From: Gammaproteobacteria bacterium
Lineage (GTDB): Bacteria; Pseudomonadota; Gammaproteobacteria; Magnimaribacterales; AG-339-G14
Assembly: GCA_019652555.1 (NCBI GenBank)
Contig: BPAJ01000001.1
Coordinates: 708,762 to 772,761, forward strand
Direction: 5' to 3'
Length of the DNA: 64,000 nt
Shown in pieces: positions 1 to 64,000 of this stretch; position 1 is the first letter of the stretch; every line of letters starts with the position of its first letter. Both the position numbers and the translations under genes were made by a program. The notes under the pieces were generated by a model. That model had not been told where the DNA came from and made no database searches. It was given only the letters and a program-made list of their open reading frames with translations.

Positions 1-1088
1 TTGGGACCTTTGATAAGTATTTCTCCTACTTCACCTTGCTTTACTTCATTACCCTTTTCATCGACTATTTTTACCTCTGTATGTAACAAAGGCTTTCCTG
101 CTGAACCAATTTTTCTCGCAGCATCATCACCAGATAATCCAATTCCGCCAGGGCTGGTTTCTGTCATTCCCCAACCTTGCCATAGTTCTACGCCCTTATT
201 TTGCCAAGTCTCTATGATGACTTCAGCGCATGGTGCTCCACCTACACCGGCTCCTTCAATTCTTGAAAAATCTGTTGTCGCAAAATTTGGATGTTGCATC
301 ATAAACTGGAAAGGTGCAGGCACAGCAAAAAAATGTGTAATTCCAAAATCAGGATTATTAATAATTTCCAAAGCTTTCCCTGGATCAAACTCTTTCATCA
401 AAACTATTTGTCCACCATTGTGCAAAATAGGATTTGCGTAACAGTTCATGCCGCCTGTGTGAAATAATGGCAAAACAACAAGTTGAATTGTTTTATCAGT
501 AATTCTTGCAGTAGCTCCTAAATTTACAGTATTGAAAAATTGCATTTGATGATTGATCATGGCGCCTTTAGGGTGACCAGTCGTACCGGAGGTATACATC
601 AACATGATTAAGTCATCATGATTGCTTTCTACGGTTTCAAAATTATTATTTTCTGAAATAGCTTGTTCATATTCACTGCCAAAGTTGTTCTCTTCTATCA
701 TCAAAGAGTTTTTTATTCCGCAATCTTTTATTAGTTCTTGAGCAATATCCTTAAACTCAACAGAATAAATTAAACACATTGGCTTGCTATCATTCAAAAT
801 GTATTCAAGTTCTGGCTTTGTTAGCCTCCAGTTAAGAGGTAATTCAACACCGCCAATTTTTCCGCAAGCAAATTCAAGTTCAAAAACTTCGGCACAGTTA
901 TGGGCTAAGATCGCAACTCGATCTCCTTTTTTTAAACCTTTTTTTTGCAACCATCCCGCCAATGATTTAGATCTTTGATTCAACTCATAATAAGAGGTTT
1001 CTCGACCACTTGAGATCTCTTTGATAGCAATTTTTTTTGGCCTAAAGTTAGATTGATACTCTACCCAGTCGTAATATTTTACAGTCAT
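1..1088 (-). CDS. AMP-dependent acyl-CoA synthetase, C-terminus cut by window edge
   Basis: Class I adenylate-forming enzyme expected to activate a carboxylic acid to its acyl-CoA through an acyl-AMP. Reading the minus strand from the ATG at 1088 gives about 363 residues with no stop before the window edge. The AMP-binding P-loop MYTSGTTGHPKGA lies about one third in, and the motif GWGMTET follows near the end. Typical family members are 500-550 residues, so the C-terminal lid domain is missing only because the window ends. The substrate cannot be read from sequence. The neighbours (PhyH, crotonase, MDR reductase) suggest a role in acid or lipid catabolism, which is inference. Confidence 0.9.
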   Translation of the reverse strand, partial: MTVKYYDWVEYQSNFRPKKIAIKEISSGRETSYYELNQRSKSLAGWLQKKGLKKGDRVAILAHNCAEVFELEFACGKIGGVELPLNWRLTKPELEYILNDSKPMCLIYSVEFKDIAQELIKDCGIKNSLMIEENNFGSEYEQAISENNNFETVESNHDDLIMLMYTSGTTGHPKGAMINHQMQFFNTVNLGATARITDKTIQLVVLPLFHTGGMNCYANPILHNGGQIVLMKEFDPGKALEIINNPDFGITHFFAVPAPFQFMMQHPNFATTDFSRIEGAGVGGAPCAEVIIETWQNKGVELWQGWGMTETSPGGIGLSGDDAARKIGSAGKPLLHTEVKIVDEKGNEVKQGEVGEILIKGP

Positions 1089-1266
1089 TATTTATCTACA
1101 TTTATGAAAATCAGTCGTTTTACTATGCTTCAAATAAATTTTGGATGCAATGATTTAGAGATGTATTAATTTGTAATAAAAAAAATTTTTTTAATAAATT
1201 TTATATAAAGGTATAAGTAAAAATTACCTAAAGTTTGTCTATTATAAAACTCCCCTAAGAGATGAA

Positions 1267-1374
1267 ATGATTAGTGAATATTTAAAATCAGTTTGGAATT
1301 TTTGTAGAGAATATCCTTTTTATGCAGTTGCCTTTTTCTATGGCGGCTACTTAATAGGCGTAGTCTACTTTTAA
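1267..1374 (+). CDS. possible 35-residue membrane peptide
   Basis: A short ATG frame of 35 codons in the gap between two minus-strand genes. The peptide begins MISEYLKSVW and ends in an aromatic hydrophobic stretch (YAVAFFYGGYLIGVVYF) that could span a membrane. A purine-rich AAGAG lies a few bases upstream. Its stop codon directly abuts the stop of the convergent dioxygenase gene at 1375. No family is recognised. It could be a chance frame; conservation in related genomes would decide. Confidence 0.3.
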   Translation: MISEYLKSVWNFCREYPFYAVAFFYGGYLIGVVYF

Positions 1375-2268
1375 TTATTTTGTAGATTTTTGAACCAGTT
1401 CCTTAGGATCTGGTATTGCCGAGTACTCGTCAAAAGCTTTATCCTTAAACATATTTTCCGGTGAAACAGATTCATATTCTGCATTTTTGTCTAATGGATC
1501 AGAATAGAAACCCAGTACGTAGCCTCCCTTCGAATATCCTATTAAAGATCTTATTTCAGGCGAAATATCTTTTGCAATCTCGGGAGGACAGGATAGATAT
1601 TGATTTTCTTCCTGACGCAGCCAATTAAGAGCATAATGCAAAAAAACTCCAGTTCGAATATCATTTTTTGAAGTATTTTCTCCTCCGCCGTGCAGTACAG
1701 TTCCAGTATAAAGAAGTACTGATCCTGCTTTCATTTCAGCATAAGCTATCTCATCGTCATTAGGAGTTCGGTCTTTTTCCCAGAGATGAGATCCAGGGAC
1801 AATCTGCGTGGCTCCATTTTCCTTTGTAAAATCTGTTACTGCCCAAATGGTACTCATAAGCGGTTCAACTTTCCTAGGTAGATAACCGCCCCAAATTCCC
1901 CTATCTCTATGAAGAATTTGTTTACTTTCTCCTGGACCAATACTTACTGCAGAAGTGAAATGCAGTTGATAACCGTCGCAGTAAGGAGATAAATACTTTT
2001 CAGAAACTTCATTGATTAAAGGGTTTAATGCCAATTCTCTGCAGGCTTCAGATCTTGCAATTAATGCCCCAACTCTTTTCGTTTTGAATCCAGTAAATTC
2101 ATCCCTACCAAAAACATCATTTTTTAAGTACGGTTTAAGATCTTGATTGATTCTAGAAATATCATCTGAGTGTAAGAGGTTATCAATTATCACTCCAGCA
2201 TCCTTGTTAAGAACATCGATAATCTCTTCCGAAGAAGCTGAGCTTGAGAGATGAACTAAATCAGCCAT
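1375..2268 (-). CDS. phytanoyl-CoA dioxygenase (PhyH) family protein
   Basis: Predicted Fe(II)/2-oxoglutarate-dependent oxygenase of the PhyH family, 297 residues, which is usual for bacterial members. The iron triad is visible as H120-x-D122 (in LHRDRG) and distal H193 (in VLHGGGEN). R205 is well placed to bind 2-oxoglutarate. The family hydroxylates fatty acyl-CoA or diverse small molecules; the substrate here is unknown. It shares orientation with the CoA ligase ending at the window edge and the outer-membrane protein behind it, so joint action on a lipid-like compound is plausible. The start ATG at 2268 has no obvious strong ribosome-binding site. Confidence 0.88.
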   Translation of the reverse strand: MADLVHLSSSASSEEIIDVLNKDAGVIIDNLLHSDDISRINQDLKPYLKNDVFGRDEFTGFKTKRVGALIARSEACRELALNPLINEVSEKYLSPYCDGYQLHFTSAVSIGPGESKQILHRDRGIWGGYLPRKVEPLMSTIWAVTDFTKENGATQIVPGSHLWEKDRTPNDDEIAYAEMKAGSVLLYTGTVLHGGGENTSKNDIRTGVFLHYALNWLRQEENQYLSCPPEIAKDISPEIRSLIGYSKGGYVLGFYSDPLDKNAEYESVSPENMFKDKAFDEYSAIPDPKELVQKSTK

Positions 2269-2298
2269 CCGAGAAATATACTATTAAAAGCGAGAAAC

Positions 2299-3342
2299 TT
2301 AAAAAGATTTTTGAAAGCCAAATACTATTTGGGTTTTATCTTTCATCTGGAGACCATTTTTTTCATTGATTATTGGGTTGATAATCTCCAAGGCAAGTCT
2401 GTCTTCAGATCCAGGAAAGATTTGGGTAAGAAAATTAAAACCCAAACCTACTTCAGCCGTAAAACCGCCGTAATTCGATGTGATGGAGGTCTGAACTGGT
2501 GCCTTGATATTGGAATCAAAGCCTGAAATGTCTTGCTGATGATTAAGTTTCAACCTCGATGAAATAGAAAAGCTTTTGCTAACTGAATATTGATACCAAG
2601 AGTCAACATAAGTTTTATCTCCATAATGCCATTCCTCAGATGAAATATTTCTAAAGAACCTAATTTGATTTCCAAAAACATGTTCATCAGATAATGTATA
2701 AAGGTTGGTAAAGCCAACAACCAAAGTAACAGAATCGTCTCCTGATTGCATACCATAAGGCAAAACCATTTCCATGTTGGTATTCATGGGTGTTAGTACT
2801 TTGCCTTTTTCGTTTTTATCTCCAACAGAAAACTTCAAGCCAATTTCTGCATGCCACCTGCTTTTATCTTGCTCGTTAATATTTACTAATGCAGAAAAAG
2901 ATAAATCTGAAAGATCTGAAGAAGATGAATTGAATGAGCCAATGTTGTTTCTCATCATTGCATGATAAGTATTTAAATTCATGGATTTATCCATAAACAT
3001 TGTCATGAACATCAAAGTAACTTCATCCGTTGGAGCATACATACCACCAAGCATTAACATTTTCATACTCATTTCGATTGGAATAACACTAAGCTTTGTC
3101 GGTGAATTTGAATGTGGGTTGTCTATAACTAAAATTTCGCTATCTGAGATCGAATTCCCATCTAAAGAATTACCTCTCATTTTCATGTAAGAGGCTCTCA
3201 AAGAAATCATTGATTCGCCTTTTTTGTGCATATGATCGGCCATAACTCCAATAGGTGCATGACCAATTGCCTGAGAACCAAATACCGAAATCGAGGAAAG
3301 TAAAAGAAAAATTATGTGAATGGAACGCATGAGCATGCGCAT
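2299..3342 (-). CDS. putative outer-membrane beta-barrel protein with signal peptide
   Basis: A 347-residue protein with a clear N-terminal signal (hydrophobic stretch IIFLLLSSISVFG, cleavage probably after SQA or nearby). The mature start, HAPIGVMADHMHKKGE, resembles a conserved opening of a bacterial family of predicted outer-membrane barrels often annotated only as transporter. The rest alternates polar and hydrophobic residues as in beta strands and ends in phenylalanine (KSF), a common barrel C-terminal signal. It is rich in Met and His near the N-terminus, which might bind metal, but this is not demonstrated. Its place within the catabolic block suggests substrate uptake, which is inference. 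Confidence 0.65.
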   Translation of the reverse strand: MRMLMRSIHIIFLLLSSISVFGSQAIGHAPIGVMADHMHKKGESMISLRASYMKMRGNSLDGNSISDSEILVIDNPHSNSPTKLSVIPIEMSMKMLMLGGMYAPTDEVTLMFMTMFMDKSMNLNTYHAMMRNNIGSFNSSSSDLSDLSFSALVNINEQDKSRWHAEIGLKFSVGDKNEKGKVLTPMNTNMEMVLPYGMQSGDDSVTLVVGFTNLYTLSDEHVFGNQIRFFRNISSEEWHYGDKTYVDSWYQYSVSKSFSISSRLKLNHQQDISGFDSNIKAPVQTSITSNYGGFTAEVGLGFNFLTQIFPGSEDRLALEIINPIINEKNGLQMKDKTQIVFGFQKSF

Positions 3343-3358
3343 TCTATCTTATTGAAAG

Positions 3359-4105
3359 CTATTGAAGTAAGAAATTCACTCCGCCAATGTGAATTAAATC
3401 ATTCTTTATCAAACCAAGTTCTTTTGCTTTTTCATAGACTATTTCTTTATTTTTTACTGACAACTCAAAGGCATTAATTCCCTCGCCTCTCTGATCGAGA
3501 TCGTCAACAAACTTGATTCTGGAGTCTGAGAAATTAATTTGAAGATTTTCATCTGCTTTAACCCCAAAAGCTTTTTCCCATTTTTTACAAAGAGCGGATT
3601 TATCATCGGATTGCATCACAACGCCGCACAATCTCTCAGCATTATCATTTTTTGAAACACACTTTTCCCAATCAAGGCCTGCCCAAAGCCATGCTGACTC
3701 AGGTTCCATTTTATCAATTGAAACTATTGCTCCACCAATATGTTTGGGATGCAAGTGAATGGTTTTACCAGTTACGTGCCCTTCGCTTCTCTCAACTTCA
3801 TAAACAATGCCAATATTTTCATTGGTTACTCGCTCTTTTTCTTTAGCAACATCATCGCAATCTACAATTACCATGTAACCACCATTGCCACCTCTACGAT
3901 TTAGAAATCTCTCTGCAGTGGTGTTTTCTTTTACAGGAGTAACAATCTCTATAAAAGTATCTCCCAAAGGAATTAATGAGTTTATAAGTCCAAAGTGAAT
4001 GAGACCATCATCGTGAAAAGCTACTTTTAAATCAAACACATCACAAATTTGATTCGCAATAGAATCCCTTTCTTCAGCAACGATAACTAACTGTCTTAAT
4101 CTCAT
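3359..4105 (-). CDS. glyoxalase-like (VOC superfamily) protein
   Basis: A 248-residue protein with the paired beta-alpha-beta-beta-beta pattern of the vicinal-oxygen-chelate fold. The first half opens MRLRQLVIVAEERD and runs to FIEIVTP. A second, weaker module follows from about residue 155 (RLCGVVMQSDD). This layout matches glyoxalase-like domain proteins found in catabolic regions. A metal site is not obvious from sequence. Its exact reaction is unknown; family members include dioxygenases, epimerases and lyases. It lies head to head with the crotonase starting at 4152, leaving only 46 bases for two promoters. Confidence 0.7.
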   Translation of the reverse strand: MRLRQLVIVAEERDSIANQICDVFDLKVAFHDDGLIHFGLINSLIPLGDTFIEIVTPVKENTTAERFLNRRGGNGGYMVIVDCDDVAKEKERVTNENIGIVYEVERSEGHVTGKTIHLHPKHIGGAIVSIDKMEPESAWLWAGLDWEKCVSKNDNAERLCGVVMQSDDKSALCKKWEKAFGVKADENLQINFSDSRIKFVDDLDQRGEGINAFELSVKNKEIVYEKAKELGLIKNDLIHIGGVNFLLQ

Positions 4106-4151
4106 AATATTTGTAAAATAATACTTTAAGGATAAATAAAAGGAGAGAAAA

Positions 4152-4967
4152 ATGAAAGAAATAGATATGGGAACAGATCACCTAAAAGCTCTGAAAGGAG
4201 ATGGTTTGGGAAAAATTATAATGAACAGACCTGAAGCTAGAAATGCCATGTCGGATGAAATGAATGCAGCGATGATGGCAACTTTAGAAGATTTTGAAAA
4301 TGATTCTGAAGTAAGAGCGGTCATTCTTACAGGTTCTGAAGGTGCTTTTTGTGCGGGCGGAGATGTAAAAGGTATGGCCAATAAAAAAGATGATCCTAAA
4401 CGAACAATTGATATAGCTATCCATGAGCAAAGAATGCATCAAAGAGGCACCTCGGGTAAATTATTTAAAATGCCCAAACCCACAATTGCTGCAGTGAATG
4501 GACCTGCAGCCGGGGCAGGAATGTCTTATGCTCTTTCTTGTGACCTTAGAATAATGTCCGATAGTGCTTTTTTCACTACTGCTTTTGCAAAAGTAGGCTT
4601 TTCTGGTGACTATGGAGGATCTTACTTTATGACTCAGTTAGTGGGTTTATCAAAGGCAAAAGAACTTTATTTTTTATCAGACAAAATTCCTGCTGAAGAA
4701 GCTTTAAAACTTGGGCTTACTAATTGGGTTGTAAAACACGAAGAGCTTGAGCAGAAAACTCTAGAAATAGCTAAGCAGCTTGCTGAAGGTCCAGCAGTTG
4801 CTTTTCGATACATGAAAGAAAATCTAAACAGAGCCGTAAGTGGAGAAGTAGATGATTGTCTGGATCTAGAAGTCACGCATCATGTTCACTGCGGTCAAAC
4901 AGAAGATCACAAAAATGCTACAAAAGCTTTTGTTGAAAAAAAACAGCCAGTATTCAAAGGTCGATAA
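4152..4967 (+). CDS. enoyl-CoA hydratase/isomerase (crotonase) family protein
   Basis: Crotonase-fold protein of 271 residues acting on acyl-CoA thioesters, likely in beta-oxidation-type chemistry. The oxyanion-hole segments are visible: GAFCAGGDVKGMA near residue 65 and AAVNGPAAGAGMSYALSCDLRI near residue 115. The C-terminus carries the usual helical tail. The start is supported by the purine-rich AGGAGAG a few bases before the ATG. The next gene is convergent and its stop begins one base after this one ends. Hydratase and isomerase cannot be separated without a structure-based look at the active-site acids. Confidence 0.9.
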   Translation: MKEIDMGTDHLKALKGDGLGKIIMNRPEARNAMSDEMNAAMMATLEDFENDSEVRAVILTGSEGAFCAGGDVKGMANKKDDPKRTIDIAIHEQRMHQRGTSGKLFKMPKPTIAAVNGPAAGAGMSYALSCDLRIMSDSAFFTTAFAKVGFSGDYGGSYFMTQLVGLSKAKELYFLSDKIPAEEALKLGLTNWVVKHEELEQKTLEIAKQLAEGPAVAFRYMKENLNRAVSGEVDDCLDLEVTHHVHCGQTEDHKNATKAFVEKKQPVFKGR

Positions 4968-6101
4968 TTACTTATGAGGAGTAACTAAATACTTTTGTCC
5001 GGTAGCCTGTTTAGCGTATTTTTTCAAAATCTCTGGATCTAGCATTTCTTCAAGAGAAATTTCAGCTGTATAGGAGCTTGAAAAAGTAGTAGTGATTTCA
5101 TTGGCTACTCTCTCTCTCATTTTTAAGAAAATTTCTGGTCCTGCTTTTCCAATGAACGGTGTTAAAAGCCATCCTCCTAAACCCCATTGCAATCCATAAG
5201 ATCTATTCAAAACAGTTGGTGTTGGGTCTAGGCCGCCATAAATATAAACTTGTTTATAGGTATCCGAACCATATCTACTATATTCGGAAGCTTTCTTATT
5301 TGCTGAGATCTCCATCGCAGATAAAATCTGTCCAGCTAATTTTCCTTCATTACCTCCTCCGGTAGCATCAAATCCTAAGGTTGCACCAGTAGCATCAATT
5401 GCAGCTATTAAATCAGCCATAAAAGAATCTTCGCTCATATTACAAACATATTCAGCACCAAGATCTTTTAAGAGATTTACGTGTTCTTCTTTTCTTACGA
5501 TATTTACCAAAGGAATATCATCTGCCTTACATATTTTTACTAACATCTGACCCAAATTTGAAGCTGCGGCAGTGTGGATGATAGCTGTATGATTTTCCAT
5601 TTTCATGGTTTCTGTAAAACCAAGGGCAGTGAGCGGGTTTACAAATGAAGAAGCAGCTTCTTTGGGACTAGTCCCATCGTTCATGACAAGGCAACTATCT
5701 ACAGGTACACATCTGTATTCGGAATACATCGCACCGCCTGCTACTCCTACAGTTTTACCGATAAGGCCTTTTCCAGCTTCCCCGGCATCGACAACAACTC
5801 CGCCTCCTTCATTTCCAACTTTCATAGATTTATCAAATCTAGCAGCCATGGTTTTATGCAGAGCGGGTAATATATTCATTGTTGTAACTTTGTCTTCTCC
5901 AGAGCCTTCTGTAGTTAAAGAACTAAGATCTGCTGCAAAGCTTATTAATAATCCCAAGTCAGATGGGTTGATAGGAGAAGCTTCAACCTTAAGTAAAACC
6001 TCGTGATCTTTGGGTGTAGGCATTTCTACACTTTCAATAGATAGCTTTAACTGACCATCGCTCGTTACTTCCGAACGAATTTCTCTTGATGTATTAGACA
6101 T
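4968..6101 (-). CDS. MDR-family NAD(P)H-dependent oxidoreductase
   Basis: A medium-chain dehydrogenase/reductase of 377 residues. The N-terminal GroES-like domain reads PTPKDHEVLLKVEASPINPSDLG. The Rossmann region includes HTAAASNLGQMLVKICK, the place where NADPH-binding quinone reductases carry AAxxxxG. The cysteine and histidine ligands for catalytic zinc are not evident, so it is more like a quinone or enoyl reductase than an alcohol dehydrogenase. It has an AGGAGAA-type ribosome-binding site (complement of ttttttctcct). The substrate is unknown; the crotonase next door suggests an enoyl-CoA or enone, as inference. Confidence 0.82.
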   Translation of the reverse strand: MSNTSREIRSEVTSDGQLKLSIESVEMPTPKDHEVLLKVEASPINPSDLGLLISFAADLSSLTTEGSGEDKVTTMNILPALHKTMAARFDKSMKVGNEGGGVVVDAGEAGKGLIGKTVGVAGGAMYSEYRCVPVDSCLVMNDGTSPKEAASSFVNPLTALGFTETMKMENHTAIIHTAAASNLGQMLVKICKADDIPLVNIVRKEEHVNLLKDLGAEYVCNMSEDSFMADLIAAIDATGATLGFDATGGGNEGKLAGQILSAMEISANKKASEYSRYGSDTYKQVYIYGGLDPTPTVLNRSYGLQWGLGGWLLTPFIGKAGPEIFLKMRERVANEITTTFSSSYTAEISLEEMLDPEILKKYAKQATGQKYLVTPHK

Positions 6102-6140
6102 TTTTTCTCCTATGTTAATTCGATAGTTTTTATCTTTTGT

Positions 6141-6953
6141 CTAATCAAATAGACAAATCGCTCTAACTTCAATGCTCTCACGAGGGGAAACCTTTGAATC
6201 ACAACTCAAATCATCAAAGGCGCTATGTAAAGTAGGCATAAAGGGATTTTCATTAGAATCGTAAGTTTTAAACATCACTACTTCATCTCTGTTCATTTTT
6301 GGATAAAAGTACCATTTGTGATTATCGCTGTTCATTGATTGATATATTTCAACGGTAAAACCATTCTCATCGGCTAAAGTTTCAGTTTTTTCCTCTTCTT
6401 TTCCATAATTGAATAAATCAGTAGGAATTAATTCTTTTTCAGAAACTGTTCTGGAATCGCAAAGAGCAAAGGGTGCGTCCATCCCATCTTCATCAAAACG
6501 CCTCCATAAATTATAGACAGTGATTCTACTTGGGTTGGAACCATTCTCATCAAGTAAGGGTTGAATGGTTTGTTTGAAATTTGGAGTAAAGTCGTTGTGT
6601 ACCAATCTATGAGCGCCTAATCTTTTGCCTTCAGCAGCTTCAGCTTCGTTTCTTGTAATGTGACTTACGATAAAAACTTGAGCAGCCCCAGTCTGCTTTT
6701 TAACCAAATTTGCCATTTCGTCGTAGTAGATTTCTGTTACTTCTTTGTCGTCATAAAAATCAGTTATTGACGATTTATGATTCAATAAAATAAAACCGGA
6801 CTCGGTTAAGGAGTGATCTTCTTCTCTAGCATTGAAAACTTCTTTCATGAAGCCCTTGTGGTCGGGCCTATCTGGATCAGGCTCCTTAACTCCAAAAGCT
6901 GGCTTTGGTTCGCCTTTTTTTAATGGATTTCTGTAAAAAAATTCTGCTTTCAT
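6141..6953 (-). CDS. CmcJ/NvfI-type oxidoreductase or hydroxylase-like protein
   Basis: A 270-residue protein recognised by the pattern VHNDFTP near residue 125, then RITVYNLWRRFD, PFALCDSRTVSEKELIPTDL, and WYFYPKMNRDEVVMFKTYDS with a late SAFDDLSC. These are hallmarks of the CmcJ/NvfI family, named after a cephamycin 7-alpha-methoxylation component and a fungal meroterpenoid enzyme. The family looks like a relative of 2-oxoglutarate oxygenases; H-x-D in the segment HND and a later His would be the metal ligands. The bacterial function is uncharacterised. It sits between an MDR reductase and an FMN oxidase, all on the same strand with short gaps, so one transcript is likely. Confidence 0.72.
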   Translation of the reverse strand: MKAEFFYRNPLKKGEPKPAFGVKEPDPDRPDHKGFMKEVFNAREEDHSLTESGFILLNHKSSITDFYDDKEVTEIYYDEMANLVKKQTGAAQVFIVSHITRNEAEAAEGKRLGAHRLVHNDFTPNFKQTIQPLLDENGSNPSRITVYNLWRRFDEDGMDAPFALCDSRTVSEKELIPTDLFNYGKEEEKTETLADENGFTVEIYQSMNSDNHKWYFYPKMNRDEVVMFKTYDSNENPFMPTLHSAFDDLSCDSKVSPRESIEVRAICLFD

Positions 6954-6983
6954 AATTTATTTTTGCATATTCTATGCTAAAAA

Positions 6984-8138
6984 CTATCTCTTTCGAAGCA
7001 TATGTGGTTTTAAATCTTTTAACTGATTTACGCCCATTAATTTCATATCTCTTTCGATTTCATTTTTCATATTGCCTAGAGCTTTTTCGACTCCATCTTG
7101 GCCAGCAGCAGCTAAGCCAAAAAGATACATTCTTCCCCCCGAGCAAGCTGTAGCTCCCATCGCCATTGCCTTGAGAACATGCGTACCTCTTTGTATGCCT
7201 CCATCTAAAATAACTTCGATTTCACCACCTACTTCTTGAAGAATTTCATCGAGTTGATCAAAGGGACTTCTTCCTCCATCAAGTTGTCTGCCACCATGAT
7301 TCGATACCATGATTGCATCGGCTTTCATCTCTACTGCTTTCCTAGCATCGCTTGGACTCATAATGCCTTTGAGACAAAATTTTCTTCCCCAATCTTCTTT
7401 GAGCTTTATGACATCATCCCAAGTCATGCTTTGGTCTAGCATAGTCGTGAAATAGTCTCCGACAGATATAGCAATATTTGTTCCTTCATTAACATGACTG
7501 GATAATTGAGATAATTCAAACTTTTCTCTGAACAAATAATTTAAAGCCCAGGATGGTTTTACACCAAATTGAAAAATACTTTTTGGTGTTAATTTTGGCG
7601 GAGTAGTGAAACCTGTTCGTAAGTCTCTCTCTCGATTACCTCCGGTAATCGTGTCAACCGTTAAAGTTAAAATTTCAAAATTGGCCTCTTGCGCCATAGA
7701 AATCATTGAATCATTCAAGCCTCTATCCTTATGAAAATAGAACTGAAACATTTTAGGAGTCTTAATCAATTCATCTATATCCTTAAGTTTTACTGTCCCT
7801 AAAGAAGATACACCAAATAAGGTATTGAACTTTTCAGCTGCTTTTGCAACTGCCCTTTCGCCTTGATGATGAAATAATCTCTGTAAGGCGGTTGGAGAAC
7901 AAAAAATTGGTAATCCTAACTTGTAACCCATTACCTCTACCGACATATCAATATTTTCAACTCCTGCAAGTACATTAGGAATTAAATCAACATCTTGGAA
8001 TGCTTCGGTATTTCTTTGATAAGTAGTTTCGTCTTCTGCTGCCCCATCAATGTAATGATAAATCGGACCTGGTAGTCTTCTTCTAGCTAAGTCTTTTAAA
8101 TCTTGAAAATTGTTACAGTTTTTAAGTGATCTAGGCAT
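6984..8138 (-). CDS. FMN-dependent alpha-hydroxy-acid oxidase/dehydrogenase
   Basis: A 384-residue member of the lactate dehydrogenase (LldD) / glycolate oxidase family, oxidising an alpha-hydroxy acid to the keto acid with FMN. The catalytic signature SNHGGRQLDGGRSPFDQL is intact, with the base histidine and substrate arginine. The N-terminal IYHYIDGAAEDETTYQRN matches the family's substrate-tyrosine region. A membrane segment like that of mandelate dehydrogenase is not obvious. The substrate is undetermined. Together with the PhyH protein upstream an alpha-oxidation-like route is conceivable, because PhyH enzymes make 2-hydroxyacyl compounds; this is inference. Confidence 0.9.
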   Translation of the reverse strand: MPRSLKNCNNFQDLKDLARRRLPGPIYHYIDGAAEDETTYQRNTEAFQDVDLIPNVLAGVENIDMSVEVMGYKLGLPIFCSPTALQRLFHHQGERAVAKAAEKFNTLFGVSSLGTVKLKDIDELIKTPKMFQFYFHKDRGLNDSMISMAQEANFEILTLTVDTITGGNRERDLRTGFTTPPKLTPKSIFQFGVKPSWALNYLFREKFELSQLSSHVNEGTNIAISVGDYFTTMLDQSMTWDDVIKLKEDWGRKFCLKGIMSPSDARKAVEMKADAIMVSNHGGRQLDGGRSPFDQLDEILQEVGGEIEVILDGGIQRGTHVLKAMAMGATACSGGRMYLFGLAAAGQDGVEKALGNMKNEIERDMKLMGVNQLKDLKPHMLRKR

Positions 8139-8209
8139 GATATTTTAAAAATCTATTTTAAACGGCAATCTTCTTATGTAATAGTAATGATTAAAAAACA
8201 GAGGTCAAA

Positions 8210-8989
8210 ATGACAGAATACAAAACACCAAACTTTTCCATAGATTTATCAGGTCAGATTGCCTTGGTAACTGGAGCATCTTCAGGACTAGGATACCGTT
8301 TTTCGAAAGTATTAGCCTCCTGTGGTGCAAAGGTCGCAATATCTGCTCGAAGGAAAGAGAAACTGGAATCATTAGCTGAAGAAATTAAATCTGCTGGAGG
8401 TGAATGCATGGTTGTACCAATAGATATGACTGACAGAAAAAGCATCAAGTCAGCAGTTGATACTGTTTCTAAAGAAATGGGCACTATTGATACTTTAGTA
8501 AATAATGCTGGCATCCCAGATGCACAATGGGCTGTTAAACAATCGGAAGAATTGATCGATAATGTAATGGAAACCAACTTAACTGGTCCATACATTCTCT
8601 CTTGTGAAGTAGCGAGAAAGTTAATTGAAGAAAAAAAACCTGGCAGAATGGTAAATATTGCCTCTGTTGCGGCTTTCAATACTACGCCACAATCAGCGGC
8701 TTCTCTTTATTCAATAACAAAAAAAGCTGTAGTGAGAATGACTGAGGCTCTAGCTGTTGAATGGTCGAAAAGTTACATAAATGTAAATGCAATTGCTCCA
8801 GGAGCTTTTTCCTCAGAAATGCTAGATGGCATGATAGAAAGAGTCGGTGACTTTAGCCAAGCATTTCCAAGAAAAAGGATTTGTAATCCAGAGCAAATGG
8901 ATTCAACTTTGTTATTCCTAGTATCTCCTTCTTCAGAGTGCGTCACTGGAACTTGTATTAAGATTGATGATGGACAAGGTCCTAGATAA
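8210..8989 (+). CDS. short-chain dehydrogenase/reductase
   Basis: Classical SDR of 259 residues. The cofactor motif TGASSGLGYR lies near residue 20, NNAG near residue 100, and the catalytic Ser plus YSITK (YxxxK) around residue 170. The basic ARRKEK after the second strand suggests NADPH preference. The substrate is not predictable. It is transcribed divergently from the FMN oxidase across a 71-base gap and ends six bases before the convergent NTF2-like gene. Confidence 0.92.
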   Translation: MTEYKTPNFSIDLSGQIALVTGASSGLGYRFSKVLASCGAKVAISARRKEKLESLAEEIKSAGGECMVVPIDMTDRKSIKSAVDTVSKEMGTIDTLVNNAGIPDAQWAVKQSEELIDNVMETNLTGPYILSCEVARKLIEEKKPGRMVNIASVAAFNTTPQSAASLYSITKKAVVRMTEALAVEWSKSYINVNAIAPGAFSSEMLDGMIERVGDFSQAFPRKRICNPEQMDSTLLFLVSPSSECVTGTCIKIDDGQGPR

Positions 8990-8994
8990 ACAAT

Positions 8995-9420
8995 CTATGC
9001 TTTCATTCTTTCAAGCATATTTTGCATTTGCTGATGCAATTTATTGACTGCTTGAAGAGGTCTTACGATCACTTTAAATTCCGTGATTTTGTTTTCTTCG
9101 TTCCAAGAGATTAAATCAATACCGTTGACATAAATTCCATCGATCTCTGTTTCAAATTCCAGAACTGCAGAATTTTCACCAATGATTTCTTTAATGTACT
9201 TAAATTTCGACGGACTTTTTTCATCTAGGATTTCTTTGGGTGAGTCTTCTCCCCCGAAAACTCCGCCTGCCGCCATCAAATACATTTTGGTTATCTCTCT
9301 TCCTCTTTGGGGTGTGTAGACCACTGGAGAATAAAAAACACAATCCTCAGCCAAAATTTCATCGTATTTATCTGGGTTATCTGATTTGATTACCTCGTAC
9401 CATTTTTCTATAGCATGCAT
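8995..9420 (-). CDS. SnoaL/NTF2-like protein
   Basis: A 141-residue single-domain protein with the NTF2-like layout: an opening helix (MHAIEKWYEVIKS), YDEILAEDCVFYSPVVYTPQRG, and late strands (DGIYVNGIDLISWNEENKITEFKVIVRPL). This fold holds isomerases, cyclases and dehydratases as well as non-enzymatic binders. The phrase DLISWNEENKITEFKVIVRP is typical of the nuclear-transport-factor-2 group found in catabolic clusters. The function is unknown. An AGGAGAT-like ribosome-binding site lies just before the ATG. Confidence 0.75.
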   Translation of the reverse strand: MHAIEKWYEVIKSDNPDKYDEILAEDCVFYSPVVYTPQRGREITKMYLMAAGGVFGGEDSPKEILDEKSPSKFKYIKEIIGENSAVLEFETEIDGIYVNGIDLISWNEENKITEFKVIVRPLQAVNKLHQQMQNMLERMKA

Positions 9421-9502
9421 TTTTATCTCCTAATATGAATTCAAAAAATTTTTGAAAGTCTATGATAATCTTAATTCAAAGTTTCATTATTTGGGAGAGA
9501 TT

Positions 9503-10885
9503 ATGGATGAATTAATAAAAAAAGGTGCTGTTGAATTAAGTCGACTTATTAAAAATGGAGAAACTTCAAGCGAAGAAGTCGTAAAAGCTCATCTGAAGAG
9601 AATAAAAGAAGTAAATCCAGAAATTAATGCTATTACAATTTCTTTGGAAGAATCTGCTTTGGAATTAGCTATCAAAAGTGATAATGCCTCTAAAGAAGAA
9701 AAAGCAAGACCTCTTCATGGAGTTCCTTTTACGATAAAAGAAAATATAGATTTTGAAGGTTTGCCTACAACTAATGGTCTACCATTTTTTGCTGAAGAGT
9801 TTCCGCCAAAAAATGCTCCAATTGTTGATCGAATGTTAGATGCTGGAGCTATTCCAATAGGCAGAACCAACTTGCCTGAGATGGGATTGCGCTTGGATAC
9901 CGATAATCCTCTAAGAGGTCGAACATTCAATCCGTGGAATAAAAAATTAACTCCTGGAGGATCGAGCGGCGGAGAAGCAGCGGCAATTGCAACTGGAATG
10001 TCTCCTATTGGACTGGGAAATGATGTTGGTGGTTCTCTGAGAAATCCTGCTTATTGCTGTGGGATAAGTTCAATCAAACCAACTGTAGGCAGAGTTCCAG
10101 GAGTACATAGTGGCGCTATGGAAAATATTGGTTTGATTGCGCCTTTTTTAACTGATGGGCCGATGGCAAGGAAGGTTGAAGACATTAAAACTGGTCTTTC
10201 AATTTTGGCAGGCAGACATATTGATGATCCAAATTCGGTTGACGTTCCATTGGAAGGAAAAATGCCAGAGAAATTTAAAGCTGCTCTAGTAAAAGAAATA
10301 GATGGTATTGAACTTCCACCAGCGACAGTTAGAGAGATTGAAGAAGCTGGAAAAATTCTTTCTGAAAATGGTTGGGACGTTGAGGAAGTACAGGCTCCAG
10401 AATTAGATAAGGTCTTTGACATGTGGGGAGTAATTCTTGCAGAAAGTGGTATGGAACTTGCTCCTAAAGAGCTTTTTAAACCAGAAACTGCGGCTTATCT
10501 AGATAGATGGTCTGAAACTTTCAGTCATATAAATTTATCAATGGATGAAAAGTTCACTGAGAGGTTTAGACTAAGAAAAGTTTGGTCAAATTTTTTAAAC
10601 GAATACCAAGTTTGTATCGGTCCAACTTGGTGCAATTTACCTTGGCAAATTGATACAGATTTAGATCCAAAATTAGGAAATGATGCGCTTAAAAAAAGTT
10701 TTTACTTTATTGCGCCTGCTAATGGTTTAGGATTGCCTGCAGTGGCTTTAGCTACTGGTGTTTCTGAAGGCATTCCAACAGGCATTCAAATATATGCTGA
10801 TTTATTCAGAGATGATTTGGCTTTGTTAGCAGCTGAAATAATTGAGAAAGAAAAGCCTTGTCCTTCACCAATAAATCCTGTGTAA
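9503..10885 (+). CDS. amidase signature family hydrolase
   Basis: A 460-residue amidase expected to hydrolyse a carboxamide. The Ser-cisSer-Lys triad is readable: the lysine in PFTIKENIDFEG, the glycine/serine-rich GGSSGGEAAAIA, and the nucleophile region GNDVGGSLRNPAYCCG. I start at the ATG at 9503 because GGGAGAGA lies seven bases upstream; a further in-frame start 17 codons earlier lacks such a site. Related members include fatty-acid amide hydrolases and GatA-like enzymes. No gatB or gatC is beside it, so it is a stand-alone amidase. Confidence 0.9.
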   Translation: MDELIKKGAVELSRLIKNGETSSEEVVKAHLKRIKEVNPEINAITISLEESALELAIKSDNASKEEKARPLHGVPFTIKENIDFEGLPTTNGLPFFAEEFPPKNAPIVDRMLDAGAIPIGRTNLPEMGLRLDTDNPLRGRTFNPWNKKLTPGGSSGGEAAAIATGMSPIGLGNDVGGSLRNPAYCCGISSIKPTVGRVPGVHSGAMENIGLIAPFLTDGPMARKVEDIKTGLSILAGRHIDDPNSVDVPLEGKMPEKFKAALVKEIDGIELPPATVREIEEAGKILSENGWDVEEVQAPELDKVFDMWGVILAESGMELAPKELFKPETAAYLDRWSETFSHINLSMDEKFTERFRLRKVWSNFLNEYQVCIGPTWCNLPWQIDTDLDPKLGNDALKKSFYFIAPANGLGLPAVALATGVSEGIPTGIQIYADLFRDDLALLAAEIIEKEKPCPSPINPV

Positions 10886-10922
10886 GAAAAATTTTGTCCT
10901 TTATAATCTTTCTTTTAAAAAA

Positions 10923-11585
10923 ATGATTGTTAATTTTCACAACATAGAACTAGAAAGTACTGAAGATGCATTTCGCCCTACTTTAATAAGTGAAGAATGT
11001 GCTTTGAATGCTGAATTTAAAAACAAAAAAGTCTTGGACATGGGATGTGGTATTGGTCCCCTTGCAATCTATTTCGCAAAAAATGGAGCTGCTGAAGTAG
11101 ATGCTTGCGATATTTACGATAAACATTTAGAACTTACCAGACTTAATGCAAAGCGAAACAATGTTTCAATAAATGTTATTGAGTCTGACTTATTTCAAAA
11201 CGTAACCAATAAATACGATTTAATTTGTTGCGATGTTTCAGGGGTATCAAAAAATATTGCTGAAGTAACTGGTTGGTTTCCAACAGAAGTTCCCAAAGCA
11301 GATGATACCGGATCAAATTTGATTGTAAGAGTTGTTGAAGGCAGTCCTGAACATCTTAAAGAAGGTGGCTGTTTAAATATTTGCACAACCTCTTTTTCAA
11401 ATATTGAAGAAATTGAAAGCACTATGCAGAATTCTTTTCCAGACAAATGGGAAAAGATTCTAGAAAAAGAAGTCCCTTTCTCAAAACGCTTGATAGCAAA
11501 TATTGATTTGTTGAAAGATGAAATGTACTTAGAAAAAAATGGGAATTATTTCTGGATATTCTCTATGTATAAGTTAAGTAAATAA
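10923..11585 (+). CDS. class I SAM-dependent methyltransferase-like protein
   Basis: A 220-residue protein with a Rossmann methyltransferase core: VLDMGCGIGPLAIYFAKNGAAEVDACDI supplies the SAM motif near residue 37, and YDLICCDVSG gives the post-I acidic strand. It recalls small ribosomal-protein or HemK-type methyltransferases, but the NPPY-like catalytic motif is replaced by CDVSG, so a glutamine methyltransferase role is not supported. The substrate is unknown. Its last 12 bases overlap the end of the convergent aldo/keto reductase. Confidence 0.7.
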   Translation: MIVNFHNIELESTEDAFRPTLISEECALNAEFKNKKVLDMGCGIGPLAIYFAKNGAAEVDACDIYDKHLELTRLNAKRNNVSINVIESDLFQNVTNKYDLICCDVSGVSKNIAEVTGWFPTEVPKADDTGSNLIVRVVEGSPEHLKEGGCLNICTTSFSNIEEIESTMQNSFPDKWEKILEKEVPFSKRLIANIDLLKDEMYLEKNGNYFWIFSMYKLSK

Positions 11586-12551
11586 ATTATTAAGTTCTTT
11601 TAATTGTTCTTCGCTTAACTCACTCATATTTTCAGTATCTAAACATTCTTTTAACTCTTGAGTATTTTTTACTCCCAAAATCACTGAGCTTACTTTTTGT
11701 ATCGAAAGAGCATAACGATGCGCTAGAGAGGCTGGAGATTCGTCCCACTTTTTTGCAAGTTCTCTAAAAGGCTCTGCTCTTTCATAGTCATCAAAGTCAG
11801 GTTTGTCTCTTCCTGATGGATGAGGTTCGCGATCCATTTTTGACGTTAATGCTCCTGCTTGAACTGCTCTAATAGCCAAAATGGGAATATCTTTATCCTG
11901 ACACTCTTTTAGAATTCTATTTGGATTGGGTTTTTTGCTTATGTAGCCAATAGCTCCAATAGAATTCATCACGTTCACTGCGCACTGCATGGCCTCGGGT
12001 TGTTTTTCATGATTGATTGCAGAAATTAAAGCTTCTTCTTCGCCCAACCCTATTCCCCAAGAATCTATCTTTCCTTCAGACTTCAATCTTTCGAAAGCTG
12101 GAATCACAGAATCGTAATAACAAGACAAAGAAGTTGTAATTGAATCTCTTAAATCATTTAAAACGGGTAGTTGATAGTCATCTTTGATCAATTGAGAGTG
12201 CAAAAGAAATAAGTTCACCTTTTCTATTTTCATTCTCTCAAAACTTTCGATAAGAGATTCATTGAGTTTTTCATAAACCTTATCGTGCGGAAGAGTGCCC
12301 AACTGACATTTGGTTGTAATCTTCAATTTAGTTGCGTCTCTATCTTTGAGAGCTTCTCCAACGACTAGTTCAGCCTCTCCTCTGCCATACATTGGAGCCA
12401 TATCAAGATGATTGATACCTGAATCAATAGCATATAGAACAGTATGAACCGCCTCTTTTCTGGATGTTTTACCCCATACGTTGCCTATCCCGCCTCCACC
12501 TAAAGTTAAAGAACTGATTGATCCAAAAGGCTTGAAGTTTCTATATTTCAT
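11574..12551 (-). CDS. aldo/keto reductase
   Basis: A 325-residue NAD(P)H-dependent reductase with a TIM-barrel AKR layout. The catalytic tyrosine lies in DMAPMYGRGEAELVVGEAL and the histidine in NLFLLHSQ, with the lysine expected in KITTKCQ. The glycine-rich start LGGGGIGNVWG is common in the family. It sits 21 bases downstream of the FAD monooxygenase, suggesting one transcript. It may reduce an aldehyde or ketone arising in the same pathway; the substrate is not known. Confidence 0.88.
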   Translation of the reverse strand: MKYRNFKPFGSISSLTLGGGGIGNVWGKTSRKEAVHTVLYAIDSGINHLDMAPMYGRGEAELVVGEALKDRDATKLKITTKCQLGTLPHDKVYEKLNESLIESFERMKIEKVNLFLLHSQLIKDDYQLPVLNDLRDSITTSLSCYYDSVIPAFERLKSEGKIDSWGIGLGEEEALISAINHEKQPEAMQCAVNVMNSIGAIGYISKKPNPNRILKECQDKDIPILAIRAVQAGALTSKMDREPHPSGRDKPDFDDYERAEPFRELAKKWDESPASLAHRYALSIQKVSSVILGVKNTQELKECLDTENMSELSEEQLKELNNLFT

Positions 12552-12572
12552 AAGTATGTCCTAGTTTAAATT

Positions 12573-13748
12573 TTATTTTGAGATGGCATCGTATTTATAA
12601 AAACTATCCATAATTTTTTTAATAAAGAATTTCATTACTAAGTTTCTAAAAATAGCAAAGAAATCCGAAAGATGAAAAATTGTTGCATTTCTGGTGGCAG
12701 TTTTTTGTGCCTTTGCCGTTCTATACTTTCTTTTATTCTCATAATCATTAAGTCCTAATTCAACATTATCAAAAGAAGAAAGGCTTGAAGCCAGAACAAT
12801 ACCATCCTCAATAGCCATAGCAGCTCCTTGAGCAACAAACGGTAACATTGGATGAGCAGCATCTCCAAGCAGACTAAATCTTCCTTTACTCCATTTATTC
12901 ATCGGCGCCCTATCGTGCAATCCCCACTTGAATAAACTACCGGCTTTTGTACTTTCTAAAATCTCTTGAATTTCAGGATGCCAGTCGGAAAAAATATGCT
13001 TGAGTTCAGAGATATCTCCTTTTTCAGACCAATCTTCACTCGTCCAGTCATTTTGTTCAACAAGACATACGCAATTTAAAAAATTTCCACCTTTAACCAG
13101 ATATTGTACAAAGTGCTTCTTGGGTCCCAACCAAACTTTGGTATTTTGTTTTATGAATTTTGAAGATATTTCTTCTATTGGGACTAGCATTCGCCACGCT
13201 ACATTCCCTGTGTATCGCGCTTGATCTTCCCCCCAAAGCTTTTTTCTTACAATTGAATGAATTCCATCTGCACCGATCACAGCATCCGACCCAATCACCC
13301 TTTCTTTGGTTTTAATAAAGGCACCATTTGCTTCTTCATATAAGTCTATGATTTCAGAATTTTTTTCAATCTGAATTTCTTCTTTATTAATAATTTTTAA
13401 AAGAGCTTTTTGTAAATCAGCTCGGTGAACATCGTAGTTTGGAGAACCATATATCTTTACTGAAGAGTTTTTTAAAGCCTGTTGAGCTAAAACTTTTCCA
13501 GTTCGATAATGCACAAATTGAAACGCTTCCGGTTCATAAACATCTGACTGTAATTCTTCCATAACACCAAGATATTCAAGTACCTTATTAGCATTTGGCG
13601 AAAGCTGAATTCCTGCCCCAAGTTCACTTAAAGATTCTGTCTTTTCGTAGATTGTTGGTTTATGACCTCTTTTTTTCAAAGCTAAAGCAGCTACCAATCC
13701 TCCAATTCCAGCTCCAACAATTGAAATTTCTAAAGGTTTAGATTTCAT
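12573..13748 (-). CDS. FAD-dependent aromatic monooxygenase-like protein
   Basis: A 391-residue flavoprotein of the salicylate / 3-hydroxybenzoate hydroxylase group. The dinucleotide motif VGAGIGGLVAALALKKRG starts at about residue 11. The DG motif appears as VIGADGIHSIVRKKL and the second FAD motif as SLLGDAAHPMLPFVAQGAAMAIEDG. These enzymes insert oxygen into aromatic or related rings using NAD(P)H. No ring-cleavage dioxygenase is nearby, so the pathway remains open. The C-terminal stretch IFRNLVMKFFIKKIMD is hydrophobic and basic, possibly a membrane-associating helix. Confidence 0.87.
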   Translation of the reverse strand: MKSKPLEISIVGAGIGGLVAALALKKRGHKPTIYEKTESLSELGAGIQLSPNANKVLEYLGVMEELQSDVYEPEAFQFVHYRTGKVLAQQALKNSSVKIYGSPNYDVHRADLQKALLKIINKEEIQIEKNSEIIDLYEEANGAFIKTKERVIGSDAVIGADGIHSIVRKKLWGEDQARYTGNVAWRMLVPIEEISSKFIKQNTKVWLGPKKHFVQYLVKGGNFLNCVCLVEQNDWTSEDWSEKGDISELKHIFSDWHPEIQEILESTKAGSLFKWGLHDRAPMNKWSKGRFSLLGDAAHPMLPFVAQGAAMAIEDGIVLASSLSSFDNVELGLNDYENKRKYRTAKAQKTATRNATIFHLSDFFAIFRNLVMKFFIKKIMDSFYKYDAISK

Positions 13749-13760
13749 AAAAATTAACAG

Positions 13761-14210
13761 TTAGAGAACAGGAGAAGAATGATGAATTTTTATCTTAATT
13801 TCTCCATCTTCAAGACAAAAAACAAATGTGAAAGCAACCAAAGTCGTCTCACTCGATGAGACTGGTTTAAATGAGAGCGTACCCATTGCAGTTGATAAGT
13901 TTTCCTCATTTAATATATTCAATTCTTGAAGATTTATTTCTTCCCAAGGCTTTAAAGCAAAACCATTATCTTCTGCAAATTTTCCCTTAACAAAATAAGA
14001 TAGAGCTTCTTCTAAGTTATTTCTAAATATTTTTTCTTTGGTGAAGGTCGGTTTAAAAAGTATCTGTTGAGTCTTAAAAGCATAGTGCTGAGATAAAAAT
14101 TTCAAAGCTTCTTTTTCAAAATCCTAAGCTTTTTTTGAATAAGCTTTTCCTATCTCAATTACTCCTTTGGTCCATGAATCAAGAAACTCTTTAATTTTAG
14201 ATTCGTTCAT
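13761..14210 (-). pseudogene. small NTF2-like protein with an in-frame TAG
   Basis: Reading from the ATG at 14210 gives MNESKIKEFLDSWTKGVIE and on to AYSKKA, then a TAG at 14124-14126, then coding in the same frame for about 120 more residues (DFEKEALKFLSQHYAF...). The continuation contains ILFKPTF, EEALSYFVKG and GFALKPWEEI, and ends KIHHSSPVL. That pattern belongs to a small protein family sometimes mislabelled as phosphoribosyl-AMP cyclohydrolase. A shorter frame starting at 14105 would lose the first helix. Because the frame is kept on both sides, the stop looks like a point change (for example from CAG) or a base-call error. Confidence 0.6.
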
Positions 14211-14262
14211 CAAATCATGATAATTAATTTATTTAGGTATTGAAACTTAGTAAGATGAATTC

Positions 14263-15087
14263 ATGAGTATATATAAAGATAAAAAAGTCCTAATCACCGG
14301 TGCGTCAACTGGAATAGGCTATGCCTTGGCTGAAGAATTAAATAAACGAGGTGCAGAAGTTATTTTAACTGCAAGATCAGAGGATAAATTGCATGCCCTT
14401 GCTGAAAAAATTAAAGCATCTGGTGGGAAAGCACACGTCTTTGTAGAAGATCTTTCTATTCAAGGCTCTGCTGAAGCTTTATATAACCAAATAAAATCTC
14501 AAAATTTATCTGTCGATATCTTAATTAACAATGCTGGATACGGCAGATGGGGAGAATTAACTAGCTTTGAAAGGGATGATTATGCAGAGATGCTACAGCT
14601 TAATGTTGTAACACTGACAGATCTTTGCCATTTGTATTTACCTGATATGGTTCGACAAGGTGGTGGTGGCATCATAAATGTTGGCTCTATGGCTTCTTTA
14701 GCGCCAATACCATATGCAAGTATTTATTCTTCTTCAAAAGCATATGTTTTGATGTTCTCTGAAGCCATTAGGTTTGAATATCAAGATAAAAATATCAAAG
14801 TTATGGCGCTTCTTCCTGGAGGAACGGAATCAGAGTTTGCCCGAGTAGCTACAGAAAAATCTGAGGAACTAACTGAAAGATATCAAAATCGAGATAACTC
14901 AGCTTCTGGAATGACTATGCAAACTTCGCATGATGTTGCTTTAGAATGTCTTGAAGGTTATGAAAAAAATAGACAATTCGTCATTTGTGGCAGAAGCAAT
15001 AGAGTTTTAAATTTCGTTACTGGTTTTATGACTAGAAAAGCCGTTCTTAATTTCACCGGCAAAATGTTTAAAAAAATAGCTGGCTAA
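14263..15087 (+). CDS. short-chain dehydrogenase/reductase
   Basis: A 274-residue classical SDR. The cofactor motif TGASTGIGYALA is near residue 12, ILINNAGYGRWG near residue 90, and the catalytic YSSSK near residue 160. The pattern LPGGTESEFA after it and the hydrophobic C-terminus fit the DltE/YqjQ-like SDR group, many of which sit at the membrane. It reads into the metal operon after a gap of only about 20-30 bases, but the operator there suggests a separate promoter. Confidence 0.9.
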   Translation: MSIYKDKKVLITGASTGIGYALAEELNKRGAEVILTARSEDKLHALAEKIKASGGKAHVFVEDLSIQGSAEALYNQIKSQNLSVDILINNAGYGRWGELTSFERDDYAEMLQLNVVTLTDLCHLYLPDMVRQGGGGIINVGSMASLAPIPYASIYSSSKAYVLMFSEAIRFEYQDKNIKVMALLPGGTESEFARVATEKSEELTERYQNRDNSASGMTMQTSHDVALECLEGYEKNRQFVICGRSNRVLNFVTGFMTRKAVLNFTGKMFKKIAG

Positions 15088-15105
15088 ATTCCAAAATTGT
15101 AATAC

Positions 15106-15124
15106 TATACCCCCCATGGGTATA
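15106..15124. promoter_or_regulatory. palindromic CsoR-type operator candidate
   Basis: The sequence TATACCCCCCATGGGTATA has perfect 7-base inverted arms (TATACCC and GGGTATA) around a 5-base centre. CsoR/RcnR-family repressors bind AT-flanked G/C-tract pseudo-palindromes of this kind, and a CsoR-family gene ends the operon downstream. A -10-like TACTAT lies at 15103-15108, so bound repressor would cover the promoter. The ATG at 15116-15118 is inside the element, which implies a leaderless transcript if that ATG is used. Confidence 0.6.
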
Positions 15125-15717
15125 AGAATAATATTTTTTTTTGCTTAATGGCTTCTCTGTATAGTCAAGCAAGACCAATTTCTTATCCAGAAGGATTCAC
15201 CCTCATGTCTCATTCTGATATTTACAAAGACTCGGTCTATTTTCATTATTCTCCTAGTTTTAAGTATTCAGTAGGCTTGGAAGTAGCAAAAGATGATTAT
15301 TTTGATGATGAGTATTCTTTTTTTAGATTTACTTATTTACTAAACAGAAAAAATACACAAAATTCTCAAAGCAATTTATATTTTCAATCAGGCCTTGATC
15401 CTGAAAACTTTGATCGTCATTTTTATGGTCTCCACGGTGATTGGGAAACGAGAAGATGGTTTGTTGGCTTTGGATATAAAGAAAGCTTCAATGACTTTGA
15501 AGATTTTTCTGAAAAATATCTTCAATTCGGGATAGCACCCTACCTAGGAAAATATGGCGACTTGCATACCTGGTTGATGTTCAAAACAAAAAAGAATTCT
15601 TTAGGAGATAGCTGGTCAACTTATCCTGTAATTAAATTTTTCAAAGGTGATTTTTTAATCGAGCTTGGTTACAACAACAAAACAAGAACCGATGCTCATC
15701 TCATGTACAGATTTTAA
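15116..15717 (+). CDS. predicted outer-membrane protein of the metal operon, frameshifted in a poly-T tract
   Basis: From 15148 a 189-residue frame encodes a protein of aromatic-rich beta strands (VYFHYSPSFKYSVGLEV, RWFVGFGYKESF, FLIELGYNNKT) ending in MYRF, typical of a small outer-membrane barrel. Reading from the ATG at 15116 gives MGIRIIFFF and then a stop. If the nine-T run at 15134-15142 had ten T, the two frames would join to give a good signal peptide, MGIRIIFFFCLMASLYSQA. I therefore take 15116 as the real start and the run as a one-base deletion. No named family is recognised. It heads a set with MerP-like, MerT-like and CsoR genes, so a part in metal handling is likely. Confidence 0.6.
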
Positions 15718-15726
15718 GGAGGAAAT

Positions 15727-16134
15727 ATGAGACTAATATGTTTAATTTTAATGTTCATGGCGTCAGTAATTTTTGCCGAAAAAAATCATGATTCCCATGA
15801 GCACCACGGTCATGCAGTTCATCAAAATGATGTTTACGTGGACGGAAAAAAATTCAAATTAGATAAAGAAAGGTTCGATGAATTTAAAAAAAATCTTAAA
15901 GATGTTCAAGTTGCAATAATTAATGTTCAAGGCATGGTCTGTGATTTTTGTGCCCGAGGTATCGAAAAGGCTTTTCTTAAAGATACCAAGGTAAAAAAAA
16001 TAGATGTTGACCTTGAAAATGGAAAAGTTGTGATTGCCTATTCTTTAAATAAGAAAATTGAATTTAAGGAAATCAAAGAAAAAATATTAATGAATGGTCA
16101 AAACGCAACAGACTATAAGCTGATGAAAATTTAA
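15727..16134 (+). CDS. periplasmic MerP-like heavy-metal-associated (HMA) protein
   Basis: A 135-residue protein with a signal peptide (residues 1-17, ending IFAE). A His-rich linker follows (H21, H24, H26, H27, H29, H32), and then an HMA domain with the metal motif GMVCDFC, C72 and C75. MerP proteins pass Hg(II) to MerT; similar HMA proteins carry Cu(I). A strong AAGGAGG site precedes the ATG. The His-rich tail before the domain is unlike classical MerP, which is shorter, and might widen metal choice. It overlaps no neighbour and is two bases from the MerT-like gene, so the two are surely co-transcribed. Confidence 0.82.
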   Translation: MRLICLILMFMASVIFAEKNHDSHEHHGHAVHQNDVYVDGKKFKLDKERFDEFKKNLKDVQVAIINVQGMVCDFCARGIEKAFLKDTKVKKIDVDLENGKVVIAYSLNKKIEFKEIKEKILMNGQNATDYKLMKI

Positions 16135-16135
16135 C

Positions 16136-16501
16136 ATGTTTGACCGATCTGCTAATCTCATATCTTTGTTTGCATCTTCATCTACATTGATATGTTGTGC
16201 ACTACCTGCGGTATTTATAGTTATTGGAGCAGGAGCAACTTTTGCCAGCATCATTTCTATATTCCCTTTTTTGGTAGTGATTTCAAAATACAAAGTTTCT
16301 ATAACTTTGGTATCTCTTCTTATATTGGTTTTTGCTGGCTACATAAATTACAGAACCTATTATCTTCCTTGTCCAGCAGATCCCGAGTTAGGGAGAATTT
16401 GTCTTCAAACCAGAAAACGTTCAAGGTCAATTTACTATTTTTCAGTTATTCTCTTTACGTTTGCTACAATATTTACTTACCTCATTCCCAATATCATTTA
16501 A
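16136..16501 (+). CDS. MerT-like inner-membrane metal transporter
   Basis: A 121-residue protein with three predicted membrane segments. The first holds a vicinal cysteine pair in TLICCALPAVFIVIG, as in MerT. The loop between segments two and three has CPADPELGRIC, two more cysteines like the cytoplasmic pair of MerT. These residues relay Hg(II) in MerT. No mercuric reductase (MerA) or MerR is nearby, so the metal and its fate are uncertain. The ATG is one base beyond the stop of the HMA gene. Confidence 0.78.
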   Translation: MFDRSANLISLFASSSTLICCALPAVFIVIGAGATFASIISIFPFLVVISKYKVSITLVSLLILVFAGYINYRTYYLPCPADPELGRICLQTRKRSRSIYYFSVILFTFATIFTYLIPNII

Positions 16502-16508
16502 ATAAATC

Positions 16509-16769
16509 ATGAGTCATCCCAGTCATAAAAAAGAATTATCAAGTGTAAGGCGGATTGAAGGTCAACTCAGAGGTATCGCTAAAATGATTGAAGAAGAGAA
16601 ATACTGTGTCGATATACTCAATCAAATCAAAGCTGTTAGAAAATCCATTGCTTCAGTGGAAGGAAAAATCTTAAAAACACATCTTGAGGAATGTGTTAAG
16701 GACTCTTTGAAAGGAGAAAAAGAGTTCGAAAGCAAGGTCGAAGAAATAATTAAAGTCCTTAAAAGATAA
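16509..16769 (+). CDS. CsoR/RcnR-family metal-sensing repressor
   Basis: An 86-residue all-helical regulator with the family start RRIEGQLRGIAKMIEEEKYCVDILNQIKAVR. The sensor residues are C33, H58 and C62, with spacing 25 and 4 as in Cu(I)-sensing CsoR (Cys-x-x, then His-x3-Cys). RcnR has His and FrmR Glu at the last site. H3 could be an extra ligand. The protein should bind the operator palindrome ahead of the operon and release it on metal binding. Copper is the best guess from the ligands, in tension with the MerT/MerP-like partners. Confidence 0.85.
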   Translation: MSHPSHKKELSSVRRIEGQLRGIAKMIEEEKYCVDILNQIKAVRKSIASVEGKILKTHLEECVKDSLKGEKEFESKVEEIIKVLKR

Positions 16770-16776
16770 AAGAACG

Positions 16777-17529
16777 TTAGTCTAATCTTGAAGCGATTTC
16801 ATTCAAATGGCTGAAAGTCTCTAAATTGGCTTTCATGATAATTTCCATTTCGGGAACCGTTTCACTTATATCGCCCATTTTGGTTAAAACCATGTGAACG
16901 TCGTCGTGATAAGGAAGCTTGCTCATGTCCTCCAACCAACGACTTAGATTTTCAAAGTCACTATAGTCATAAAGATTGGTAAATTGCGTATTCAGTTGAG
17001 CAATTTCAACATACGCTGAAAAATCGGCAATGGTGACATGGTCTCCGGCAATAAATTTATTTTTTTTAAGCCACTGAGTTTCTAATGCTTTGAGGGCATT
17101 ATTAAACATTTTTTGAGACATATTGATTAAGTCTTCTGAAAGTCCTAAATCAGGTCTTAAAATTGGCGCAAAATAACCAGTGGATGCCTCTTTGATACTT
17201 CGGTGATGATAGTGAAGGTAATGATCGACCTTTCCTCTAAGTTCAGGATCTTCTGGGTACAAATCATCCCATTTGTGTTTGTTACATAAGTAACACATGA
17301 TTGCGATCGATTCCGATAGTAGATATCCAGTTTCAGGATCTTCCAAGCCAGGAATGGTTCCATTGGGATATTTTTCCAAATAAGAAGGATGACGAGTTCC
17401 ATTTTCTTTTGGAGAACCTGGTGCAGTAATAATCAACTCAAAAGGTAATTTTTTATAAAGCATCATCCATAGAACTGTCCTTACAGCCTGAGACATTGGA
17501 ACACCAAAAATCTTAAGTTTACTGCTCAT
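16777..17529 (-). CDS. glutathione S-transferase family protein
   Basis: A 250-residue GST. The thioredoxin-like half starts LKIFGVPMSQAVRTVLWMML and contains GTIPGLEDPETGYLLSESIAIMCYL, where the SES turn binds glutathione. The helical half includes the GST N-capping motif in FIAGDHVTIADFSAYVEIA. The distance to the next GST is two bases, so the two form one transcript. Its class and substrate are not clear; theta-like by the start. Three full GST genes and one broken one lie within 4 kb. Confidence 0.88.
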   Translation of the reverse strand: MSSKLKIFGVPMSQAVRTVLWMMLYKKLPFELIITAPGSPKENGTRHPSYLEKYPNGTIPGLEDPETGYLLSESIAIMCYLCNKHKWDDLYPEDPELRGKVDHYLHYHHRSIKEASTGYFAPILRPDLGLSEDLINMSQKMFNNALKALETQWLKKNKFIAGDHVTIADFSAYVEIAQLNTQFTNLYDYSDFENLSRWLEDMSKLPYHDDVHMVLTKMGDISETVPEMEIIMKANLETFSHLNEIASRLD

Positions 17530-17531
17530 GT

Positions 17532-18374
17532 TTAATCAAGATCACTGGCATCATGTCTTTCAGGAATTGCGTTGTCTTCCGGTCCACTAGGAGGTCGCCC
17601 TACTCTAGCTCCTCTTTTGAAGGCAGGTCTCTCAGAAATTTCCTCAGCCCAACGAACGACATTTTTATAAGATTTCACATCTAAAAATTCTGCGGCATTG
17701 TATGCATTTTTTAGCACCAAATAACCATACCAAGGATGAATGGCCATATCAGCAATGTTGTATTCATCGCCGCAAATAAATTTTCTATTTTCTAAATTTT
17801 TATCCAAGACATCTAATTGACGCTTAACTTCCATAGCAAAACGATTGATGGGATATTCAAATTTTTCTGGAGCATAAGCATAAAAGTGTCCAAACCCTCC
17901 ACCCAAGTAAGGAGCGCTACCCATTTGCCAGAAAAGCCAAGACATGCACTCTGCTCTTGCAGCAGGATCAGTTGGAATAAACTCCCCAAACTTTTCAGCA
18001 AGGTAAACGAGAATTGCACCGGATTCAAAAACTCTCGTATGTGGCTCTGAACTTCTGTCTAAAAGAGCAGGAATTTTAGAATTTGGATTTATTTCAACAA
18101 AACCACTTCCAAATTGATCACCATTTCCAATGTTAATCAGATATGCATCATATTCGGCACCTTCGTGTCCCAAAGCCAAAAGTTCTTCAAGCAGAACAGT
18201 GACCTTGACCCCATTAGGGGTTCCAAGCGAATAAAGTTGCATCGGATGTTTTCCAACCGGAAGCTCTTTATCATGGGTTGCGCCTGAAATCGGTCTGTTT
18301 ATGTTTGCAAATTTACCTCCGCTTTCTTGATCCCAAGTCCATACTTTTGGGGGCATGTATTTTTCATCTGTCAT
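17532..18374 (-). CDS. yghU: YghU-like (nu-class) glutathione S-transferase
   Basis: A 280-residue GST matching YghU/Ure2p-like disulfide-bond oxidoreductases: an N-terminal extension with KVWTWDQESGGKFANINRPISGATHDKELPVGKHPMQLYSLGTPNG, the thioredoxin half with KIPALLDRSSEPHTRVFESGAILVYLAEK, and MGSAPYLGGGFGHFYAYAPEKFEYPINRF. Nu-class enzymes bind two glutathiones and act as disulfide reductases or peroxidases. The C-terminal motif FICGDEYNIADMAIHPWYG holds the N-capping box. The ATG at 18374 has a good AAGGAGAT site. Confidence 0.88.
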   Translation of the reverse strand: MTDEKYMPPKVWTWDQESGGKFANINRPISGATHDKELPVGKHPMQLYSLGTPNGVKVTVLLEELLALGHEGAEYDAYLINIGNGDQFGSGFVEINPNSKIPALLDRSSEPHTRVFESGAILVYLAEKFGEFIPTDPAARAECMSWLFWQMGSAPYLGGGFGHFYAYAPEKFEYPINRFAMEVKRQLDVLDKNLENRKFICGDEYNIADMAIHPWYGYLVLKNAYNAAEFLDVKSYKNVVRWAEEISERPAFKRGARVGRPPSGPEDNAIPERHDASDLD

Positions 18375-18409
18375 TTTTTAATCTCCTTCAAGTTTTTATT
18401 TTAACTTTA

Positions 18410-19027
18410 TTATTCAATTTGCATACTTGGTCTTGACGATACCTCCATGTGCCATCGATGTAAGTTTTTTAAATCTTTGTGAGGTTTTAGATCTACCATA
18501 TCAGAAGCAAAATCTATTGCTGAGACTAAAGTTATATCAGCAATAGTAAAGCGATTACCTGCCACGTATTTATTTTCCTCAAATTCATTATTAAGACGTT
18601 CGTAAAAAAACCTAACATTTGTGTCACTTGCTTCTTTTGCTTTTGGAATTTGATTGAAAATTCCTAAACTTCCCACTATTGGTCCATTTACCCAAGAAAC
18701 TCCTACCTGCGTCCATAACTCAAACTCTATATGTCTATTCCTACTTTCAATATAGGCTACCTCAAAAGCATTCTCTCCAAACAAATTTGGCTCAGGCTTA
18801 ATTAATTCTAAGTAACGGCAAATAGCAACTGATTCTGAGATGCACTCGCCATTATCAAGTTCTAAGACAGGAATTTTTCCACTGGGATTTTTTTTTAAAA
18901 AATCAGCTGTTTTGTGTTCTCTTTTTGCCATGTCACAATTTATGAGCTCTAACTCTATATCCTTTTCATGAGCAAATATTTTTACTCTTCTAGGATTGGG
19001 AGCTTTTGGAAAATCATATAGTTTCAT
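18410..19027 (-). CDS. glutathione S-transferase family protein
   Basis: A 205-residue GST with the typical opening MKLYDFPKAPNPRRVKIFAHEKDIELELINCDM, the cis-Pro turn GKIPVLELDNGECISESVAICRYL, and the C-terminal capping box in YVAGNRFTIADITLVSAIDFA. It is closest by look to a family common in marine proteobacteria. It lies 25 bases after the CaiB-type transferase in the same direction, so CaiB and the three GSTs may be one operon. No substrate can be named. Confidence 0.88.
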   Translation of the reverse strand: MKLYDFPKAPNPRRVKIFAHEKDIELELINCDMAKREHKTADFLKKNPSGKIPVLELDNGECISESVAICRYLELIKPEPNLFGENAFEVAYIESRNRHIEFELWTQVGVSWVNGPIVGSLGIFNQIPKAKEASDTNVRFFYERLNNEFEENKYVAGNRFTIADITLVSAIDFASDMVDLKPHKDLKNLHRWHMEVSSRPSMQIE

Positions 19028-19051
19028 TTTTTTTTGACTCGGTTTCTAAAA

Positions 19052-20245
19052 TTACTTTGGGTCGGTAATAAAAAGTTTTTTTTCAGATAGCAGCTTTGAA
19101 ATTTTTTCTTCAGAATAACCAATCTCCATGAGAATTTCTCTTCCATGTTCTCCTAGTAAAGGAGCTGGGCTATTTATTTCACTTGGTGTTTTTTCAAATC
19201 TTGCGGCGGGTCTAGCCTGTCTAACTTCTCCGTACCTTTCATAATTAAGTCTTAGAATTGATTCGTTAGCAAGAATCTGTTCATTGCCTAACAATTCCAT
19301 GCGATCAAGTAATGGGGCACTTGGCACACCTTCTGCCTGAAGGCGAGATAATATTTCCTGACTATTCCATTTAGATATTTCTTGTCCGGTAATTTCTTTT
19401 CTCTCTTGAGAGTTGCTAACTCTTCCCGCAGGAGTTGCAAAACGCTCATCTTCAATTAAATCCTCCCGGTTTAATGCTCTGCACATTCCTTTCCATTCAG
19501 CATCTGACACTGCTCCTGCAGTAATGTGCCTGTCTTTTGCCTTATAAATTAGATCTTGAGAACCTTGTAATTTCCTCATGTCAACTTCGTTTTCTGCAAA
19601 TACAATTCCAGCCATTCCTTCAGGCCAAAAAAATGAAATCATTGAATCTAACATGGAGAGTTCAATATGCTGACTGATACCATGTTTTTCTCTTGCAAAT
19701 AAGGCTGACGAAATTGCCTGCGCTGCGGTTAGAGAAGTTACTTTATCTGCAATAATAATTCTAAACATTTTAGGCTCACCTGTGGCTCGATCAGCCTGAA
19801 TGTCTGTAGCACCAGTCAATGCTTGAATGATTGGATCATATACCCTTGAGTTAGCATAGGGTCCAACACTCCCGAAGCCACTTATGGAAACATAAATAAT
19901 GTTTTCGTTAAGTTTTCTGATTACCTTCTCACCAAAACCCATTCTATCAATGGCTCCCGGTCGGAAATTTTGCATAAAAACGTCAGCATTTTCTGCAAGC
20001 TTAAATAAAATGTCTTTTCCTTCATCAGACTTTAAATCTAAAGCAATTGATTTTTTGCCTCTATTACAAGAAAAGAACACAGGATTTAATCCATTATGAG
20101 GTGCAGCCATGTGTCTGACTAACTCTCCTGAGACAGGTTCGACCTTAATTACTTCTGCGCCTTGGTCAGCAAGAATCATAGCCCCTACAGGGCCTGAAAC
20201 CATGCTTGTTAGATCTAAGACTTTTACTCCTTTTAAAGGTCCCAT
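19052..20245 (-). CDS. CaiB/BaiF-type CoA-transferase
   Basis: A 397-residue class III CoA-transferase that swaps CoA between carboxylic acids. The start MGPLKGVKVLDLTSMVSGPVGAMILADQGAEVIKVEP is diagnostic, and the catalytic aspartate lies in the segment SRVYDPIIQALTGATDIQ. The C-terminal PLLGEHGREIL is also typical. The acyl donor and acceptor are unknown. The neighbouring GST genes on both sides make an unusual grouping, perhaps for a hydrophobic or reactive acid. Confidence 0.9.
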   Translation of the reverse strand: MGPLKGVKVLDLTSMVSGPVGAMILADQGAEVIKVEPVSGELVRHMAAPHNGLNPVFFSCNRGKKSIALDLKSDEGKDILFKLAENADVFMQNFRPGAIDRMGFGEKVIRKLNENIIYVSISGFGSVGPYANSRVYDPIIQALTGATDIQADRATGEPKMFRIIIADKVTSLTAAQAISSALFAREKHGISQHIELSMLDSMISFFWPEGMAGIVFAENEVDMRKLQGSQDLIYKAKDRHITAGAVSDAEWKGMCRALNREDLIEDERFATPAGRVSNSQERKEITGQEISKWNSQEILSRLQAEGVPSAPLLDRMELLGNEQILANESILRLNYERYGEVRQARPAARFEKTPSEINSPAPLLGEHGREILMEIGYSEEKISKLLSEKKLFITDPK

Positions 20246-20250
20246 ATTTT

Positions 20251-20810
20251 TTAGGTTGAATAGTTAATTTTCATTGCTTTTTGATAAGCAGATCTCGAAG
20301 AAATTCTATCTCGATAATCAGCAATATTTTTTGGTAAAGAAAACTCATAAAAAACTGCCCAATCCAAACAGGATATTAAGAAAATGTCTGCCAATCCAAA
20401 TCCTCCTTCAAGAACAGTTTGATTCAATTTTAAATGGTTTTCTACTACTTCAAGTTGGCGTATTAAATATTTTTTACAAGCTTCAGCTTTGGGATTCCCC
20501 ATTATATCTTTCAAACCCAAAGTGTCTTCGCATTACATTCCCGGGAAAGTCTCTTCCAAACTCTCCATAAATAAAATTCCCCCCTTTTTTCATCTTCTTT
20601 GGCTATATTTTTCCCATTTTTGGTAGGAAAATTTTTTTGGTTTAAAATTCCTTTGCAAATATCGGCAAATTGCTAAGCTTTCAGATAACTTAATCTCCCC
20701 TATCCTCTAAAAACAAGGAATTTTTTTTTTTGGGTTAATTTGGGGGAAAATTTTTTAAAATTTAGTTTTTCCTGTTCCAAAAGGGCCAATAGGAATAATT
20801 TATATTTCAT
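20251..20810 (-). pseudogene. fourth glutathione S-transferase, broken by frameshifts
   Basis: Only the last 89 residues are open (GFGLADIFLISCLDWAVFYEF...). Upstream, other frames show the same gene: FIYGEFGRDFPGNVMRR, then LSESLAICRYL near 20680, then a turn like NPKKKIPCLEDRGEIK, and a possible start MKYKLF at 20810. The signature order is that of a GST. Frame changes fall in homopolymers near 20510, 20585, 20620 and 20720, so the sequence, rather than the gene, is probably at fault. It directly precedes the CaiB gene on the same strand. Confidence 0.55.
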
Positions 20811-21216
20811 TTTAATTCTTCAAACCATCCATATTGGCCTCAAAATCCCAGTTCCAGACCCCCAAAAATTTAAAACAATTCAAAAACCCCTTTTTCCATT
20901 CAACTAGGCCAATTCTTCCCAAAATCTTGGAATAACCCCGGGAAAAAATATAAAAAAAATTAAACCCAAAAAAAACTAAAAGAAAGAGACAAATAATCAA
21001 TTCTAAGGGTCCTTCAAAAGCTGAAAAAAAAAGATTCGTGAAGAAAACCGCTCAGTGCTCGAAAAAGAAAATTTAAAAAATTTTTTTATCTTGTTCTGGG
21101 GATATTTAAAATTTTTATTTCCCAAAAACCCTCCTGCCTAGTTTAAAAAACCAAAGATATTCTCCTTTTCCCTCAAAAGGTTGGATACAACACCCCTAAG
21201 CTATTAGTTTTAAAAA
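20811..21216. other. gene-free low-quality stretch
   Basis: About 400 bases full of long A, T, C and G runs and without a recognisable protein in any frame. A 62-codon open frame on the minus strand is hydrophobic but has no known features. The texture matches the noisy GST next to it and differs from the clean genes further away. I see no RNA gene or repeat here. Confidence 0.5.
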
Positions 21217-21753
21217 TTAAAAAGATTGAAACCAAGGGTCACTTTTTGAATTTTTTAAAAAATTTTTATAGAGGATTGCATAATGCCATATTAAAAGAAT
21301 AAAGCTTCCTATCATTAGACCGGCAAAAACATCTCCCAAGTCATGAACTCCTAAATACATTCTGCTAAAAGCAACTAAAGAGATGAAAACAATTGCGCTA
21401 AGAGTAATAAATTTATTTTTAAGTTCATATGCCAAAAGGCCCCACAAAGTTACAGCAATTTGAGCATGTCCACTGGGCCAGCCATAACTCATCCCAGTCC
21501 CTTCATCCAACATAAATTCTGCTGGAGGACGCGGATCTTGAAAAAAATCTTTTAAAAAACTATTTATAACTGCAGATATAAAAAGCAACATCGCTACTCG
21601 AGAAAATCTTTGTGGAGACCAAAAGAAATATCCAAAAGCTAAAAATAGAAATAAGAAAATAGGATATCCTGTTAAGGAAATGTTATAAAAAAAATAATTT
21701 AAAAAAGGCGTCCTTATTCCTTCAACCCAAGATATATCGTTCCAAATAGACAT
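21217..21753 (-). CDS. PAP2-family membrane phosphatase
   Basis: A 178-residue integral membrane phosphatase. All three signature blocks are present: KDFFQDPRPP (block 1), YGWPSGHAQ (block 2, PSGH) and SRMYLGVHDLGDVFAG (block 3, SRx5HxxxD). About five membrane segments surround them. The family dephosphorylates lipid phosphates such as undecaprenyl pyrophosphate or phosphatidate. Its role here could be lipid carrier recycling. It stands alone, facing a crotonase divergently. Confidence 0.88.
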   Translation of the reverse strand: MSIWNDISWVEGIRTPFLNYFFYNISLTGYPIFLFLFLAFGYFFWSPQRFSRVAMLLFISAVINSFLKDFFQDPRPPAEFMLDEGTGMSYGWPSGHAQIAVTLWGLLAYELKNKFITLSAIVFISLVAFSRMYLGVHDLGDVFAGLMIGSFILLIWHYAILYKNFLKNSKSDPWFQSF

Positions 21754-21912
21754 TTTTTATTTCTTTGATGTTACTCTAAAACTTAATACAGATTAAACAT
21801 GATAACCTCTTTTTTTACAGCATTTATGTCTTAAAAAATAAGAAGAATCTCTATTTTTTTAACCATTTGTTTATAGTAAATTAATTGTTTGATCTTCTTG
21901 GGGGGATTTATT

Positions 21913-22635
21913 GTGATAGAGCTAGAAAAAAAAGAATCAATTTATTATTTAAATATGAATGCCGGCGAAAATCGCTGGAATACTTCTTTTGTTAGAGAGT
22001 TTTCAAAAGCTCTAGATGAAGTTGAAAATGATGAAGGTCCTGGAGCATTAATTACTTCGTCAAACGACCCTAAATTTTTCTCTAATGGTTTGGATCTTGA
22101 TTGGATGCAAGATCCAGAAAGCTTTCCCGAAAGAGGAGATAGAGAGGTTTTTGGTGAAGAATTTATGTACTTGATGGGAAGAATCATTACGCTACCTGTA
22201 CCTAGTATATGTGCAATAAATGGTCATGCCTTTGGAGCAGGATTCATGCTTGCACTATCTCATGACATTAGACTAATGAGAGAAGATCGAGGATTTCTCT
22301 GTGCAAACGAAATGCAGCTTGGTTTTAAAATACCTAGACCCGAACTAGCATTATTTCGCCATAAGATTCCTGCTAATTCTTTTTTTGAGACCGTTCAGCT
22401 ATCCAAAAGATGGACAGGGCCAGCTGCTTTCGAAGCGGGAATCATTCAAGGTATAGGATCGTTTGATAGTTTACCTAAAATCGCTTTTGAAAAAGCCTCG
22501 GAACTAGCACCTCTAGCTAAAAATAGAGACCTCTATGCTTCTCAAAAGGAAATGTTGTATGGGGAAAACGCTGCTATAAATCTGAATCACGGTCCAGCTC
22601 ATATGTTAAAGAATTCTAAAGACTTTGAACGCTAA
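21913..22635 (+). CDS. enoyl-CoA hydratase/isomerase family protein
   Basis: A crotonase-fold protein of about 240 residues. The oxyanion-hole segments are KFFSNGLDLDWMQ and ICAINGHAFGAGFMLALSHDIRL. I start at the GTG at 21913 because GGGGGGA lies about eight bases before it; an upstream TTG would include that site inside the protein. The active-site acidic residues of true hydratases are not clearly conserved (ANEMQLGF where hydratases carry PExxLG), so an isomerase or hydrolase role is as likely. Confidence 0.85.
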   Translation: MIELEKKESIYYLNMNAGENRWNTSFVREFSKALDEVENDEGPGALITSSNDPKFFSNGLDLDWMQDPESFPERGDREVFGEEFMYLMGRIITLPVPSICAINGHAFGAGFMLALSHDIRLMREDRGFLCANEMQLGFKIPRPELALFRHKIPANSFFETVQLSKRWTGPAAFEAGIIQGIGSFDSLPKIAFEKASELAPLAKNRDLYASQKEMLYGENAAINLNHGPAHMLKNSKDFER

Positions 22636-22656
22636 ACTTTAGAAAAACTCAAATTC

Positions 22657-24771
22657 CTATCCGGTAGTAATAGTTTCACTTATTAACTTTATATTCGTTT
22701 CTTGATAATTTTCTCTTTGATTTATTACATAGATAACTTCACCAGAGATATTGATAACAGGTGAGCTTTTCGTATCTATGGCATTGCCTCTAATATCGAA
22801 AATTTCCTGATTTGGATTGCTTTTGAAATTGGCAATTCCTTTACTTGACCAAATCGCTTCTATTAACCTCTCTTCTTTCTCTACAATCAAACAAAACAAG
22901 TTTTTTTCCCTTGTCATTTTTTTTGTTATACCGCCTGAAAGCATGGCTATCAAATTTTGAAAACAATAATAAGCATCTCGCTTTTTAATTTTTTCATCGA
23001 GGTTATTTACTAATCCATAGCCAGGAGCTACCAGTTGATGCCAAAAACATTTTTTTACTTTTCCAGTTGCTAACATTAAAAGATAATAGCGTACCAAATA
23101 ACTAGACTGTAGCGACTCGTCTATCAAAAAATTTTCAGCTGGGGCCCAATTTTTCATTCCATTTAAAGGCCAATTAACTTCGGTGATATACATTTCATTT
23201 GATGTTTTCTTACTAGCCCGAGCCATTGCTTTATATGCTCTGATTTTATTTAAAGTGTCAAAACCATATTGTTTTTGTTCAGGACCGCCTCTTCTGTCTA
23301 CATAGAGCTGAGCTGCTATACCATCATAGAAAATGGACTTTAAGTGAAAAACAGATCTTGAAAAGAAAGGAATATCAAAATCAATGATATTGCTCCCTAG
23401 AAGTTTAATTTTTGGGAATTTATTTTTTTTTAAATCATATGCTATTTTAAAAAAAGAGAAATATTCATCCATTGATAAAAAAGCCCATTTTTTTCTATTA
23501 ATTGAATTTCCTATTTGAAAAACTTCTGCAATACCTTCAAGCTTTGAAAAAATAAAATCCAATCTTTTTTTTGTAAGATGCTTATCAATAACATGCTTTC
23601 GATCTTGAAGTACACAAACAAGAACATCTTTATCCTTTAGTTGTTCTATAAAGCTAATATAATTTTCAATGTTTTCAAAGTCAGCTAGAGGAATTCTTAC
23701 AAGGATATTTTCAACAGATAGTTCATCAATCATTGCGATTAGTTCAATGTTGCTAATTGATTTTTGTGACTCAATTGGCCTATCGATATTTACGCATAAG
23801 CCAAAACTATCAATTTTTTTTTCAAAAGATTCTTTATCCCTTAAGAAAAAATATGGAGCAACAACACATGCATATAAAGTTGCGAAAATAATTTTTAAAT
23901 TTGAAAAAAAAGCTAAAAAGAATATTTTATTTTTTAATTTTTTGCTTTTTAAAGTATGAGGTTGATTTGAATGATAGTCCCATTCATATGATGACAAAGG
24001 TACATGCTTTATATTTTCTATAAAACTCTTTAATAATTTTTTTAATTTAACTCTTTGTCCAACTTGATAAACAAATTTTTTAAGTTCCTTATGAGTTTTA
24101 AGAGCCGAACTTGATATTTTTTTAGCATACGCATCAGCAAAAATTTTTACAATTTCAGGATCATTACTGATGCGCGCTAAATTTTTAATTCCCTTTTTTG
24201 GTGAAACAATTCCTTCTTTAAGCCTATTTAAATCAATCAAGTAGAAATCGTAACCATTCCTTGTTTTTTTGATACATATATTTCCAACACCATAATCAAG
24301 ATGCATTATATTTTTTTTATGTAAATCATAGGTAAAGTGGATAAAGTCTGAAAGGATGTCTTTATAGCCGTCTATTTTCTTATCTGTTGCCGCATCAAGA
24401 GTGAAGTTGAAATTTAGTTTGCTTGATATGAAATAACATTGTCTGAGTCGATAGCGATCAAAAACTTCAATATATCCCAGAGGTTCTGGCACATTCACGC
24501 CTCTGCCTTTTAATAATTTTGAATTTTCAAATGATCTTTTTGCTTTGCTCTTTCTAAAAAACTTGTAAATGATGGCTTGAAATAAGTTTGGGGTCTTAAA
24601 TGATTTTATAACCGTCTCAACTTCTCCTAACTTCATAACCTTAATAATATTTCTATCATCGTTAAGAATATTTTGGTTTTGGAAAAAATCTTCTTCAAAA
24701 TCTCTAAGAGTAAACCCATTTGGAAATATTTCTTTAACGAAGTGAAAATTTTCAGAACTATATATATTCAT
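22657..24771 (-). CDS. fusion of a lipopolysaccharide-kinase-like domain and a glycosidase-like barrel
   Basis: A 704-residue protein. Residues 35-215 form a protein-kinase-like fold of the Kdo/WaaP group, with K56 as possible ATP lysine, catalytic loop HLDYGVGN (D159, N164) and metal aspartate in LIDLNR (D180). Residues 282-310 are a strongly hydrophobic stretch, perhaps a membrane anchor. Residues 320-640 look like a TIM barrel of clan A glycosidases: TEVNWP (E531) would be the nucleophile, but the acid/base site that usually reads GNE reads GNS (S423). The gene is more AT-rich than the flanking blocks. A cell-surface sugar role is inferred. Confidence 0.6.
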   Translation of the reverse strand: MNIYSSENFHFVKEIFPNGFTLRDFEEDFFQNQNILNDDRNIIKVMKLGEVETVIKSFKTPNLFQAIIYKFFRKSKAKRSFENSKLLKGRGVNVPEPLGYIEVFDRYRLRQCYFISSKLNFNFTLDAATDKKIDGYKDILSDFIHFTYDLHKKNIMHLDYGVGNICIKKTRNGYDFYLIDLNRLKEGIVSPKKGIKNLARISNDPEIVKIFADAYAKKISSSALKTHKELKKFVYQVGQRVKLKKLLKSFIENIKHVPLSSYEWDYHSNQPHTLKSKKLKNKIFFLAFFSNLKIIFATLYACVVAPYFFLRDKESFEKKIDSFGLCVNIDRPIESQKSISNIELIAMIDELSVENILVRIPLADFENIENYISFIEQLKDKDVLVCVLQDRKHVIDKHLTKKRLDFIFSKLEGIAEVFQIGNSINRKKWAFLSMDEYFSFFKIAYDLKKNKFPKIKLLGSNIIDFDIPFFSRSVFHLKSIFYDGIAAQLYVDRRGGPEQKQYGFDTLNKIRAYKAMARASKKTSNEMYITEVNWPLNGMKNWAPAENFLIDESLQSSYLVRYYLLMLATGKVKKCFWHQLVAPGYGLVNNLDEKIKKRDAYYCFQNLIAMLSGGITKKMTREKNLFCLIVEKEERLIEAIWSSKGIANFKSNPNQEIFDIRGNAIDTKSSPVINISGEVIYVINQRENYQETNIKLISETITTG

Positions 24772-24789
24772 GAGGTTTTTCTAGATTAT

Positions 24790-25173
24790 TCACAACTTTT
24801 CTATGAATTCATAAAGCTGCTTTCTGAGTTCTATAATACTTAATGAAGTATTTGAATCTTGAAAAGAGAATTTATTAAATATTTCTATCATTTTTTCTTC
24901 TGTCTCTATGATAACGCTAGGAAGCTGATAATTTTTCTCTTCAATTTTTTTTGGTAATTCATTTCGGTGCAAGACTTTAACCTTATGTTGTGTTCTCAAC
25001 TCTTTGATAAATTTTAACCACTCTGATTTAGCGAAAAATTTTCCATGACTTATATCGCATAATTCACAAGTATTTTTTTTGTTTAGAATATTTTTATCAA
25101 TCCAATATGTGATTTCATTCAAAACTCCACCATCTGCATCATAGACAAAATATATAGTTTTGAGATTTTTCAT
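24790..25173 (-). CDS. uncharacterised protein with CELC motif
   Basis: A 127-residue protein beginning MKNLKTIYFVYDADGGVLNEITYWIDKNIL, with a CxxC pair in TCELCDISHGKFF. A conserved Asp-Gly-Gly start and CxxC this far in recall a small thioredoxin-like or DUF393-like family, seen in bacteria as an orphan; I cannot assign it firmly. It lies 18 bases upstream of the kinase/barrel gene on the same strand, so it probably belongs to that transcript. Confidence 0.55.
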   Translation of the reverse strand: MKNLKTIYFVYDADGGVLNEITYWIDKNILNKKNTCELCDISHGKFFAKSEWLKFIKELRTQHKVKVLHRNELPKKIEEKNYQLPSVIIETEEKMIEIFNKFSFQDSNTSLSIIELRKQLYEFIEKL

Positions 25174-25196
25174 TAAAGTTTAAAAAAATTAATAAC

Positions 25197-25209
25197 GACC
25201 GTTTCGGTC
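25197..25209. promoter_or_regulatory. inverted repeat in divergent promoter region
   Basis: GACCGTTTCGGTC is a perfect 5-base inverted repeat around TTT, set in very AT-rich DNA between the divergent CELC-protein and patatin genes. Such GC-armed palindromes are common operators of TetR- and MarR-type regulators. No regulator gene is next to it. It could also be a chance hairpin. Confidence 0.35.
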
Positions 25210-25277
25210 ACATCTATTTTACAATTAATATTGAGGACGTTTGTTTTTTTAGACAACTTTCCTTATTAATTGACGAC

Positions 25278-26117
25278 ATGGAAGATAAAAAAACAGCTTT
25301 AATCATTGAAGGTGGAGGCCAAAGAGGAGTATTTTCTTTTGGAATTACTGATACTTTCATAAATAGGGCTTATGATCCATTTGATATATATATTGGAGTG
25401 TCAAATGGTGTGGCAGTTCTTTATTGGTACCTGATTAGGGAAACAGACAATAATCTAGAAAAAATGCTTTTCGCTGCTAAAGGTGATTACCTTAGTTATA
25501 AAAACATTTTTACTGGCAAAGATATTTTTAAATTTCACCAGATGTTTAAAGATGGTGAAAAAATGTTTAAACCAAATATAGAAAATATTAAAAATAACAT
25601 CGATGGAAAAGACTATATTGCAGTTGTTACAGATGCAATAGAAGCAAATGCTGAATATTACTCATTTGGTGATGACGAATGGATGCCAAAAATGATTGCC
25701 TCTGGAACACTGCCTGTTTTGGTAAAAACCCCAAGTCTAATTAATGGTCGAAGAAAATTTGATGGCGGTATTATGGACCCTCTTCCTGCTAAAAAGGCAT
25801 ATGAGATGGGGGCTAAAAGGATACTTATAATTAGAACATATGAAAAAAAATTTAGAAGGAAGTTGAAGCTTGAAAACTATATTGGTGCCTTGCTGTTACG
25901 TGAATATCCAAAATTGCGAAAAGCATTATTAGAACATGATAAAACATATAATCGAGCACTGGATTTTATAAATAATCCACCAAAAGATTGTGAAATTATT
26001 CAACTTTGTCCACCAGAAAAGCTTAAATCAAAAAGAGATTCAAAAAATATTGAGGTTTTAAAAGCGGATTACATCCTAGGAAAAAAAGTTGCTGAAGATT
26101 TTTTAGTTAATCCTTAA
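25278..26117 (+). CDS. patatin-like phospholipase
   Basis: A 279-residue serine lipid hydrolase. The oxyanion segment EGGGQRGVFSFG spans residues 11-22, the nucleophile elbow GVSNG holds S42, and the dyad aspartate lies in DGGIMDP (D162). It resembles the YjjU group rather than the longer RssA type. There is no membrane segment or signal peptide, so it should be cytoplasmic or peripheral. It is divergent to the kinase/barrel pair across 104 bases that hold a palindrome. Confidence 0.88.
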   Translation: MEDKKTALIIEGGGQRGVFSFGITDTFINRAYDPFDIYIGVSNGVAVLYWYLIRETDNNLEKMLFAAKGDYLSYKNIFTGKDIFKFHQMFKDGEKMFKPNIENIKNNIDGKDYIAVVTDAIEANAEYYSFGDDEWMPKMIASGTLPVLVKTPSLINGRRKFDGGIMDPLPAKKAYEMGAKRILIIRTYEKKFRRKLKLENYIGALLLREYPKLRKALLEHDKTYNRALDFINNPPKDCEIIQLCPPEKLKSKRDSKNIEVLKADYILGKKVAEDFLVNP

Positions 26118-26134
26118 GCTCTAAAATATATTCT

Positions 26135-26927
26135 TTATAAACCTTGAAGAACTCGATCTCGCTTTTCAATAAAGGATTGCATACCTTCTTTGGCATCCTC
26201 CGTGGCTAATGTAACTCTTCTCATATTATCAATTTCCGCAAAAGCTGCTGCCTCTCCAGATTCTAAATAAACTTGAGAGGCTCTCTTAATCTCCTGCAGT
26301 GCTATTGGCGCACACTTACCTATCTCCCTTGCAATCTCTTTGCTCTTCTAATTGTGATCCTGCAGAAACTACTTCTTGCACAAATCCTAACTCCTTAGCA
26401 CGAGATGCATCGAATTCATCAGCTCTAAGAAGGTGATACATAGCATTTCCCCAACCTGCGCGTTGAATATACCTAACGTGCGCACCCCCGAAAACTGCCA
26501 GGCCTCTTTTGGGTTCTAGTTGACAAAAACGACAATCATCCGAAGCAATAACAATGTCTGCAGCTAGCAGCATTTCAATACCAATGGTGTAAGTTATGCC
26601 CTGCACAGCTGCTACGATGGGTTTAGTACATCGACGTTTTAAGGCAAAGGCATCGGGTCGATTTTCAGAAAGTGAAGAGTCTTGGCTAGAATCAGAATTA
26701 GGGCCAAAAAAGCGAGGTAAGTCTAGTCCAGATGTAGTGTGTTTTCCTGCAAAACAAAGAACACCAACCCAAAGTTCCGAGTCCTGTTCAAGTAGTTCTA
26801 GGGCTGCAGTTATTCCTTCAAACATTTCAGGAGTAAAGCCATTCATCTTATCTTGCCGGTCAATCTCGATAATCAAAGTACTCCCTTCTCTTTCTGTTCT
26901 TATTGTGCCATTTGAATTTTGATTCAT
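26135..26927 (-). pseudogene. enoyl-CoA hydratase family gene with a frameshift
   Basis: The first 195 or so residues read well (EGSTLIIEIDRQDKMNGFTPEMF, GLDLPRFFG, AAVQGITYTIGIEMLLAADIVI). Near 26340 the frame is lost. In the +1 frame a perfect crotonase tail follows, SKEIAREIGKCAPIALQ to FIEKRDRVLQGL, ending with TAA at 26135-26137. A one-base change in the CTTTGCTCTTC region would restore a 264-residue protein. Given the many such shifts here, a sequence error is more likely than real decay. Confidence 0.75.
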
Positions 26928-26951
26928 ATATTTACCTGATTTTCCTTCAAT

Positions 26952-27296
26952 TTAATTTATTCCTTCAAGATTTCTCATGTATTTTATTTCTTGAGGGTCT
27001 AAATTTAATTTTTTAACTACTGGATGATTTTCATCAATCAATCTCCAAAAAGGAATTTCTTTCCCATGTTCTTCAATTGCTTTCCTGAGAAAGATTCCTG
27101 TTGAGACTGGACAAGAATTATCCGCATCCATTTCTTTTGCCAAATCTAATCTCATTTCTTTTGAAGTCTTAAGTGTGCCTTCTGGAATTTTCTTAATGTA
27201 TTCAGCTATCTTTTCTGGGGAAGAAATAAGCATTTTCTGCCCAGCTTTTAAGTCTGAAAAGTTTTTTTCAAGAATTTTTACAATATTTCTAGACAT
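26952..27296 (-). CDS. small MGMT-like DNA-binding-domain protein
   Basis: A 114-residue protein. The segment IPEGTLKTSKEMRLDLAKEM, then SCPVSTGIFLRKAIEE, then PFWRLIDENHPVVKKLNLD resembles a bacterial family related to the winged-helix domain of O6-methylguanine methyltransferases. The repair cysteine motif PCHR is absent, so it cannot act as a methyltransferase. The CPVSTG motif is the family's own mark. The function is not established. It shares a strand with the HAD gene but is separated by about 100 bases. Confidence 0.5.
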   Translation of the reverse strand: MSRNIVKILEKNFSDLKAGQKMLISSPEKIAEYIKKIPEGTLKTSKEMRLDLAKEMDADNSCPVSTGIFLRKAIEEHGKEIPFWRLIDENHPVVKKLNLDPQEIKYMRNLEGIN

Positions 27297-27398
27297 TTTT
27301 TTACCTTACTCCTGCTCAATAGTTACGTTATCTAAGAACTCAATAAGATCAATGGGTTTAAGAGTATTGAAAAAGGCTTAATAACTTCTTTGTAACTT

Positions 27399-28034
27399 TT
27401 ATTCATTAATCAACATTTCAACTAATTCAGGAAAACTCTCTACAGTCTTACAGCCTTCTATCGGTGAACCAAATCCATATTTAACTTGATAAAACTCTAA
27501 TTCACAATCTCTAGCAGCTTCATAATCCCCTTCCATATCTCCTATAAATACAGGATTCTGGAGGTTATTTTTTGTTATAACAGCAGCTGTATTGAGCGGT
27601 TTGGATTCGTTCGTATCTCCCCAACATAAATAGTCTTTAAACAAATTTTCAAATTTATTCTGCGATAAAAAGTTTTCAATATATCCAGACTGACAGTTAC
27701 TAACTATGAATAAATCATAATACTCATTAAGGGTGTTTAAGCCTTCAGAAACTCCTACATACAATTCACCACCCATTTCTTTTATAGCAACATTATCTTC
27801 GATCATCGTTTCATCTATGAGAATAGAAATCTCTTCATTTGAAAGGCTGGAGAATATAGTTTTTATACATTCGGCATGGGGTTTTCCAGTTACACTTCTG
27901 ACATCTGAAGCAGTGACTTGTCTAAATTTTATTTCATTTCTATCAACAACATTATTCCAAGCTACGGCACATGCTTCACAGGTATCCCAAAGCGTTCCAT
28001 CCAAATCAAAAATTAATGAATCAAAATCTTTCAT
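27399..28034 (-). CDS. HAD-superfamily hydrolase
   Basis: A 211-residue phosphatase-like protein. Motif I is DLDGTLWD, motif II the serine in FIVSNCQSG, and motif IV GDMEGDYEAARDC. The squared cap makes it a PGP/beta-phosphoglucomutase-type HAD. The likely start is the ATG at 28034; a GTG six bases earlier is also possible. The first codons lie in the 17-base repeat shared with the guaA end, so an insertion has replaced the DNA just upstream of the start. The substrate is unknown. Confidence 0.85.
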   Translation of the reverse strand: MKDFDSLIFDLDGTLWDTCEACAVAWNNVVDRNEIKFRQVTASDVRSVTGKPHAECIKTIFSSLSNEEISILIDETMIEDNVAIKEMGGELYVGVSEGLNTLNEYYDLFIVSNCQSGYIENFLSQNKFENLFKDYLCWGDTNESKPLNTAAVITKNNLQNPVFIGDMEGDYEAARDCELEFYQVKYGFGSPIEGCKTVESFPELVEMLINE

Positions 28035-28049
28035 TCCCACTCAATAGTA
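28033..28049. repeat. attachment-site core A
   Basis: ATTCCCACTCAATAGTA, identical over 17 bases to the end of guaA at 32283-32299 and in the same orientation. An inverted TTTACAAGT copy follows at 28052-28060. Read as the far boundary of an element integrated at the guaA 3' end. Confidence 0.7.
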
Positions 28050-28094
28050 CCACTTGTAAAAAAGCCCTGTGTATCAGTACTTCCAGGGTGCCAT

Positions 28095-28874
28095 TCAAAT
28101 CGGCGGGCTTAAATGACTGCCAAAATATTGAATTACATTGTCCAGGGCCTCGCGTGTTGGATGCCCCGATTGATCGACAAAATCTAGTGTTAATACAGAG
28201 TGACCTCTCCCCGGCAATGTTATCTCTTGAACTCTTATGTTGCCGTCATCATTAAAAGCACGATGCACGCATTTGGATTTTTCTTGCGTGCACAATGGAT
28301 CGTCCTCGAAACGTAAAACTCGCATGGGGCCTTTCACATCGAGAGCATTACGACTTTGTTCTATGTCGTCAGAGGACATATGCAACTCTCCCTGTTTAAA
28401 AAAAGGCATTGCCGGTTGTGATGCTACGGCTGCAAGGACACTATCATCACCAATAAGCTGTATCGCGAAGTTGCCCGTGAGGCACATGCCAATAACTCCT
28501 ACGCCTTTAACACCCCGTTGATCCCTGACTTCTCTGCAGAGCAGACGAACCCAATCGGCTATCGGACTCGATCGATCGCTGGTCATTAATCGAAACTCCT
28601 TTCTGAGGCACATGACTCTAACAAGGTTCCCACCGATTGATGTTTTACCCAAAGGTCCAAACAAGTGTGGCATAACAACCTCAAAGCCGGCATTAACCAG
28701 TTCATCCGCTAGAGACAGTGTTTCCTGACCGATACCCGGAAGCTCTTGGAGTAATACGACCGGAGCACCTGAGCCTCTGCGGTAGATATCATGTGTAATA
28801 AGATGTCCGTTAGACGCACGAGCCTCGAAGATCGTCTTTTCATAGCCACTAATCTGCGTTGCAGTATTTCCCAT
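28095..28874 (-). CDS. dienelactone-hydrolase family protein
   Basis: A 259-residue alpha/beta hydrolase. The nucleophile elbow is GMCLTG with Cys131, the residue that defines dienelactone hydrolases, and the histidine lies in GRGHSVLTLDF. The strand PVVLLQELPGIGQET gives the oxyanion region. Dienelactone hydrolases open lactones in chloroaromatic breakdown; many homologues have other ester substrates. Base composition is markedly richer in G+C than the flanking genes, which with its place in the island suggests transfer. An AGGAGA-type site precedes the ATG. Confidence 0.85.
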   Translation of the reverse strand: MGNTATQISGYEKTIFEARASNGHLITHDIYRRGSGAPVVLLQELPGIGQETLSLADELVNAGFEVVMPHLFGPLGKTSIGGNLVRVMCLRKEFRLMTSDRSSPIADWVRLLCREVRDQRGVKGVGVIGMCLTGNFAIQLIGDDSVLAAVASQPAMPFFKQGELHMSSDDIEQSRNALDVKGPMRVLRFEDDPLCTQEKSKCVHRAFNDDGNIRVQEITLPGRGHSVLTLDFVDQSGHPTREALDNVIQYFGSHLSPPI

Positions 28875-28919
28875 TTGCTTTTCTCCTAGTATCTCGGCGT
28901 TTTGCTATCTTTTAACTAC

Positions 28920-28931
28920 TCCCACTCAATA
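28920..28931. repeat. core-like site B
   Basis: TCCCACTCAATA repeats 12 bases of the guaA-end core. Beyond it, TTTTACAAAGCC is shared with the third site near 31731-31742 and resembles the TGTAAAAAAGCC after core A. This suggests a longer, partly conserved attachment site of about 35 bases and an internal element boundary. Confidence 0.5.
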
Positions 28932-28985
28932 ATCGCAGTTTTACAAAGCCTTATGTAGCAAGGGTTTGCGAGGGGCAAAACTGAG

Positions 28986-29093
28986 TTTACAAGTAGTTTA
29001 CAAGTTTCGTTCTTCATTTCTGCTTTTGTAACTCCCTCAAATTCCTAATGTAATCAGTATTTTAGCACTTTTAGACTTGTAAACTTTACAAGT
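28986..29093. repeat. cluster of TTTACAAGT repeats
   Basis: TTTACAAGT occurs at 28986-28994 and 28997-29005 (direct, 11 bases apart), and as a perfect palindrome ACTTGTAAA-C-TTTACAAGT at 29075-29093. A further inverted copy is at 28052-28060 beside core A. Short repeats of this size beside a recombination core are typical arm-type sites for tyrosine integrases. A repressor-binding array is the main alternative. The rest of the gap between 28875 and 29200 holds site B and no gene that I can see. Confidence 0.5.
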
Positions 29094-29200
29094 GCTAATG
29101 CCCTACTCCAAATATTTCTTTCTAAAAAAGTTACGCTATAGGAACTTAACTGAAAGGATTGGCTACTCTCTTTCAGTTTTCCACCATTTCCCCGCAACAT

Positions 29201-29680
29201 CTACTCGATTAGTTGATCATTCAGAGGCCTAAAATTGAGATTTACTAGTTTCCGCCATCGCATTTGTCTATAGGAGTAAAAAATGAATGCGTAGATATAG
29301 ATTGGTAATGTGAAAAGACCAGCATCGATAGAAACCTCATCTGTATATCGAGTTCCGCCTCCCTCCGATTCTAAAAAAATTAGATGATCCCAAGTTTTTG
29401 CTATAGAACCACTTCCATTATCTCTGAGAACCCAATGATCGGATTTTTGTGGAAATTCTATACCTACAATTTGTTTTCCGATGGGTAAAAAATGAAATGC
29501 GAACATTTTTACAGAGAACTTCCCCTCAACCCATTTTGACGGAAAGAAATTTGGTTCGATAGGATGGAATTTCATTAAACCAGCCACCACATAATTGAGT
29601 AGCGCTGGCGTCATTAAATAACTCTTAACCGTCTCTAAATCTGCTGCTAAATAGGTGCTGATTTTTAGCGTACGCATCAT
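29201..29680 (-). CDS. SRPBCC-superfamily protein
   Basis: About 160 residues. The pattern MMRTLKISTYLAADLETVKSYLMTPALLNYVVAGLM with the later strands DHWVLRDNGSGSIAKTWDHLIFLESEGGGTRYTDEVSIDAGLF fits the helix-grip START-like fold that binds hydrophobic ligands. I take the ATG at 29680 (followed by a second ATG) because AGGGGAG lies just before it. The C-terminal half is hydrophobic (IYIYAFIFYSYRQM), perhaps a membrane-touching helix. A degenerate second copy lies at 31740-32280. Confidence 0.7.
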   Translation of the reverse strand: MMRTLKISTYLAADLETVKSYLMTPALLNYVVAGLMKFHPIEPNFFPSKWVEGKFSVKMFAFHFLPIGKQIVGIEFPQKSDHWVLRDNGSGSIAKTWDHLIFLESEGGGTRYTDEVSIDAGLFTLPIYIYAFIFYSYRQMRWRKLVNLNFRPLNDQLIE

Positions 29681-29964
29681 TACTCCCCTCAATGAGTAAT
29701 ACCCTCTTAAACCCTTTATTTAAAGGGGTTTCAAAAAAGTTTGTATCAACTTTGAATAAGAGATTTCTTATTTTGTAACCCATTTTTGTATGAATATGCC
29801 TATAAACTAGGTGTTTCATACAAAGCTTCCGTACCAGCGATTATACAATGCTTTAGTTAGCGACTTAGTGTCTCACTACTTAAAATTAGCTAATATTGCA
29901 GGAATTATTTCTGAATGAACAATGAGCAAATTTAAGAAAATCCTTTCGGTGGGCGTCCAAAAGT

Positions 29965-31711
29965 ATGAATCAGGACGCGTTTCGTAAACAGGCAGATGCA
30001 GATTACGAAGCAGAATTTGCAGAAGAATCGTCTAAGAGAAGAGGTTCTTCCTTTAAAAGATTCCGTTTTGTGGCTAAGCCAACCTATGACTACGTAACAG
30101 AACGTAATATAAAAAGATCCCGATGCGCGATGGCATCAAACTGCATGCTGAAGTTTAATGACCGGAAGCAGAAGGTACCTTTCCCCGTCCTTGTTAACCG
30201 TGGTCCGTATGACTGTCGATCTACACTTGATGACACACCTGCAGTCGCACGTTGTTTTGCTGAACGAGGATACGTGGTCATCTGTCAGGATGTACGAGGG
30301 CGCTTTGGTTCTGAAGGAGAATTTGTTGTAAACAATGAAGCAGAGGATGGATTCGATACGGTTGAATGGGCAGGAAAACAATCGTGGTCAAACGGCAAAG
30401 TTGGCATGTTTGGCATTTCATACAACGGGTTGGCTTGTTTAGAAGCTGCTCGTGAAAAATCACAATATTTAAAAGCCATCTACCCAGGAATGATTTCTTA
30501 TGGAGTGCAAGAAAGTGGTATTCAGCAAATGCAGGCACTAGGCGCATGGATGCTCTGGGCAGCTTACGGATCTGAAGGAGGAAATCCTCTTCGAATTGAT
30601 CTGTCTCACCTGCCTCTTTGTGAAATTGATGCTTTGTCAGGTTATGACAGCGATCTATTTCAAATCTTTGTAAAAAATCAGATGTTTGCTTTTGAGAGCA
30701 GCCCGGAAGAGATTCTGTCTAATTTATCAGAGATAACAATTCCGACATATAGTGTTACCGGCTGGTATGACATTTTTGTGGATGCTCAGCTGGATGAGTG
30801 GCGCCAATTAAAGGAGATGAATCCAGAAGCTAGACTTATGATCGGTCCCTATCAACATAATCTTGTTGAAATGAGTGAAATGGAAACACCAGCGATTGGT
30901 AAAATTCCCACAAAAAAAACTGAGCTAAAGGAATACTTCTTTCATATGGAGTATTTCTTTGGTCAATACTTAAAGGACCAGAAAAATGAGTTATCAGAGA
31001 ATCTCGCGCCAGTGAAGATTTTTGTAATGGGTATAAACGAGTGGAGGGACGAATACGAATGGCCGCTTGCACGAGCCGTAAGTAAAAAACTTTTTCTGCA
31101 TAGCTCGGGAAACGCAGCCATTGATCTAAATGATGGAGTATTGAGCTGGGAAGCACCTACTGCGGATCAGCCAACAGACGGATATGAGTATGATCCACTC
31201 TATCCAGTACACTGGACTGAAGACCTTGATATTTGGAGCATCCTTATGACTATGGGGGATCGAAATACCGTGCAGGAGCGGCCGGACGTACTCACCTATT
31301 CTACACCGATACTTAACGACGATTTGGAAGTCACGGGCCCCATAACTGCAAAAATTTATGCGTCTTCGAGCGCGCCGGATACGGATTTCTACGTCATCCT
31401 AGTAGATGTATATCCAGATGGTCACACACAATACTTAACACAGGGTCAGTTGAGGGCTAGATATCGCAATGGCATGGAGTCTCCTCAGTTGTTAAATGCA
31501 GGGGAGATTGTTGAACTTGACAAGTAATTCAATCAACTAGCAATGTATTCCAGAAAGGGCATCGTCTGCGTATTGAAATCACCAGTAGTGATTATAGTCG
31601 TCACGCGAGGAATCAAAATGTTGAGGACGAAGAAGGAGTTACCGCGAATACCGAGTTGCTCACAATAAATTCACCACCCCGAAGTACACCAGTCTTACAT
31701 ATGCGCCGATC
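29965..31711 (+). CDS. CocE/NonD-type serine hydrolase, frameshifted
   Basis: X-Pro dipeptidyl-peptidase / cocaine-esterase family. The nucleophile elbow GISYNG holds S152 and VNRGPYD is the oxyanion segment. The C-terminal jelly-roll starts near LEVTGPITAKIYASS. Between about 30110 and 30165 the frame slips and returns: the missing text MRDGIKLHAEV is in another frame. After 31527 a stop appears, yet the expected end (VFQKGHRLRIEITSSDYSRHARN) continues in a shifted frame up to site C at 31712. So the real protein is near 580 residues. The substrate is probably an ester or amide. Confidence 0.75.
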
Positions 31712-31742
31712 ATTCCCACCAATAGTTCCCTTTTACAAAGCC
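31712..31742. repeat. core-like site C
   Basis: ATTCCCACC-AATAGT matches the 17-base core with one base missing and one substitution near the end, followed at 31731 by TTTTACAAAGCC as after site B. It lies where the CocE gene ends. Since the DNA to its right is a degenerate copy of that to the right of B, C may simply be part of a noisy duplicate. Confidence 0.45.
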
Positions 31743-32280
31743 ATTAGCAATTTTAAGGGGAAAAACCATTTTAAATTTTAAATTTGTTTTTCTTTCTCTT
31801 TTTTTCCCCCAAAAAATTGAGATTTATATTCCACATGATTATGCTGGAGTAACAAATGAATGCGACGATATAGATTGTCCCTTGTACACTGTGAAAGACC
31901 ACTATGATATTGAGACCTCATACTTATGATCGATTCCGTCCTCCTACTCCATTCTAACGATTAAAATTTGATGATCACCAAGTTACTTGCTAAATTAGCT
32001 AACCACCACCTGAAACACGTATCAATGATCGGATTTTTGATGGTCAAACTTCTAACCACAGATGTATTTGATGGCTAAAATGCAAATGGCAACATTTCTA
32101 CGAGATTCTTAAAAAATTGTTGACGAATAGATAATTAAAATGTGTATCGATGAAAGGGAATTCTCATTGAAAAGCACCAATATTGAGTTATAGTCGCATG
32201 GCGTCATGTTAAACTAAAACTTAACCGCTATACGCATGCTAAATAGTAACAGAAAACCATTTTACTAAGTGACTGCATCA
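31740..32280 (-). pseudogene. degenerate copy of the 28.93-29.69 kb segment
   Basis: The stretch aligns with the SRPBCC gene and its downstream region, with many indels. For example AATGAATGCG near 31855 matches 29283, GATCGGATTTTTG near 32034 matches 29440, and GCATCATTA at the end matches the start-codon region at 29683. No open frame survives. Either a decayed tandem copy of the SRPBCC cassette or uncorrected sequence. The run 31528-31711 before it belongs to the shifted CocE end. Confidence 0.5.
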
Positions 32281-33834
32281 TTATTCCCACTCAATAGTAG
32301 CTGGTGGTTTACTGGAAATATCATAGACAACTCTTGAAACCTTTGGAATTTCATTAATTATCCTATCTGAGACTTTATTCAATAAATTATGATTTAGTTG
32401 AGAAGCTTTTGCTGTCATGAAATCAATGGTCTCAGCAGCTCTTAAAGCAATCACATATTCATAGCGCCTTGCATCCCCAACTACACCGACACTTTTGATT
32501 GGTAAAAATACTGCAAATGCTTGGCTTACCTTATTGTAAAGTTTTGCTGATGTTAGCTCTTCTATAAAAATATGATCTGCTTCCCTTAAGATATCTAATT
32601 TTTCTTTCGTAATCTCTCCAATTGTTCTTACTGCTAAGCCAGGACCGGGAAAAGGATGTCTACCAATCAAAGTCTTCGGCAAGCCCAGTGAAAGACCTAT
32701 TTTTCTTACCTCATCTTTGAATAAAGAATTTAAAGGCTCTACCAAAGGTAACTTTAAATAGGATGGTAAACCGCCCACATTGTGATGAGATTTAATGACG
32801 TGCGCCTTGCCGCCTTTGATGCCAGAAGATTCAATTACATCAGGATAGATAGTGCCTTGTGCTAGGAAGGAAACATCCTTAATTTTTTTTGCTTCTTTCA
32901 AAAAGACATCAATGAAATTTTTTCCTATTACCTTTCTCTTTTCTTCGGGATCTTCTTTACCTTTTAAATTTTTAAGGAAAAATTTTTCGGAATCGGAAAA
33001 GTGAATCTTAATTTTTAAAGCCTTTTTTAAATCTTTAAGAACTTGTTTAGCTTCGTCTTTTCTTAATAAACCATTATCAACAAAAATACATTCCAATTGC
33101 TTGCCTATTGCCTTTGATAAAAGTGCAGCAACCACAGAAGAATCAACTCCGCCGGAAATACCCAATAATACTTTTTTCTTACCTACTTGTTTTTTTATAT
33201 CATCAACAAGTTTTTCGACTATGTTTTTTGGTCTCCATTTAGCCTGACAGCCGCATATTTCTCTGACAAAAGTTTTTAAAATTTGAGCGCCCTTTTCGGT
33301 ATGTGTTACCTCTGGATGAAACTGTAAGCCATATTTTTTAATTGAATTGTTTTCAAAAGCTGCAATTGGACTATTTTTAGAGGAAGCAACTTTTTTAAAA
33401 CCTTTGGGTAATTTAGTTACTTTGTCACCATGACTCATCCAAACATTTAGTTTAGAGATTTTGATATCTTGAAATAACTTACTTTTATTTAATTTAATTT
33501 CAGCATGGCCAAATTCTCTTTTCTTTGAGGTATTTACTAACCCCTTAAAGTGTTTTGACATGAGTTGCATGCCATAACAAATTCCTAAAACGGGTATTTC
33601 ACTTTCTAAAATTTTAGGATCAACTTTAAGGGTATTTTTTGCATTTACTGACTCTGGGCCTCCAGAGATAATAATGCCTTTGGGATTAGCTTTAAGAATG
33701 TTTCTATAAGAAGTATTGCAAGACAGAATTTCGGAATAAACCCCAAGTTCTCTGATACGCCTAGCAATTAATTGAGTATATTGTGAACCAAAATCCAGAA
33801 TAATTATTTTTTCTGAATCAATAGCGCTATTCAC
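32281..33834 (-). CDS. guaA: GMP synthase (glutamine-hydrolysing)
   Basis: Converts XMP to GMP with glutamine and ATP. The 517 residues hold a class I glutaminase (nucleophile C86 in GICYGMQ, then QFHPEVTHT), the ATP pyrophosphatase P-loop GISGGVDSSVVAAL, and the C-terminal dimer domain ending PATIEWE. The start is a GTG two bases after the guaB stop, so guaB-guaA form one operon as in most gammaproteobacteria. The last 17 or so coding bases are duplicated at 28033, marking the island attachment site. Confidence 0.98.
   Translation of the reverse strand: MNSAIDSEKIIILDFGSQYTQLIARRIRELGVYSEILSCNTSYRNILKANPKGIIISGGPESVNAKNTLKVDPKILESEIPVLGICYGMQLMSKHFKGLVNTSKKREFGHAEIKLNKSKLFQDIKISKLNVWMSHGDKVTKLPKGFKKVASSKNSPIAAFENNSIKKYGLQFHPEVTHTEKGAQILKTFVREICGCQAKWRPKNIVEKLVDDIKKQVGKKKVLLGISGGVDSSVVAALLSKAIGKQLECIFVDNGLLRKDEAKQVLKDLKKALKIKIHFSDSEKFFLKNLKGKEDPEEKRKVIGKNFIDVFLKEAKKIKDVSFLAQGTIYPDVIESSGIKGGKAHVIKSHHNVGGLPSYLKLPLVEPLNSLFKDEVRKIGLSLGLPKTLIGRHPFPGPGLAVRTIGEITKEKLDILREADHIFIEELTSAKLYNKVSQAFAVFLPIKSVGVVGDARRYEYVIALRAAETIDFMTAKASQLNHNLLNKVSDRIINEIPKVSRVVYDISSKPPATIEWE
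32283..32299. repeat. attachment-site core D in the guaA end
   Basis: ATTCCCACTCAATAGTA encodes (on the minus strand) the last residues TIEWE plus part of the stop. The same 17 bases recur at 28033-28049. Inserting elements at this site keep the GuaA reading frame intact, as expected for this hotspot. Confidence 0.7.
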
Positions 33835-33836
33835 TT

Positions 33837-35306
33837 TTAACTTATTCTGTAATTTGGTGCTTCTTTTGTGACGCTCACGTCATGAACATGACTTTCGTTA
33901 ATTCCTGCCGATGTAATCTGCACAAATTTTGTTTTGGTTCTCATAGCTTTGATGTCTTTGCTTCCCGTATAACCCATGCTTTGTCTTAAACCGCCAAGCA
34001 TTTGATGGATGGTAGTTTCTACCCAACCTTTATAAGGGACTCTACCTTCAATTCCTTCCGGTACCAGTTTGTCAGAACTTGAAACATCATCTTGAAAATA
34101 TCGATCTCCAGAATTTGTCTCTCCAGACATAGCTCCAACCGAACCCATGCCTCTGTATGATTTATAACTTCTCCCTTGAAAAAGTTCTACCTGCCCTGGA
34201 GCTTCCTCTGTTCCAGCAAGAATACTGCCAAGCATAACGGTACTGGCTCCAGCAGCTATGGCTTTTGCAATATCGCCAGAGAATCTAATCCCACCATCAG
34301 CAATAACTGGAATATTCTTCTTGCCAATGGCTTTGACTACATTTGCAATAGCAGAAATCTGAGGTACACCAACGCCAGTTACTATTCTGGTCGTACAAAT
34401 CGATCCAGGACCTATTCCAACTTTGATTGCATCAGCACCAGCTTTGATTAAGTCTAAAGCACCATCGCCCGTTGCAACATTTCCTCCAATAACTTGAATA
34501 CCTTTTTTTAACTTCTTAATTCTTCGAACTCGATCAATGATGCCTTTGGAATGACCATGAGCACTATCAACGACAAGAACATCAACGCCTGCCTCAACAA
34601 GAGCATCCACTCGCTCATCGGTTTCTTCACCATTACCAACGGCAGCTCCTACGAGAAGTCTACCTTCGGTATCTTTTGAGGCTAAAGGAAAATCCTTATT
34701 TTTATTGATGTCTTTTAAAGTTACGAGGCCTTTTAAAGCGAAACTTTTATCAACCAATAAGATTTTTTCTATTCTATTTTTATAAAGGAGGTTTTTAATA
34801 ATATCTAATTTTGCGTCTTCCTCTGCAGTGACCAAACGTTTTTTTGGCGTCATGATGGATTCTACTGGAGCTGATAAATCAGAGACATTACGAAAATCTC
34901 TGGAAGTCACAATGCCAACTAGATCGCCATCATTTACAACAGGCATGCCTGAAATATTCAAGTCTTGCGTAAGTTTGATTAATTCCCCAACACTTTTTTT
35001 AGAGGAAATGGTAATTGGGTCTCTTACGACTCCGCTTTCAAATTTTTTGACCAAAGAAACTTCTTTTGCTTGATCAGCAATGGATATATTTTTATGAATT
35101 ATTCCAATTCCACCCAATTCCGCTAGGGCAATTGACATTCTACTTTCGGTTACCGTATCCATGGCTGCAGATACTATTGGAATTTTTAAATTAACCTGTT
35201 TGGTTAATTTTGTGCTTAAATCGGTTTCTTGAGGAAGGACGCTAGAATATTGCGGTACCAAAAGTACATCGTCGAAGGTCAGAGCTTGCTCTTCAATACG
35301 CAACAT
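33837..35306 (-). CDS. guaB: IMP dehydrogenase
   Basis: Oxidises IMP to XMP with NAD, the committed step to GMP. The start is set at the ATG at 35306, giving [21 protein letters not shown]; an upstream frame adds a hydrophobic 11 residues not found in the family. Two CBS modules (for example [17 protein letters not shown] and [15 protein letters not shown]) sit in the barrel. The catalytic loop is [17 protein letters not shown]. About 489 residues, the family norm. Confidence 0.98.
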
Positions 35307-35353
35307 TTTCAAATTATACAGAAAGAAAACAAAAAACAAAGTTACCCTAAAAA

Positions 35354-36578
35354 ATGAAGTTCAAAGGCTGGCAAATGGTTTATACCGGGATGATGATGGA
35401 ATTCTCCGTTGTAGGCTTCATTTTTTACTGCTTTCCTTTGATGTTCAACGCCTTAGAGAGGGATTTAGGTGCTACACAATCTCAACTTTCAGGTGCTTTG
35501 TCTCTTTGGTTCATAAGTTCTGCCGTAGCTTCAATTTTTCTTGGAAGATTATTAGATAAATTTTCCATAAAAAAAATAATGATGATTGGGGGAGTAATTT
35601 TCAGTCTTGGATTATTTTCTATTTCCTTTGTTCAAAGTAGCTTTAGCCTTCTGTTAATTTATGCAACGTTGCTTGCTATTGGTGGACCTGCTTTAGGAAA
35701 TCTTTCTGTTACTAAATTAGTTGCTAATTGGTTTGAAAGTAATGCAGGTATGGCTCTGGGAATAGCTGCCATTGGCATATCCTTTTCTGGAGTGGTCTTG
35801 CCAATTTTAGTTGATCCGCTTATTGAAATGATAGGTTGGCGAAACGTGTATATGGTTTTTGGCTTGATTGTGATTTTTTTATTGATTCCAACTGTTAGAT
35901 ATTTTGTAATCGATACCCCTGAAGAAATTGGTCAACATAAAGATAATCTTCCAGATCAACCTGCCTTAGATTCTTCTCAAGATTTAATGGAAATCAAAGA
36001 TTTTTTTAAACATGGTATTTTTTGGATTATCTCTCTTGCTTTTGCTTTTCAGTTTTTAGCAATGGGGGGAGTTTTACTTCACTTACCTTTGCATTCTGAA
36101 AATCAAGGTTTTCTAGAGACTTGGACCATTTTGGGTTTTCCTATAAAACAGACTGTCTTCGCTTACTCTTTTGCAGCATTTGGTGGTGTTGTTGGAAAAG
36201 TTTTCTTTGGTTATCTCATGGATAGATTAAATCCAAATATTCCTGTGATGATCATGATGGCAATGCAATCAATAGGAATCTTTGGTTTGACTTTAATCGA
36301 CAATTATCTTTTCTTTACATTTTTTTGCTTTATTTTTGGTCTTAGGCTTTGGAGGCGCTATGGTTCTTATGAGTGCCTGTTTTTTAAAAGCTTTTGGTTC
36401 ACAAAATCTAGGCTCTGTTAGAGGTGTTTCAGCTTTATTGATTGTACCTGTTCAGCCAATAGGCATGATTTTGGTTGGCACTGCTTTTGATCTAAATCTT
36501 TACCTTGAGTCTTACTTGTTGATGGGTGCAATTACACTAATTGGCTTTGTAATTGGCTCGAGAATAATTATTCGCTAA
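35354..36578 (+). CDS. MFS transporter with a one-base frameshift
   Basis: Twelve-segment major-facilitator permease of the monocarboxylate/oxalate-like group. The first 330 residues include [17 protein letters not shown] (loop 2-3 motif) and a central loop rich in charged residues. At about 36341 an extra T turns [15 protein letters not shown] into another frame; removing it joins the C-terminal 80 residues that end GSRIIIR. The total is about 407 residues. The substrate is not predictable. It is divergent from guaB. Confidence 0.82.
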
Positions 36579-36908
36579 ATAAAGAATCTGTTTTGGCAGC
36601 AGCAATTAAATCATTTTTGTGCAAACCCTTAATTTTATGCGACCACCAAGAAACAGTTACCTTTCCCCATTCCAAAAGGATTTCAGGGTGATGATCCTCT
36701 TCTTCAGCAAGATTTGCTACTTGATTTACGAAATTCAAGGCTGAGAGGTAATCCTTAAATGCAAAAGAACAAGTTAGTTGTTCTATGCCATCAACCTCAA
36801 TGATATTCCAACCGGGAATTTGCGGCATAAGTTCTTTTTTTCGTCTGCAGTAACCAATGGAGCATCGGCTTTGCAAGCTTCGCATTTACCTTCTAAAAGT
36901 TTTTCCAT
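36568..36908 (-). CDS. phhB: 4a-hydroxytetrahydrobiopterin dehydratase
   Basis: Pterin-4a-carbinolamine dehydratase, which recycles the pterin cofactor of aromatic amino acid hydroxylases. The motif EEEDHHPEILLEWGKVTVSWWSHKIKGL has the catalytic histidines. The normal N-terminus MEKLLEGKCEACKADAPLVTA starts at 36908 in another frame; the run of seven A at 36836-36842 (minus strand) needs one more to join them. No phenylalanine hydroxylase is in view, so a moonlighting or tRNA-linked role is also possible. It overlaps the fumC end by 23 bases and the MFS end by 11. Confidence 0.85.
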
Positions 36909-38313
36909 TAACTGATCCGCCTTTAGTCAATTTATCGGGATTAAGAATTTTCTTTAATTTGGCTCTAGATAAATTTGTTTCTTCAACAGCAACGTCTAGG
37001 ATTGCTCTGTTTTCCTTGTAAGCTTTTTAGCTATTGAAGCTGCTTTTGCATAGCCAATGATTGGGTTTAAAGCTGTAACAAGGATTGGATTTTTCTAAAG
37101 ATGCTTGAATTGATTTTTCATTAACTCTAAAAGTCTTAATGGCCTTGCTAGCCAAAACATTCATACCACCACTTAGAATGTTGATGCTTTTGAGTAAGTT
37201 GTAAGCTACTACAGGCAACATTACGTTTAATTGAAAATTTCCTGATTGCCCTCCTATGCTTATTGCTACGTCATTTCCTATGACATCGGCAGCAACCATA
37301 GCGACAGCCTCAGGTATGACAGGGTTTACCTTGCCGGGCATGATACTGCTTCCTGGTTGAAGCGCCTGAAGCTCAATTTCGGATAAACCAGCTAACGGTC
37401 CACTGTTCATCCAGCGAAGGTCATTTGAAATTTTTAAGAGAATGATTGCTAAATTCTTTAATTCTCCCGAAACTTGTACAGCAGTATCTTGCGCACTAAG
37501 TTCATGAAAAAAATTGTCACTTGGAACATTCTTAATTTTGCCACCACTCAATTTATTTAGTTCTTTAGCAAATAATTTTGCAAATCTAGGATGCGCATTT
37601 ATTCCAGTTCCTACTGCAGTACCTCCCAAAGGCATTTCCAACATTCTTTTTTCTAAAAATAACAAGGTTTTTTTTGAGTTCTTTAGTTGAGACGACCATG
37701 CTGAAATCTCTTGATGAAAATCCAAAGGCATGGCATCCATCAAATGCGTTCTGCCAGTCTTAACTAATCCTTTTAAAGAATTTGCCTTCTTATCTGTAGT
37801 TTCGATAAGTTTATCTAAAGCGGGTAAAAGTTTTTTAGTAAGGTCCATATGGGCACTTACTTTTATTGCAGTTGGAATGACATCGTTACTGCTTTGACTC
37901 ATATTGACATCATCATTTGGATCAATGTGTAATTTGGAATTTTTTGAAGCAAGATTAGCGATCACTTCGTTAGCATTCATATTGGAACTTGTTCCTGAAC
38001 CTGTTTGAAAGACATCTACTGGGAATTGATCATTGTGTTTGCTTTGCCAAACTTCTTTAGCAGATCTTGAGATGGCGATTGCTTTTTTTGATGAAAGAAG
38101 ACCAAGAGATTTATTAGCTCGAGCAGCGGCATCTTTAATGATTCCAAGTGCTTCGATAAAAGAGTTGGTAAAAGGAAAATCCATTTTAATTCCGCTGATT
38201 GGGAAATTTTCAATGGCTCTCTGAGTTTGTGCTCCGTATAAAGCTGAATTTGGGACATAAACATCTCCCAAACTGTCTTTCTCAATCCTGAAACCTTTTT
38301 TTCTTTTTGGCAT
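36886..38313 (-). CDS. fumC: class II fumarate hydratase
   Basis: Hydrates fumarate to malate in the TCA cycle. The family signature GSSIMPGKVNPVIPE is intact and the start reads FRIEKDSLGDVYVPNSALYGAQTQRAIENFPIS. Near 37097 and 37023 one-base shifts break the last 70 residues; read across frames they give NPILVTALNPIIGYAKAAS, then ENRAILDVAVEET and LNPDKLTKGGSVN. With these the protein has about 475 residues, the usual size. The iron-free class II enzyme is oxygen-stable, fitting an aerobic habitat. Confidence 0.93.
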
Positions 38314-38388
38314 TTTTATTTTTATAATGTTTTTAAATTGTACAAAATATTAAGTTAAAATATTGAAGAATTTATAGGAGAAGATGAA

Positions 38389-39210
38389 ATGTCAGAAGAA
38401 AAAGAAATTAAATTACCAATCGACACTTCTTTAGGAAAACTACCTCAAAAAACAAAAGGTTCCATAGTTCCGGTTGAATGCAAAACTATGGAGGAAATAA
38501 GAAGACATCAGCTAGAAAGGTTAGCTGCTGGATTTAGAATGTTTTCTCACTTTGGCTATGACGAAGGAATTGCTGGTCACATAACCTTGAGAGACCCAGA
38601 ATACCCCCACTATTTTTGGGTGAATCCGTTTGGAATGCATTTCGGTCAAATATGCATTTCTGATTTGATATTAGTAGATAGGGAAGGAAATATCGTCCAA
38701 GGAGAAGATAAAATGTTGAATACTGCAGCTTTTGCAATCCATTCCCGACTTCATGAGGCTAGACCCGATGTCAATGCAGCTGCGCACTCTCATTCCATGT
38801 ATGGAAAGTCGTTCTCGACATTAGGTCGTCTTTTAGAACCTATCACACAAGATTCATGTGCATTTTATGACGATCACGTTTTATTCGATGACTATACAGG
38901 TGTTGTTTTAGAAACTGATGAGGGCGACAGAATTGCTGAAGCTCTTGGCGATAAAAGAGCAGCTATATTAAAAAATCATGGATTGCTCACAACTGGCGAA
39001 TCCGTCGATGCTGCCTTATGGGCCTTTCTGTCGATGGATAGATGTTGTCAATCACAACTCTTAGCTGAAGCTGCAGGACAAATGGAAAGAATTCAAGACG
39101 ACGTAGCTAAATTAACAAAAACTCAGGTAGGAACGGAAATGGCTATGTGGGCAAGCTTTCAACCCTTATATGATTTAATGCTTGAAAAGGATGACAGTTT
39201 TTTAAACTAA
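38389..39210 (+). CDS. class II aldolase/adducin-family protein
   Basis: A 273-residue protein with the metal-binding pattern of fuculose-phosphate aldolases: HSHSMYGK (HxH) near residue 143 and the late histidine in LKNHGLLTTG. The long N-terminal extension before RHQLERLAAGFRMFSHFGYDEGIAGHI is common in the adducin-like group. These act on sugar phosphates or, in marine bacteria, diverse hydroxyacids; the substrate is unknown. GGAGAAG precedes the ATG at 38389. Confidence 0.85.
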   Translation: MSEEKEIKLPIDTSLGKLPQKTKGSIVPVECKTMEEIRRHQLERLAAGFRMFSHFGYDEGIAGHITLRDPEYPHYFWVNPFGMHFGQICISDLILVDREGNIVQGEDKMLNTAAFAIHSRLHEARPDVNAAAHSHSMYGKSFSTLGRLLEPITQDSCAFYDDHVLFDDYTGVVLETDEGDRIAEALGDKRAAILKNHGLLTTGESVDAALWAFLSMDRCCQSQLLAEAAGQMERIQDDVAKLTKTQVGTEMAMWASFQPLYDLMLEKDDSFLN

Positions 39211-39228
39211 CAGTTATTCTTTAAAAAA

Positions 39229-40338
39229 ATGCACGAATTACTTCAGCCAATCTATTTGGCTATCTTTTCGATATTTTTCTTTGTTAGTCTTTTTTTTCAT
39301 TTTTTTATTAAAAATTTATTTAGAAGAATAGGAATAGTTGACCTGCCAGATGGAGAAAAAAAGAAACACAGAATGGGAGTCCCTGTTTCAGGAGGAATAT
39401 CTGTTTTTTTTAGCTTTACTCTGATTATACTTTTTTATTTTTTTTTAATTCTTTCAGGATTCTTGAGTAATTTTCTAGACTTAAGAATGCTAGAAGATTC
39501 TTTTAAATTTATTGATTACAAGACAGGTTTTCTTATTGGACTCGCGGGTTTAGTCGTTGCAGCTATTTCTTTTATTGATGATCTTTTAGATCTTCCTGCT
39601 TGGTTTAGGTTTGTGGCTTTAATTATTTGTTCAGGAGTCTTTATTTCCATTAGCGGAATTAATTTAACTTCATTAGGTGACCTTTTAGGTTTTGGAGAGA
39701 TTAAATTAAATGGTATTGCTGGGCCATTATTTACAATTTTTTGCGTGGTTGGGGTTGCTAATGCATTCAATTGGATTGATGGTTTAGATGGACTCTTTTC
39801 AACACAAGCCCTAATTGCGATTGCTGTTACTTTTTACTTTATAAGTGGCAATGGCTTATTCTTAGTATTATTTTTGATAGCTTTTTTGCCTTACCTTTTA
39901 ATGAACTTAAGTGTTTTCGGGAAAAAAAACCGCGTCTTTATTGGAGATCACGGAGCAATGGGAATTGGATACGCGATTGGTTGGTTTTTAGTAAGCGCCG
40001 CAGAAAACGAGTTGATAAATCCAATGACTGGGCCTTGGATAATTGCTTTGGTTTTATTAAATGCCTTCAGGGCAATGTTTAAAAGGATGCTTCTCGGAGT
40101 ATCGCTTTTTAGGTCCGATAGAGAACATATCCATCATTTCTTTCTTGATAATGGATTCTCTAAGGGAAAAAGTCTTGTGATTATATTTTTATTAAGTATT
40201 TTTTTAGTTTCCTTTGGAGTTTTCCTTGAATTAAGACAATTTTCAGAAACACTATCTTTTTATTTATTTGTTTCTGCCTTTGCTGTTTGGAGTCTCTTGA
40301 GTTTGAGTATCAAAAAATTAGTAACGTCTTCAAGGTAA
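39229..40338 (+). CDS. wecA: WecA-like undecaprenyl-phosphate sugar-1-phosphate transferase
   Basis: A 369-residue polytopic enzyme (about ten membrane segments) that starts lipid-linked glycan synthesis by moving a sugar phosphate from a UDP-sugar to undecaprenyl phosphate. Visible motifs: IDDLLDLPAW (DD pair), NAFNWIDGLDGL, FIGDHGAMGIGY and SDREHIHHFFLDNGFS, the last being the HIHH loop of the WecA/WbpL group. It is not MraY: no UDP-MurNAc pentapeptide loop is evident. Probably works with the polysaccharide genes near the right end. Confidence 0.85.
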   Translation: MHELLQPIYLAIFSIFFFVSLFFHFFIKNLFRRIGIVDLPDGEKKKHRMGVPVSGGISVFFSFTLIILFYFFLILSGFLSNFLDLRMLEDSFKFIDYKTGFLIGLAGLVVAAISFIDDLLDLPAWFRFVALIICSGVFISISGINLTSLGDLLGFGEIKLNGIAGPLFTIFCVVGVANAFNWIDGLDGLFSTQALIAIAVTFYFISGNGLFLVLFLIAFLPYLLMNLSVFGKKNRVFIGDHGAMGIGYAIGWFLVSAAENELINPMTGPWIIALVLLNAFRAMFKRMLLGVSLFRSDREHIHHFFLDNGFSKGKSLVIIFLLSIFLVSFGVFLELRQFSETLSFYLFVSAFAVWSLLSLSIKKLVTSSR

Positions 40339-40341
40339 AGT

Positions 40342-40941
40342 TTATTTCAAAAGAGCTTCTTCTACTTGCCAAAGAGTATCTTTGCCAAAATACATTTCAT
40401 CTCCAACAAAAAATGTTGGAATTCCAAATACTCCTCTTTCCACAGCAGCCTCTGTATTTGAAATAAGTTTAGCCTTTACATCTGGATTTTGCATTTGCGA
40501 AATAAGTCTCTCCGAATCAAATCCCGACTCTTCAAAAGCTGCCTTAATAACCTCAGGATCATCCATTTTTTTTGGAACTTCCCACATATGAACCAAAACT
40601 TTGTCAATATATTCCTCTAAAAATCCATCCAATTCAGCAGCAATAGCTCCTCTAATAATCTGAAGAGATATGACAGGAAAATGAGGATTCATTTTGAACT
40701 CATGCAAGCCATGTCTTTCAATAAATCTTTCGATCTCCAAGTTTTGATATTCATTTTTATTTTTCACCCCAAAAAATTGTTCCATAGGAGGCTTGTTATT
40801 TGTTGCTTTAAAAATTCCACCAAGCAAAACCGGGATGTAATTTACTTCAGCCCCTGTTCTGTCTTTTATATTTTTTATAACTTTGTGACTTAAATAAGCA
40901 TTTGGACTTGCAAAATCAAAATAAAAATCTACTTTTTTCAT
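40342..40941 (-). CDS. DsbA-family 2-hydroxychromene-2-carboxylate isomerase
   Basis: A 199-residue kappa-class GST/DsbA-fold protein. The start VDFYFDFASPNAYLSHKVIKNI has the serine that replaces the CxxC of thiol oxidases, and the cis-Pro loop is GVFGIPTFFVGDEMYFGKDTL. HCCA isomerase converts hydroxychromene carboxylates in naphthalene breakdown using glutathione; homologues are widespread with unknown substrates. It lies 3 bases from the esterase downstream of the same strand start, so the two are co-transcribed. Confidence 0.85.
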   Translation of the reverse strand: MKKVDFYFDFASPNAYLSHKVIKNIKDRTGAEVNYIPVLLGGIFKATNNKPPMEQFFGVKNKNEYQNLEIERFIERHGLHEFKMNPHFPVISLQIIRGAIAAELDGFLEEYIDKVLVHMWEVPKKMDDPEVIKAAFEESGFDSERLISQMQNPDVKAKLISNTEAAVERGVFGIPTFFVGDEMYFGKDTLWQVEEALLK

Positions 40942-40944
40942 TCT

Positions 40945-42729
40945 CTACTCTCCTTGTAAACATTTTTCATTATAGAAAGATATAGCATCTTTTTCATCTG
41001 CATTTGCTACAAGATTAGATAAAAACTTACATTTGGTTTTTTCTTTCTTAATTCTTGAATCAGCATAGAGTCTCTTAAACTCATCTATTCTTTTAATCTC
41101 ATAGTCACTCATAATAATTCCTTGATCATTTTCAGAATCTAAAATTAAGAATTTCTCTCCAGATGTTGTCCAAGGTTTCCATCTAGGAAGATTATTATCT
41201 CTTCCTTTGCCAGGGTTGCCAGAGTATGCAAATTCTGCCCAATAAGATTGCATGGCAATCGACAGTCTTATTGCATCGGTTAGATTTTCTTCATTGAACA
41301 TAAATCTTTCAATACCTAAAAGTTTCATAGTACCCGTGATAAATGGAATCTCCATAACATGGGCTGCACCAAAAATTTTTGAAAAATCCATCCATAGAAG
41401 CTTTCCTTGTTCATCCCAGTCAAATCTATAAGCAAAGATATCTTTTTTTCCAGATGTGATCATATCTCTTGCAGGATTATCTACCGCAGAGATTTTCCAG
41501 TTATTAGAAGCATATTCTGCAGTGAGGTCATACATCATCTGATTTCTAATAATGACCAATCTGTTAAAGAGACTTGTCGAGTAATCTGATTTCATTGCAG
41601 CAAAAAGTTTAGTTTCATCCCTATTTGTTCCAAACATTACAGGCACATCATTGTAGAAACTTTTGTTTGTATACTTTAAACCTCGCTTAGGTAAGACATA
41701 TCCATCACTCAAAACTCTTGGAATCATTTTTTTTCCAGGTTGTTTCGAATTTTCTATTTTTTTATAAATCTTAAAAATTTCATTCAAGTCTATGGCTTGC
41801 ATCTGCTCCAGAAGCTTAAATTCGTTCATGGACTCTTGAGCAATATTTGCCTCAAACAAATCATTGGATATTTTTGAAGATACCAACAATTTACTTACTA
41901 TTTCTTTTGAAGAGGTGAGTAAAGATGAATCTGTATTATCAGAATACATCGATGCTTCTTGTAAATTAAAAGAGTTCGTAGCACCGCTTTGCGAAATTGC
42001 CTTATGAAAAAGTCCTGTTGCTAATTTAGAACTTAGTAAGGCAAATACATTATGACCACCTGCAGACTCCCCAAAGATGGTTACGTTGTTTTTGTTACCG
42101 CCAAAGTCTTCGATATTATCTCTAACCCACTTCAAAGCCATGATTTGATCCAGCGTACCAAAATTCCCAGATTTATCTTCTAAACTGTTTGATGTTGCAG
42201 CGAAAGAAGGATGATAAAACCAACCCAAAAAGCCCAACCTATAGTTCACTGAGACAATCACTAAGTCATGAGCTGCAGCAAGTTTACTAAAATCATAAGA
42301 TCCAGCCTCGCCAGAAGTATTTCCTCCACCATGAATCCAAAACATTACAGGCAATTTTTTATCAGCATCTAAATTTTTTGGAGTAAATATATTCAAATAA
42401 AGACAATCCTCTGAACCAATATAGTCTCCACCTTCTTTCCTATCGATGGAGATAGAAGCTACCTGAGGACATGGATTTCCAAAATCAGTAGCTTTAATTT
42501 TTTTATCATTTTTTTGAAGTGCTCTTGGAGCCTTCCATCTAAGGCTACCCTCTGGTGGCTGAGCATATGGAATGCCTAGCCATTGAAGAGAATTATTTAA
42601 TTCAGTGCCAATGTATTTTTCCGAAAAAGAAGCAACTGGTTTAGTTTCAAATTTAGAAGAAGAATTTGATTGTTGAATAGCGCATGCCGACAAAAATAGT
42701 AATAAGAGCAAAACTTTGAAATTTCTCAT
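40945..42729 (-). CDS. lipoprotein carboxylesterase (type B)
   Basis: A 594-residue secreted ester hydrolase. The N-terminal hydrophobic run ends in the lipobox LSAC with C16 as acylation site. The oxyanion sequence HGGG starts at H133, the nucleophile elbow FGESAGG has S222, and the later GTNRDETKLF and GAAHVMEIPF supply the Glu and His. Likely anchored to the outer membrane and facing substrates in the periplasm or outside. It shares an operon with the DsbA-like isomerase. Confidence 0.9.
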   Translation of the reverse strand: MRNFKVLLLLLFLSACAIQQSNSSSKFETKPVASFSEKYIGTELNNSLQWLGIPYAQPPEGSLRWKAPRALQKNDKKIKATDFGNPCPQVASISIDRKEGGDYIGSEDCLYLNIFTPKNLDADKKLPVMFWIHGGGNTSGEAGSYDFSKLAAAHDLVIVSVNYRLGFLGWFYHPSFAATSNSLEDKSGNFGTLDQIMALKWVRDNIEDFGGNKNNVTIFGESAGGHNVFALLSSKLATGLFHKAISQSGATNSFNLQEASMYSDNTDSSLLTSSKEIVSKLLVSSKISNDLFEANIAQESMNEFKLLEQMQAIDLNEIFKIYKKIENSKQPGKKMIPRVLSDGYVLPKRGLKYTNKSFYNDVPVMFGTNRDETKLFAAMKSDYSTSLFNRLVIIRNQMMYDLTAEYASNNWKISAVDNPARDMITSGKKDIFAYRFDWDEQGKLLWMDFSKIFGAAHVMEIPFITGTMKLLGIERFMFNEENLTDAIRLSIAMQSYWAEFAYSGNPGKGRDNNLPRWKPWTTSGEKFLILDSENDQGIIMSDYEIKRIDEFKRLYADSRIKKEKTKCKFLSNLVANADEKDAISFYNEKCLQGE

Positions 42730-42814
42730 AGGTTTCTCAATAGGAATATTTGAATCAATATAAAATTATATAGTAAATTAGAATTTATTAATTTATAAAT
42801 AATTAGAGAGAACT

Positions 42815-44032
42815 ATGCAAATATCACCTATCCCAACTTTATCCGATGAAATAAACGATATCAGAACAAGAACTGCAAACATTGTTGCGGAAAAAATCAT
42901 ACCGAATGAACGAGATATATATTCTAAAAGTGAAAATTCATCTTCAATTCGAAAAGAAATAAGAGAAGAAGTTAAAAAGGAAAAACTCTGGGCTCCTCAC
43001 TTGCCAGAAGAATATGGTGGTATGGGAATTGGCTTTATGGCACATGCATACATGAATGAGATTTTAGCTTGGTCTCCGCTTTCAAATAGACTCTTTGGAG
43101 TTATTGCTCCAAATTCTGGGAACCAAAAGGTTTTACTTAAATATGGTTCAGAAGATCAAAAAAAGAAATGGTTAGAGCCGCTTATCTCAGGAGAAATGGA
43201 ATCGGCATTCTCCATGACAGAACCTGATAATGCAGGTTCAGATCCAAGATCTATTCAAACAACAGCAAAAAAAGAAGGTGATGAATGGGTAATCAATGGT
43301 CATAAAGTGATGACTTCAAACGGTATAAAAGCAGATTTTGCAATTGTGATGTGCAGAACTGAAGAAGAAGGAGAAGATGGAGAAGTAAACTCAAAAATGA
43401 CCCAGATAATTGTCCCTACGGATACTCCAGGTTTTAATGTAATTCGTTCTGTACCAATTTGGGGTCATACAGGAGGCGATCATGTTGAAATCAAGTATGA
43501 AAATGTAAGAGTGCCGGTTGAAAATCAATTGGGGGCTAGAGGAACAGGTCATGCAGCGGCTCAAGATAGGTTGGGTGCTGGCAGAGTTTTCCATTGCATG
43601 AATAGTATTGGCCAAATGTGGAGAGCGTTTGATTTAATGCTTCAAAGAACAATCACTAGAGAGGTGCATGGAGGAAAACTTGAGACTAAACAATTAATCC
43701 AAGGATTTATCGCTGATTCTTACATAGATATCCAAACTGCAAGATTAATGACTATTCATTGTGCAGAGGTTATGGATAGTGAAAATGATCCAAGAGTTGA
43801 TATTTCCGCTATAAAAATCTATGTTCCTGAGGCGATGCATAGAGTGGTTGATCGAGCTATTCAAGTTTATGGGTGGAAAGGGGTTTCCGCAGACCTTCCG
43901 CTCTTTGGCATGTATCAAGGCGCAAGAACTTTAAGGCTGGCAGATGGTCCAGATGAAGTTCATAGAATTTTGATAGCCAAGCAAGTTTTGAAAAAATATC
44001 ACCAAGGCTTATCTTGGGACTTCGGAATTTAA
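42815..44032 (+). CDS. acyl-CoA dehydrogenase
   Basis: A 405-residue flavoenzyme that makes a trans-2-enoyl-CoA. Signatures present: AFSMTEPDNAGSDPRSIQTTA (FAD binding), WVINGHKVMTSNG, and the C-terminal QVYGWKGVS and RIADGPDEVH-like LRLADGPDEVHRILIA. It resembles the ACAD10/11 C-terminal group. The catalytic glutamate is not certain by eye. Its last four bases overlap the convergent PaaI gene. Confidence 0.93.
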   Translation: MQISPIPTLSDEINDIRTRTANIVAEKIIPNERDIYSKSENSSSIRKEIREEVKKEKLWAPHLPEEYGGMGIGFMAHAYMNEILAWSPLSNRLFGVIAPNSGNQKVLLKYGSEDQKKKWLEPLISGEMESAFSMTEPDNAGSDPRSIQTTAKKEGDEWVINGHKVMTSNGIKADFAIVMCRTEEEGEDGEVNSKMTQIIVPTDTPGFNVIRSVPIWGHTGGDHVEIKYENVRVPVENQLGARGTGHAAAQDRLGAGRVFHCMNSIGQMWRAFDLMLQRTITREVHGGKLETKQLIQGFIADSYIDIQTARLMTIHCAEVMDSENDPRVDISAIKIYVPEAMHRVVDRAIQVYGWKGVSADLPLFGMYQGARTLRLADGPDEVHRILIAKQVLKKYHQGLSWDFGI

Positions 44033-44481
44033 GACTTGATAATTTTTGCTTCTTTAGCAATATTATCTTTAATAAAATCTTTTTGAGCTCCTTCAATTTT
44101 TACTAATTTTAAGCTGGAAGAAGCTGTGGCAATTAAGTTGCCTTCTTGGTGCAGCTCAGCTTTTGCAAAACCAATTGATTTGCCTAGTTTTACTATCTTT
44201 GACTGACATTCCAATGCACCAGGATTCCCGGCTGCTAAAAAAGAAACATTAATATCAATGGACATAGGCGTATAGATAAAGTCAGTCAGTTCCATTACCA
44301 AAAAAGCCATACAAGAGTCCATCATCACGGTAGTAAAGCCTCCTTGGATGATAGTTCCATTGCTGTGACAAATATCTTCTGTAGCTAAGAATGACATTTT
44401 TAAAGATTGAGTTTTGAAATTAATTTCTAAAATCTTTCCAGAAAGTTGTTTCATGTATTCTGGAGTGTGATCTTTTTTCAT
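44029..44481 (-). CDS. PaaI-family hotdog thioesterase
   Basis: A 150-residue acyl-CoA thioesterase. The core SNGTIIQGGFTTVMMDSCMAFLVME holds the catalytic segment: the glycine pair and Asp (MMD) of the PaaI/YbgC hotdog fold, although the usual HGG reads QGG, which could lower activity. The strand pattern SIDINVSFLAAGNPGALECQSKIVKLGKSIGFAKAELHQEG completes the fold. It is probably co-transcribed with the photolyase behind it (8-base gap). Confidence 0.8.
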   Translation of the reverse strand: MKKDHTPEYMKQLSGKILEINFKTQSLKMSFLATEDICHSNGTIIQGGFTTVMMDSCMAFLVMELTDFIYTPMSIDINVSFLAAGNPGALECQSKIVKLGKSIGFAKAELHQEGNLIATASSSLKLVKIEGAQKDFIKDNIAKEAKIIKS

Positions 44482-44489
44482 GTGATTCT

Positions 44490-45880
44490 TTATTTCGAAA
44501 AATTGGAAAATATTTCAATAGCCTGTTTTCTTGATTGCTTCAAGTCAACCAAGTGTTCACTATACCCTGTCTCTCTTCTCTCTTCAGTAGATGGATCATG
44601 AATGTTTTTAACAGATTCTAACTCAGGGAGCCATTTTTTAATGAAATCACCCTTCTTATCAAATTTTTCTGACTGCGTTATGGGATTGAAAATCCTGAAG
44701 TAAGGAGCTGCATCAACGCCCGTAGAGGCACTCCACTGCCAACCACCATTATTCGAGGCAAAATCTCCATCGATTAAATTTTTCATAAAATATTCTTCAC
44801 CTTTTCGCCAATCAATAAGTAAATTTTTTGAAAGATACATAGCCACTATCATTCTTAATCTATTATGCATCCACCCGGTATTATTGAGTTGTCGCATTGC
44901 GGCATCGATAATTGGAACGCCAGTTTCTCCTTTTGACCAAGAAATAAAATGATCCTCATTATCTGACCATGGGAATTCGTCATACTTTTCGGAAAAAGAA
45001 AGATTCTTGCTGACTCTAGGATTATGAAAGAGGATGTATTTATAAAATTCACGCCAAATTATTTCAGTTACCCAAGTTTTAACTCCAATTTCATTCTCAG
45101 AAAACTTTTCAAATACTTTTAAGAGGCATTGTCTAGAAGATAGAATTCCTGATGAAAGATAAGGTGAGAGAGAACTTGTTCCCTCAATTGCCGGAAAATC
45201 CCTTTTATCTTTGTAATTAAGAATTTTATGATCAATGAACTCTTCCAATTTTGACAAGGCATTTTCCTCACCTGCTGTGTAGGCTTCTAAAATATTTAAT
45301 CTTGTACATCGAGTTCTATGGTTTTAATTTCATCGCTTTCAAAAATTTTAGTTTTTTGTTTTTTCGGCAACCCTACAGATTGAAGTTTACTTGTAATTAA
45401 TTTAGATCTAAAAGCCCTTGAATATGGGGTAAAAACTTTAAAAAAGGTGTTGCTTTGAGTTTTGATACTATTGGGATCAAATATTGAAGAATCGTAAATG
45501 TTAAGTCTTTTGTTTAATTTGGTAAGTTCCAAGTCTAAATCTAAGTCTCTTTGAGTTTCATTAAAACCGTAATCTTTGTTTACAAATACTTCGCCTATTT
45601 TGTGTGTTTCTACAAACTCAATTATCCTTTTACTTTCATCTTCTATTCCCTCTGCTTCAATAAGCTTTAAAGAAATATTTAAAGCATTCAATCCTTTAGA
45701 AAGCTCTTTCAAATGTTTTAATTGAAAGGCTATTTTTAAATCGCTTTCATTATGATCAACCCATTTTTTTTGATTAAAAATGTATAAAACTGTTAAGGAC
45801 TCTCCATTTTTTGCAGCATTGTAAAGAGCGAGGTTGTCTCTAAGTCTCAGATCTGAATTAAAAATAAATAAATTATGCAT
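44490..45880 (-). CDS. phrB: deoxyribodipyrimidine photolyase, frameshifted
   Basis: Light-driven repair of UV-made pyrimidine dimers using FAD. The N-terminal antenna domain starts MHNLFIFNSDLRLRDNLAL. Near 45298 the frame slips, and the other frame continues LNILEAYTAGEENALSKLEEFI into the FAD domain. That domain has the tract NNTGWMHNRLRMIVAMYLSKNLLIDWRKGE and the WQWSASTGVDAAPYFRIFNP region. Joined length is about 463 residues, as usual for class I enzymes. An essential trait for surface-water life. Confidence 0.9.
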
Positions 45881-45953
45881 ATCTTTGGCGACAAGATAAT
45901 GTGATTAGTTGCGCCCAACATAAAATTTAACACACATCATCTTGCCAAAAAAA

Positions 45954-45981
45954 GCGAGTCTTTTATGGGGAAAAGACTCGC
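45954..45981 (-). terminator. rho-independent terminator
   Basis: An 11-base perfect inverted repeat (GCGAGTCTTTT / AAAAGACTCGC) with a 6-base loop. On the minus strand the stem is followed by TTTTTTTGG. It would end transcription of the minus-strand gene at 46091-47261 about 110 bases past its stop, ahead of the photolyase. The rest of the 45881-46090 gap has no other gene that I see. Confidence 0.8.
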
Positions 45982-46090
45982 TGAATCCAGATTTAGGAGA
46001 GTTTCTTTGGGAGAAAATGAAAATCTGAATAAATGTATGATATATAAATAAAATTTATATTGGGTTATAAAATACTAAAATTTAGTTATA

Positions 46091-47261
46091 TCAAGAAAGC
46101 TCTTCAAACGTAATTCCAGCTTTCATTAATCTACTGATTAATGGGTCGCCAAGTCCTACTGCAGAGGTTAATACCCCGCCAAATTCACTTCCAAATGGGA
46201 GGTCCTCCGAGAAGGCTAAGGTCAAAGCAGATTCACAAACCATTTTCGAAGTCGATTTGTATCCTGGATCACCTGAACCAAATATTTCAAATCTTTTCTC
46301 GGTGCCATCCTCTAGATTTGCTACAAATAAACCTCTGAACCAGCCATTGTCCCTGGCTTCTTTACTGGGACCGTCTCCAGGTTTAGGTAGAAAAGGTCTG
46401 ACAAGATATCTTAGAGGAGTTGCAATAATCAAAAGCTGACATTAAAAAATGAAGTAATCTTTGCAGCTGCTTTTGAGGGATAACTTCCTAGCTCTTTAAA
46501 AGTAAAATCTGGACCATAAGATTTTTGATTTAGTCAAATAAGGCAGCGCTTCTTCTTACCACTCGAGTATTTGCAAAAGCCATCAGACCCATACCAGAAA
46601 AAGCATCAGTACCTGGAATTGGTTTAACGAAAATCATCTACACTTTTATTTTTTGAGCATCAGAAACACTATCTTTTGGGTTCAATAAAAAGGATTCTCT
46701 CATCTCTTTAGGCAACGGTCCCATAGTAAACATAGTCTCAGTAGTTCCGCCACTGGCACCACCCTTTGCTGAATGGTAAACCGTGACATGAGAAACTGGT
46801 TGCTTTGACCTAGTGACCGAAAAATACACTCCTAAATCAGAAGGAATGGAATCATAACCGCATGACGGTACTATTCTGGTCCCGTCCAAGGCTGCCTTTT
46901 CATGAAATCTGTCGATTAAACCTCTGACCCAATGATTTTCTCCAGTGATATCGGTGTAATGGGTTTGACACTCCACGCATGCTTCTACAACTTTTGTGCT
47001 GTATCTTGCAAACGGACCTGCTGCAGATAAGACAACTTTAGTTTGACTCACAAAATTTTTAATTGCCTCATAATCATCAGAGTTAGCAACAAAGATATCG
47101 CATTCCAACTTCAATTCTTCCTTTAATTCTCTTAATTTATCTGCATTTCTACCTGCTATTGCCCAATTCAGATCAGGATAGTTTTCTTTGAAATACTCCG
47201 CACAAAGTTTTCCAGTAAAACCTGTAGCTCCATATAAGATGATTTGATATTTCCTTTCCAT
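46091..47261 (-). CDS. saccharopine dehydrogenase-like / trans-acting enoyl reductase family, frameshifted
   Basis: The N-terminal 200 residues carry the NAD(P) fold IILYGATGFTGKLCAEYF and TKVVLSAAGPFARYSTKVVEACVECQTHYTDITGE. The C-terminal 113 residues (RYLVRPFLPKPGDGPSKEARDNGWF...) are in another frame, and 46433-46637 needs several one-base corrections to link them through PIPGTDAFSGMGLMAFANTRVVRR. The sum is about 390 residues, normal for the family. Members include the mycobacterial trans enoyl reductase of phenolic lipid synthesis; the substrate here is unknown. Confidence 0.8.
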
Positions 47262-47290
47262 ATTTTTCTTAATTACTGATTATGCCATTA

Positions 47291-48045
47291 AATTATGGTG
47301 GGGTGGCGGGATTTAACTACGACCACTTGACCAGTCAATGCGCTACCAGGCGCGCTACACCGTTAAGTTTAGTCTTAAGAATTTTTTTAGAGATTCAACT
47401 ACTTCGATATCCAAATTTATGAAATCCCTTGGTCAAAACTTTTTATTGCCTTTAATTTAAACCTTTATTGTCAATTCTTTGATTTTCAAGAAAGTGATTA
47501 AATCTTTCTTGAACATCCTTCATTGATACTCTTTCGACAGCAAAATACTCTTAAAGATTTTTCCCAATATCTCAAAGTGGTCTTTACAGATAAAATCGCT
47601 TGCTTCTCCCATCGTAAGTATTTTGATCGGGAACTGCTTAATCCTATTTCAACTTACAGTGACTCTCTAAGTTTTTGATGCTCTAAAGGAACTACATTTC
47701 TATCGGAAATTTTATACGGCTCACCAGTTTTGATTTCTACCTGGATCTGCTGTTTTTATGTTTCACAACGAAGTTTCCTAACTTAGGTATTTAGATTTCT
47801 TCCCTCTTTCAAGCCCCTTACTTATTTCCTCAAAATAAGCTGATCTCCATCTTCAAACAGTCTTTTTTTGGGAGACATTTGCTCTTAGTATGTTGATAAT
47901 GTCAGCTTTTGTTAAAGTCATTTATCTCAAAATAGCATTAAGATTCTCTTTCAGGCCGGAAATGTCATCTTCTTTTTTATACATCTTCGGATAAATCTTT
48001 TACCCAAATCTGAATCAGTCCATTAAGAAAGAATTTACACATAGC
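47291..48045. repeat. noisy copy of the tRNA-Pro/merR/ihfA/pheT-end segment
   Basis: Aligns end to end with 48160-48970 but with many single-base losses, mostly in homopolymers (for example CCCCC of the tRNA anticodon stem reduced to CC). It includes a broken tRNA-Pro at about 47298-47366. No frame stays open. Together with 47262-47290 and 48046-48162 this makes about 900 bases without a valid gene. Best explained as an uncorrected read joined beside its corrected version. Confidence 0.75.
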
Positions 48046-48162
48046 AGCAATATAAAAATTTTAATAACTTCTAATATCAATATTTTCCAAAAATATTTAT
48101 TTTAGAAGAAAAAATAAATGAAAATTTTTAAATGCTTCATGAAAAAGTCAAGTTTTGCAAAT

Positions 48163-48239
48163 TGGTCGGGGTGGCGGGATTTGAACCCACGACCACTTGA
48201 CCCCCAGTCAAGTGCGCTACCAGGCTGCGCTACACCCCG
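48163..48239 (-). tRNA. tRNA-Pro (anticodon GGG)
   Basis: A 77-base cloverleaf on the minus strand. The 7-base acceptor stem CGGGGTG pairs with CACCCCG, followed by A and an encoded CCA. The D arm has GCGC / GCGC, the anticodon stem CTTGA / TCAAG encloses CTGGGGG with anticodon GGG, and the T arm has GTGGG / CCCGC with TTCAAAT. Located just after merR, as in many gammaproteobacteria. Confidence 0.95.
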
Positions 48240-48558
48240 TTAAGTTTTTAGTATCTTAAGAATTTCTTTTAGAGATTCAACTACTTCGATATCCAAATTT
48301 AGTGAAAAATCACCTTGATCTAAAACTTTTTTTATTGCCTTTATATTTAAACCTTTATTGGTCAATTCTTTGATTTTCAAGAAAGTGATTAAATCTTTCT
48401 TTTGGAACATCCTTCTTGGATACTCTTTCAACAGCAAAATACTCCTTAAAAGATTTTTCCCAATATCTCAAAATGTGGTCTTTTACAGATAAAATCGCGC
48501 TTGCCTCTCCCATCGTGAAGTATTTTTGATCGGGTAAGCTGCTTAGATCTATTTGCAA
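48240..48558 (-). CDS. MerR-family regulator downstream of ihfA, frameshifted
   Basis: Small MerR-like protein regularly found after ihfA. Its wing-helix reads [26 protein letters not shown] and, in another frame after about 48420, [34 protein letters not shown]. The start is the TTG at 48558, just after the ihfA stop. The joined protein has about 105 residues. It has no effector domain, so it is not a true metal sensor; its role is not known. Confidence 0.75.
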
Positions 48559-48560
48559 TT

Positions 48561-48834
48561 TTACAGTGACTCTCTAAGTTTTTTTTATGCTCTAAAGGAA
48601 CTACATTTCTATCAGAAATTTTATACGGCTCACCAGTTTTTGGATTTCTACCTGGTCTGCTGTTTTTATGTTTCACAACGAAGTTTCCTAACTTAGGTAT
48701 TTTGATTTCTTCCCCTCTTTCAAGCCCCTTACTTATTTCCTCAAAATAAGCGTTCACTATCTTCAAACAGTCTTTTTTGGGAGGCCTATTTGCTCTCTTA
48801 GTATGTTGATAATGTCAGCTTTTGTTAAAGTCAT
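48561..48834 (-). CDS. ihfA: integration host factor alpha subunit, frameshifted
   Basis: DNA-bending protein. Start MTLTKADIINILREQIGLPKKD at 48834, directly behind the pheT stop, then (after a one-A deletion near 48771) LKIVNAYFEEISKGLERGEEIKIPKLGNFVVKHKNSRPGRNPKTGEPYKISDRNVVPL. PGRNPKTG is the minor-groove arm. The end HKKLRESL is reached by one more shift near 48585. About 90 residues after repair, near the family's usual size. Confidence 0.9.
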
Positions 48835-50849
48835 TTATCTCAAAATAGCATTAAGTTCTCTTTCTAGGCCGGAAATGATCAAACTTGCTTCTTTATTTAT
48901 ATCATCTTCGGATAAAGTCTTTTTATTTGAACCCCAAGTTATTCTGAAGGCAATACTTTTTTTATCTTGAGCAATATTTTTACCAGCATAGACGTCAAAT
49001 ATTCTTAAGCTTTGTAAATAAGACTCTGAGGCACTTCTAATGCAACTTTCTATCTGTTCGTAAGAAATATCTTTATCAACTTCAAAGGAAAAATCTCTCT
49101 GCGAGGTTGGATAGATAGAAGAAGATACTAATTTCTCTAAATTTTTACGATGTAAAGAGTCAATTTTCAATTCTAGATAGTAAAAAGGTTTAGCCAGATC
49201 AATCGTTTTTAGATATCTTGGATTAAGGCTCCCAACAGATCCAATTTTTTTATTTTTTGAAAAATATCTGCTGAAGCATATGGGTGAAGTAAATCATTTG
49301 TTGTTTTTTTCCAAGAAAGCTCGCTGAGTCTAAACTCTGTAGCCAGATCCTCAATAATTCCTTTTAAGTGATAAAAATCTAAATTTTGGTTGGAGTTCCA
49401 ATTCTTCATTTTTTCATTGTCATAGAGCAATGCAGCTAAATTTAAAGATTCCTTAGGGTTTTTCTTAGAAAATGTTTTTCCAATTTCAAATAGCTTTAAA
49501 TAGTTTTGTTCTCTGTTTAAGTTAAATTCCAAGCTCTCAGCCAAACTTGGAAGTAATGAAGTTCTGAGAGTGCTCAATGAGTTATTAAGAGGATTTTTCA
49601 GAGCAATACTTTCTTCAGCAATATTTAAATTTTCCAAAACTTTTGCATCCAAAAAGAATAATTAATGACTTCAAGAAAACCTTTATTCTTCATGAAAACT
49701 TTAATTGCATTTAAGAAATCGTATTCAGATGTTTCATAATTTTGAGAAACCGGATCAGATTTAATTTGAGGTAAATTATCATAACCGATCATTCTGGCAA
49801 TCTCCTCAATGAGGTCTTCTTTAATTGATAAATCAAATCTGTGGCTTGGTACTTCAAAGTTGAAGATGGATTTAGTTTTTTTTAAAAGTTTAATTTCTAG
49901 TCTTTTTAAAATTGATAGGAGTGTGGTCTCTTTTATCGACATGCCAAGTTTCTGCTCAATATCATTGAGAGAAATGCCTATTATTTTCTTTTTAGGAAAA
50001 TATTTGTTTTTCTTTGTTTCAATTTTGGAAATATCTGCTTCAAAAATATCCTGAATTATGGAAATAACATCTTTCAAAGATTCTTCATGAAGTTCAAAGT
50101 CCACGCCTCTCTCAAATCTTTGCGAGGCATCAGTTTGAAAGCCATATCTCCTAGCTTTACCCTTTATGACAGAGGGTGAAAAAAAGGCAGACTCAATAAT
50201 AAAGTTTTTAGTTTTTTTGAAACCGAATGTTTTAAACCTCCTGAAATTCCTGCAAAGGCAATGGGCTCTTTTTCATCTGCAATAACTAAGCAATCTGACG
50301 TTAACTTCAATTCTTTCTCGCCAAGAATTTCGATAGTTTCTTTTGGCTTTGCAAATCGCACTTCAATGTTTCCATTTATCTTGTCTCGATCAAATACATG
50401 CATGGGTTGGCCGCTTTCCAACATGACAAAATTAATAATGTCGACAAGTGGATGAATTGATTGGATTCCAGAAGCTTTGAGGCTTTTTTTGATGTTTTCA
50501 GGAAACTTTTTCTTGAATTTTAGATTTGAGATCGAAATAGCAGAATAAGCAGAGCAGGCATCAGCAGCAGATAGCCCAATGCTTTTTCAAATTTATGCTG
50601 TCCTTTGAAAGAAACTGATCGAGAAGTAGAGAATTTCTGATTTTTAAATGCGCAGTAATCTCTTGCTAAACCTTTTACAGAAAAGCAATCTCCTCTATTT
50701 GGCGTCAAATCGAAATCAATTACTTTGTCTCCTTGCAGCGATTCTATTCCATCGACTTCTATGCCAATCATTGTAAGATCATCGCAAAGATTTTCTATTT
50801 TAGGTTTGGATTTTATAGACTCTAATAATCTTGAATAAAGAATTTTCAT
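48835..50849 (-). CDS. pheT: phenylalanyl-tRNA synthetase beta subunit, lacking the OB domain and broken by frameshifts
   Basis: Pieces in several frames give the full B-subunit order. N-terminus MKILYSRLLESIKSKPKIENL; B3/B4 with MLESGQPMHVFDRDKINGNIEVRFAKPKETI; B5 near KLGMSIKETTLLSILKRLEI and RMIGYDNLPQIKSDPV; then the catalytic-like fold, and the ferredoxin-fold anticodon domain TSQRDFSFEVDKDISYEQIESC ending at 48835. Total about 670 residues; E. coli PheT has 795. Residues 35-50 run straight from GIEVDGIESLQ to VIDFDLTPNRGDC, so the usual ~110-residue tRNA-binding OB domain is missing. Confidence 0.9.
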
Positions 50850-50852
50850 TTT

Positions 50853-51830
50853 TTATTGCGATAAGAATTTTATGTCATTTGTAAATAAAGAACGCATATC
50901 TTCTATCTCATACAAAAGTTTAGCCATCCTCTCAATCCCCATCCCAAAAGCAAAACCAGAGAATCGGTTTGAATCTAGTCCTGCCATGTTAATTACGTTT
51001 GGATGCACCAATCCACAACCCATGATTTCAAGCCATTTTTTGGTTTTTTTATCCATAATATCTACTTCAGCTGAAGGCTCTGTGAAAGGAAAATAAGATG
51101 GTCTAAATCTTACTTTGGTATCGGGACCAAATAAAAAGTCAATAAAAGTCATAATTTCGTTCTTGAGGTGACCAAAATTTACATTTTCACTTATTACCAA
51201 ACCTTCGATTTGGTGAAACATAGGAGTATGGGTTTTATCTGCATCACTTCGATAGACTTTGCCAGGGCAGATAATTTTTAGTGGAGCCCCTCTCTTTTCG
51301 ATGGCTCTAATTTGTACTGGAGAGGTATGTGTTCTTAATAAATCTCCGTTATCGAGATAAAAAGTATCGTGCATATCTCTTGCAGGATGATCCAAGGGAA
51401 TATTCAGCGCATCGAAATTATAATAACTACTTTCTATCTCTGGCCCATCTTCAATCAAATAACCTTGAGCAAAGAAAAAGTCTGTTATTTTTAAAGTGGT
51501 AACTGTTAATGGGTGAAGCTTGCCTTGTGATTTAAATGAGCCTGGAAGAGTAATGTCAATTCGTTCTTTTTCAAGAGATTCATTAATTAAATTTGCTTCA
51601 ATTTTTTCTTGTGCAGCAGATATTTTTTCTTCACAGAGTTTTCTAAGTTCGCCGATTGACTTACCAAATTTTGGTCTATCTTTTTTGGAAAGATTTTTAA
51701 TATTTTTTGAAAGCTCCGAAATATGACCTTTTTTTCCTAGGTATTTTACTTTGAGAGAGTTTAATTTATCTTGAGAATCAATCTCTAGAAAATCTTTTTC
51801 AAGATCTGCCTTTAAAGCATCTAAATCCAT
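50853..51830 (-). CDS. pheS: phenylalanyl-tRNA synthetase alpha subunit
   Basis: Catalytic subunit that charges tRNA-Phe. 325 residues, the norm. The N-terminal coiled coil (KADLEKDFLEIDSQDKLNSLKVKYLGKKGHISEL) is followed by the class II core with HPARDMHDTFYLDNG (motif 2 region), HTPMFHQIEGLVI and motif 3 GFAFGMGIERMAKLLYEI. The reading frame is intact, unlike its partner pheT. The stop lies three bases before the pheT ATG. Confidence 0.97.
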   Translation of the reverse strand: MDLDALKADLEKDFLEIDSQDKLNSLKVKYLGKKGHISELSKNIKNLSKKDRPKFGKSIGELRKLCEEKISAAQEKIEANLINESLEKERIDITLPGSFKSQGKLHPLTVTTLKITDFFFAQGYLIEDGPEIESSYYNFDALNIPLDHPARDMHDTFYLDNGDLLRTHTSPVQIRAIEKRGAPLKIICPGKVYRSDADKTHTPMFHQIEGLVISENVNFGHLKNEIMTFIDFLFGPDTKVRFRPSYFPFTEPSAEVDIMDKKTKKWLEIMGCGLVHPNVINMAGLDSNRFSGFAFGMGIERMAKLLYEIEDMRSLFTNDIKFLSQ

Positions 51831-51836
51831 GCTTCA

Positions 51837-52194
51837 TTATGCTGCATTTTCCTTAGCAAGAGATACTAAATTTGAAAAAGCTTCACTATCTTCAGCAGCC
51901 AATTCAGCAAGAACACGCCTATCCAAATCTATATTCATTTTCTTGAGGGCTGACATAAATTTACTATAAGTTAAGCCATTTTCTCTTACCGCTGCATTGA
52001 TTCTAATTATCCATAAAGACCTGAAATCTCTTTTTTTAACCCTTCTATCTCTGTAAGCATATTGGTCCTGCTCGAGTTACTGCTTGCTTAGCAACTTTAA
52101 AAGTTCTGCTTCTAGCACCACGATAACCTTTAGCAAGTTTAAGTACTTTCTTGTGTTTTCTTCGAGACTCTACCCCTCTTTTAACCCTTGCCAT
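51837..52194 (-). CDS. rplT: 50S ribosomal protein L20, frameshifted
   Basis: Reads [26 protein letters not shown] from 52194, then KQAVTRAG near 52075. There an extra base shifts the frame; in the other frame the protein goes on as [26 protein letters not shown] and ends SLAKENAA at 51837. Corrected length is about 118 residues, as in E. coli. The start overlaps the rpmI stop (TAATG). Confidence 0.92.
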
Positions 52195-52391
52195 TACGAT
52201 CTCTCCCTAAACATTCTTTTTACTAACTTTTCATCGCCATCTGCAAGCGATGTAGTACCTCTAAGTTGTCTTTTTGATTTAGGAGACATCTTAGTTAATA
52301 TGTGTCTTTTATTAGCTTGCTTTCTTTTCAAACCAGAACCAGTCTTTTTGAATCTTTTTGCAGCGCCGCTGTGAACTTTAATTTTTGGCAT
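52194..52391 (-). CDS. rpmI: 50S ribosomal protein L35
   Basis: 65 residues, standard length, starting [20 protein letters not shown] and ending RMFRERS. Very basic, as expected for a ribosomal protein. Its stop overlaps the rplT start, and infC lies 7 bases upstream. The three form the classic infC-rpmI-rplT operon. Confidence 0.97.
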
Positions 52392-52398
52392 GATTTTT

Positions 52399-52941
52399 CT
52401 ACTTCGATTTGGACGGAGATAATAACATAACGAGCTGTCTTCCTTCAGATAAAGGTGCTTGTTCCACAGAACCCAATCCATTAAGGTCTTCTTCAACTCT
52501 CTTAAGAAGATCCAATCCAATATTTTGATGAGCCATTTCTCTTCCTCTGAATCTCATTGTAATTTTTGCTTTATCTCCTTCGTCTAAAAATTTAATAATT
52601 TTTTTAAGTTTAATTTGGTAATCGTTTTCCTCAGTTCCAGGTCTAAATTTTACTTCCTTGATTTGTGTTTTCTTTTGTTTCTTTTTGGAAGCGGATTTCT
52701 GTTTTTTCTTATCGAATAAATGTTTTCCATAATTCATAAGTTTGCAAACGGGCGTATCCTTATCATCGTTAAGCTGAACAAGATCAAGGCTTTCTTTTGA
52801 TGCTATTTGAAGAGCATCTTCAATACTTTTTATACCTAATTGTTCTCCAGAACTTGAAATTAACCTAACCTTTTCAGCTTTTATAAACTTATTGATGGGT
52901 TGTTTATTTTCTTTTTTATAATTTCTTTTTGCTAAAGCCAT
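52399..52941 (-). CDS. infC: translation initiation factor IF-3
   Basis: 180 residues with both IF-3 domains: the N-domain around [23 protein letters not shown] and the C-domain with [18 protein letters not shown] and [13 protein letters not shown]. The start is the ATG at 52941. It is directly preceded by an in-frame ATT, the rare codon used for infC in E. coli, but a stop lies two codons above, so ATG or ATT are both possible. Autoregulation through start-codon choice would depend on this. Confidence 0.97.
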
Positions 52942-52982
52942 AATTACTTAGCGAAAAAAGAAAGAAATCTTTTATGTACCAA

Positions 52983-54911
52983 TCAAACCTCCTTAGATTT
53001 AATTTTTTTATTTAAAATCTTACTAAATGCATCTATCGACATGCTTCCTAAATCAGAACCTGATCTATCTCTAATAGCTAATGTCGAAGTTTCGATTTCC
53101 TTATCACCTAAAACAATGATGAAAGGGACCTTTTGCATAGAGTGGTGGCGAATTTTATAAGCGATTTTCTCATTCCTCAAGTCTGAATTTACCCTAAAAC
53201 CCTTATTTTTAAGAATATTTGTAATTTCATCCGTTTTTTTGGCGTGTTTTTCTGAAATATTTATAGCTACAGCTTGTATTGGAGCTAACCATACTGGAAA
53301 GTCCCCAGCATATTGTTCGATAAGAATTCCTATAAATCTCTCAAAAGAACCCAGAAAAGCCCTGTGCAACATAACTGGAATATGTCTTTCACCATCTTTT
53401 CCAACATATGAAGCATCTAATCTTTCAGGCATATTGAAATCAGCCTGCAAAGTACCGCACTGCCATTCTCTATTGAGGGAGTCCGTTAAAACAAAATCTA
53501 TTTTAGGCCCATAAAAGGCACCGTCGCCTTCAGCAATTTCATAAGAAATACCTTGGCTATTGATAGCTGCTTCCAAAGCCTGTTCTGCTTTATCCCAAAT
53601 TTCATCTGTTCCAACTCGTTGTTCTGGTCTTGTTGATAACTTAATATCCAACTTATCAAAACCTAGTTCTTTGTAAATATTTGAAAGAATATTTATAAAA
53701 GAGCCGGCCTCGTCTTCAATTTGGTCCTCTGAACAGAAAATATGGCCATCATCCTGAGTCATTTGTCTGACTCTCATCAGGCCATGCAAAGTGCCTGAAG
53801 GCTCATATCTATGGCAAGAGCCAAATTCAGAATATCTTATTGGTAAGTCTCTATAAGATTTAAGTCCTTGATTATAAACTTGAACATGGCAAGGACAACT
53901 CATTGGTTTTAAAGCATTAACTCTTTTTTCATTAGCATGTTCCTCATCGATCTCAGTTATGTACATGTTTTCTCGATATTTATCCCAGTGACCAGATTTC
54001 TCCCAAAGCTTTCTATCCACTACTTCGGGAGTTTTAATTTCTTCATATCCTGAAGTTTTAAGTTTCTCTCTTATGTAGTCCTCTAAGATTCTAAATATAG
54101 TCCAACCTTTTGGATGCCAAAAAACCATACCTGGAGCTTCTTCCTGAAAATGAAATAAATCATATTTCTGTCCAAGTTTTCTATGATCCCTTTTCGAAGC
54201 TTCTTCAATATTGGAAAGGTATAGATTCAATTCTTTTTCTGTATTCCAAGCAGTTCCATAAATTCTTTGAAGCATTTTCCCTTTTGAGTCTCCGCGCCAA
54301 TATGCTCCAGAAATATTCAATAATTTAAAACTTTTCAAATGTCTCATTGAAGTTACATGCGGGCCTTTGCACATATCAACGTATTCTTCATGAAAATATA
54401 AGGCGATAATTTCATCTTCGGGAATCTCATCGATAATTTTTAATTTGTAATCTTCTTTTCTGTCTTTAAAAACTTTTTTGGCCTCTTTTCTAGATACTAC
54501 CTTTTTAATTACAGAATATTCGCTTGAAGCAAGTTCTCTCATTCTGTTTTCAATTTCCCTTAAATCTTCTTCAGTTAATTTGTTCTCTAAATCAATGTCG
54601 TAATAAAATCCGTCATCAATTACAGGGCCTATAGCCATTTTTGCTTCTGGGAATAATTGTTTCAAAGCATGGCCAAATAAATGAGCACAAGAATGTCTAA
54701 TGATTTCTATGCCTTCTTGATCAGAATTTCTTACAATTTCTAAAGAACAATCTTTTTCCAAGAGATCAGAACCATCTTTCAGAACACCATCTACTTTTCC
54801 AGCAACAGTTGCTTTTAATAATCCTTTGCCAATATTTGCAGCAACATCTTCAATTGAAACTGGTGAATCAAAAGATTTTTTTGAATTATCTGGAAGTGTG
54901 ATTGTGACCAT
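52983..54911 (-). CDS. thrS: threonyl-tRNA synthetase
   Basis: 642 residues, intact. The TGS domain opens [24 protein letters not shown]; the editing domain contains the zinc/editing [11 protein letters not shown]; the class II core has motif 2 in [24 protein letters not shown] and motif 3 around [21 protein letters not shown]; the anticodon domain follows. First gene of the translation cluster; its start is 47 bases from the pdxH stop. Confidence 0.98.
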
Positions 54912-54958
54912 AATTTTGACCTATACGAGGGGCCTAAGAGATTATTATAACCAAAATA

Positions 54959-55558
54959 TTAAGGTGATAAAAGGCAACTGCTCCACTTTTGATCATCTGA
55001 AAGAAAATACTTTAGTCTTTCATGAGTTCTATTATCTCTTTCTTGCCAAAATTCTACTGCATTTGGAAGCACAATTATAAATCCACAATGATTTGGTCTT
55101 TTTATTGAAGATTCGTCATTTTTTTCAAGGTAATTATCTATTTGATTTGTTAAATCTTCATAAGAAGAAATAACAGAGCTTTGATTAGAGATTATTGCTG
55201 AAACCCTTGATTTTAGTGGCCTGGAATTAAAATAATCATCAGAATCTTCTTCAGATGCTTTTTCGATAAATCCTTCTATTCTGATTTGTTTTTTTAATTC
55301 TCTCCACCAAAAATTCACTGCAACTTTTGGATTCAGACTTATCTCTTTTCCTTTTCTGCTATTGTAATTTGTATAAAAAACTAACCCTTCATCTGATATT
55401 TTTTTTAAAAGAACCATTCTTGAGCTAGGTTGGTTCATTTGATCTACAGAAGCAATATTCATAGCATTCCAGTCAACAAGATTTAAAGATTCTGCTTCTT
55501 CAAGGATTTTTAATATGCCTAAGAAAGGCTCCTGAGAGACTTTTCCTTTCTCAATCAC
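54959..55558 (-). CDS. pdxH: pyridoxamine 5'-phosphate oxidase
   Basis: FMN enzyme that makes pyridoxal 5'-phosphate from the pyridoxamine or pyridoxine phosphate. 199 residues, somewhat shorter than E. coli's 218 at the N-terminus. Motifs: SSRMVLLKKISDEGLVFYTNYNSRKGKEI, NFWWRELKKQIRIEGFIEK, and the C-terminal EFWQERDNRTHERLKY-type end. It overlaps nothing; the DoxX gene starts upstream on the same strand with no gap. Confidence 0.95.
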   Translation of the reverse strand: MIEKGKVSQEPFLGILKILEEAESLNLVDWNAMNIASVDQMNQPSSRMVLLKKISDEGLVFYTNYNSRKGKEISLNPKVAVNFWWRELKKQIRIEGFIEKASEEDSDDYFNSRPLKSRVSAIISNQSSVISSYEDLTNQIDNYLEKNDESSIKRPNHCGFIIVLPNAVEFWQERDNRTHERLKYFLSDDQKWSSCLLSP

Positions 55559-56047
55559 TTATTTTCTTCTTACCCAATAATCTAGAGATAGATAATTTCC
55601 TCCTCCATATATAAGAGGTATGGCTAGAATCAGTATATAAGTAGCTGCCATTTCATATCCGCCTGCATCTGCATTCCATCCGTTTGGAAAATGAAAATAA
55701 GCAGCAACAAACATTGCAAAAATAATGGGAACGCTAGCCCATCTTGTAAATAGACCTAATAATAAAAGAATTGCTCCTCCAGCTTCTGCGAGTATTACAA
55801 GCCAAGCAAAGAAAGTTGGAAAGATAAAGTTTAAATTATCAGACCCTCCAGGGCCTAAGAATTCAGCAAATCTTGGATTTACGCTTGGTAGACCATCATT
55901 CCAAGAAAGTTTGTTTGCTGAAGTTCCTGCTCCCCAAAAAATAAAAAAAAGATAAATCCTTATAATGAATAAAATTACAAAATCTAAAAAGATAAGACTT
56001 TTAAGAAAGTCATCAATCTTAAAGAGAATATTTTTCATTAGGTTCAT
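55559..56047 (-). CDS. DoxX-family membrane protein
   Basis: A 162-residue protein with four predicted membrane segments. The segment FILFIIRIYLFFIFWGAGTSANK-like opening, and EAGGAILLLLGLFTRWASVPIIFAMFVAAYFHF, are typical of DoxX. The family has roles in redox stress, and one member takes part in thiosulfate:quinone oxidation; the role here is unknown. Directly adjacent to pdxH. Confidence 0.82.
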   Translation of the reverse strand: MNLMKNILFKIDDFLKSLIFLDFVILFIIRIYLFFIFWGAGTSANKLSWNDGLPSVNPRFAEFLGPGGSDNLNFIFPTFFAWLVILAEAGGAILLLLGLFTRWASVPIIFAMFVAAYFHFPNGWNADAGGYEMAATYILILAIPLIYGGGNYLSLDYWVRRK

Positions 56048-56059
56048 AAAACTAAATTA

Positions 56060-56791
56060 TCACTTTTGATGTATTTTTTCTAACTCTTCATAAGCCTCTT
56101 GGATTTCAATAAATTTTTCTTTGGCTTTTTGTATAAACTCTTCTGGAAGTCCCTTTCCAATAAGGGTATCTGGATGAAACTCTTTTCTTTTTTTTAAATA
56201 AGCTTTTTTTATTTCATTGAAAGTAGCATTTTCATTTACTCCTAAAGTTTTGAAGTAATCATTTGTTTTATCAACAAATTTTTCATATAGAGACTCGTAA
56301 ACCTTTTCATCAAACCTAAAAATCCTTGGAATTTTTTTTAAAAGATCATCTTCGCTAGGATGGAGAACGCCATCAGCAAGAGCCAGTTCAAAAAGTATTT
56401 CATAAAAAACCAATAGTGAATTAGGGCTTGAAGAGAGAATCTGGTAAAGATTAGAAGCATAAGCTTCAAAACTAACGTTATCATCTTTTGCTTTTTGAAA
56501 TATATTAATCGCAAAATGTCTATGTTCTTTATTCAGATTTAATTTGCTTGAAATGATTTCTTCTATTTTTTTTATCTCAGCTTCGTCAACTCTTCCATCA
56601 GCTTTTGCTATTTTTGCAAGACAAGCAAATAAAGCTGCAAAAAAGGCGACTTGTTGATCAAAATTATTAGGTCTTCTTCTTTTTGATCTTGAAGATATAT
56701 TTGAGCCAATTACGCTTCCTACTAAAGCTCCAATTGGCCCCAAAACTACAAACCCAAGAAGACCGCCAGTAATTCCGCCCCAAATACTCAT
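56060..56791 (-). CDS. djlA: DjlA-like co-chaperone (TerB and J domains)
   Basis: A 243-residue protein. The N-terminal glycine-rich hydrophobic part (GGLLGFVVLGPIGALVGSVIGS) is a membrane segment, as in DjlA. Residues 45-150 form a TerB-like helical domain with the acidic DGRVDEAE and DGVLHPSED. Residues 175-243 are a J domain with the Hsp70-contact tripeptide in FHPDTL. It should stimulate DnaK at the inner membrane. Confidence 0.88.
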   Translation of the reverse strand: MSIWGGITGGLLGFVVLGPIGALVGSVIGSNISSRSKRRRPNNFDQQVAFFAALFACLAKIAKADGRVDEAEIKKIEEIISSKLNLNKEHRHFAINIFQKAKDDNVSFEAYASNLYQILSSSPNSLLVFYEILFELALADGVLHPSEDDLLKKIPRIFRFDEKVYESLYEKFVDKTNDYFKTLGVNENATFNEIKKAYLKKRKEFHPDTLIGKGLPEEFIQKAKEKFIEIQEAYEELEKIHQK

Positions 56792-56856
56792 AATTAAAGT
56801 GTTTAAATTTCTATTTTTTTTTGGTTCAATGTACTTTTAAAAAGGGAGATGAACAA

Positions 56857-57270
56857 GTGTCAGAAAAAAGTTTACCAGCAGTTAGTTATTTAAAAATTCC
56901 TGATGAAGGGGATCCTTATCTAGAGGGTCATAAATGTGGAAATTGTGGAGCAGTTTTTCTTGGTGAAAGATCAGTTTGTTCAAAATGTTTTTCTAGAGAC
57001 AACATGTCAGCAATAAAGCTTGAAGAGACAGGTGTTTTACATTCTTTTTCAGTGGTTTACAGATCTTTTCCAGGTATTGATGTTCCATATGTATCCGCAA
57101 TTGTTGATTTAGATGGCGGCGGAACTGTAAAAGGAAATCTTATAAATATTGAACCTGATCCAGAAAAAATAGACTTTGGTATGAAAGTAAAATTGACATA
57201 TCAGGATGCTTTAGGAAGAAAAGATAAAGAAGGAAACTCTTACTTGAGTTATTTCTTCGAACCAGCATAA
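56857..57270 (+). CDS. DUF35 OB-fold/zinc-ribbon protein, thiolase partner
   Basis: About 137 residues. Zinc knuckle CGNCGAVFLGERSVCSKC (two CxxC pairs) followed by an OB fold (VLHSFSVVYRSFPGIDVPYVSAIVDLDGGGTVKGN). I begin at the GTG at 56857, six bases beyond AAAGGGAGA. The gene is 23 bases ahead of a thiolase. Such DUF35 proteins bind acyl-CoA and stabilise SCP2-type thiolases or aldolases, so a heteromer is likely. Confidence 0.88.
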   Translation: MSEKSLPAVSYLKIPDEGDPYLEGHKCGNCGAVFLGERSVCSKCFSRDNMSAIKLEETGVLHSFSVVYRSFPGIDVPYVSAIVDLDGGGTVKGNLINIEPDPEKIDFGMKVKLTYQDALGRKDKEGNSYLSYFFEPA

Positions 57271-57293
57271 AATATACAAAAAAAGGAGAAATT

Positions 57294-58434
57294 ATGAGTG
57301 ATGTTTACGTTTTAGGGGTCGATATGATCAAGTTTGGAAGATTTCCAGACAGAACTGTTCCAAATATTGGAGCAGAAGCAGCTTTGATGGCTTTAGATGA
57401 TGCTGGATTAACTATCAAAGATATGCAAGCTCTTGTATTGTGGAAATCTTGGTCAAGCAAATGCAATGGTTGGACAAAGAATTCTTCAAGAAATAGGTCA
57501 AACAGGTATTCCAGTAGTAAATTGTGCAAATGCATGTGCAACTGGTGCAACAGCTTTTAGAGAAGCTTGGATGTCAATTAAAGCTGGAATGTATGATGTT
57601 GTGCTTGCTGTAGGAGTTGAACAAATGGGCAAAGGTCTTTTAGGTGGTGCTGGTGGCGGAGATGGTATTCCAAAAGAAGGTCTTTTAGGTTCAGGAACTA
57701 TGCCTTGTGTTTTTGCTGAAGCTGGAATGGAACATTCAAAAGATCATGGAACAACCTTTGAACAATTTGCAAAGATTTCTGTAAAAAATCATCATCATTC
57801 AACAATGAATCCTAAAGCAATGTATCAAATAGAAACTCCTTTGGATGTTGTTATGAATGCTGAAATGATTTCTTATCCAAATACAAAACTTATGTGTTCT
57901 GTAAATGTTGATGGATCTGCTGCTGCAGTCCTTGTTTCAGAAAAGAAAGCAAAAGAATTAGGAATGGGACGAGCTGTAAGAGTTAGAGCTTCTGCCTTGG
58001 CAAGTGATCCATATACTGATAGAGATTTGGTTATGCCTGATGTTAATGCTTGTACTAGATTAGCTGCTGAACAAGCTTATGAAATGGCAGGTGTTGGTCC
58101 TGAAGATATAAACCTTGTTGAACTTCATGATTGTTTTGCAACTGCTGAAATGCTTCATTATGAAAATCTTGGTCTTTGTAAAGATGGTGAGGCAGGAAAA
58201 ATGATTGATGAAGGTCATGTTGAGCTTGGAGGAAAAGTTCCTGTAAATGTTTCTGGAGGACTTCTTTCTAAAGGTCATCCTTTAGGAGCAACTGGAATTG
58301 CAAATATTTATGAAGTTTGTACTCATTTAAGAGGCGAAGCAGGAGAAAGACAAGTTGAAGGTGCAAGACTTGGTATGACTCATGTTATTGGTCTTGGAAC
58401 AGCTTGTGGAATTCATATTCTAGAAAAAGTCTAA
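57294..58434 (+). CDS. SCP2-type thiolase, frameshifted
   Basis: Starts MSDVYVLGVDMIKFGRFPDRTVPNIGAEAALMALDDAGL. Near 57436 one base is missing; the other frame continues CGNLGQANAMVGQRILQEIGQTGIPVVNCANACATGATAF, with the nucleophile Cys in NACATG. It goes on to ELHDCFATAEMLHYENLG and SGGLLSKGHPLGATGIANIYE (catalytic His and the GHPLGATG motif). About 380 residues. A thiolase/lipid-transfer enzyme splitting or joining acyl-CoA units; probably paired with the DUF35 protein before it. Confidence 0.9.
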
Positions 58435-58438
58435 ATTA

Positions 58439-58927
58439 GTGATTATTGGCGTAACTGGAGATACGCATAATAATCTCAAAAATATAAAAACAATCTGCTC
58501 TATTTTTAACCAAAATGGAGCAGAGCTTGTTTTGCATACTGGAGATATATCTTTGCCAAAATCTTTATCTGCATTTAAAGATTTAAAGTGTCCCCTAATT
58601 GCAGTACTAGGAAACAATGACATTGAAGAGAAAAATGGGCTCAAACTTGCTGCAAAAGAATTTGCATGTGAAATTTTTGAGGAACCTCATTCAATAAGAC
58701 TAAATAATAGAAATATCTCCTTGTTACATCATCCAGATTTAATCAATCCAGATATGACCATGGAAAACGATATTATTCTTCATGGTCATACCCATAGATA
58801 TAGGTTAGAAGAAAATAACAATTGTATTATCTTTAATCCAGGAGAATGTGCAGGCTTTATGGAAGGAAAAAATCAGGTTGGACTTATTGACTTGGAAAAA
58901 CTTAATGCAGAAGTCATCAATTTTTAG
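58439..58927 (+). CDS. YfcE-type metallophosphoesterase
   Basis: A 162-residue phosphodiesterase. Motifs for two metals: GDTHNN, LHTGDIS, LGNNDIE, and ILHGHTH with NPGECAG near the end. The start is a GTG (58439), four bases after the thiolase stop. YfcE-like enzymes cleave small phosphodiesters; the substrate is unknown. Its end overlaps the convergent small membrane protein by 11 bases. Confidence 0.88.
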   Translation: MIIGVTGDTHNNLKNIKTICSIFNQNGAELVLHTGDISLPKSLSAFKDLKCPLIAVLGNNDIEEKNGLKLAAKEFACEIFEEPHSIRLNNRNISLLHHPDLINPDMTMENDIILHGHTHRYRLEENNNCIIFNPGECAGFMEGKNQVGLIDLEKLNAEVINF

Positions 58928-59219
58928 ACTTCTTTTTAATCACCATATAAGAAACAATTAGCAACACAAAAGTTGTTATTAGGAATGGCCTAAAAATTCT
59001 TGATAATCCATGCCCCTCTAAGATTGAAAATTCTAAGAGAAGAATGGACAGGATTGGAGCTATGGAACTATCTCCAGGAGTTTTAAACCAAATGCCAACC
59101 ATTAATGCAAATGAAATACTAAAGATAAAAATTTTTATAAACTTATTTTCAAATAACTTTGTCAAAAGAAACGAAATGAAAAAAGATAGTAAAAAATAAA
59201 CAAGCCAAAAAAAAGTCAT
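58917..59219 (-). CDS. small membrane protein, unknown
   Basis: A 100-residue hydrophobic protein with three or four predicted membrane segments (FFWLVYFLLSFFISFLL, IFIFSISFALMVGIWF, ILSILLLEFSIL, FLITTFVLLIVSYMVI) and a basic C-terminus KKKSKN. No family is recognised. It overlaps the RNase D stop by four bases, so it is likely translated with rnd. Confidence 0.65.
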   Translation of the reverse strand: MTFFWLVYFLLSFFISFLLTKLFENKFIKIFIFSISFALMVGIWFKTPGDSSIAPILSILLLEFSILEGHGLSRIFRPFLITTFVLLIVSYMVIKKKSKN

Positions 59220-60076
59220 AAGAATCTCTTTATAAAAATTTCAGTTGTTAAGGAGTCTCCAAGAATCTTCAAAATTTTTTTCTTAGCAAATTCATCTTCA
59301 ATCCCAATTTTTGATAAATGTTTTATATGTTTGTCTTTGAAAATGTAAGCAGGAGGAACGTTTTCTTGCTCTGCCACCTCCTCACGCCACAAAAATATTT
59401 TTTGGTCTTTCTTTGACAGACTATTTTTCTGCCTTTCCAACCTTAGCTTTTTCAGCGAGGAATTACCTAATACAGCTTCTTCTTCAGATTTTGAAAGGGC
59501 CTGCTTCAAAATTCCTATCTTAGTCAATTTCTTTTTTTGATAACCATAGATTTCTATAAGAAAATCAATATCATCAAATGCATATTTGATTTGATTTTGA
59601 GTTAAAGGTCTTTTTAGCCAGTTTGAATTGGTTTCAGACTTTTTTAATTCAATTCCAAAAAAGCTTTTTACAATTTTTCCGTAAGATCTAATATTAGATT
59701 GAGTTAAAATTTTATCAGCAACTTGTATATCAAAAACGTTTAAAGAGTGAATATTCAAGCACTTGCTTAATACAGTTGCATCGCTCCTGACAGAATGAAA
59801 AATTTTTAAGCAATTTTTACTTTCTAAATATTTCTTTAAAACCTTACTTGGATCTATTTTTAAGCAATCAATAAGAAATAATTTTGAATTTGCAACAATC
59901 TGAATTAAGGATAATTTTGGAAAGTATGTAGTTCTCCAGTCAAACTCTGTATCAAGACCTATAATGTCAGCTTTTGAAAGTTCTTCGTCTAAATTATCAA
60001 GTTCTTCTGAATTATCAACAATGAATATAGGTTTATTTTTTTTTAAATTTCTTCTAAAGAAAGATTTTATAGACAT
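59216..60076 (-). CDS. rnd: ribonuclease D
   Basis: A 286-residue 3'-5' exoribonuclease used in tRNA 3' maturation. The DEDDy residues are visible: IIGLDTEFDW (Exo I), HSVRSDATVLS and NVFDIQVADKI (Exo II), and NQIKYAFDDIDFLIEIY (Exo III). A single short HRDC-like C-terminal part follows (from about residue 205), whereas E. coli's enzyme has two HRDC domains and 375 residues. The truncated form is found in several streamlined lineages. Confidence 0.9.
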   Translation of the reverse strand: MSIKSFFRRNLKKNKPIFIVDNSEELDNLDEELSKADIIGLDTEFDWRTTYFPKLSLIQIVANSKLFLIDCLKIDPSKVLKKYLESKNCLKIFHSVRSDATVLSKCLNIHSLNVFDIQVADKILTQSNIRSYGKIVKSFFGIELKKSETNSNWLKRPLTQNQIKYAFDDIDFLIEIYGYQKKKLTKIGILKQALSKSEEEAVLGNSSLKKLRLERQKNSLSKKDQKIFLWREEVAEQENVPPAYIFKDKHIKHLSKIGIEDEFAKKKILKILGDSLTTEIFIKRFL

Positions 60077-60078
60077 TC

Positions 60079-60858
60079 TTATAAATTTTTATTTTCATCA
60101 AAATAATACAATCTTTCAATATCTGACTCTTTTACCTCATCTCCGTATTGAATTTCAATTATTTTACATATTTCACTATTTGGATTAATTATTTGATGCC
60201 ACTCATTTTTTTTCACTTGAAAAATGTCTTCAGTTGAAAGCTTGTATTCTTTTTTTTCAGATTCTTTAGACTTACTATAATTAACAATACATGAGCCTTC
60301 GCTTACAAACCACAGCTCATTTCTATGAAGATGTCTTTGAAAGCTCATGCCCTGTTTTGGAAGCACGACTAGCTCTTTGACCTTTAAATTTTTATTGGAA
60401 TAAAGTTCGTAAAACTCTCCCCAAAGTCTTTTTTCTTTTCGGAAGCTCCAATCTTTTAGAATATCGCTTGAAGAATTTTTTTTATCATCTCCTCCAACTG
60501 AAAATTCGAATTCAATGCCTTTAATGTCTTGTTCAGGAATGTTTGAGTCATTTCTGTCTCCACCGTTACAAAATATTATCTTATCTTTAGGGTATTTTTC
60601 CTTTAAGTCCTCAAGTGCATTTTTACAGCTTCCGAGGTCATCATCTTCGAAGCCAATGACCTCATCCACGAAAGAGATAGATTCCAATATTTTTTTCTTT
60701 CAGAAAATGGAAGAAAAAATTTACCTTTCTTGCCAATGAGCCACTGATCACTATTTAAAGCGACAACAAGTTTTTTCCTAATTTTTTGCAGATTTTATAT
60801 ATTCTATATGGCCGCTATGAAGTGGATCAAAACCTCCGCTAATTACTGAAATAATCAC
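60079..60858 (-). CDS. nucleotidyltransferase-cupin fusion, frameshifted
   Basis: Read across frames from the GTG at 60858: VIISVISGGFDPLHSGHIEY is the HxGH nucleotidyltransferase motif. The domain continues GKKLVVALNSDQWL, FLPFSERKKILESISFVDEVIGF and ends near FCNGGDRNDSNIPEQ. Then, from about residue 150, comes a cupin with LVVLPKQGMSFQRHLHRNELWFVSEGSCIV and EWHQIINPNSEICKIIEIQYG, as in type II mannose-6-phosphate isomerases. Two homopolymer shifts near 60700 and 60780 break the first half. A sugar-nucleotide role is likely. Confidence 0.75.
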
Positions 60859-60979
60859 TTTTTACTGAAAATTAGAATATCTTGATGAAAATATGTTTTA
60901 TTATACAGACTATTTATCAAATTTTAGACGAGCAAATATCTTGATATGTTGTTTTTTAAAGCATATCAAGCCTAACAAA

Positions 60980-61919
60980 ATGAAAGAAAAACTTTTAATT
61001 ACTGGCTCCTCTGGATATCTGGGAAGAGAAATAATTTCTGATCCAAGAATAAAAAAATTTGAGATTATTACCCTAGATAAAAATAAAGTTTCTAATCCAG
61101 ATATTCATGTAGATCTTAATTCTCAAAAGCTTGAAGATATACTTTCAAGAACTTTAGATTTGGAAGTAAATTATTCTATACTAAATCTTGCTGCTGCCAG
61201 AACGGATTATGCTTCTAATGACACATACTTTCTTGAAAATATAAAGGCTACTGAAAACTTTTGTCTGTTTTAGATTCGATGAAAGTTTATGTTAAGAAGT
61301 TTATTCATTTAAGTTCGGTAGCAATTTTTGAAGGATTTCAGTTAATGGAGGAGGAAGTTTGTTTTGATGAGCTTTCATCAGACAATTGCTACCAATATTC
61401 CAAAGCAACTCAAGAAAGAATCATTACTAAATGGGCAGAAAAATAATATTGAACTTACAGTTATAAGACCTTCAGCGATTTTTCAAAAATCAGCCTAGTA
61501 ATACAAACATTGGGAAACTAATTTTTTTACAAAATATTCTCCAATAATTTTTATGTCTCCAGTGAAAAAATCTCTTACTTACATAAAAACTTAACAGACA
61601 ATATATTTGAGTCTCTAACTTCAAATAATCATGGCATCATGCTCGCAATAGAGAAGCCTGTGACAAGCTTGTATGAAATTCAAAAAATGATCTTAGAACG
61701 AAAAAAATTTCCATCTTTAAAAATTTTTTGAATAAAAATACTTTTAAAAATATCAACCATTTACTCAAAAGTATTTAGTTTGTTTTTTCAGATCCGGTTT
61801 TTACTCCGAATAGAGTAGAAAAATTTTTTAAAGATACTGCAGAATTTGAGGAAGGCAATCTTGAATACAAACAAAATGTATCTCTAAAAAAGCTTTTAAA
61901 GATTCTTTATGAGCTCTAA
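60980..61919 (+). CDS. NAD-dependent epimerase/dehydratase, multiply frameshifted
   Basis: Begins MKEKLLITGSSGYLGREII at 60980 with the SDR motif GSSGYLG. It continues after a shift at about 61262 as KKFIHLSSVAIFEGF and YQYSKATQERIITKW (YxxxK), and again after 61445 as NIELTVIRPSAIF. The end NVSLKKLLKILYEL stops at 61917-61919. Four or more frameshifts occur. Typically 300 residues, and so is the repaired gene. It probably makes or modifies a nucleotide sugar in the polysaccharide locus. Confidence 0.7.
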
Positions 61920-63201
61920 GAAATTACCTTCTCAGAAATCAAATTTGATAAATTCCAAATATTTACATTTACTGCATTAGATTTTAAATCTGTATTAGTG
62001 ATACAAAATCCTTTCGAATTGTGTTCGCCATTTTTAATAGCAACAAAATTAAAATGATCCTTTAGATTAATTTTAGCTTCTCCAGTTAATATGAATTTGG
62101 AGTCTATAGAATTACCATAGGTGAGAGTAACAAAGATACTCATTTCTTGCTCATTGACATCAAGCAGGCCGAAAAGTCTCTCATTGGATTGATCTGAGAT
62201 TGTTGAAAGTTTTTGAAGTGCTTTTTCTAAATCACTTCTTGAAGAAAATGTAATTAAAAAATCTCTAGACATCCTTGGTTTAACTTTAAGAAATGGAATA
62301 TTGATCAAGCCTAAAAAATCTTCATGATTGTTTAATCTCCAATAGTAAACTGGCTTTGAAGAAGGTTTTTGGCTTAGAGCTGTAATTATAAAAATATTGC
62401 TATCCTTTAAAGCAAGATATTTGCCAAGTATTTTGTCATACACCCTCAAAATATCTTTTATTGGATCAAAATGACTTCCAATATACCAACTTGGGTTTTT
62501 TTTGTTCTGTTCTGGAACAAACTCGGAATTAAGAAAATAATGATGCTGAATATGCACCACAGTTTAAAAAACACTACTCAAATCAGTTTTATACTTTTGG
62601 TGAAGTTTCAGATGGAAATTAGCAAGGAAGAAATCTAAAAAGATTGCTTTGTACCAAGGCTTAGAAAAGATTTAATTGCAATTAAAAAATACGATAAAAA
62701 ATTCTTTATTAAATATCCTTTGAATAAAAGAGCTAACAAAAAAATAAATAAATCATTGGCATTAAAAAAAGCTTTATTGTTGTCATTCACAAGTTTAGAT
62801 AAAACCTTTCCAATTTTTTTTCAAATATTGATCCTTTTTGGGAAAAATTAGACCAAGGATCTGAAATATAAAAGGAAGCGCCTTTTGGACTATTACCTCC
62901 ATTCATAGGGCATACACACCCTATGCTTTTCCCTCTTTGATTAAATTATCAAAAAATTGAGAGGAATTTTGATTTAAATTATCGCCCAAATGAAAATGCC
63001 ATGTTCCTGAAAGTTTTTAGAAGCGTAAAAGCTAGTCCACTGAATCCATGGCTCTAAATTTATTAAATCCTTTTCAGAATCAGTTTCTAAGAAATTCCAT
63101 TGAAGAGTCTTTTTAATATTTTTGAAATCATACTTTTCAGCATATTTCTTATAATAATCTATATTCACCTCATTTAGCTGGATGATTATATTTCTATTCA
63201 T
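61916..63201 (-). CDS. alkaline-phosphatase-superfamily-like protein of a polysaccharide locus, frameshifted
   Basis: The first part reads MNRNIIIQLNEVNIDYYKKYAEKYDF and LEPWIQWTSFYASKNFQEHGIF. The middle (62561-62973) has several shifts but still shows CPMNGG and ASFYISDPW. The last 214 residues are open. This layout matches a family of phosphodiesterase/sulfatase-like proteins found among O-antigen genes. Catalytic Thr/Ser and metal ligands cannot be placed with confidence. About 430 residues if intact. It overlaps the glycosyltransferase stop by four bases. Confidence 0.55.
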
Positions 63202-64000
63202 AAATTTTCAAAAAGTTTATCAATAATATTTTCCATTCTAAAGTTTTCATAAGCGTACGAATATCCTTTATTTCCTAAAAGCTTCAAATCAGATTTATCC
63301 AAATCATTTAACATTTGATCTACATTTTCTTTCTCATGATTAGAAGAAAATCCACAACCAGATTCTTTTAAAAGTTTATGGGAATCGTTATATTTATCGG
63401 CGATTACAATAACCGTTAAAGACGCTTTCATATATCCAAGAAGCTTTCCAGGTACAACGGGAGTCTTTACATCCTCTGACAAAGCAATAAGTCCAATATC
63501 AACTTTCGATAGTAAAGATTCATAATCTTCCGAGGATATGAAAGGAAAAATTCTAATGTTTTGTAGATTTTTTTTGTTTATATAATTCTTAAATGCCGGA
63601 ACTTCAGAGCCTTCTATAAGAAGAATCAAGTCATATTCCTCAGAATTTAGCGTATCGAAAGACTCTATAAAACTTTTAAACCTGAGATTTGCGAAGGGCC
63701 TAAAATTCCAGCAAAAATTATATTTTTTACTTGAATTTACTTCAAAGTCTAAATTAAATGGAAAATTTGATTTTTGAAATCAATCCAGTTATGCATTACT
63801 TTTAACTTGCTTTTGAGGAGGATAAAACTCTTTTATAAATTTAAGATTGCCATAAGAATGCGTTGTAATAACATCTGAAGTCTTATAGATTTTTTTCTAT
63901 CAATCTAAATAACCAAATTAAAAAATATTTTTAGGATGCCTAAATCTATAGCTGATTGAGGAAATAAATCTTGAACATTTATTATTAACTTTGAATTAAA
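63198..64000 (-). CDS. glycosyltransferase family 4-like protein, partial
   Basis: C-terminal 143 residues hold the donor-binding domain: IFPFISSEDYESLLSKVDIGLIALSEDVKTPVVPGKLLGYMKASLTVIVIAD, with the PxKLxxYM box. To the right the frame breaks but other frames give INVQDLFPQSAIDLGIL, TSDVITTHSYGNLKFIKEF and VMHNWID, the N-terminal half of a WcaI/WbuB-like enzyme. The gene runs off the window. It transfers a sugar, probably to a growing O-antigen or capsule unit. Confidence 0.75.

Follow-up and report, generated by a model that had tools for sequence, protein, structure and literature searches.

A GH39-like barrel without its acid/base glutamate, fused to a Kdo/WaaP-type kinase in SAR86 and paired with related kinases in other bacteria

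What does a glycosidase-like barrel lacking the acid/base glutamate do when it is joined in one polypeptide to a kinase of the lipopolysaccharide (LPS) type? The question is raised by a gene of a SAR86-type genome (G000; 1.24 Mb, 3 contigs), located in the 64,000-nucleotide stretch of DNA analysed here (the window), whose single reading frame physically joins an LPS-sugar kinase of the Kdo/WaaP family to a clan-A-type barrel (Table 1). A preliminary description of this gene had recognized an intact kinase catalytic loop (D159, N164, D180), a hydrophobic linker, a nucleophile-type glutamate (E531) and a serine (S423) at the place of the acid/base glutamate, and had proposed a pseudo-glycosidase that might sense or modify cell-surface glycans; these structural elements were all confirmed, and the functional proposal had to be modified, as described below. 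Among the matches listed, the nearest carriers of the fusion gene are SAR86 single-cell genomes.

Table 1. Features of the fusion gene and of its flanking genes, by position in the window
Feature	Window position	Strand	Remark or basis
Fusion gene, 704 codons, uninterrupted ORF	22657..24771	minus	Kdo/WaaP-like kinase, hydrophobic helix, GH39-like barrel, beta-sandwich
Kinase core, residues 35-215	24127..24669	minus	PF06293 at residues 68-202; fold match WaaP 6dfl
K56 in VVKSFK motif	24604..24606	minus	invariant in 30 kinases
D159, catalytic-loop Asp (H-L-D)	24295..24297	minus	H-x-D invariant in 30 kinases
N164, catalytic-loop Asn	24280..24282	minus	kinase alignment, coordinate check
D180, DFG-equivalent Asp (I-D-L-N-R)	24232..24234	minus	kinase alignment, coordinate check
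WDYHSNQP (residues 264-271), precedes hydrophobic helix	23959..23982	minus	W-D-x-x-S-x-Q-P is the family signature
Hydrophobic helix, residues 283-308, membrane-anchor-like	23848..23925	minus	hydrophobicity and model
(beta/alpha)8 barrel, GH39-like, residues 321-600	22972..23811	minus	AlphaFold2, structure search, profile-profile alignment
GNSINRKKW (421-429), end of strand beta-4	23485..23511	minus	W-N-E-P-N in active GH39 enzymes
S423, position of acid/base Glu	23503..23505	minus	family alignment and GH39 profile alignment
E531, position of GH39 nucleophile (PslG E276)	23179..23181	minus	family and GH39 alignments
C-terminal beta-sandwich, residues 601-690	22702..22971	minus	model; 5jvk and PslG structural matches extend over sandwich
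Enoyl-CoA hydratase gene flanking fusion block	21889-22635		
127-aa ORF next to fusion gene	24790-25173	minus	
Patatin gene flanking fusion block	25278-26117		

The only Pfam family recognized in the kinase half was PF06293 (Kdo/WaaP), whose cut-off of 21.3 bits was exceeded with a score of 25 bits, and the top NCBIfam model was that of the Kdo kinase KdkA (NF002475), at 25.7 bits, far below its equivalog cut-off of 142. This Kdo-kinase model matched all 30 members of the kinase clade that were scanned, 14 of which were also matched by the RfaP model. The kinase part is predicted to occupy residues ~1-253 of the full-length model, and WaaP (6dfl) was the top kinase-fold match of a full-length Foldseek search. 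The catalytic residues K56, H157, D159, N164 and D180 are intact, and the lysine, the H-x-D motif, the asparagine and the DFG-like aspartate are invariant across 30 aligned clade members; by analogy with K51 of WaaP, K56 is likely the ATP-binding lysine. The barrel-linked kinases share with KdkA and WaaP/RfaP these catalytic residues and a PF06293 match above cut-off, and differ from them in forming a separate clade, with the motifs H-x-D-[YF]-S-x-G-N and D-[LI]-N-R, and in having a barrel partner. Large ORFs (~500-740 aa) resembling tandem WaaP-like kinase domains were also seen (L008, L018, L019, L020, L023, L024), some of them adjoining GT4 glycosyltransferase genes; two PF06293 matches fell within one ORF in the genome of L008 (G052).

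The second half of the protein does fold as a TIM barrel in the model. Structure prediction and comparison with clan A glycosidases, as the preliminary description had advised, gave an AlphaFold2 model from 56 aligned sequences (pLDDT 93, pTM 0.92) in which strands and helices alternate eight times before a beta-sandwich, the topology of GH39. The best matches among solved structures were GH39 proteins, with a Z score of 31.8 over 341 residues for 5jvk and of 29.1-29.7 over ~352 residues for the PslG entries (4zn2, 5bx9, 9g17); Klotho was also among the structural matches. Neither the full-length protein nor the barrel profile gave a useful match when compared with the PDB by sequence, and therefore the link with GH39 is visible through fold comparison and through profile-profile alignment (hhalign), which related the barrel family to a set of six GH39-like proteins with a probability of 98.3 and an E value of 2e-14. 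This six-sequence comparison replaced one with a single sequence, L126, which had been weak (probability 9.7). Searches of the barrel family against Pfam, including the GH39 model, and NCBIfam yielded nothing above cut-off (best E 0.004 or worse, to unrelated families), and no match was found in the PHROGs (phage) and PADLOC (defence) libraries.

The six-protein alignment places GNS423INR on the W-N-E-P-N motif and ITE531VNW on WTE-G. A search of 114 gammaproteobacterial genomes with the Pfam GH39 model had produced one weak match only, taken as seed; this seed relative, L126, matches PslG and 5jvk, and its two glutamates align to chain positions 139 and 250, which correspond to E165 and E276 of PslG by a 26-residue offset deduced from the chain length. 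These two residues are the reported catalytic residues of PslG (PMC7237758; PMC9075953) and, via the L126 relative, fall on the columns of S423 and E531. The (beta/alpha)8 barrel, the C-terminal beta-sandwich, over ~350 residues in all, and the nucleophile glutamate are common to this family and to GH39.

The acid/base glutamate, in contrast, is replaced in every family member examined: column 423 holds alanine in 31, threonine in 26 and serine in three of 60 diverse barrel members, and glutamate in none. The serine that the preliminary description had singled out is accordingly not constant; what is constant is the absence of glutamate, which makes an ordinary glycosidase most improbable. The family also departs from GH39 in the sequence around this column, where W-N-E-P-N becomes G-N-x-x-N-R-x-K-W, in an arginine-rich catalytic face, and in the position of the beta-6 histidine, occupied by leucine or glutamine in most members; the asparagine preceding the acid/base column varies as well (N in 32, S in 17, T in nine and H in two of the 60). 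E531, within the context T/S-E-x-N-W-P, is kept in 56 of 56 barrels outside a subfamily of reversed domain order, whose four members have A, N or Y instead. For L033, L034 and L044, a pattern match had suggested lysine or leucine as a replacement for the nucleophile; the alignment shows glutamate in that column.

The barrel of the present protein has lost one catalytic residue and kept the other, and may be catalytically dead. Eleven residues are invariant in all 60 members (N425, R426, W429, G459, D464, R493, P497, K509, W534, G586 and L587), an acidic residue is conserved at position 466 (D/E) on strand 5, near D464, and 55 of the 60 alignment rows retain the W, D and S of the W-D-x-x-S-x-Q-P signature. 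Conserved polar residues of the barrel core are concentrated at the C-terminal ends of the strands, that is, on the catalytic face (17 of 33; hypergeometric p 5e-4), and identity among the SAR86 fusions is higher in the barrel (74-77%) than in the kinase core (60-66%). Decay of the active site was rejected because of these two features, the invariance of catalytic-face residues and the greater conservation of the barrel, which together argue for a repurposed pocket; the pattern fits a rebuilt pocket that is still in use. The term pseudo-glycosidase is too passive for a pocket so strongly conserved and rebuilt. Heparanase-2, Klotho and CHI3L1 are likewise glycosidase barrels without the full catalytic machinery, while the present family is bacterial, of GH39 lineage, and tied to the LPS core and to a sugar kinase; the likeness is one of analogy and not of functional homology.

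A scan of genome contigs with two pattern motifs, one of them W-D-x-x-S-x-Q-P, identified 550 barrel relatives, the best 80 of which belong to SAR86, Cellvibrionales/Luminiphilus, Thiotrichaceae, Campylobacterota and Verrucomicrobiota. Barrel and kinase are fused in eight of these best 80 of 550 loci, directly adjacent on the same strand in 23 (11 kinase-first and 12 barrel-first), and within ~3 kb on the same strand in 25 more; in five the kinase is farther away or on the opposite strand. It was not seen in the fetched stretch of the other 19, some of which are short contigs. On the question whether the fusion is widespread, the pairing is so, being present in 61 of the best 80 of 550 loci, while the fusion itself is narrow and with the kinase first was seen in SAR86 and two Cellvibrionales genomes. 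A reversed fusion, barrel then kinase (746-813 aa; L014, L016, L017 and L107), occurs in other gammaproteobacteria and is independent of the kinase-first one.

A tree of 73 kinase domains placed the fused, reversed and adjacent kinases together and eight unlinked WaaP-like kinases apart (support 100/98); the kinases fused in SAR86 and in Cellvibrionales grouped with one another. A profile of this kinase clade, searched in 274 gammaproteobacterial genomes, gave E values below 1e-20 only in G000, G062, G131 and G219, all of which carry the barrel; weaker matches (E about 1e-16 to 1e-18) are apparently generic WaaP-like kinases. These results are indicative of an exclusive tie between the barrel and one kinase clade, and no more than indicative because the unlinked sample is small (eight) and the tree is midpoint-rooted. 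That the barrel and the LPS kinase are partners, whatever the partnership does, we regard as highly probable. Five genomes with a barrel (L009-L013) have no kinase of the barrel-linked clade. The barrels of L009-L012 are short, stand alone, lack the C-terminal beta-sandwich and lie away from obvious LPS genes, with alanine in the acid/base position and the nucleophile glutamate retained.

The fusion gene is present in two of 16 genomes of the source genus. The enoyl-CoA hydratase and patatin genes that flank it here adjoin each other, ~40 bases apart, in the sister species L149, L155 and L156, and thus 22657-25173, with the fusion gene and its neighbouring 127-aa ORF, is absent from these as a block. 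The two genes form an accessory block, and the 127-aa ORF was not significantly matched by any model of Pfam, NCBIfam, PHROGs or PADLOC. Three successive minus-strand ORFs at 16777-19027 were judged by reading to be glutathione S-transferase-like, and a minus-strand ORF at 26316-26927 encodes an enoyl-CoA hydratase-like protein of 203 aa, shorter than the family norm and possibly truncated or frameshifted.

Genes for heptosyltransferases, HldE-like and HldD-like proteins, GT2/GT4 glycosyltransferases and an LpxL-type lipid A acyltransferase are neighbours of the barrel gene among the best 80 of 550 loci, and the kinase-barrel pair often lies in an LPS inner-core locus, which points to a role in inner-core biosynthesis. 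Nothing in the data shows the sensing of cell-surface glycans that had been suggested earlier. Some clues to the substrate came from SAR86 itself. PF01075 heptosyltransferases were not found in the five fusion-bearing SAR86 genomes searched (G000, G002, G018, G021, G024), while as many as three occur in some other groups of SAR86; a heptose-free core would leave Kdo as the target, and Kdo is thus the likely kinase substrate in the fusion-bearing lineages. Members of the Kdo transferase family PF04413 were found in G002, G018 and G021 and not in G000 and G024, both of which are incomplete genomes.

We propose that the protein is a two-module factor of the LPS inner core. The N-terminal kinase, of the KdkA/WaaP type, would phosphorylate, at the inner membrane, an inner-core sugar, the likeliest in SAR86 being the Kdo of Kdo-lipid A, and the GH39-derived barrel would act as its partner, held at the membrane by the hydrophobic helix. 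The pocket of the barrel would have been rebuilt, the acid/base glutamate and the beta-6 histidine being lost and the adjoining asparagine left free to vary, so that its invariant arginine, lysine, aspartate and tryptophan residues may bind an anionic core sugar and present it to the kinase, or retain it for the kinase, with no ordinary hydrolysis. As a whole, this explanation has in our estimation about an even chance of being correct. The reversed-order fusions, which have dispensed with E531 and still possess N-R-x-[KR]-W, D464, R493 and the kinase, would fit a binding role. Several observations count against it: the barrels without the kinase clade (L009-L013), the 19 of the best 80 of 550 loci without a visible kinase, and the surroundings of the fusion gene itself, which at 17-31 kb of the window include no LPS genes among its immediate neighbours. 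The retention of E531 in all 56 other barrels also exceeds what a pure binding module would need.

This last point favours an alternative, possible and yet rather unlikely, that the barrel is still an enzyme, in which E531 serves as nucleophile and the missing acid is made good by a phosphorylated or activated leaving group or by a substitute acid, for a kinase-coupled trimming or transfer of core sugars during LPS assembly. D464 or D/E466 of strand 5, the former invariant and the latter always acidic, and D390 of strand 3 would be the candidate acids, and both the conserved catalytic face and the constant surroundings of E531 speak for this role. There is also a precedent in PslG, an inner-membrane, periplasmic GH39 relative that serves a polysaccharide-assembly cluster and whose catalytic residues are needed for normal Psl production; it acts inside a biosynthetic machine, as the barrel may do. 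However, the four reversed-order fusions belong to the same kinase clade and lack the nucleophile, which speaks against a need for E531 in every member, and the variable clan-A asparagine and the mostly replaced beta-6 histidine also count against an enzyme. That the GH39 site now serves a novel reaction on LPS-core sugars, coupled to the kinase, is an unlikely outcome in our judgement; such a reaction may be, for example, a transfer or rearrangement on phosphorylated Kdo or heptose, the phosphate of the substrate replacing the missing acid/base glutamate.

The hydrophobic helix leads to a different reading, near to the proposal of the preliminary description, in which the protein spans the membrane, kinase inside and barrel in the periplasm, and the barrel regulates the kinase according to what it senses of surface glycans or of the mature core. 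The helix has transmembrane-like hydrophobicity, with a Kyte-Doolittle value above 1.6, in 45 of 56 barrel members, and over these 45 lysine and arginine are commoner on its N-terminal side (6.7 against 3.5), with the bias seen in 41, which favours a cytoplasmic kinase and a barrel in the periplasm. The location of PslG is consistent with such a topology, as is a gene for a sulfatase-fold membrane protein beside some barrel genes among the best 80 of 550 loci. The best-known LPS relatives of these sulfatase-fold proteins act in the periplasm. The same charge bias counts against the partner role that we prefer, for it would place the barrel away from the ATP of the kinase. On the other hand, the reversed-order fusions have no such helix and several other members are poorly hydrophobic at its position, the flanks are nearly equal in charge in the present protein (5 against 4), no signalling output is evident, and the full-length model (pLDDT 93.9, pTM 0.78) gives a moderate hint that kinase and barrel are fixed with respect to each other, suggesting some inter-domain contact. 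A periplasmic sensor is thus a doubtful proposition, with little probability. An ordinary hydrolase of cell-wall or food polysaccharides, fused to a kinase by chance, would account for the GH39 fold and is most improbable: none of the 60 diverse members has kept the acid/base residue, the barrel is repeatedly fused or adjacent to kinases of a single clade, and in either order, and the neighbourhoods include LPS-core genes.

The GH39-like fold and the Kdo/WaaP kinase are each already known separately. No description of the fusion or of the barrel family was found in the literature searched, which misses most subscription journals; the repeated pairing, the universal loss of the acid/base residue among the members examined and the size of this unnamed family appear to be undescribed. 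A large unannotated family with a rebuilt glycosidase active site accompanies a clade of LPS kinases in three phyla, and the genes, organisms and residues listed here allow one to ask whether a dead-looking pocket is a substrate adaptor or the seat of an undescribed LPS-core reaction. For SAR86, an abundant marine group, the results suggest an inner core with Kdo only in the fusion-bearing lineages, and one that varies between close species, since the fusion gene is accessory. Should a kinase-coupled reaction prove true, LPS assembly in Campylobacterota, Gammaproteobacteria and Verrucomicrobiota would include a hitherto undescribed step.
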